Below are positions 1-23,480 of a stretch of DNA of 23,480 bases, in pieces. Under the pieces are notes generated by a model. That model made no database searches, was not told where the DNA came from, and saw only the letters and a list, made by a program, of their open reading frames with translations. Origin of the DNA: a virus; IMG/VR virus record IMGVR_UViG_3300010885_018120, positions 1 to 23,480 of that record; one strand, 5' to 3'. Numbering within the stretch: position 1 is the stretch's first letter; every line of letters begins with the position of its first letter. The position numbers and the translations under genes are program-made.

Positions 1-1
1 A

Positions 2-121
2 ATTGAGGCGGGAAACCCGCCCGATCTGTGGATAGATGCCTGCAAATGTCACGGCGATGCGATCAAAGACGATGAGAAAATCTTTGCGCTCTACGCCGCT
101 AAAGTCGAGGGCTCGGCATGA
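2..121 (+). CDS. C-terminal fragment of an unknown protein (cut by window start)
   Basis: An open frame runs in from the left edge and stops at TGA 119-121, giving the last 39 residues of a protein. The tail contains LWIDACKCHGDAIKDDEKIF, with two cysteines and a histidine close together (CKCH), and ends KVEGSA. I do not recognise the family. The stop overlaps the ATG of the next gene as ATGA (118-121), the same junction used by the next three genes, which supports real coding and translational coupling. The start lies outside the window. Confidence 0.55.
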   Translation: MEAGNPPDLWIDACKCHGDAIKDDEKIFALYAAKVEGSA

Positions 122-264
122 ACCCCGACGTGTTCAACGATGATCTTCGAGACTGGTACGAAGAACGCGCTGCCTTCCTCGAATACTGCGAAGGATTGGC
201 CCGCGAAGCTGCCGAGCGTTTAGCGTTCGCACAGACCGCTCTTAAGATGAGGGGCAAGTTATGA
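118..264 (+). CDS. Small hypothetical protein, 48 aa
   Basis: An ATG at 118 overlaps the upstream stop as ATGA, and the frame closes at TGA 262-264, which again overlaps the next ATG. The 48-residue product starts MNPDVFNDDLRDWYEERAAF and is helical and charged, with an acidic first half and a basic end (MRGKL). It has no signal peptide, membrane segment or family motif that I recognise. The call rests on its place in a chain of identically overlapping short genes; a function cannot be assigned. Confidence 0.5.
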   Translation: MNPDVFNDDLRDWYEERAAFLEYCEGLAREAAERLAFAQTALKMRGKL

Positions 265-398
265 GCTACGAAAACCACTGGCACAAGCGCGTGCCTCTCG
301 ACATGGCCAGAGAGTACATCGCCAAGGGCTGGCAGGTATGGGGAACCGAGGGCGATGCCGTCGTTTTGATCTGGCTTCACGATGAGGTGCCAGCATGA
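261..398 (+). CDS. Small hypothetical protein, 45 aa
   Basis: The ATG at 261 overlaps the preceding TGA (ATGA), and the frame ends at TGA 396-398, overlapping the next ATG at 395. The product is 45 residues, starts MSYENHWHKRVPLDMAREYI, and contains four tryptophans and three histidines. A pattern of a helix followed by short strands (GWQVWGTEGDAVVLIWL) suggests a small folded domain of the sort common in phage early regions. No family is recognised. The overlap on both sides is the main evidence that it is translated. Confidence 0.5.
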   Translation: MSYENHWHKRVPLDMAREYIAKGWQVWGTEGDAVVLIWLHDEVPA

Positions 399-583
399 AC
401 CCCCACCGCGCCGGCATGGACTACCTCTTGGACATTAAATCCGAAACCGACATTGACCACGCCTTAATGCTTACGATCGCTCTCAAGGCTTTGCAGATGT
501 CCACACCAGTCAACGGACGTGGGGCAGAGCTTCGAAGAATTGCAAGGGCTGAGATAAGGGCAAAGCTGAGGAAAGCAGCATGA
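395..583 (+). CDS. Small hypothetical protein, 62 aa
   Basis: It starts at ATG 395 inside an ATGA overlap and stops at TGA 581-583, overlapping the next ATG at 580. The product begins MNPHRAGMDYLLDIKSETDI and is largely helical; the C-terminal half is strongly basic (ELRRIARAEIRAKLRKAA), which could suit nucleic-acid binding, but no DNA-binding motif is recognised. It is the third of four consecutive short genes joined by the same 4-nt overlap. Confidence 0.55.
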   Translation: MNPHRAGMDYLLDIKSETDIDHALMLTIALKALQMSTPVNGRGAELRRIARAEIRAKLRKAA

Positions 584-852
584 CCCTAGCAGCCCAAGAG
601 CGCATAGCCCTCTACCGCAGAGACAGGGCCTATCACGATCAACGACGCCAAGCGGAGGTAATCGCCATGGCACTCAAACCCGGAACTCACATGGGCGTTC
701 CCCTCACCTCTACAGGACACAAGACCAAGCTGGCCAACGCCAAGATTGTAGACGGCAAGCTGGTGATCACTCCCCCGCCGGCGCTGCCTCACGTCAAAGC
801 GGCTCAGCGCCGGAAGAAAGGCAAAGTCACGGGGGCCAAACCAGCCAAGTGA
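580..852 (+). CDS. Small basic hypothetical protein, 90 aa
   Basis: It starts at ATG 580 (ATGA overlap with the gene before) and stops at TGA 850-852. The 90-residue product has an Arg-rich N-terminal helix (residues 6-26, ERIALYRRDRAYHDQRRQAE), a short beta-like middle (IVDGKLVIT) and a Lys/Arg tail (RRKKGKVTGAKPAK). The overall charge is strongly positive, so binding to nucleic acid is possible but unproven. The next gene begins 39 nt downstream, so this is the last member of the overlapping chain. Confidence 0.55.
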   Translation: MTLAAQERIALYRRDRAYHDQRRQAEVIAMALKPGTHMGVPLTSTGHKTKLANAKIVDGKLVITPPPALPHVKAAQRRKKGKVTGAKPAK

Positions 853-891
853 ACCGCCTAAGCGTGCGCGTCCCGCATAGGACTACACATC

Positions 892-1389
892 ATGAGCATC
901 GAAACCGAACTCGTTCAGCGCTACGGCAAGGACGTTCTCACCGTCCGCACCCGCAACGTGCCGCCGAGGAAGGCCAGGCCGGGTCACTCGCTTGCCGTAG
1001 CCCCTCGCTGCGCATCCAGGGGAAAGCTCGTCAGCGAATTGCGCCGTGAGGGCTCCAAGGCCCACGTCACGCGCCATCGGGTCACAAAGGAGGTGACGGC
1101 CAACTTCGTGTTCACGAACGCGCTGCCAGCCTTCACCAAGCACGCCATGGGCGTTCTGGCCGAGATCCCAAACCGCCAGATCATCAATCTCTATGGAAGC
1201 CGCCCCCAGCCCTTGCCGGCTGAAAAGCCATGGGAACTTAAAGACGACGTGCGGGTGACGGCCGGTCCGTTCGCGGGCAGTGTTGGAAAACTCGTCGAAA
1301 GGCGGGGGCGTCGTCAGTGGCTCGTCGAAAGCCTGGGCCGCAAGTTCTGTGTGCAAACCACAAGCCTTATCCGCATCGACCCTGGTTGA
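892..1389 (+). CDS. KOW-domain protein, NusG/RfaH-like antitermination candidate
   Basis: The product is 165 residues. Residues 118-137 (DDVRVTAGPFAGSVGKLVER) match the KOW motif of NusG-family proteins, where V-R-V-x-x-G-P-F-x-x-x-x-G is the typical pattern. The N-terminal part contains RHRVTKEVTANFVF (61-74) followed by a segment ending RPQPLP, a loose resemblance to the NGN-domain core in which an Arg-rich stretch precedes a G/N-Y/F-x-F-V strand. The total length is close to NusG (about 180 aa). NusG proteins bind RNA polymerase and alter pausing and termination; a phage copy upstream of a long late operon would suit processive antitermination. The NGN assignment is weaker than the KOW one. 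A ribosomal L24-like or unrelated SH3-like protein is the alternative. Confidence 0.55.
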   Translation: MSIETELVQRYGKDVLTVRTRNVPPRKARPGHSLAVAPRCASRGKLVSELRREGSKAHVTRHRVTKEVTANFVFTNALPAFTKHAMGVLAEIPNRQIINLYGSRPQPLPAEKPWELKDDVRVTAGPFAGSVGKLVERRGRRQWLVESLGRKFCVQTTSLIRIDPG

Positions 1390-1479
1390 CCCACTAGACA
1401 TTGTGGCCGAATTCGCGCATAAGAGTTCACGGACGAGTGCCGATTTGTACCGCTGCGGCGACGAAGCGTAGGCACCCCA

Positions 1480-1496
1480 GGGGAATCGATTTCCCC
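1480..1496. repeat. Short palindrome/hairpin, possible operator
   Basis: GGGGAA and TTCCCC (1480-1485 and 1491-1496) are perfect inverted arms around TCGAT. As DNA this resembles a dyad operator; as RNA it forms a 6-bp stem with a 5-nt loop. No T-tract follows, so an intrinsic terminator is unlikely. Function unknown. Confidence 0.4.
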
Positions 1497-1591
1497 ACGA
1501 AACCATTATTGCGCCCGAAGCACAAAGGCGGTCCACACCAGGGCCGCCCGCTTTGCGTTACGCCACTCACACACGCGCTACGCGATACCTA

Positions 1592-1651
1592 TTCCCTGCG
1601 GCGGCAACACAAACCCGCGCTCCACTGCATGCACCGCCGACACGCAGGGAA
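1592..1651. repeat. 60-nt inverted-repeat structure upstream of the accessory genes
   Basis: TTCCCTGCG (1592-1600) is exactly complementary to CGCAGGGAA (1643-1651). Inside, GCGG (1601-1604) can pair with CCGC (1634-1637), extending the fold with an asymmetric bulge of 5 nt. It ends 26 nt before the next start codon, so it could be a structured leader or an operator. There is no T-run after it. Confidence 0.4.
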
Positions 1652-1677
1652 CCTAACACCAGGATGCTGAACGCCAC

Positions 1678-1899
1678 ATGACGCAAACCGTGGAGCAAAT
1701 GTCAGACGAAGACCTGCTCGAAGCGAGAAATGATGTGTCCGTTGGAGCACGAAAGTCAGGACACGGCATTCTTTCTGCAAAGATTATTGACGGTCCTAAC
1801 GCCGGGAAAACCATTGGCGAGGCTATGGCCCTGGAAATGATCGAACGCGAATTATTGCGTAGATCAATCGCGCTCAGCCCAACCCAACAGAAAGGCTAG
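1678..1899 (+). CDS. Small hypothetical protein, 73 aa
   Basis: It starts at ATG 1678 after the structured gap and ends at TAG 1897-1899, three nucleotides before the next gene. The product starts MTQTVEQMSDEDLLEARNDV, with an acidic N-terminal helix, a short beta-like middle (GILSAKIIDGPNAGKTIGEA) and a second helix (ALEMIERELLRR). It has no signal peptide or membrane segment, and the family is not recognised. Its spacing suggests it leads the accessory operon with the barrel protein. Confidence 0.5.
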   Translation: MTQTVEQMSDEDLLEARNDVSVGARKSGHGILSAKIIDGPNAGKTIGEAMALEMIERELLRRSIALSPTQQKG

Positions 1900-1902
1900 A
1901 AC

Positions 1903-2439
1903 ATGCGGAAAGCACTGGTATTTGCCGCCATTCTTCTTGCCTTGTCTGGGTGCAGATCTGCCGCCGCAGACCTCGGCAAGCCTGCCACGTTCGAAGACAT
2001 CATTGCTTTGAAAGGTGCCAGCCCCGCCCGCTGCTACGTCGAGACCAGCGTTGCCGGCACGTTCCTCCGTGCTGATCGGCAAGCCAACGTCGGTATTGGT
2101 GGCGGTTGCGACCTCACCCTTGCAAACATGGTTCTCGGTGGTGGCATTCGTGGCGACTGGAAAGACGGCGCTGGCACTGCGGCCGGCAGCATCTTCGCCA
2201 AGCTCGGCATCGCGATCAACAACGGTGCTGTGATTTATGGCCTGGCCGAGTGGAAGGTTCCTGAGTGGAAGATCAAGGACGCCGGCCAGCTCGGTCTCGG
2301 TGGCGGCGCTGAGCTCTCCCTCAACATCATTAACCCGAAGATTTCCATTTTTACTGAAGGCACATGGGCCGCCAGCAAGTTTGGCACGGCCACCAAAGAC
2401 GACGTGAACGCCCGTGTGGGCCTGCGGTACAAGTTCTGA
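1903..2439 (+). CDS. Exported outer-membrane beta-barrel-like protein
   Basis: The product is 178 residues. Residues 1-22 form a signal peptide (MRK, a hydrophobic core AALLFA-type, then LSGC at 14-17, a possible lipobox, and an AAA-D signal-peptidase-I-like site just after). The remainder alternates glycine and hydrophobic residues in strand-like runs (VGIGGGCDLTLANMVLGGGI; LGLGGGAELSLNI; ISIFTEGTWAA) and ends VGLRYKF, with the C-terminal phenylalanine typical of outer-membrane barrels recognised by BamA. About eight strands fit an Opa/Lom-sized barrel. Phage-encoded barrels such as lambda Lom can alter the host surface; a surface-change or superinfection-exclusion role is inference. AAAGG lies just before the start. 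Confidence 0.6.
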   Translation: MRKALVFAAILLALSGCRSAAADLGKPATFEDIIALKGASPARCYVETSVAGTFLRADRQANVGIGGGCDLTLANMVLGGGIRGDWKDGAGTAAGSIFAKLGIAINNGAVIYGLAEWKVPEWKIKDAGQLGLGGGAELSLNIINPKISIFTEGTWAASKFGTATKDDVNARVGLRYKF

Positions 2440-2549
2440 TGCTCGAGTTCATCGTCACCGTTGCCGTTCTCGCTGCCGCTTGCATTGCGCTCCGCATGAT
2501 CAACCGCGCCGTCGATCGGTACGAGCGAGAATACGACGGCCCCAATTGA
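2439..2549 (+). CDS. Micro-membrane protein, 36 aa
   Basis: ATG 2439 shares its A with the stop of the barrel gene (TGATG), and the frame ends at TGA 2547-2549. The product starts MLEFIVTVAVLAAACIALRM: one hydrophobic helix from residue 3 to 19, then a charged tail (RAVDRYEREYDGPN). This gives a single-pass membrane peptide with an acidic/basic cytoplasmic or periplasmic tail, a layout seen in small phage lysis-control and spanin-like proteins, though nothing identifies it. Its stop overlaps the TTG start of the next micro-gene. Confidence 0.5.
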   Translation: MLEFIVTVAVLAAACIALRMINRAVDRYEREYDGPN

Positions 2550-2632
2550 CCGCTGCAATCCTCGGAACGTGGTTGGTCGTTCTCATCATCGGCATCATCG
2601 CCGGTAATTACCTAGCGGAGCCTGACTGGTGA
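2546..2632 (+). CDS. Micro-membrane protein, 28 aa, TTG start
   Basis: A TTG at 2546 overlaps the previous stop as TTGA, and the frame closes at TGA 2630-2632, overlapping the next GTG. No ATG is available. The product (28 aa) is almost only one membrane helix, with ILGTWLVVLIIGIIAGNYL at its core and an acidic end (AEPDW). The start codon is chosen from the overlap pattern; translation by re-initiation after the upstream stop is likely. Whether it is truly expressed cannot be seen. Confidence 0.4.
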   Translation: MTAAILGTWLVVLIIGIIAGNYLAEPDW

Positions 2633-2814
2633 ACGCAGATCAACTCGTCTCGCAGCTCATGGGCATCATTCGCGCCCTACTCGCCGTGATGGCCCTTTTG
2701 CTGGGTGGCTTTGCCATTTGGAAGATCATCGGCACCGGCTTTTCAGTTGACGCCAAGACTGCCGCAGAGGTGGCCGCATGCTTCGCGATCACGTATTTTT
2801 GCCTAAGCAAGTAG
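2629..2814 (+). CDS. Small two-helix membrane protein, holin-like size
   Basis: It starts at GTG 2629 in a GTGA overlap with the previous stop and ends at TAG 2812-2814. The 61-residue product has one clear membrane helix (residues about 12-35, with ALLAVMALLLGGFAIW) and a second, weaker one (about 44-60, EVAACFAITYFCLS). Two helices and this length fit small class II holins, which pierce the inner membrane at lysis, but holins have little sequence conservation and no endolysin gene is next to it. The holin reading is inference. Confidence 0.5.
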   Translation: MNADQLVSQLMGIIRALLAVMALLLGGFAIWKIIGTGFSVDAKTAAEVAACFAITYFCLSK

Positions 2815-2822
2815 GATAGCCC

Positions 2823-3128
2823 ATGCACCGCCGCAGCTTTCTCCGCCGCCTGTTTGCCGCCGTGCCCGCCGCTGTTGCAGCCCCAGCCGTGGCCGCTGAG
2901 CTTGTGAAAGCTGCGGCGGTGCCTGTGGCCGGTGCAGTAGTTCCCCCGCCCATGCCGCCAGCGCTTCCGTCTCAGTACATCTACACCGGCACGAGCGGGG
3001 ACCACACGCATAGCTGGTGCAGCGTTGGTCCACCGCACACCCATACAGTGACGGTTCAAAACCGCACGCATACGCACAGCGGCGTTAACGGCTGGACCAA
3101 CAATGCGTCCACCTATGTCACCTTCTGA
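2823..3128 (+). CDS. Tat-exported His-rich small protein
   Basis: The product is 101 residues. The N-terminus MHRRSFLRRLFAAVPAAVAA has the twin-arginine motif R-R-x-F-L followed by a mildly hydrophobic Ala-rich helix and an AxA-like cleavage site near residue 25, so export in folded form by the Tat pathway is likely. The mature part has a Pro-rich linker (VVPPPMPPALPSQ) and then three HxH groups (DHTHSW, PHTHTV, RTHTHSG), suggesting metal binding. The HTHTVTV segment closely resembles segments of the tail fibre near 21210 and 21360. AGGAT sits just before the ATG. Function unknown; a periplasmic metal-binding or fibre-related protein is possible. Confidence 0.6.
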   Translation: MHRRSFLRRLFAAVPAAVAAPAVAAELVKAAAVPVAGAVVPPPMPPALPSQYIYTGTSGDHTHSWCSVGPPHTHTVTVQNRTHTHSGVNGWTNNASTYVTF

Positions 3129-3184
3129 AGTCGCCGCCCGCATCCGTGAGCGTATGAGCTCCTTGAAACTCTGGAGAGAACGCC

Positions 3185-4150
3185 ATGAAAGCATTACTTC
3201 GCGAAAGGTTCGGCGACCTTACCGCAACCGGACGGTTCTGGATGTGGGCCGGCCTGATCACGCTGGCTTGCTCGATGGGCATGGCTTACGACTACGGCTC
3301 CCAGGTCTCTTTCAAGCATGGCTTGATCATGGGCGCGTTGACCTTTGCAACGGCGTTCATCATCGAGGAAGCCTATAAGCACTGGCGGCAAGGTATGAAG
3401 GGCGTGGCTATCGGCCTTGCGCTCGTTTCCGTCCCCCTGTTCTGGCAGGAATCCAAAAGCCACATAGCCTACACCGCCGGATTCCGTGGCATCAACGTAG
3501 AGACCGCCAACCTACAGCAGACCAAGTACGACGATGGCAGAGACGACGTGGAGAAGGCCAAGGCCACCCTCGCGCTGTTTGAAAGCCGCCTCGCTGATCT
3601 GCAGAAGGCCAACGGATGGGCTACCACTGTGACGGCCGACGCTCTGCGGGCCAAGCTATCCAGCCTCAATCTTGCAATCGATCAGGAAGCCTCACGCGGC
3701 GGCTGCAAGGCCAAGTGCCTCGTTCGCACCCAAGAGCGCGACGACGTTGCCAGCCGCATCGCCGTGCTCGAGCGCGTGGACGAAACCACAAAGAAGATCG
3801 AAGCCACCAAGGCTGTGATCGCCAATTACAAAGAGAAGGCCGCAGCCGTCGAGCACAAGCCGTCCATCGTCAGTCACCAGAACACCACGCTGTTCAAGCT
3901 GGCATCGCTCGTCACGTCCGGCCAAGTCGAAGCGTCCCCCCTCCTGAAAGAAGTCGTGGAGCAAGAGAACACAATTGGTCTTGCTCTGATGCCTGTGATC
4001 CTTCCCGCGCTTAGCTTTTTCATGATGGGCCTTTATCGCCGTGAGGAAGACGAGACCCCGGCAAAGCCCCGCATAACCTCGCCCAGGCCAACCGTGATCG
4101 ACGGTAGCCGTTCCCTTATTGAAGCCGCCCGTTTGAAGCTCGCAGCATGA
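3185..4150 (+). CDS. Membrane protein with long periplasmic or cytoplasmic coiled coil
   Basis: The product is 321 residues. Hydrophobic segments at about 17-34, 43-61, 71-87 and 264-283 look like four membrane helices. Between the third and fourth lies a long charged helical region (about 110-222) with heptad-like spacing, broken by a Cys pair (GGCKAKC, 173-177). The C-terminus (RREEDETPAKPRIT onward) is hydrophilic. GGAGAG precedes the ATG. I do not recognise the family; a similar layout occurs in membrane-anchored phage accessory proteins, but a role in lysis timing or exclusion would be a guess. The stop overlaps the next ATG as ATGA. Confidence 0.65.
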   Translation: MKALLRERFGDLTATGRFWMWAGLITLACSMGMAYDYGSQVSFKHGLIMGALTFATAFIIEEAYKHWRQGMKGVAIGLALVSVPLFWQESKSHIAYTAGFRGINVETANLQQTKYDDGRDDVEKAKATLALFESRLADLQKANGWATTVTADALRAKLSSLNLAIDQEASRGGCKAKCLVRTQERDDVASRIAVLERVDETTKKIEATKAVIANYKEKAAAVEHKPSIVSHQNTTLFKLASLVTSGQVEASPLLKEVVEQENTIGLALMPVILPALSFFMMGLYRREEDETPAKPRITSPRPTVIDGSRSLIEAARLKLAA

Positions 4151-4362
4151 CAACGACAGACACAGAACCTAAGCGTGGCAGGCCACCGAAGCCCGCCCGC
4201 TCTCGTTTCTGCGGCGCTCTCGAATCCCTACTGGAAGACTACGCAACCCTTCCAGATCAGGACCGCTACCAAGTCGACAAGGCTCTCACCCAACATCTCG
4301 ACCTGATGCCCAAGGATTGGCTCATCGCCACTAGGGCACTTATCGAAGCCCTCAACCGATAG
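4147..4362 (+). CDS. Small protein with AT-hook-like N-terminus, 71 aa
   Basis: It starts at ATG 4147 in an ATGA overlap. Residues 9-16 are KRGRPPKP, the core of an AT-hook (R-G-R-P), which binds the minor groove of AT-rich DNA; the rest is a helical domain (LESLLEDYATLPDQDRYQVD ...). In this packaging neighbourhood it may bind phage or host DNA, but no direct evidence exists, and RGRPPK-like motifs also occur by chance in basic proteins. The family is not recognised. Confidence 0.55.
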   Translation: MTTTDTEPKRGRPPKPARSRFCGALESLLEDYATLPDQDRYQVDKALTQHLDLMPKDWLIATRALIEALNR

Positions 4363-4373
4363 GAACCAGCACC

Positions 4374-4445
4374 ATGGCAAGCAAGCCGAAACCCAAGCCC
4401 CAGGGCAGTGGACCAAAGACCATGCCGAAGGGCAACAAGTGCTGA
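4374..4445 (+). CDS. Tiny Lys/Pro-rich protein, 23 aa
   Basis: ATG 4374 is preceded by AGGA at 4361-4364 (9-nt spacing), and the frame ends at TGA 4443-4445. The product starts MASKPKPKPQGSGPKTMPKG and ends NKC. It is short, and its composition could be chance, but the ribosome site and its fit between the neighbouring genes support it. Its stop lies 2 nt before the parS-like palindrome. Confidence 0.4.
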   Translation: MASKPKPKPQGSGPKTMPKGNKC

Positions 4446-4447
4446 AC

Positions 4448-4463
4448 GGTTCCACGTGAAACA
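4448..4463. promoter_or_regulatory. parS-like ParB binding site before terS
   Basis: The sequence GGTTCCACGTGAAACA matches the bacterial chromosomal parS consensus TGTTNCACGTGAAACA at every defined position except the first base (G for T). The core CACGTG (4453-4458) is palindromic. ParB-family CTPases load on such sites and spread along DNA. The site lies 12 nt before the terS start codon. Recruitment of host ParB, or of a phage ParB-like protein, is inference; the match itself is visible. Confidence 0.6.
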
Positions 4464-4476
4464 ACCTGTGAAACAA
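4456..4476 (+). repeat. Direct repeat of the parS half-site abutting the terS start
   Basis: GTGAAACAA occurs at 4456-4464 and again at 4468-4476, 12 nt apart. The first copy is the right arm of the parS-like palindrome; the last A of the second is the A of the terS ATG. No clear Shine-Dalgarno sequence is present in this stretch, so a bound protein would cover the ribosome entry region. Confidence 0.6.
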
Positions 4477-4892
4477 TGAGTGACGAAACCACTGCAAATG
4501 CAGAGGCAAAACAGAGAAGCCTTGCCAACCTCAAGCCTTTCCAGCCTGGCCAATCAGGCAATCCCGCTGGAAAGGCCAAGGGAACGCGGCACAAGATCAG
4601 CGAAGCGTTCCTTGAGGACATGCACGCGGCATGGAAGACAAAAGGCGCGGAAGCCATCGCCAAGGTTGTCGAAGAGCGACCCCACGAGTTCTTGAAGGTG
4701 GTTGCTGGTCTGCTGCCGCGAGATGTCAACGTCAAAATCGACAACCTGGCAGAGATAGATGACGCCGAACTCGCTGCTAGCCTCGCTGCCCTTAGATCCC
4801 TCGCGAATACCTGCGCTGCTGAAATTGCTCGAGCAGGAGCAATCGAAGCGGAAAGCACAGAACCGGCTCAAGGGTTACGCCCCGTACACTAA
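4476..4892 (+). CDS. Probable terminase small subunit (DUF5681-type)
   Basis: The product is 138 residues. Residues 20-34 (KPFQPGQSGNPAGKA) carry the F-x-P-G-Q-S-G-N-P-A-G motif of the DUF5681 family, found in phage proteins beside large terminases. The next part (SEAFLEDMHAAW ... FLKVVAGLLPRDVNVK) is helical, and the gene lies directly upstream of a P22-like large terminase, where the DNA-recognition subunit is expected. Small terminases bind the packaging site and hand DNA to the large subunit. The final 134 nt overlap the terL start in another frame. The start ATG 4476 abuts the parS-like repeat. Confidence 0.7.
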   Translation: MSDETTANAEAKQRSLANLKPFQPGQSGNPAGKAKGTRHKISEAFLEDMHAAWKTKGAEAIAKVVEERPHEFLKVVAGLLPRDVNVKIDNLAEIDDAELAASLAALRSLANTCAAEIARAGAIEAESTEPAQGLRPVH

Positions 4893-5490
4893 GCAGCGGG
4901 AGTTCCACGAAGCCGGCGCAGAGCATCACGAACGCTTGTTCATGGCCGGCAACCAGCTCGGCAAGACGTGGGCCGGTGGTTTTGAGACTGCAATGCATCT
5001 CACCGGCCGCTATCCTGACTGGTGGAGGGGCGCGACGTTCAACAAAGCCCCGATCATCTGGGCTTCTGGCGTAACCGGCGAGAGTACACGGGACAACCCG
5101 CAACGCGTTCTGATCGGAAACCCGCCCCGCCAAGACGATTGGGGAACCGGGACAATTCCAAAGGAATGCTTGCTTGATTTCGACCGTGCGATGGGTGTCC
5201 CGAACCTGCTCGACAACTACATCGTTCGCCATGGTGGCGGCGGCGATGTACAGGCCGGCGAGTCCATCGTGTACTTCAAAGCCTATGAGAAGGGCCGCGA
5301 AAAGTGGCAGGGGCCGACCATTGATGCTGTGTGGTTCGATGAGGAACCGCCGCTCGACATCTACACGGAAGGGCTGACGCGAACCAACCGAGGCCAGCGT
5401 AGCCAGTTCGCTTACATCACGTTCACGCCATTGCTTGGCATGAGCGAAGTCGTTTCGATGTTCCTGCTCGCTGAGAAATCTGATTCCTGA
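4759..5490 (+). CDS. Terminase large subunit, ATPase part (split gene)
   Basis: The 243-residue product matches the N-terminal half of P22 gp2. From memory of that family: APYTKQREF (41-49), Walker A AGNQLGKT (63-70), Walker B VWFDEEPP with Asp194 and Glu195 (191-198), and coupling motif TFTPL (221-225). It powers DNA translocation into the prohead at the portal. The frame has a stop (TAG 4756-4758) directly before ATG 4759, so no longer N-terminus is possible by ATG; residues 15-40 resemble the start of gp2, which supports the out-of-frame overlap with terS. It ends at UGA 5488-5490 just after the ATPase domain, where family members continue into the nuclease. The continuation lies in the same frame after about 51 nt. 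Confidence 0.8.
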   Translation: MTPNSLLASLPLDPSRIPALLKLLEQEQSKRKAQNRLKGYAPYTKQREFHEAGAEHHERLFMAGNQLGKTWAGGFETAMHLTGRYPDWWRGATFNKAPIIWASGVTGESTRDNPQRVLIGNPPRQDDWGTGTIPKECLLDFDRAMGVPNLLDNYIVRHGGGGDVQAGESIVYFKAYEKGREKWQGPTIDAVWFDEEPPLDIYTEGLTRTNRGQRSQFAYITFTPLLGMSEVVSMFLLAEKSDS

Positions 5491-5538
5491 AAGTGTCGCC
5501 GATCCCCGGGCTGACACCACACCACGAGGAATAAATTG
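5488..5538 (+). other. 51-nt interruption inside the large terminase coding frame
   Basis: The frame of the ATPase part runs Ser(TCC)-TGA and meets a second in-frame TGA at 5512-5514, then is open again from 5515. GTGTC (5493-5497) and GACAC (5513-5517) form a hairpin around a GC-rich loop with CCCGGG. GAGGA (5526-5530) lies 5 nt before TTG 5536 and 8 nt before the Ser codon TCT (5539-5541). Removing 5488-5538 joins TCC to CGC-CAC and restores the family-like sequence EKSD-S-RHVTSMTIDD, close in length to P22 gp2. Split gene, translational bypass, or decay are all open. Confidence 0.6.
5526..5530 (+). promoter_or_regulatory. Shine-Dalgarno site for the terminase nuclease part
   Basis: GAGGA ends 5 nt before TTG 5536, an ideal spacing, and supports independent translation of the nuclease frame from a TTG start. 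The same element would sit 8 nt before the putative landing codon in a bypass model. Confidence 0.55.
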
Positions 5539-6291
5539 TCTCGCCACGTCACTTCAATGACCATTGACGATGTGGAGCACTACAGCGCCGAGGAAAAGGC
5601 ACGCATCATTGCGAGCTATCCCGCGCACGAACGCGAAGCCCGCGCCAAAGGTATTCCCACGATGGGATCTGGCCGCGTGTTTCCGATTGCCGAGGAACTG
5701 ATAGCCGTCGACCCGCTGCCGATCCCTGATTTCTGGCCTCAGATCGTCGGCGTTGACTTCGGTATTGACCATCCGTTCGCCGCTGTGCGCTGCGCCTGGG
5801 ATCGGGATTCAGACACGGTGTACGTGACGCACTGCTACCGCATCAAAGGCGAAATCCCGCCCATCCATGCGGTGCAGATCAAAAGCTGGGGTAACTGGAT
5901 TCCCTGCGCTTGGCCGCATGACGGTCTGACTCGCGACAAGGGTTCAGGCGAGCAACTGAAAGAGCAGTACAAGACCCACGGCGTCAACATGCTGCCCGAC
6001 CGCGCCGAGCACGCCGAGGGCGGAAACGGTGTCGAAGCCGGTTTGATGGACATGCTCGAGCGCATGAGTACCAGCCGCTTCAAGGTGTTTCGGAACATGA
6101 ACGACTGGTTCGAAGAATTCCGCCTCTACCATCGTGTCGATGGCTTGATCGTAAAGGAACGTGACGACCTCATGAGTGCTACGCGCTACGCCGTTATGAT
6201 GTTGCGCTTTGCAACCACGCATCACCCGATTGAGAAGCCGCGTGAGCGTTACAACCGCCGTCGCGGAGGGGGCAGCGCGTGGGCGGCATGA
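5536..6291 (+). CDS. Terminase large subunit, nuclease part (split gene)
   Basis: The 251-residue product matches the C-terminal half of P22 gp2: EHYSAEEKARIIASYPAHER (14-33), REARAKGIPTMGSGRVF (33-49), and RNase H-like nuclease acidic residues at Asp74 (VDFGIDHP), Asp129 (WPHDG) and Asp210/Asp211 (DDLMSATRY). This domain cuts the concatemer at headful packaging. The frame is the same as the ATPase part. The chosen TTG start has GAGGA 5 nt upstream; ATG codons further in would remove conserved residues. Summed lengths (243 + about 249) approach the roughly 499 residues of gp2, so nothing conserved appears lost. Whether the two parts act as separate chains or a fused one is unknown. The stop overlaps the portal gene. 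Confidence 0.8.
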   Translation: MSRHVTSMTIDDVEHYSAEEKARIIASYPAHEREARAKGIPTMGSGRVFPIAEELIAVDPLPIPDFWPQIVGVDFGIDHPFAAVRCAWDRDSDTVYVTHCYRIKGEIPPIHAVQIKSWGNWIPCAWPHDGLTRDKGSGEQLKEQYKTHGVNMLPDRAEHAEGGNGVEAGLMDMLERMSTSRFKVFRNMNDWFEEFRLYHRVDGLIVKERDDLMSATRYAVMMLRFATTHHPIEKPRERYNRRRGGGSAWAA

Positions 6292-8252
6292 GCGACGACG
6301 ACGAGGAGCTGTCGACAGCTCCCGACGACACCAAAGAGCACGAAGACCCGGAAGGGCAGGAGCACGAAGACGAAGAGCTTCTACGCAAGCTCAAGGAATG
6401 GGAGAGTCAGGCCCGCTCGCATTGGTCGACGTGGCGCACGGAATCGCGCCGCTGCTATGACTTCGTTGCTGGCCATCAGTGGAGCCAGGACGACAAGACC
6501 GCGCTACTAGACCAGATGCGCCAGCCCATCGTGTTCAACCGCACGGGGCCTATGGTCGACGCTGTGCTCGGCGCTGAAATCCTCAACCGGCAGGAAGTGC
6601 GCTTCGTTCCTCGTGAGGTTGGCGACGTAAAGGTCAACGAACTGATCAGCAGCGCCAACGATTGGGCGCGCGATCTGTGCGATGCCGAGGACGAGGAATC
6701 GGATGCGTTCGGTGATGTGATCGTATGCGGTATCGGTTGGACCGAAACCCGCATGGATTACGAGATCGATCCAGAGGGGACTATTCGTATCGATCGTGTC
6801 GACCCGTTCGAGATGTGGTCCGATCCAAGCGCCCGCAAGCGCAACATGGCGGACATGCGGTATTGCTACCGTGGTCGCTTCCGTCCGCGCTCTGAGCTGC
6901 CCAAAGAGTGGAAATCGAAGATTTCGGAAGCCGGCAGCGATGGTGCTGATATGGATTCCGGCATGGGCCGTGGACAGACGGGACCGGGCGATGATTACGA
7001 GAACGGTGACCCGGAAGTAACCGGCGAAGACCAGAACAAGGGCAAGGTCTGGATCAAGCATTTCCAGTGGTGGGAGCTGGAGGACGCCTACAAGATCAGC
7101 GATGAGCAGTCTGGCCAAACGGCCACGATGAGCCCCGAGCAATACAAACAAACCATTCTGCAGTACCTCGAAATCAAAATGCAACCGCCGGAAGCGGTCA
7201 AGCTCAAGATCCGCAAATACTACCAGGCGTTCGTGTGCGGCGACGTGCTGCTAGAGCCTAAGAGCCCGATCACCTGCAACGATTTCACATTTAAGGCCAT
7301 CACCGGCAAGCGGGATCGCAATAACGGTACGTGGTACGGCATCGTGCGTGCCATGATGGACCCGCAGATGTGGGCCAACAAATGGCTTTCGCAGATCCTC
7401 CACATCCTGAACACGTCGAGCAAGGGCGGCGTTCTGTACGAAAAGGACGCTTTCGAGAACCCGCGCAAGGCCATGGAAGACTGGTCGAAGCCGGACGGGA
7501 TGATCGAAGTCAAGTCGGGCTCGCTCGGCCGTGGTGCGATCAAAGAGCGTGAAGCGAAGGCGTATCCGCAAGGTCTCGACAGGCTGCTCGAGTTCGCAGT
7601 GGGCAGCATGCCACAGGTTACCGGCATCAACCTCGAGCTGTTGGGGCTGGTGCAGAAAGAGCAAGCCGGCGTTTTGGAAGCGCAACGCAAGCAGGCCGGA
7701 TACGCGATCCTGGCCGTGTTCTTCGACAGCCTTCGCCGGTATCGCAAGATGCAAGGCCGCGTGATGCTCCACTTCATTCAGGAGTTCATCAGCGACGGCC
7801 GATTGATCCGCATCGCTGGCGGCGAGGGTAACGAGCAATACGCTCCGCTGACCAAGCAGGCCGATACCGCCAAGTACGATGTGATTGTCGATGAAGCTCC
7901 GATGTCCGCCAATCAGAAGGAAGCCGTTTGGGGAATGATGACCCAAATGCTCCCGATCCTGACCAAGCAGCCCGTGCCGATGGAAGTCTGGACCGAGTTC
8001 CTGCGCTACTCGCCGCTGCCGTCGAGCGTATCGGCAAAGATCGGCCAAGCGTTGGAGAAGGCAGGCCAGCCCGATCCGGCACAACAGCAGATGCAGCAAG
8101 CAAGCCAGCAATTGGCGCTGCGTAAGGAAGCCGCGACCGCCGGCAAGGATGAAACGCAGGCCATTCTCAATCAGGCCCGCGCCGCCCAAGCCGCACGTCA
8201 AGTCTATGAGCAGACATTACAGCCTCAACAACCGCCGGGGTTTAACCAGTGA
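6279..8252 (+). CDS. Portal protein, P22 gp1-like
   Basis: The 657-residue product follows the large terminase and precedes scaffold and coat, the place of the portal in the P22 order. It has a highly acidic N-terminus (residues 4-35), the segment SRRCYDFVAGHQWSQDD (54-70), QPIVFNRTGPMVDAVLG (83-99) and the RVDPFEMWSDPSA region (172-184), all typical of P22-type portals, and a long Gln/Ala-rich helical C-terminus. Twelve copies would form the DNA channel at one head vertex and bind terminase and adaptor. P22 gp1 is 725 residues. GTG 6279 has GGAGG 10 nt upstream; ATG 6288, overlapping the terminase stop as ATGA, is the alternative start and removes three residues. Confidence 0.8.
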   Translation: MGGMSDDDEELSTAPDDTKEHEDPEGQEHEDEELLRKLKEWESQARSHWSTWRTESRRCYDFVAGHQWSQDDKTALLDQMRQPIVFNRTGPMVDAVLGAEILNRQEVRFVPREVGDVKVNELISSANDWARDLCDAEDEESDAFGDVIVCGIGWTETRMDYEIDPEGTIRIDRVDPFEMWSDPSARKRNMADMRYCYRGRFRPRSELPKEWKSKISEAGSDGADMDSGMGRGQTGPGDDYENGDPEVTGEDQNKGKVWIKHFQWWELEDAYKISDEQSGQTATMSPEQYKQTILQYLEIKMQPPEAVKLKIRKYYQAFVCGDVLLEPKSPITCNDFTFKAITGKRDRNNGTWYGIVRAMMDPQMWANKWLSQILHILNTSSKGGVLYEKDAFENPRKAMEDWSKPDGMIEVKSGSLGRGAIKEREAKAYPQGLDRLLEFAVGSMPQVTGINLELLGLVQKEQAGVLEAQRKQAGYAILAVFFDSLRRYRKMQGRVMLHFIQEFISDGRLIRIAGGEGNEQYAPLTKQADTAKYDVIVDEAPMSANQKEAVWGMMTQMLPILTKQPVPMEVWTEFLRYSPLPSSVSAKIGQALEKAGQPDPAQQQMQQASQQLALRKEAATAGKDETQAILNQARAAQAARQVYEQTLQPQQPPGFNQ

Positions 8253-9247
8253 CTGACCGCCAAGAAACGATTGTTGCCGACGCACCAGACGCAGCCGAAG
8301 CCGCCGCATGGGCTGACCTTGAAAAAGAGGTGTCAGACGAGGGAGGCGATGAAGCCGAGGTAGAAGCCGCAGCCGAAGCGGAACCGGCCAAGGAAGAGCC
8401 GGAATCGGAAAAGACCGAAGCCGAGAAGGCAGCGGCACCGATCCCGTATGAGGAACTGGACAAGCGCTACAAGCAGCTTCAGGGCGCACTAGGCGAGGAA
8501 CGCGGCACCCGCAAGCAGCTGGCCGAACGTGCCCAGCAGATGGAGCAGGTGCTTCGTCAAGTGCTGGCGCAGCGTCAGGCCCAGCCCCAGGCCGAAGCGC
8601 CCAAGGTGCCGACGCTGGAAGAGGATCCGATCGGGTATTTCCAGCACAAGATTGCCGAACAGGAAGCGCATATTCAGCGTCTCACGCAGGGCACGCAACA
8701 GACCGTCGAGCAATTCCAGAAGGCGCAGCACGAACAACGGTTCTGGGGCGAAGTGCAGCGCGCCGAGCAGGAAATGCGGGCGAGCAATCCCGACTATGAC
8801 CCTGCCGTCGAATACCTCGAGGCGAACCGTGTCAAAGAATTGGAACTGATGATCCCCGACACGGCGCAGGCATACGCCGAGCAGCAAGGCTACAAGTCGG
8901 CAGCAGATCTGCGCATAGCCATCCTCAACAACGACCGGGTTCAGGTGGCTCGGCAAGCGATGCAGATGGGTGTTTCGCCCGCGCAACTGTACTACCAGCT
9001 TGCACAGCAGCGCGGCTATCAGTCGAAGCCGGCACAAGCGCCGCAGATCCTCAAGAAAGCCACAGCACAGGCTACGCCGATTTCTGCGGCCAAGGCTGGC
9101 ATGCAGGCGGCAAAGTCTCTCTCAGGTGGCGGCGGCGGCTCTAACAACGTGATGAGCCCTGACGACCTGGCACAGTTGTACCTCGACGACCCCGACCGGG
9201 CCGACAAGGAATTCAAGCGTATGCAGAAGGCCGGACTACTCGGCTAA
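8249..9247 (+). CDS. Scaffolding protein
   Basis: The 332-residue product sits between portal and coat. It has an acidic Ala/Glu-rich N-terminus (about 8-60), long charged Gln-rich helices (about 66-115 and 135-180) likely to be coiled coils, a low-complexity linker with GGGGGSNN (about 293-300), and a charged C-terminal helix (DDLAQLYLDDPDRADKEF ...) as used by scaffolds to bind coat. Composition and place match P22 gp8 (303 aa), which directs prohead assembly and then exits. The start is GTG 8249 in a GTGA overlap with the portal stop. Assignment rests on position and composition, since scaffolds diverge quickly. Confidence 0.7.
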   Translation: MTDRQETIVADAPDAAEAAAWADLEKEVSDEGGDEAEVEAAAEAEPAKEEPESEKTEAEKAAAPIPYEELDKRYKQLQGALGEERGTRKQLAERAQQMEQVLRQVLAQRQAQPQAEAPKVPTLEEDPIGYFQHKIAEQEAHIQRLTQGTQQTVEQFQKAQHEQRFWGEVQRAEQEMRASNPDYDPAVEYLEANRVKELELMIPDTAQAYAEQQGYKSAADLRIAILNNDRVQVARQAMQMGVSPAQLYYQLAQQRGYQSKPAQAPQILKKATAQATPISAAKAGMQAAKSLSGGGGGSNNVMSPDDLAQLYLDDPDRADKEFKRMQKAGLLG

Positions 9248-9248
9248 G

Positions 9249-9306
9249 CGGGGCCGCAACCCGTTCTTACCCTTCCGTTGCCTTGCGTTTGAAACTTTCG
9301 GCCCCG
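9249..9306. repeat. Inverted repeat in the scaffold-coat gap
   Basis: CGGGGCCG (9249-9256) and CGGCCCCG (9299-9306) are perfect inverted 8-bp arms 42 nt apart, just after the scaffold stop. The gap of 151 nt to the coat gene is the longest in the morphogenesis module. A transcript-stability stem or an attenuator-like element before the highly expressed coat gene is possible; nothing shows which. Confidence 0.4.
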
Positions 9307-9398
9307 TCGAGCCGCAATCGATGCTGCCAGCCTGCCGGCGTTAAGAGCAGAGCACCGCGCACTATCCCCAACAAGCCACACAGAAAGGACGCCACCAG

Positions 9399-10463
9399 AT
9401 GGCAGTCACTAACTACGGCGTTAACGCCAATGAGGCCGTTAAGCTGTGGTCGCGCAGGCTCGCTCGCGAAGCCCTGAAGGCCACGTACATGCAGAAGTTC
9501 ATCGGCGAGTCCGACGACTCGGTGATTCAACTTCGCAACGACACCAAGAAGGGGCCAGGTGACCGTGTTCGCGTCACGCTGCGCATGCAGTTGACCGGCG
9601 ACGGTATTCAGGGAGACGGCACCCTCGAGGGCAACGAAGAGGCGCTGACGACCTATACCGACGACTTCCTCATCAACCAGCTTCGCCATGCCGTGCGCAG
9701 TTCTGGCAAGATGAGCGAGCAGCGCATCCCGTTCTCGGTTCGTGAGGAGGCCATGAGCGGCCTTCGCGACTGGTGGTCGGATCGCATGGATACGTGGTTT
9801 TTCAACCAGATCTGCGGCTACACCACGCAGTCTGACACGCGCTACACCGGCAACAATGCGCCAACCGCGCCGTCTGCCGGCCGTAAGATCTTCGCCACCG
9901 GTTCCGACGACCAGACCGTCAACGCATCGTCCTCGTCGAAGATGACGTTGACCATGATCGACAACGCGATCGAGGCCGCCAAGGTGGCGACCCCGCTCAT
10001 CCGTCCGATCAACATCAACGGTGGCAAGCACTACGTCGTGTTCCTGCATCCGTATCAGGTCACGGATCTGCGCACCACGACCAGTACCGGCCAGTGGCTC
10101 GACATCCAGAAAGCGGCGATGACCGGCGGCAAGGTTGCCGAAAACCCGATCTTCACCGGCGCTCTCGGCGTCTACAACGGCGCGATCTTGCATGAATCGA
10201 TCCGCGTAACGCAGGGCGTGCACTCGTCCACGGGTGCAGCGCAGACGAGCACGCGTCGTGCCGTTCTGTGCGGCGCACAGTCTGCCGTGATGGGCTTTGG
10301 CCAGGGCCACTCGTTCAAGGAGTTCGACTGGTACGAAGAACTTTTCGACTACGGCAACCAACTTGGCGTCAAAGCCGGCTGCATCGGCGGTCTCAAGAAG
10401 GCGGTATTCAATTCCGTCGACTTCGGAACGATCACCATGTCGACCTACGCTGTCGCGCACTAA
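9399..10463 (+). CDS. Major capsid protein, N4-gp56 family
   Basis: The 354-residue product has the features of the N4 gp56-type coat family: VKLWSRRLAREALKATYMQK near the N-terminus (14-33), then an E-loop-like region (GPGDRVRVTLRMQLTGDGI), RIPFSVREEAMSGLRDWWSD (108-127), GKHYVVFLHPYQVTDLR (209-225) and a C-terminal strand region ending TMSTYAVAH. It builds the icosahedral shell (HK97-type fold in this family). AAAGGA lies 9 nt before the ATG. The P22 coat (gp5) is a different family, so the head module combines P22-like packaging proteins with an N4-like coat. Confidence 0.8.
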   Translation: MAVTNYGVNANEAVKLWSRRLAREALKATYMQKFIGESDDSVIQLRNDTKKGPGDRVRVTLRMQLTGDGIQGDGTLEGNEEALTTYTDDFLINQLRHAVRSSGKMSEQRIPFSVREEAMSGLRDWWSDRMDTWFFNQICGYTTQSDTRYTGNNAPTAPSAGRKIFATGSDDQTVNASSSSKMTLTMIDNAIEAAKVATPLIRPININGGKHYVVFLHPYQVTDLRTTTSTGQWLDIQKAAMTGGKVAENPIFTGALGVYNGAILHESIRVTQGVHSSTGAAQTSTRRAVLCGAQSAVMGFGQGHSFKEFDWYEELFDYGNQLGVKAGCIGGLKKAVFNSVDFGTITMSTYAVAH

Positions 10464-10481
10464 CAGAGGGGATCACATCCA

Positions 10482-10880
10482 ATGGCTACTCCTGCAACTG
10501 ATCTCCGCTTGCCCGCGGTGCATTTTCTTCGTGTTCCGATCAGCTACGCCGACCTTACCGGCAAGGTTTACACGCTCGGCGTGATTCCGTCCGGGTCGCT
10601 TGTGCTTCGCGGTGGTGTGTGCGTGACCACCGTGTTCAACGCAGCGACAACCAACCTGCTCGACATCGGCACGTCCGCTGACGACGATGGTTTTGCAACC
10701 GATCTTGCGTTGGGTACGGTCGGCGTGATCGTGGTTGACGAAATGGCGACCAGCAATGACGCCTATGTCACCAGCGACACGACCATCACGGCAACGCTTG
10801 CGATGTCCGGTACGGCGGCAACAACGGGTGCCGGCTTCGTCTGGATAGAGTACATCCCGAACCCGGCTCTGTACGCCTGA
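10482..10880 (+). CDS. Possible capsid decoration/accessory protein, 132 aa
   Basis: The product starts MATPATDLRLPAVHFLRVPI and is almost wholly beta-strand, Thr/Ala/Val rich, with no signal peptide. A small beta protein directly after the coat gene is often a head decoration or stabilisation protein; the sequence itself is not recognised, so this is a context call. AGAGGGGA at 10465-10472 gives a strong ribosome site 9 nt before the ATG, suggesting high expression, as expected for a virion component. The stop shares its A with the next ATG. Confidence 0.5.
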   Translation: MATPATDLRLPAVHFLRVPISYADLTGKVYTLGVIPSGSLVLRGGVCVTTVFNAATTNLLDIGTSADDDGFATDLALGTVGVIVVDEMATSNDAYVTSDTTITATLAMSGTAATTGAGFVWIEYIPNPALYA

Positions 10881-11533
10881 TGAGCACACTCGGGGCTATG
10901 AAAACGCGCATCGCGGATGAATTGGTCCGCGATGACCTCTCATCTCAGATCGGCAACGCCATAACCACGGCGTTGTCGCTTTGGGCTCCGACGCGGTTTC
11001 ATTTCAACGAAAAACGGTATCTGCTCACTACGGTGGCAGATACCGAATACTACGCCATGTCGGACCTCACCAACACGGACCGCACGGCCATCGATTCAGG
11101 TGAAACCCTGATCGAAATCGACAGCTTCACACTGACCTATGCCAACCAGCCCTATCCGCTCGAGCAGCAAACACAAGGCGTGATGGACCGTGAGCAGGCC
11201 AACGCGAGCCAGTACACCGGTCAGCCTTATGCCTACGCCGTGTTCGGCGACAAGATCAGGCTTTCCCCGATCCCTGATGCTTCCTACGCCTGCACGATTT
11301 CGGGGCTGGCTCAGCTCGGAACGCTGACCACGGACGGCTCCACGAACGCTTGGATGACGGACGGCGAGGCGCTGATCCGCAACCAGGCCAAGGCGATTAT
11401 CTATCGTGATATCCTGCGCGATGGCGAAGGGCTGTCGATTGCACGCGATGCGCTGGCCGAGGCGCTCGATCCGTTGAAGCGCCGCATGGCTGCTAAGGCG
11501 TTCACCGGGCGCATCGCGCCGTGGGTGCTCTGA
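10880..11533 (+). CDS. Head-tail adaptor, P22 gp4-like
   Basis: The 217-residue product occupies the gp4 position. It begins with a helical segment (MSTLGAMKTRIADELVRDDL), continues with AITTALSLWAPTRFHFNEKR, a pattern common in gp4/gp6-type connector adaptors, has a beta-rich middle (EIDSFTLTYANQPYPLEQQT) and a helical C-terminal part (AKAIIYRDILRDGEGLSIAR). Twelve copies of such adaptors extend the portal ring after packaging and form the platform for the tail. In P22, gp4 (166 aa) also has a reported lytic activity, which cannot be judged here. ATG 10880 overlaps the previous stop (TGATG). Confidence 0.6.
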   Translation: MSTLGAMKTRIADELVRDDLSSQIGNAITTALSLWAPTRFHFNEKRYLLTTVADTEYYAMSDLTNTDRTAIDSGETLIEIDSFTLTYANQPYPLEQQTQGVMDREQANASQYTGQPYAYAVFGDKIRLSPIPDASYACTISGLAQLGTLTTDGSTNAWMTDGEALIRNQAKAIIYRDILRDGEGLSIARDALAEALDPLKRRMAAKAFTGRIAPWVL

Positions 11534-13011
11534 TGCCAGACACCATCCAATTCGGTGAATGGACGCCGGATCTGCCCAGCCGCAAGAATGCCGCGCTAGA
11601 GGCCAAAGGCGTCGTTTCGATCGCTGGCAACTACGCCCCGTTCAAGTCGATATCAGACTATGCCGGCGCTGATGCGGCTACCGCAGCCGTGTGCCTCGGC
11701 ATGAAAGGCGTTTACGACGGGTTCGCCAATGGCCAGATTTTCGCAGGCGATCAGGACGCGCTTTACACGCTCGTTTCCCGCGTTGCCACGGACGTAAGCA
11801 AGGTGGGCGGGTACACGGTTTCATCCGACGATTGGTGGCAGTTCGAACAGTTTGGTGACTACGTTGTCGCGGTAGCGCGCGAGACCGTGCCGCAAGTCTA
11901 TCAAATGGGAACCTCGACGGCGTTTGCCAATCTCGCGGGAAGCCCGCCCGAGGCGACGTGTGTTGCTCGTATCAATGACTTCCTGATGATGGGTAAGGAT
12001 TTCACGGCGTACTGGTGCGGGTTCAACAACATCACGACGTGGACGCCGAGCACGACGACGCAGGCAGGAACGCAGGATCTCGACCAGGCGCAGGGCAAAA
12101 TTCAAGCCATCGTTGGCGGTGAATATGCGGCAATCTTCCAGGAGCGCGCGATACGCCGGGCGGTATTCGTCGGGCCTCCTGTGACGTGGGATTTCGGGCA
12201 GGATGCCGTTGAGACGAAGCGCGGGGCCATTGGGCCGCACGCCACGGCACGTTTTGGCGGTAGCATTTTCTTCTGCGCCGATGACGGGTTTTACGTGTTC
12301 GACGGCAACAGCTCGAGGGGCATCGGTTCGGGCAAGGTCGACAACTATTTCCAGCGCCGGCTCAACTACGGCTATCGTCACAAGGTTGCGGTAGGCGTCG
12401 ACACCATCAACAAATTCGTGGTGTTCGGTTTCCCGGCTGGATCGGCCACGAATATCTCGGAACTGCTCATCTACTCGCTGACCGATGGGCGATGGACGCA
12501 CGACGAGGTGTCGCTCGAAACGATTACCGATATGCCGGTTGAGGCTCTGACCGTCGACAATTTCGAGATTTACGAGCCATCCGACGACCTCGACACGACA
12601 GCGCTCGACGGGATCAACATCGACAGCAACGTGTTCGACGAAAAGCGGCGTTTGCTTGCTGGCGTGAGTGCCACGACGCACCGCATCGGCACATTCACCG
12701 GGGAGAACCGCCAAGCCATCGTTGAAACGGGAGAATTCGAGCCAGCGGCTGGAAAACGTGCGCTGGTGACTGAAATCTGGCCCGTGGGTGACTTCGACGC
12801 GTCGAACGTGTCGGCATCGATTGGCTATCGGCGTGCGCTTCCTGGCGCATCCGTAGCCTACACGCAGGCAACCAGCATCAACCGGGCCGGGTTTTGTCCG
12901 CAACGCATGGATGCGCGTTTTGTAAGGGCGCGCGTGCAAGTGTCGACGGGGGCTAGTTGGACGCGGCTCGAGGGCGTGCATCACACTACAGTGCTGACGG
13001 GTGGCCGCTGA
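11533..13011 (+). CDS. Tail hub / packaged-DNA stabilisation protein, gp10-like
   Basis: The 492-residue product is beta-rich throughout, with repeated blade-like segments (GVYDGFANGQIFAGDQDALY; AARINDFLMMGK-type; IFFCADDGFYVFDG; NKFVVFGFPAG; LLIYSLTDGRWTHDE), consistent with a beta-propeller-like fold. In P22, gp10 (472 aa) follows gp4, closes the head and seats the needle and tailspikes; length and place agree. The sequence match to gp10 itself is not certain from reading alone. ATG 11533 overlaps the previous stop (TGATG) and is preferred; GTG 11521 would add four residues. Confidence 0.6.
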   Translation: MPDTIQFGEWTPDLPSRKNAALEAKGVVSIAGNYAPFKSISDYAGADAATAAVCLGMKGVYDGFANGQIFAGDQDALYTLVSRVATDVSKVGGYTVSSDDWWQFEQFGDYVVAVARETVPQVYQMGTSTAFANLAGSPPEATCVARINDFLMMGKDFTAYWCGFNNITTWTPSTTTQAGTQDLDQAQGKIQAIVGGEYAAIFQERAIRRAVFVGPPVTWDFGQDAVETKRGAIGPHATARFGGSIFFCADDGFYVFDGNSSRGIGSGKVDNYFQRRLNYGYRHKVAVGVDTINKFVVFGFPAGSATNISELLIYSLTDGRWTHDEVSLETITDMPVEALTVDNFEIYEPSDDLDTTALDGINIDSNVFDEKRRLLAGVSATTHRIGTFTGENRQAIVETGEFEPAAGKRALVTEIWPVGDFDASNVSASIGYRRALPGASVAYTQATSINRAGFCPQRMDARFVRARVQVSTGASWTRLEGVHHTTVLTGGR

Positions 13012-13334
13012 TGTCGAATAGAAACCTTTGGCCATCCCCGTCAGGCGCTGGAGGCCCGCAGCTTTACGACTTCTGCAAGCGCCTCAGCTTTCTTCTCACG
13101 CGGGAAAGCTACAAGGATTACACGACGCGGACGATCACGCTGACCGCCGGCACGACGACAAGCGTGGCTTGGACTGGCATGAGTGCAGAACATCGCGTCA
13201 GCCTGACCCCGACCAATTCAGCCGCGGCAGCATTGAGCCCCTATGTTTCAGCCCGAACCGCAGGAACCGGAATCACGCTTACCCATGCCAGCGCTGGCGG
13301 AACCGAAACCTTCGACCTTATCCTCATCCGCTAG
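13011..13334 (+). CDS. Small beta-rich tail-region protein, 107 aa
   Basis: It starts at ATG 13011 (TGATG with the gp10-like stop); longer versions starting at 12957 would run over the end of that gene and are unlikely. The product has a helical start (LYDFCKRLSFLLTRESYKDY) and then a Thr/Ala-rich beta sandwich-like part (TITLTAGTTTSVAWTGM ... GTETFDLILIR). In position it matches the needle/gp26-gp14 interval of P22, but nothing coiled-coil is visible, so it is not a gp26 homologue. A small head-tail or fibre-attachment protein is plausible. Confidence 0.5.
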   Translation: MSNRNLWPSPSGAGGPQLYDFCKRLSFLLTRESYKDYTTRTITLTAGTTTSVAWTGMSAEHRVSLTPTNSAAAALSPYVSARTAGTGITLTHASAGGTETFDLILIR

Positions 13335-13737
13335 GCTAGTCCCGATCCCTGCAAGACATCTTGATCGGGTCTGGCCGTATTTGGTGGGGTTTATCGACGA
13401 TGCGGCTCGAGCCGTTGCCACGGTGCAAAGTGTCGAGCGCATCCGAGAGAAGATTGCAGCGCGCGAAATGCAGTTATGGGCGATCAGGGTCGGGGATGGG
13501 ACAGCCGGCGCGGTGGTAACGGAGATCTACGACACGGCAGCGGGCAAGACCTGCGGCGTCCCCTACCTCGGCGGCACGGGAATGGCGGACTGGCTGCACT
13601 TGTTAAGCACCATTGAAGCATGGGCCAAGGCCAACGGGTGCGTGAGAACTGAGAGCGTCTGCAGGGTTGGTTGGGAGCGCGCGTTAAAGCGTTTCGGGTG
13701 GGAAAAAATCACGATCACGGTGGCCAAAGCGCTATGA
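13243..13737 (+). CDS. GNAT-like acetyltransferase
   Basis: The product is up to 164 residues. From residue about 31 it has SARLVPIPARHLDRVWPYLV, then strands (MQLWAIRVGDGTAGAVVTEI), a phosphate-loop-region substitute (GVPYLGGTGMADWLHLLSTI) and a C-terminal ANGCVRTESVCRVGWERALK plus RFGWEKITI, the last resembling the final helix-strand of phage GNAT-like proteins, where the aligned pattern is C-x-x-I/V ... R-x-G-W-x-K/R-x-L. GNAT enzymes transfer acetyl from acetyl-CoA to amines; the substrate is unknown. ATG 13243 overlaps the previous gene by 92 nt; ATG 13285 (50-nt overlap) or a later non-ATG start may be real, since residues 1-28 look non-conserved and Pro-rich. Confidence 0.55.
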   Translation: MFQPEPQEPESRLPMPALAEPKPSTLSSSARLVPIPARHLDRVWPYLVGFIDDAARAVATVQSVERIREKIAAREMQLWAIRVGDGTAGAVVTEIYDTAAGKTCGVPYLGGTGMADWLHLLSTIEAWAKANGCVRTESVCRVGWERALKRFGWEKITITVAKAL

Positions 13738-14663
13738 CGACCTCAAAGACCACGCAAAGCCAAAACAAGACGCAGAAAACCGACCCTTACGCACCGGCAC
13801 AACCGAGCATTGATCGCGGTCTGTCGGCGGCTAACGACGTGTTCACGCAGCGGCAAAACCAGCAGTTCTTCCCCGGCCAGACGTATGCCAACTTCGCTCC
13901 GGAAACCGAGCAGGCCCTAACGGGAATGACCAACCGCGCGCAAGCTGGCTCGCCTTTGGTTCGCGGCGCTCAGGGCATGGTCGGCGACACGCTCAACGGG
14001 AACTATCTCAGCGCGGGGAACCCGTACTTCTCGCAGATGTCAGACCGGATCACATCTGAGGTTCTGCCGTCGATCACGTCGCAGTGGGCCAAGGCTGGCC
14101 GCGGCACGGGCAATAACGAAGTGGTGCAGGCGGCATCACGCGGGCTTGGCGATTCTATCGGGCAGCTCGCCTATCAGAACTACGGCAAAGAGCGCTCGAA
14201 CCAGATGCAAGCGGCCGGCATGGCGCCGGGGCTCGCCAATCAGGACTATGCGGACCTTGAACGATTGGCCAACGTCGGCCAGATGCGGCAGGACCAGAGT
14301 CAGCGGGGTATCGACGAACAGATGGCGCGCTATCAGTTCGACCAGGACCGCGGCGCAAACGCCTTGCGGGAGTTCCAAGGCTTTACGAACCCGGTGGCGC
14401 AGTTGGGGCAGACCTCGACAAGTCAGGGCACGACGACGCAGCAACAGCAGCAAACCCCGGTTCAGACGGCAATCGGTGCAGGCCTGATGGGTGCGAGCCT
14501 GTTCGGCGGATCGGGCCCCATGGCTGGAATGTTCGGCGGATCGGGCCCCATGGCTGGAATGTTCGGCGGAATGGGCGGCAGCACGGGCGGTCTCAGCGCT
14601 GGCATGGTGCAGGCGATGCAGAACAATCCGCAGATGCAAGCACTCGCGTTCGGTGGTCGCTGA
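13734..14663 (+). CDS. Gln/Gly-rich virion protein, ejection-module candidate
   Basis: ATG 13734 overlaps the acetyltransferase stop as ATGA; longer starts would run over that gene. The 309-residue product has a polar Thr/Gln/Lys-rich start, a helical middle (NQQFFPGQTYANFAPETEQA; YFSQMSDRITSEVLPSITSQ), a Gln-rich stretch (TTTQQQQQTP) and a hydrophobic Gly/Met/Phe-rich end with a 10-residue repeat (FGGSGPMAGM). It directly precedes the three long ejection-type genes and occupies the gp14 interval of P22, so a minor virion or ejection-assembly role is likely. The low-complexity hydrophobic tail might interact with membrane. The family is not recognised by motif. Confidence 0.55.
   Translation: MTTSKTTQSQNKTQKTDPYAPAQPSIDRGLSAANDVFTQRQNQQFFPGQTYANFAPETEQALTGMTNRAQAGSPLVRGAQGMVGDTLNGNYLSAGNPYFSQMSDRITSEVLPSITSQWAKAGRGTGNNEVVQAASRGLGDSIGQLAYQNYGKERSNQMQAAGMAPGLANQDYADLERLANVGQMRQDQSQRGIDEQMARYQFDQDRGANALREFQGFTNPVAQLGQTSTSQGTTTQQQQQTPVQTAIGAGLMGASLFGGSGPMAGMFGGSGPMAGMFGGMGGSTGGLSAGMVQAMQNNPQMQALAFGGR
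14501..14570 (+). repeat. 30-nt perfect tandem repeat, 2.3 copies, in frame
   Basis: The units 14501-14530 and 14531-14560 are identical (each begins GTTCGGCGGATCGGGCCCCA and ends with GGAAT), followed by a 10-nt partial copy (14561-14570). The unit is a multiple of three, so copy-number change would add or drop ten residues (FGGSGPMAGM) without a frameshift. It lies in the hydrophobic C-terminal part of the virion protein. Confidence 0.85.
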
Positions 14664-16666
14664 TGGGGCTACTCCCCGAGTTCAACACACGCATTCGGGC
14701 GCTGATGGCGGCGGCGCAGGAAGCCGGCCAAGACCCGCGCATTGTGTCGGGCTACAGATCCGAGGCGGACCAGGCTCGAGCGATCAACAGCGTATCGCAA
14801 CGTGTCAACGGCAGGCCCGCATCGATTATAGACTATTCGCGGGGCATTCCTGGCTATGCGGCTCCGGTCGGCGGCAGCATGCACCAGCGCGGCGAGGCGG
14901 TTGATTTCGGCACGGGGCCGTCGCTCGATTGGATGCGCCAGAACGCGGCATCTTACGGCGTTCGGTTCCCCGAACGCCTAGCCAAGTCAGATCCGGCTCA
15001 CGCCGCGGTTAACCCCGACTTCTGGGGGCCAGTTCAAGACCCGAACGACAGAGGACTTCCGGTCGCGGTTCCACCGTCATCGCAGCCCGATCCCGCCAAG
15101 ACCGCCAACTATCAGCCCAAGCGCGGCGGAATGAGCGCAGCACAACCGATGATGATGCTCGGTGGGCCGAAAGACCAGACAGCAGGAGCCCCAGAAATGG
15201 CCCTATACGACCCGCAATCACAGCAGGGGTTTAGCCTCGATAATTGGGTATCGTCGCCACTGTTTCAGATGGGGGCCGGCGTTCTCGGTGCGCCCAACAT
15301 CGGGGAAGGGCTTATGCAGGGCTCGCAGGCGGCGAGTCAGATGCAGACTGCTGGGCTGCGCAACAACGCTCTTCGTCAGCAGATGGAGCAGAAAAGGCGA
15401 CAGGAAGCGGCTTGGAATACGATGTTCGCAGGTGGCCAGCCCAACATGGCGCATCCGATGCTAAAGGATTTGCCGCCTGACATGGTTGGATTGGCTCAAG
15501 TGATGGGGCCAGAAGCGGGCCTTTCTGCGTTGCAAGAGTACGCAATGAAGCGGCACGGTTCAGAGCTGGCGCGTAGGGCGGAGGTTGAGAAGATCAAAGC
15601 CGTTAAGGACTACGAATCAGAAATGAAGGCAAAGGACCTTGAGCGTATGATGGGTGCGCTCAGTCCAATGTTTGGCGGGCAGGCGGCACCGGCATCTTCA
15701 ATATCCGCGCCATCGGCTTTGGCCCCGCCATTTGGGCAGACGTCGACGCCGATGGCGGGCACGCAGATTGTGCCACAGCAGACAGCATCGCTCCCACAGG
15801 CCCCGACAACAGCGCAACCGGGAAACGCGATCCAGCCAACAGCGCCGGCATTTGATGACAACATGAAGCGGCTGGCTATTGCGCGATTGCAGCTCGGCGA
15901 TAGCAAGGGTGCGCTTGAGATTTATGAGAAGGCACTAGAGGCCGCGCAGGTTCCTGGAAGAGAAGCGGCGAAAACGCTGGCTGTTGAGCGGTCAAAAACA
16001 CAGGCCGGCGATGAGAAATCGACGAAAGCCGCGCGGGATATGTGGGGACTTCTTGATACGCTCGACCGCGCCGGGAACGCGCTTGGCGGTTCTCGACTTG
16101 AAGCGGCGGCATCGCCAACGCTAGATTCTTGGTTCGGTCGCAACGTGCTGAGATATGGGCAGGACCAAGCCTATAACGACCGGCTAAAGCTAAAGGGCAT
16201 GGCCGACAGTATTGTCCTTCAAGCACGAGAAACCCAGCGAGGTCTTGGCCAGTTGACAGAGGGCGAGCAGGCAACCCTTGAGCGCGCATATACCGGCATG
16301 ATGTCTGCCACGAGTGCGGAAGACTTGCGGCAAGGCATAGAGACCGTTCGCTACGTCCTGTCTAAGAAAATCCCAGAACAGTCGACCTACGTGCCGTCGT
16401 GGATAACGAAACTCGAAGGCGAGCAAAAAGCGCGACAGGAAAAAACGGCAGCATCTCCAGCAGCGCCAACGCGGCAAGATATGCGGCCGCCGACAGGCGA
16501 AGCAACGCGCTCTGTCGATACGTTGAGTGCGGATTTAAACGGAAAGGATGTCTACGACAGCAAGACAGGCCAATGGGGCAAGGTTCTCAATGGAGAATTT
16601 GTCTCGCGCCGGCAGATGATGCAAGGCGAAGCCAAGCGCAAGCTATTGCAGGGAGCGGTTAACTGA
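14663..16666 (+). CDS. Ejection protein with N-terminal M15 peptidase domain
   Basis: The 667-residue product begins with a D-Ala-D-Ala carboxypeptidase/endolysin-type M15 domain (about 1-125): IVSGYRSEADQARAI, then SMHQRGEAVDFG with zinc-ligand pattern His74-x6-Asp81, and SDPAHAAVNPDFWG with Asp110-x2-His113 in the place of the usual catalytic acid and third ligand. Such domains cut peptidoglycan cross-bridges. The rest is long, helical and low in complexity, with RLKLKGMADSIVLQARETQR and GLGQLTEGEQATLERAYTGM near the C-terminus, a segment common in phage internal virion proteins. It would be packaged in the head and expelled to open a path through the wall. ATG 14663 overlaps the previous stop (TGATG). 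Confidence 0.65.
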   Translation: MGLLPEFNTRIRALMAAAQEAGQDPRIVSGYRSEADQARAINSVSQRVNGRPASIIDYSRGIPGYAAPVGGSMHQRGEAVDFGTGPSLDWMRQNAASYGVRFPERLAKSDPAHAAVNPDFWGPVQDPNDRGLPVAVPPSSQPDPAKTANYQPKRGGMSAAQPMMMLGGPKDQTAGAPEMALYDPQSQQGFSLDNWVSSPLFQMGAGVLGAPNIGEGLMQGSQAASQMQTAGLRNNALRQQMEQKRRQEAAWNTMFAGGQPNMAHPMLKDLPPDMVGLAQVMGPEAGLSALQEYAMKRHGSELARRAEVEKIKAVKDYESEMKAKDLERMMGALSPMFGGQAAPASSISAPSALAPPFGQTSTPMAGTQIVPQQTASLPQAPTTAQPGNAIQPTAPAFDDNMKRLAIARLQLGDSKGALEIYEKALEAAQVPGREAAKTLAVERSKTQAGDEKSTKAARDMWGLLDTLDRAGNALGGSRLEAAASPTLDSWFGRNVLRYGQDQAYNDRLKLKGMADSIVLQARETQRGLGQLTEGEQATLERAYTGMMSATSAEDLRQGIETVRYVLSKKIPEQSTYVPSWITKLEGEQKARQEKTAASPAAPTRQDMRPPTGEATRSVDTLSADLNGKDVYDSKTGQWGKVLNGEFVSRRQMMQGEAKRKLLQGAVN

Positions 16667-18819
16667 TGGCGCGCTACATCGTCGCTGATGCAGACACGAA
16701 TGCTGCAATGAACCGCAGCGCGACGGACAGTTTCTTGCGCGGCGCATATCAGGGGGCAACTTTTGAGTGGGGCGATGAAGCTATTGCTGCCGCTCATTCA
16801 CTGTTTGGTGGTGATTATAGCAAGACGCTGGAAGAGGCACGCGCAAAGACTAAAGACCTCGCCGATGCCAATCCCAGAACGTATATGGCTGGCAAGTTCG
16901 GTGGCGCTTTGGCTGTTCCTCTTGGAGGCACTGCTGCGATGGCGCGTGGAGGGATGACACTCGGACAAGTGGCACGAACGGGCGCGACGATCGGGGCGGC
17001 GTCGGGGGCGGCAGAGGCGGCTGGGGAATACGAGAGTAAAGGCAACGGACTTGCGGACGATCTTGTACGGGGCGGCACGAAAGCGGCGATTGGTGGCATT
17101 GTTGGTGGGGCAGTTGGTGGCGTGGCGTCGCCCTTGCTGTACTCGCTTGGCGGCGGGCTAAGGGCTGGCGGGCGATATCTTTACGATACAGCGAGAGGCG
17201 ATGAAATCGCGCCAGCCTTGCGCAAAACAGAACAAGCGCTGCGCCGGCAAGATACCGACCCCGCAGCAATGCTGGGACAGCTGACAGCCGATGCAACGCC
17301 AGCAGTGCGCGCAATGGAACCGGAGGTGCTGGCTGATATTCTGCGCAATCTTGATGCTGGCCGTACCGCGACAGAGGTTGCCGCCATTGTTCAGCGCAAT
17401 CACGGGATCACGCTATCACCTAGTCGTCAGATCGGAACTCGGTCTGCCGGCTTTGGGCGCGCTAATCCGGTCCCTCGGGACATGCTGCGGCTGTCGGAAG
17501 AGGTTGGCGGCGGCGAAGCCGGAAGGTCTGGTCTAACGTCGATGATGCAGGGCATATCCACCATGCCGGGGCGCGGTCGGGAGATTGCGCTTCGCAACAT
17601 GGGCGCAACAATGGAGCAAGCGCCAGAGCGTATGAGTGGTCGCTTGGCGGGGCAGCTTGGTGATACGGATTTCAGGCGCGCACTTGCCGACAGAGAAGCG
17701 GCGCGGAGAACGGCGGCGCAACAGAACTATGGCGCAGCGTATGCCCAAGAACAGCCGTTCGACATTCAGCCGATTCTCGATGGCTATGCTCTGTATGCGG
17801 GACGCATGGGTGGCAACACAGGTGCTCGCATTCAGCAAGCGGTTATGACGCTATCCGGTGTTCGTCCCGGATCGACGAACCTGGGAACGAATACGCTGGA
17901 GCGGTTCCAGCAAGCCCGCCGCTCGCTCGAGGAAATGGTTACAGCCCTCCGCCGCAGCGCTGACCCTGACCCAATGGCGCTGAATGCCATTCGTCAATTG
18001 CGCGATGATGTGAACAACGCGGTCGGGCAAACTAACCCGGCGTTTAGGGCGGCAGATCAGCAATTCGCATCAGACATGGCGCGAGAAGAGGCGATGGATC
18101 TTGGCCGAGCCTACGCCCTGCGAAGCGGTCAACATCAGGACGATACACTTGACACATTACGCCGTCTTGAGCGGCGGCATCCGCAGCATGCGGAAGAATT
18201 GCGGGACTATTTCGGGCAGGGCGTGCTGCGTCGGCTAGCGGATGACGTCGAAAATACGGGCGGCATACCAAGCAACATGGTGCAGCCGTTGACGGGTGGG
18301 ATTCGTCCTGCGCCTCAATTGGCGATGCGTGAGGCGCTGGGCGCTCCGCTGCCGAATGCGCCAATCGCAGCCAGGAACAACGCCGCAGCTGGCCAAGTGG
18401 CGGGGCGTCCCATCCCGTACCAGCCAGGGCAGGAAACAGCCCAAGGTGTAACAGGCGTTCTCAACGATGAGGCTCGCCTAAAAAAGATCTTTACGGACGT
18501 GTTCGGCAACTCGAACACGGCCAACAAGCTCGCAGCGCAAGAAGACATGCGGGAGCTGCCCAGGATAGCCGCCGAAATGACGACGGGCGGAATTGCTGGA
18601 TTGAGAAACGCCGTCGTCAACCGGCTGGTGCGCGCGATGACGGAGCGCAACGCCGAGCAGATCGCGCGCATCGTCACGGAAACCGATCCCCGCGTGCTGT
18701 ATGTCGCGCTGCAGGATATCCGCCGAATGCAGCCCGCCATTCATCGCGGCGAGGCGCTGATGGCCGCACCTGCGGTTGCTGCTGGGTCCAGTGCTGGTCA
18801 GTTGATCACGGGGAAGTGA
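16666..18819 (+). CDS. Large internal virion / DNA ejection protein
   Basis: The 717-residue product starts at ATG 16666 (TGATG). It has an N-terminal FLRGAYQGATFEWGDEA segment, two Gly/Ala-rich hydrophobic stretches (about 75-120 and 136-165, with GGIVGGAVGGVASPLLYSLG) able to enter membranes, and then a long helical domain with many Arg/Gln residues (LRKTEQALRRQDTDPAAMLG; FQQARRSLEEMVTALRRSAD). This is the profile of phage ejection proteins such as P22 gp20/gp16, which leave the virion and form a channel across the envelope. I do not see an enzyme motif. The call depends on position between other ejection candidates. Confidence 0.6.
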   Translation: MARYIVADADTNAAMNRSATDSFLRGAYQGATFEWGDEAIAAAHSLFGGDYSKTLEEARAKTKDLADANPRTYMAGKFGGALAVPLGGTAAMARGGMTLGQVARTGATIGAASGAAEAAGEYESKGNGLADDLVRGGTKAAIGGIVGGAVGGVASPLLYSLGGGLRAGGRYLYDTARGDEIAPALRKTEQALRRQDTDPAAMLGQLTADATPAVRAMEPEVLADILRNLDAGRTATEVAAIVQRNHGITLSPSRQIGTRSAGFGRANPVPRDMLRLSEEVGGGEAGRSGLTSMMQGISTMPGRGREIALRNMGATMEQAPERMSGRLAGQLGDTDFRRALADREAARRTAAQQNYGAAYAQEQPFDIQPILDGYALYAGRMGGNTGARIQQAVMTLSGVRPGSTNLGTNTLERFQQARRSLEEMVTALRRSADPDPMALNAIRQLRDDVNNAVGQTNPAFRAADQQFASDMAREEAMDLGRAYALRSGQHQDDTLDTLRRLERRHPQHAEELRDYFGQGVLRRLADDVENTGGIPSNMVQPLTGGIRPAPQLAMREALGAPLPNAPIAARNNAAAGQVAGRPIPYQPGQETAQGVTGVLNDEARLKKIFTDVFGNSNTANKLAAQEDMRELPRIAAEMTTGGIAGLRNAVVNRLVRAMTERNAEQIARIVTETDPRVLYVALQDIRRMQPAIHRGEALMAAPAVAAGSSAGQLITGK

Positions 18820-18889
18820 GCCCGCGCCCCTACCCGTTAACAGCCGTGCGGCGGCGTCAAACAGTAGCCTGAGTTCATCCAGGTAAGGC

Positions 18890-20482
18890 GTGCCGTTCGG
18901 CGGTGACTACCCCGCGCGCGAGCGTTTCCACATTACACAGGAAGAGGAATTTTCTGCAATGGCAGATCGAGGCTTGTCGGCAGCGCAAAGCGACCGCGCA
19001 CGCATGCGCCAGACGGTTGCGGGGCTCGACGTGGAAGTGCCGTTGCCTGAAAACAGAGCGGGCCTGATGGACCTATTACCGTTTCTGGCTGGCCCTGGAG
19101 GTAAGCTAATTGCGAGCGGTTTTCGCTATGCACCGGGCTTGATGGCGGGAGGTCTTAGTGCATTTGGGTTCGGGGTGCCATCGCAGGCGGGTGATAAGCT
19201 CTCGTCTACACCGCAGACAATGGACCCGCAGCAACTCTACACAGAGCGCGCAACGCTCCAGCAGCGCATCGACGCGGCGGTTGCGCGCCGTGATCAGATG
19301 CGACCGAGCAACAGGGTTCCGAGCCCTCAGAAGGATCCAAGATGGGCAGACGCAGACGCGGAAGTACGCCAGCTCGAAGCGCAAAAAACGGGTCTTGATC
19401 AGAAGATAGCCAATATAGACCGGCTCAATTCTCCTGAATACAGACTTGAACTGTCAAAGATGGAGCAAGAGCAGGCCGACGCCGCGCGGGAGAAGCGGGC
19501 CAATACATCGGTTAAAGAGTTGTACGCCGATTATATGCCATATGTTGCCCCTGCTGCAATGATGGCCAGTGGTTTAGCTGGGGCTGCGATCAAAGCACCT
19601 TACGCGCGCTTATACAACCAAGAAATGGCAGACCTATCCAATAGATGGGGAAAGGCCGCGACCGGCAAAGCGCCAAACCCGGCGCTGGCAGACGAGTTGG
19701 GATCGGCATTCTCGGCCCGGCAAGCGCAAGGCATTGGCGGCACTGGTACGGCGGTTGGCGTTGGTATGGGTATCGGCGAGTTGAGCCAGCTTGCGCCGCT
19801 TGCAATTGACTATCAGCGGGCGCTACCTGGGTCTCCCCTTAAAGAGCAGGTTATGGGGGAGATCACCGACTTTCCCGGTATTGTGGGACGTCTGTTTCAA
19901 GGCGCGGCGTTGGGCGGCATCCCCGCTAAAATCGGTTCTAGTGCGGTGGGTGCTGGGGCTCAGACGTACCATAAGGGGTATGCGGCTGAGACGGCAGCAC
20001 TCCGAGCGCCGCAAGGTCTTCCCGGAGTTGGGCCAGGACCCGCAGGCGGGCCTCTGCTGGGAGGTCCCGCAGGCGGACAGCTAAATCCTCCGCCAATACA
20101 AGCGAGGCCGCCTCAAGTTCCTGCAAATCCGCAACCTGGGAGCCCATCGCCCTCTCCGTATGATCCATCAGTGCATACGCCAATATCACGGCAATATATT
20201 GACGAGTTGCTAGCGGGAGGTCAATCGCTGCCGCCGACCGGGCAGATGACCGCAGAACTTGCCACCCGCTACGCTGCTGCGGGTGCTCCGGCCGTTCGGC
20301 CCGGACAAATCACGCAACGAACTAACCAAACCCGCCCCGTCTTGGAAGGCTTGCAGGGTCTCCCGCCCGAGGCCCAGCGGCAGTTGCTCGACCGCATTAT
20401 GGGAAGGCCTGGATTCCTCGCCATGCCCTTCGCATTGGGTGGCTACTACGGCTCGCAATTCCCCTCAGAAACCGATTACTAA
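18890..20482 (+). CDS. Third ejection-type virion protein
   Basis: The 530-residue product has a hydrophobic Gly/Leu/Phe-rich segment (about 59-96), a charged coiled-coil-like region (about 108-205, with LYTERATLQQRIDAAVARRD and LEAQKTGLDQKIANIDRLNS), more Gly/Ala membrane-like segments (about 212-232 and 280-305) and a Pro/Gly-rich linker (about 375-425) before a short helical end. With the two genes upstream it makes a set of three, as in P22 (gp7, gp20, gp16). A 70-nt gap precedes it. GTG 18890 has AGGTAAGG just upstream; ATG 18960 (MADRGLSAAQ) is an alternative start. Sequence family not recognised. Confidence 0.55.
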   Translation: MPFGGDYPARERFHITQEEEFSAMADRGLSAAQSDRARMRQTVAGLDVEVPLPENRAGLMDLLPFLAGPGGKLIASGFRYAPGLMAGGLSAFGFGVPSQAGDKLSSTPQTMDPQQLYTERATLQQRIDAAVARRDQMRPSNRVPSPQKDPRWADADAEVRQLEAQKTGLDQKIANIDRLNSPEYRLELSKMEQEQADAAREKRANTSVKELYADYMPYVAPAAMMASGLAGAAIKAPYARLYNQEMADLSNRWGKAATGKAPNPALADELGSAFSARQAQGIGGTGTAVGVGMGIGELSQLAPLAIDYQRALPGSPLKEQVMGEITDFPGIVGRLFQGAALGGIPAKIGSSAVGAGAQTYHKGYAAETAALRAPQGLPGVGPGPAGGPLLGGPAGGQLNPPPIQARPPQVPANPQPGSPSPSPYDPSVHTPISRQYIDELLAGGQSLPPTGQMTAELATRYAAAGAPAVRPGQITQRTNQTRPVLEGLQGLPPEAQRQLLDRIMGRPGFLAMPFALGGYYGSQFPSETDY

Positions 20483-20494
20483 CGAGACCAGCTC

Positions 20495-23008
20495 ATGGCC
20501 GAACTCGACGACCTGTCAACGACAGACGATTCGAATACCGCACGCTTCCCCGAAAACATGCAGTTCCGGCAGGTCAACGATGCCGGCCGCGAACTCGAGG
20601 GGTTGCTGGCGCGGCATCACAAAGACACGAACGGATCGTTGACCGCCGGTGGGTCCTCTAACGTGTTTACGATCACGCCCAACCGGACCATAACCGCATA
20701 CACTGACGCGCTTGTGCTTGCCTTCACGGCAAACCATACGACGACAGGTCCAACGACGCTGAACGTCAGCGGCCTCGGAGCTAAGCCGGTCAAATCGGCA
20801 AATGGCTCGGCGCTGACGGGTGGCGAGATCGTGTCTGGCCAGAAGGTGCGCGTCGTATATAGAGCGTCAACAGATGATTTCCAGATCGAGGGCGGCGCAG
20901 CGCCAAGCCTCACCTCGCAATCCATCACCGGAAGCCTGATCAAGATCGGCACGCCCGTCCTGTCGATGTCGCCAACCCCGGCCACGGGATACATTCGGCT
21001 GACTCAGACGACCCAGACGCTCAATAAGGCGGATTGGCCTGAACTTAACACCTACTTGTCTGGCATATCGTACCCGTGGGGCTCGGCCTCAACGACGTTC
21101 AACCTTCCCCCGGCGGCCGGCTACTTCCTGCGCTTTGCTGCGACGAGCTCGGCGATCGATACGAGCGGCGCACGCGCGGCAGGATCGACCCAAACCGATC
21201 AGAACAAGGCGCACACGCATACGGTAACCGCGTCGGGAACAACGGCGAATGATAACCATCAACACCCGTACAACAAGCCGGTATTCCAAGGGCTGGTCCC
21301 AAGCACTGGCTCAGGCGGGCAGCTCAACTCAATAGCGACAGCACTCACGGACGGATATAATCACACACACACCGTCACCGTGTCAGGCACCGCCGCAAGC
21401 GATGGCGGCGACGAGGTGCGCGTCAAGAACGTCGCTTTCCATCTCGACGTTTATGCCTCGTCCACGTTGGCGGCGGGAACGCTCGGCGTGTTCGGCTTCC
21501 CCTACGCCTGGGATACCGGCACGACCGCTGCCGATCCAAGCACGAGCAGGGTTCGCGTCAACAACGCCACCCTTGCCTCGGCTACCGCGATCTACATCAG
21601 CGAAACGGACGGTTGGAGCGTTAATATATCTGGCACCATTGCGGCGGTGACTGAGGATTCAATCGTCAAGATTACCAAGATCGGCGCACCGGCCAATGTG
21701 CTGGTGGCGTCGGTCACTGCGGCCCCTACTGACGCCGGCAGCTATCGCTCAATTCCGATTACGGTTTTGACTGCGGCAGGCTCATTTTCCTCGAGCGATA
21801 GTCTCGCTGTTGAGTTCGTTATCGCCGGAACCGGGGCGGACGGAGCGGCTGGCGCAGACGGCGGCGGTCTCAAGTGGACTTTCGACAGCTCAACGACGAC
21901 GGCAGCCGACCCCGGAGCGGGGGATTTACGTTTCAATAATGCCACGCTGTCGAGTGCAACGGAACTGTCGATATCGTATCAGAGTGACGAGGCCGGAAAT
22001 CCTGATGTCAACAGTTTTGTCAAGTCGTGGGACGACTCGACGAATACTGCGCATTATGGGACGTTGGTCGTAAGGAAGAACGGCGATCCAGACACGTTCT
22101 GCGTGTTCAACATCACCTCAAGCATCACTGACGGGACTACCTACGGGCGGTTCACGATCTCCTATGTTAGCCCAGCCACGCCGCCGACATTCACCAACGG
22201 CGATGTTCTGTCGATACTGTTTGTTCGCACCGGCAACAAGGGGACGGATGGTGCAGGCGCGGGTGATGTGGTTGGACCGGCCGCGTCGATTGATAGTGAG
22301 ATTGCGCTTTACAGCGGAACCACCGGAAAGCTGCTCAAGCGAGCGACCACATCAGGTCTGTTAAAGGCAACGTCCGGCGTTCTCTCGGCCGCAGCGGCTG
22401 GCACGGATTACGTCGCGGCAACGACGGGATCTGCTGTTCAAAAGGCAAGCTCCGGTGGGCTTACTGCTGCCGCGGCGACAGACCTTGGCGCCGGCTTGCA
22501 TGTCATTTACGTACCCGCAACAGCGATGGTCTCGCGCACGACCAACGGTGCCGCGGCGGGAACCGTCGAGACCACGACAAACAAAGTGATGCTGAAAACG
22601 CTTGATTTTGACACGACTACGCAGGAGTTTGCCCAGTTTTCTGTTAGAATGCCGAAGTCGTGGAATGAAGGCACTGTTACGGCTGCGTTTACGTGGAGCC
22701 ACGCTTCGACAACGACCAACTTTGGTGTGGTGTGGGCTCTGGAAGGTGTTGCGCTGTCTGACGATGACGCAGGAGATGCAGCATTCGGGACGTTGCAACA
22801 GATTGCCGACACGGGCGGGACGACAAACGATATTTACGTTTCCGGTGCCACGCCGGCTATCACGATCGCGGGCACACCAGCGGCCGAAGATTGGGTCGTG
22901 TTTCAAATCAAGCGCGTTCCGTCGGATGGTTCGGACACCATGGCAATCGATGCGAGATTGCATGGCGTGACGCTTTATTTCACCACTGATGCGATAACGG
23001 ACGCGTGA
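20495..23008 (+). CDS. Tail fibre with collar, HxH, repeat and collagen-like segments
   Basis: The 837-residue product has, in order: an N-terminal region expected to attach to the tail (MAELDDLSTTDDSNTARFPE); a beta-rich part; a tail-collar-like segment (about 160-215, GYIRLTQTTQTLNKADWPEL then SASTTFNLPPAAGYFLRF); HxH metal-binding runs (KAHTHTVTASG, NHTHTVTVSG), as in T4-like fibre tips; two related beta domains; collagen-like Gly-x-x stretches (GTGADGAAGADGGG, TGNKGTDGAGAG); and a C-terminal beta domain containing FAQFSVRMPKSWNEGTVTAA and ending LHGVTLYFTTDAITDA. It would form a trimer that binds the host surface. Receptor unknown. Its stop shares an A with the next ATG. Confidence 0.7.
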   Translation: MAELDDLSTTDDSNTARFPENMQFRQVNDAGRELEGLLARHHKDTNGSLTAGGSSNVFTITPNRTITAYTDALVLAFTANHTTTGPTTLNVSGLGAKPVKSANGSALTGGEIVSGQKVRVVYRASTDDFQIEGGAAPSLTSQSITGSLIKIGTPVLSMSPTPATGYIRLTQTTQTLNKADWPELNTYLSGISYPWGSASTTFNLPPAAGYFLRFAATSSAIDTSGARAAGSTQTDQNKAHTHTVTASGTTANDNHQHPYNKPVFQGLVPSTGSGGQLNSIATALTDGYNHTHTVTVSGTAASDGGDEVRVKNVAFHLDVYASSTLAAGTLGVFGFPYAWDTGTTAADPSTSRVRVNNATLASATAIYISETDGWSVNISGTIAAVTEDSIVKITKIGAPANVLVASVTAAPTDAGSYRSIPITVLTAAGSFSSSDSLAVEFVIAGTGADGAAGADGGGLKWTFDSSTTTAADPGAGDLRFNNATLSSATELSISYQSDEAGNPDVNSFVKSWDDSTNTAHYGTLVVRKNGDPDTFCVFNITSSITDGTTYGRFTISYVSPATPPTFTNGDVLSILFVRTGNKGTDGAGAGDVVGPAASIDSEIALYSGTTGKLLKRATTSGLLKATSGVLSAAAAGTDYVAATTGSAVQKASSGGLTAAAATDLGAGLHVIYVPATAMVSRTTNGAAAGTVETTTNKVMLKTLDFDTTTQEFAQFSVRMPKSWNEGTVTAAFTWSHASTTTNFGVVWALEGVALSDDDAGDAAFGTLQQIADTGGTTNDIYVSGATPAITIAGTPAAEDWVVFQIKRVPSDGSDTMAIDARLHGVTLYFTTDAITDA
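21503..22234 (+). repeat. Duplicated fibre domain (protein-level repeat)
   Basis: Two segments of about 110-120 residues, encoded by about 21503-21832 and 21869-22234, share an opening pattern (W-x-x-x-x-T-T-A-A-D-P ... R-x-N-N-A-T-L-x-S-A-T-x-x-x-I-S) and each ends in a strand before a Gly-rich collagen-like run. The DNA has diverged, so this is an old duplication. Boundaries are approximate. Confidence 0.6.
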
Positions 23009-23480
23009 TGCTGCAATTAAACAATCTAATCGGCTTTGGTGCCGCATCTGCCGGCGAAGCCCTCTCTGCCACCGGCGGCACCATCACCACCAGCGGTGGC
23101 TATACCATCCACACGTTTACATCTGGCGGAACGCTAGTCGTGACCGGAAGCGGGTCGGTTGAGTACCTCGTCGCAGCCGGTGGCGCTGGTGGTGGCGGCT
23201 TCGGAGGTGGCGGGGCAGGAGCGGTTTTAACGGGCTCGCTGTCGGTCACAACCGGATCATATACGATTACGGTCGGGGCGGGCGGCGGCGGTGCGGCCTC
23301 GGGTTCTGTCAAGGGCACATCGGGCGGAAACAGCATATTTTCGTCCGTGACCGCCTCGGGTGGCGGCGGCGGTGGCGCATTCTCCGATACCAACCAGACG
23401 GGCGCCAACGGCGGTTCTGGCGGCGGCGGCGGCACGGCTTCAACAACGCCATTTGCTGGAGGCAGCGGCGGCACTGGCGG
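23008..23480 (+). CDS. Glycine-rich tail protein/adhesin, N-terminal part
   Basis: ATG 23008 overlaps the fibre stop (TGATG), and the frame is open to the window edge, giving 157 residues. It starts MLQLNNLIGFGAASAGEALS, then GGYTIHTFTSGGTLVVTGSG, VEYLVAAGGAGGGGFGGGGA, SLSVTTGSYTITVGAGGGGA and further Gly runs. This matches the glycine-rich tail-domain family, where V-E-Y-L-V-V-G-G-G-G-G-G and T-V-T-V-G-A-G-G recur; phage members are tail tips or adhesins. The 3' end, and so any receptor-binding domain, is outside the window. Confidence 0.7.
   Translation, partial: MLQLNNLIGFGAASAGEALSATGGTITTSGGYTIHTFTSGGTLVVTGSGSVEYLVAAGGAGGGGFGGGGAGAVLTGSLSVTTGSYTITVGAGGGGAASGSVKGTSGGNSIFSSVTASGGGGGGAFSDTNQTGANGGSGGGGGTASTTPFAGGSGGTG

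Follow-up and report, generated by a model that had tools for sequence, protein, structure and literature searches.

The stretch of DNA analysed here, referred to throughout as the window, is an IMG/VR virus record of 23,480 bases with a podovirus-like late region. On its forward strand, at positions 2823 to 3128 and just where the earlier note had placed it, lies an open reading frame of 101 codons with an ATG start, whose 101-residue product we call P0001. An AGGA ribosome-binding site (2813–2816, forward strand) stands 6 nt 5′ of the ATG, and an identical copy of the protein is encoded in a second record, IMGVR_UViG_3300027754_000687. The gene directly 5′ (2629–2814, forward strand) encodes a 61-residue membrane protein. 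Together they belong to a cassette that runs from a 178-residue exported, outer-membrane-like protein (1903–2439, forward strand) through small membrane ORFs and P0001 to a 321-residue multi-span membrane protein (3185–4150, forward strand), followed by a DUF5681 protein, the probable small terminase, and terL. P0001 is grouped with envelope-type genes, and the tail genes lie elsewhere, at 10.5–23 kb. The 1903–2439 product, a phage-borne protein of the same cassette with a signal peptide and a C-terminal phenylalanine, is itself a possible envelope modifier.

Judged by the portal protein, Rhizobium phage RHph_Y1_10 and Microcystis phage Mae-JY35 are among the isolated relatives of the virus. 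A large terminase (TerL) 80% identical to that of the window is found on a Hyphomicrobiaceae MAG contig, so a bacterium of the Hyphomicrobiales is the likely host. The window's large terminase is itself divided between two ORFs, 4759–5490 and 5536–6291, which correspond to the ATPase (Terminase_6N) and the nuclease (Terminase_6C), and the split falls at the same point across a clade comprising the window, L006, L007, L010, L014–L019, and L044. The two ORFs share a stop/start overlap, AATGA, in L007, L014, and L015, and are separated by about 480 nt more in L010; the gene is continuous in L025, L031, and L035. A limited literature search for a split terminase returned no paper. Further downstream, positions 14663–16666 encode a 667-residue protein in which a VanY-type peptidase domain (E 1.6e-8) at the N terminus is joined to a long structural-like body; it is possibly a virion-associated lysin.

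Two related viral records, L006 and L007, whose TerL sequences match that of the window at 90–92%, keep the first and last genes of the cassette (36–43%) and are missing the P0001 gene, which is therefore an accessory insertion. The outer-membrane-like protein matches its L006 counterpart at 43%, and the 321-residue membrane protein matches at 41% in L007 and 36% in L006. The right edge of the insertion is marked by a conserved block at 3114–3157 (forward strand), overlapping the last codons of P0001, that aligns with L007 1183–1226 (score 48, shuffles at most 29) and with L006 4424–4472 (score 43, shuffles at most 27). In both relatives this block lies directly 3′ of a small membrane gene. 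A short overlapping ORF (MSPSEVAARIRERMSSLKLWRER...) spans 3115–3184, beginning within the 3′ end of the P0001 gene, and similar short ORFs in L007 (MVPQVIAARTRERLTKWRL...) and L006 (MGPQVIAARTCERIRLKRL...) begin within their small membrane gene; what is conserved here could be either a very small gene or an element of the DNA itself. Searches of IMG/VR, GTDB genomes, phages, and plasmids for close relatives of P0001 returned only the identical copy. Among 23 TerL- or portal-related records, many of them fragments, a homologue occurs in a single one, that of the near-identical virus, and absence is firm only in those records where the insertion site is visible. No short HxH protein emerged when the twin-arginine and HTH pattern was sought in 385 class-level and 397 order-level genomes around the Hyphomicrobiaceae MAG. 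In another sub-clade, a histidine-rich phage protein of 116 residues (ending in HHHHLAAMAHHAHAHGSAR) precedes terL (L026 1761–2111; L028 and L029 4630–4980); it has no signal and is unrelated in sequence to P0001.

The N terminus of P0001 carries a putative Tat signal (residues 1–25, MHRRSFLRRLFAAVPAAVAAPAVAA; 2823–2897, forward strand), identified by motif and hydropathy, in which an RRSFL twin-arginine motif precedes an Ala-rich, weakly hydrophobic h-region (mean hydropathy ≈2.0) and an AxA site. The window contains a single match to ATG-x-R-R-x-F-[LF]-x-R, a pattern that none of 100 shuffles produced, and among 1497 mechanically defined ORFs from TerL-related loci, only the identical copy of P0001 fits M-x(0,12)-RRxF[LIVM] followed by AxA. 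With the curated Tat model TIGR01409 the score is 6.9 bits, short of the cutoff at 16.7. The signal is thus best described as a good consensus match on which the curated model makes no call, and with that qualification the earlier note's identification of a twin-arginine signal on a 101-residue protein holds.

The remainder of the protein begins with an Ala/Pro-rich linker (residues 26–50; 2898–2972, forward strand) and contains, as had been noted, three HxH groups. They start at residues 61, 72, and 83, and so define an exact 11-residue period, a feature absent from the earlier note. The three consecutive units, all on the forward strand, are HTHSWCSVGPP (residues 61–71; 3003–3035), HTHTVTVQNRT (residues 72–82; 3036–3068), and HTHSGVNGWTN (residues 83–93; 3069–3101). 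When the mature part was shuffled, at least three HxH groups arose in 0.27% of cases, equally spaced HxH groups in 0.08%, and a 7-mer in common with the phage's tail fibre in 0.07%; because shuffles so rarely reproduce it, the pattern exceeds what composition gives. In IMG/VR, three HTH groups with this period occur in 32 stretches, of which the readable ones are mostly long fibre or tail-tip proteins (e.g., L054, with PAHTHNVSINIPAHTHNVSINIPAHTH, L058, and L061) and the remainder mostly repeat or out-of-frame DNA. By this comparison, the mature part of P0001 indeed resembles a short repeat from a fibre tip. In T4 gp37, HxH motifs bind iron, and such motifs are found again in the fibres of other phages (PMC11705849).

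P0001 finds no match in Pfam, NCBIfam, PHROGs, PDB sequences, or PADLOC, libraries that cover families, structures, and defence systems; against the fibre families of PHROGs and Pfam, the best PHROG reaches E 0.055, which is not significant. Two candidate matches were rejected: a Yersinia phage fibre (E 2), an HxH low-complexity match, and Rhodococcus Madraxi gp91 (E 8), a chance GDHxHxxCSVG stretch.

The heptapeptide HTHTVTV, which the earlier note had seen nearly repeated in the tail fibre near 21210 and 21360, indeed recurs there. The fibre (20495–23008, forward strand), considered here for comparison only, has its three HxH groups at residues 240, 255, and 290 (window positions 21212, 21257, and 21362), all within a region at residues ≈140–315 that resembles tail-collar proteins; HTHTVT is found at residue 240 and the exact HTHTVTV at residue 290. 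The likeness extends little further, with a best protein match of 21 bits, an HxH spacing of 15/35 in the fibre versus 11/11 in P0001, and a DNA alignment that shows no similarity (its score is 14, where shuffles reach 18, and it falls off the HTH stretch). A duplication of P0001 from the phage's own fibre was rejected on the absence of a DNA match. Searches for HTHTVTV plus HTH pick out proteins of fibre or tail-tip-like type in unrelated viruses, so the shared heptapeptide is not evidence of a link between the two genes, and HTHTVTV is a common solution in sequence of this kind. As to the co-occurrence that the earlier note proposed to look for, homologues of the N-terminal part of the fibre are present in five other related records that lack a P0001 homologue, among them the complete record of Mae-JY35, which has an HxH collar fibre and no P0001-like gene. 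At its other end, the fibre's C-terminal 167 residues (671–837; window 22505–23008), and not the rest of it, share 72% identity with gp73/gp74 of EBPR siphovirus 2, suggesting a swapped receptor-binding end.

Scans for RRxFL, AxA, and HTH, which require particular codons and distances and miss relatives outside these, yielded one real case besides the window virus. This protein, P0003 (92 residues, MNSRRSFLRILG...GSHTHTYSGSADPSHTHTIS; L120 4550–4828), has an SRRSFLR signal and two HTHT units, and shares RRSFLR and AxA with P0001. Its gene has start/stop overlaps with both neighbours. In L120, a 6.5-kb fragment whose terminase differs clearly in sequence from the window's, a DUF5681 protein and terL come two genes 3′ of the P0003 gene. 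The similarity between the two proteins is 34% over 76 residues (E 5e-5), and with the pattern-imposed residues held fixed, their full-length score of 103 exceeds all 3000 shuffles (maximum 87). The parts score less distinctively, the mature region alone being equalled by 5 of 3000 shuffles and the signal alone by 9 of 3000. P0003 is thus a probable homologue of P0001 in the same kind of slot, giving a family of two independent members. A search with P0003 in genomes of the same class gave borderline matches only, mostly within long frames.

Taken together, these observations lead us to favour, tentatively, an envelope protein of the moron type: P0001 would be exported through Tat, its mature part would be a short metal repeat of the fibre HxH kind, and it would act in the envelope of the host. 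We regard this reading as quite possible and far from assured. The evidence for an envelope function consists of the gene's position and its signal. On this model, an accessory late gene has been inserted into the cassette of envelope genes that precedes the terminase genes, and its product would be exported by the host Tat system, with removal of the signal near residue 25. The resulting 76-residue protein would comprise the Pro-rich linker followed by the three 11-residue HTH repeats of fibre-tip type. By analogy with fibre HxH sites, P0001 is probably trimeric: three chains would each contribute a His pair to octahedral metal sites, forming a short trimer, stacked and stapled by metal. The use of Tat over Sec would be explained if the protein folds or takes up its metal in the cytoplasm. 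The site of action would be the periplasm or envelope of the host cell, whether infected or lysogenic, rather than the phage's own fibre, and the role might be, speculatively, superinfection exclusion or metal handling. A broader proposal, that P0001 and P0003 represent a new family of mini-fibre modules, Tat-exported and metal-stapled, which are encoded just before the terminase genes in phages of different terminase lineages and act in the host periplasm after cytoplasmic folding and metal loading, strikes us as conceivable and rather doubtful.

Several other readings account for part of these data. P0001 could be a plain periplasmic metal binder or buffer, monomeric and partly disordered, whose resemblance to fibres would have arisen by convergence, the sequence being simple and rich in His and Thr. 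Metal cofactors are frequent in Tat substrates, and this reading would suit both the low-complexity composition of P0001 and an AlphaFold monomer prediction for P0001, made with two sequences, that is too poor to use (pLDDT 44.5). However, a simple His-rich buffer has no need of the degree of order seen in the exact 11-residue period and in the layout of linker and repeats, and we consider this reading unlikely. An assignment to a lysis cassette, with P0001 as a small, exported, Pro-rich factor (spanin-like or a lysis regulator) that acts together with the small membrane proteins encoded next to it, draws on the run of such ORFs 5′ of the gene, on the Pro-rich linker, and on a LysM protein encoded ≈1 kb 5′ of the P0003 gene in L120. 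P0001 has neither a C-terminal anchor nor the lipobox cysteine expected at the signal cleavage site of an Rz1-type o-spanin, its only cysteine being residue 66 in the HxH region; moreover, its gene is missing from close relatives that must also lyse, and a lysis function leaves the HxH repeat unexplained. Such a role is accordingly improbable. Poorer still is the prospect that P0001 is a virion or structural mini-fibre, its N terminus being a hydrophobic anchor or propeptide instead of a Tat signal: fibre tips typically have HTH repeats of period 11 and the TIGR01409 cutoff is not reached, yet the gene sits among envelope-type genes away from the tail genes, and RRSFLR and AxA are present in both P0001 and P0003. 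Very unlikely, finally, is the earlier note's model of an exported mimic of the metal site of the phage's own fibre, for which the common heptapeptide speaks and against which stand the DNA comparison, the HxH spacing, the use of HTHTVTV by unrelated fibres, and Mae-JY35, as well as the destination of a Tat substrate, because delivery to the periplasm is at odds with a decoy or receptor blocker that must act outside the cell, where the receptors are, and cytoplasmic fibre assembly argues against a folding aid. What survives of that model is a probably exported protein with fibre-type HxH groups, of the period-11 kind seen in the fibres of other phages.

As it stands, P0001 is one rare accessory gene. 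Were the favoured envelope reading correct in both export and metal binding, a fibre-tip building block would have been reused as a stand-alone envelope protein, providing a small metal-binding module that is easy to test, as well as a candidate modifier of the host envelope. Export would also mean that a phage product travels by the Tat pathway of its host, for which a limited literature search found no described case.

The features of P0001 can be set against three known systems. Among lambdoid phages, Bor of lambda is an exported moron placed before the terminase genes, and P0001 is likewise a small, exported-type accessory gene product encoded 5′ of the terminase and missing from close relatives; it differs in not being a lipoprotein, has a Tat-like signal, and bears no known sequence relation to these morons. 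With Tat-signal proteins (TIGR01409, PF10518, and TIGR02811), it shares RRxFL, a weakly hydrophobic Ala-rich core, and AxA, but P0001 scores under the TIGR01409 cutoff and P0003 under those of PF10518 and TIGR02811, and both are phage-borne. Like the fibre-tip HxH metal repeats of T4 gp37 type, including Alteromonas phage R22Y gp12 (PMC11705849), P0001 contains repeated HxH pairs; in contrast to them, it is free-standing, has a mature part of fewer than 80 residues, carries an export signal, and is encoded outside the tail gene block.
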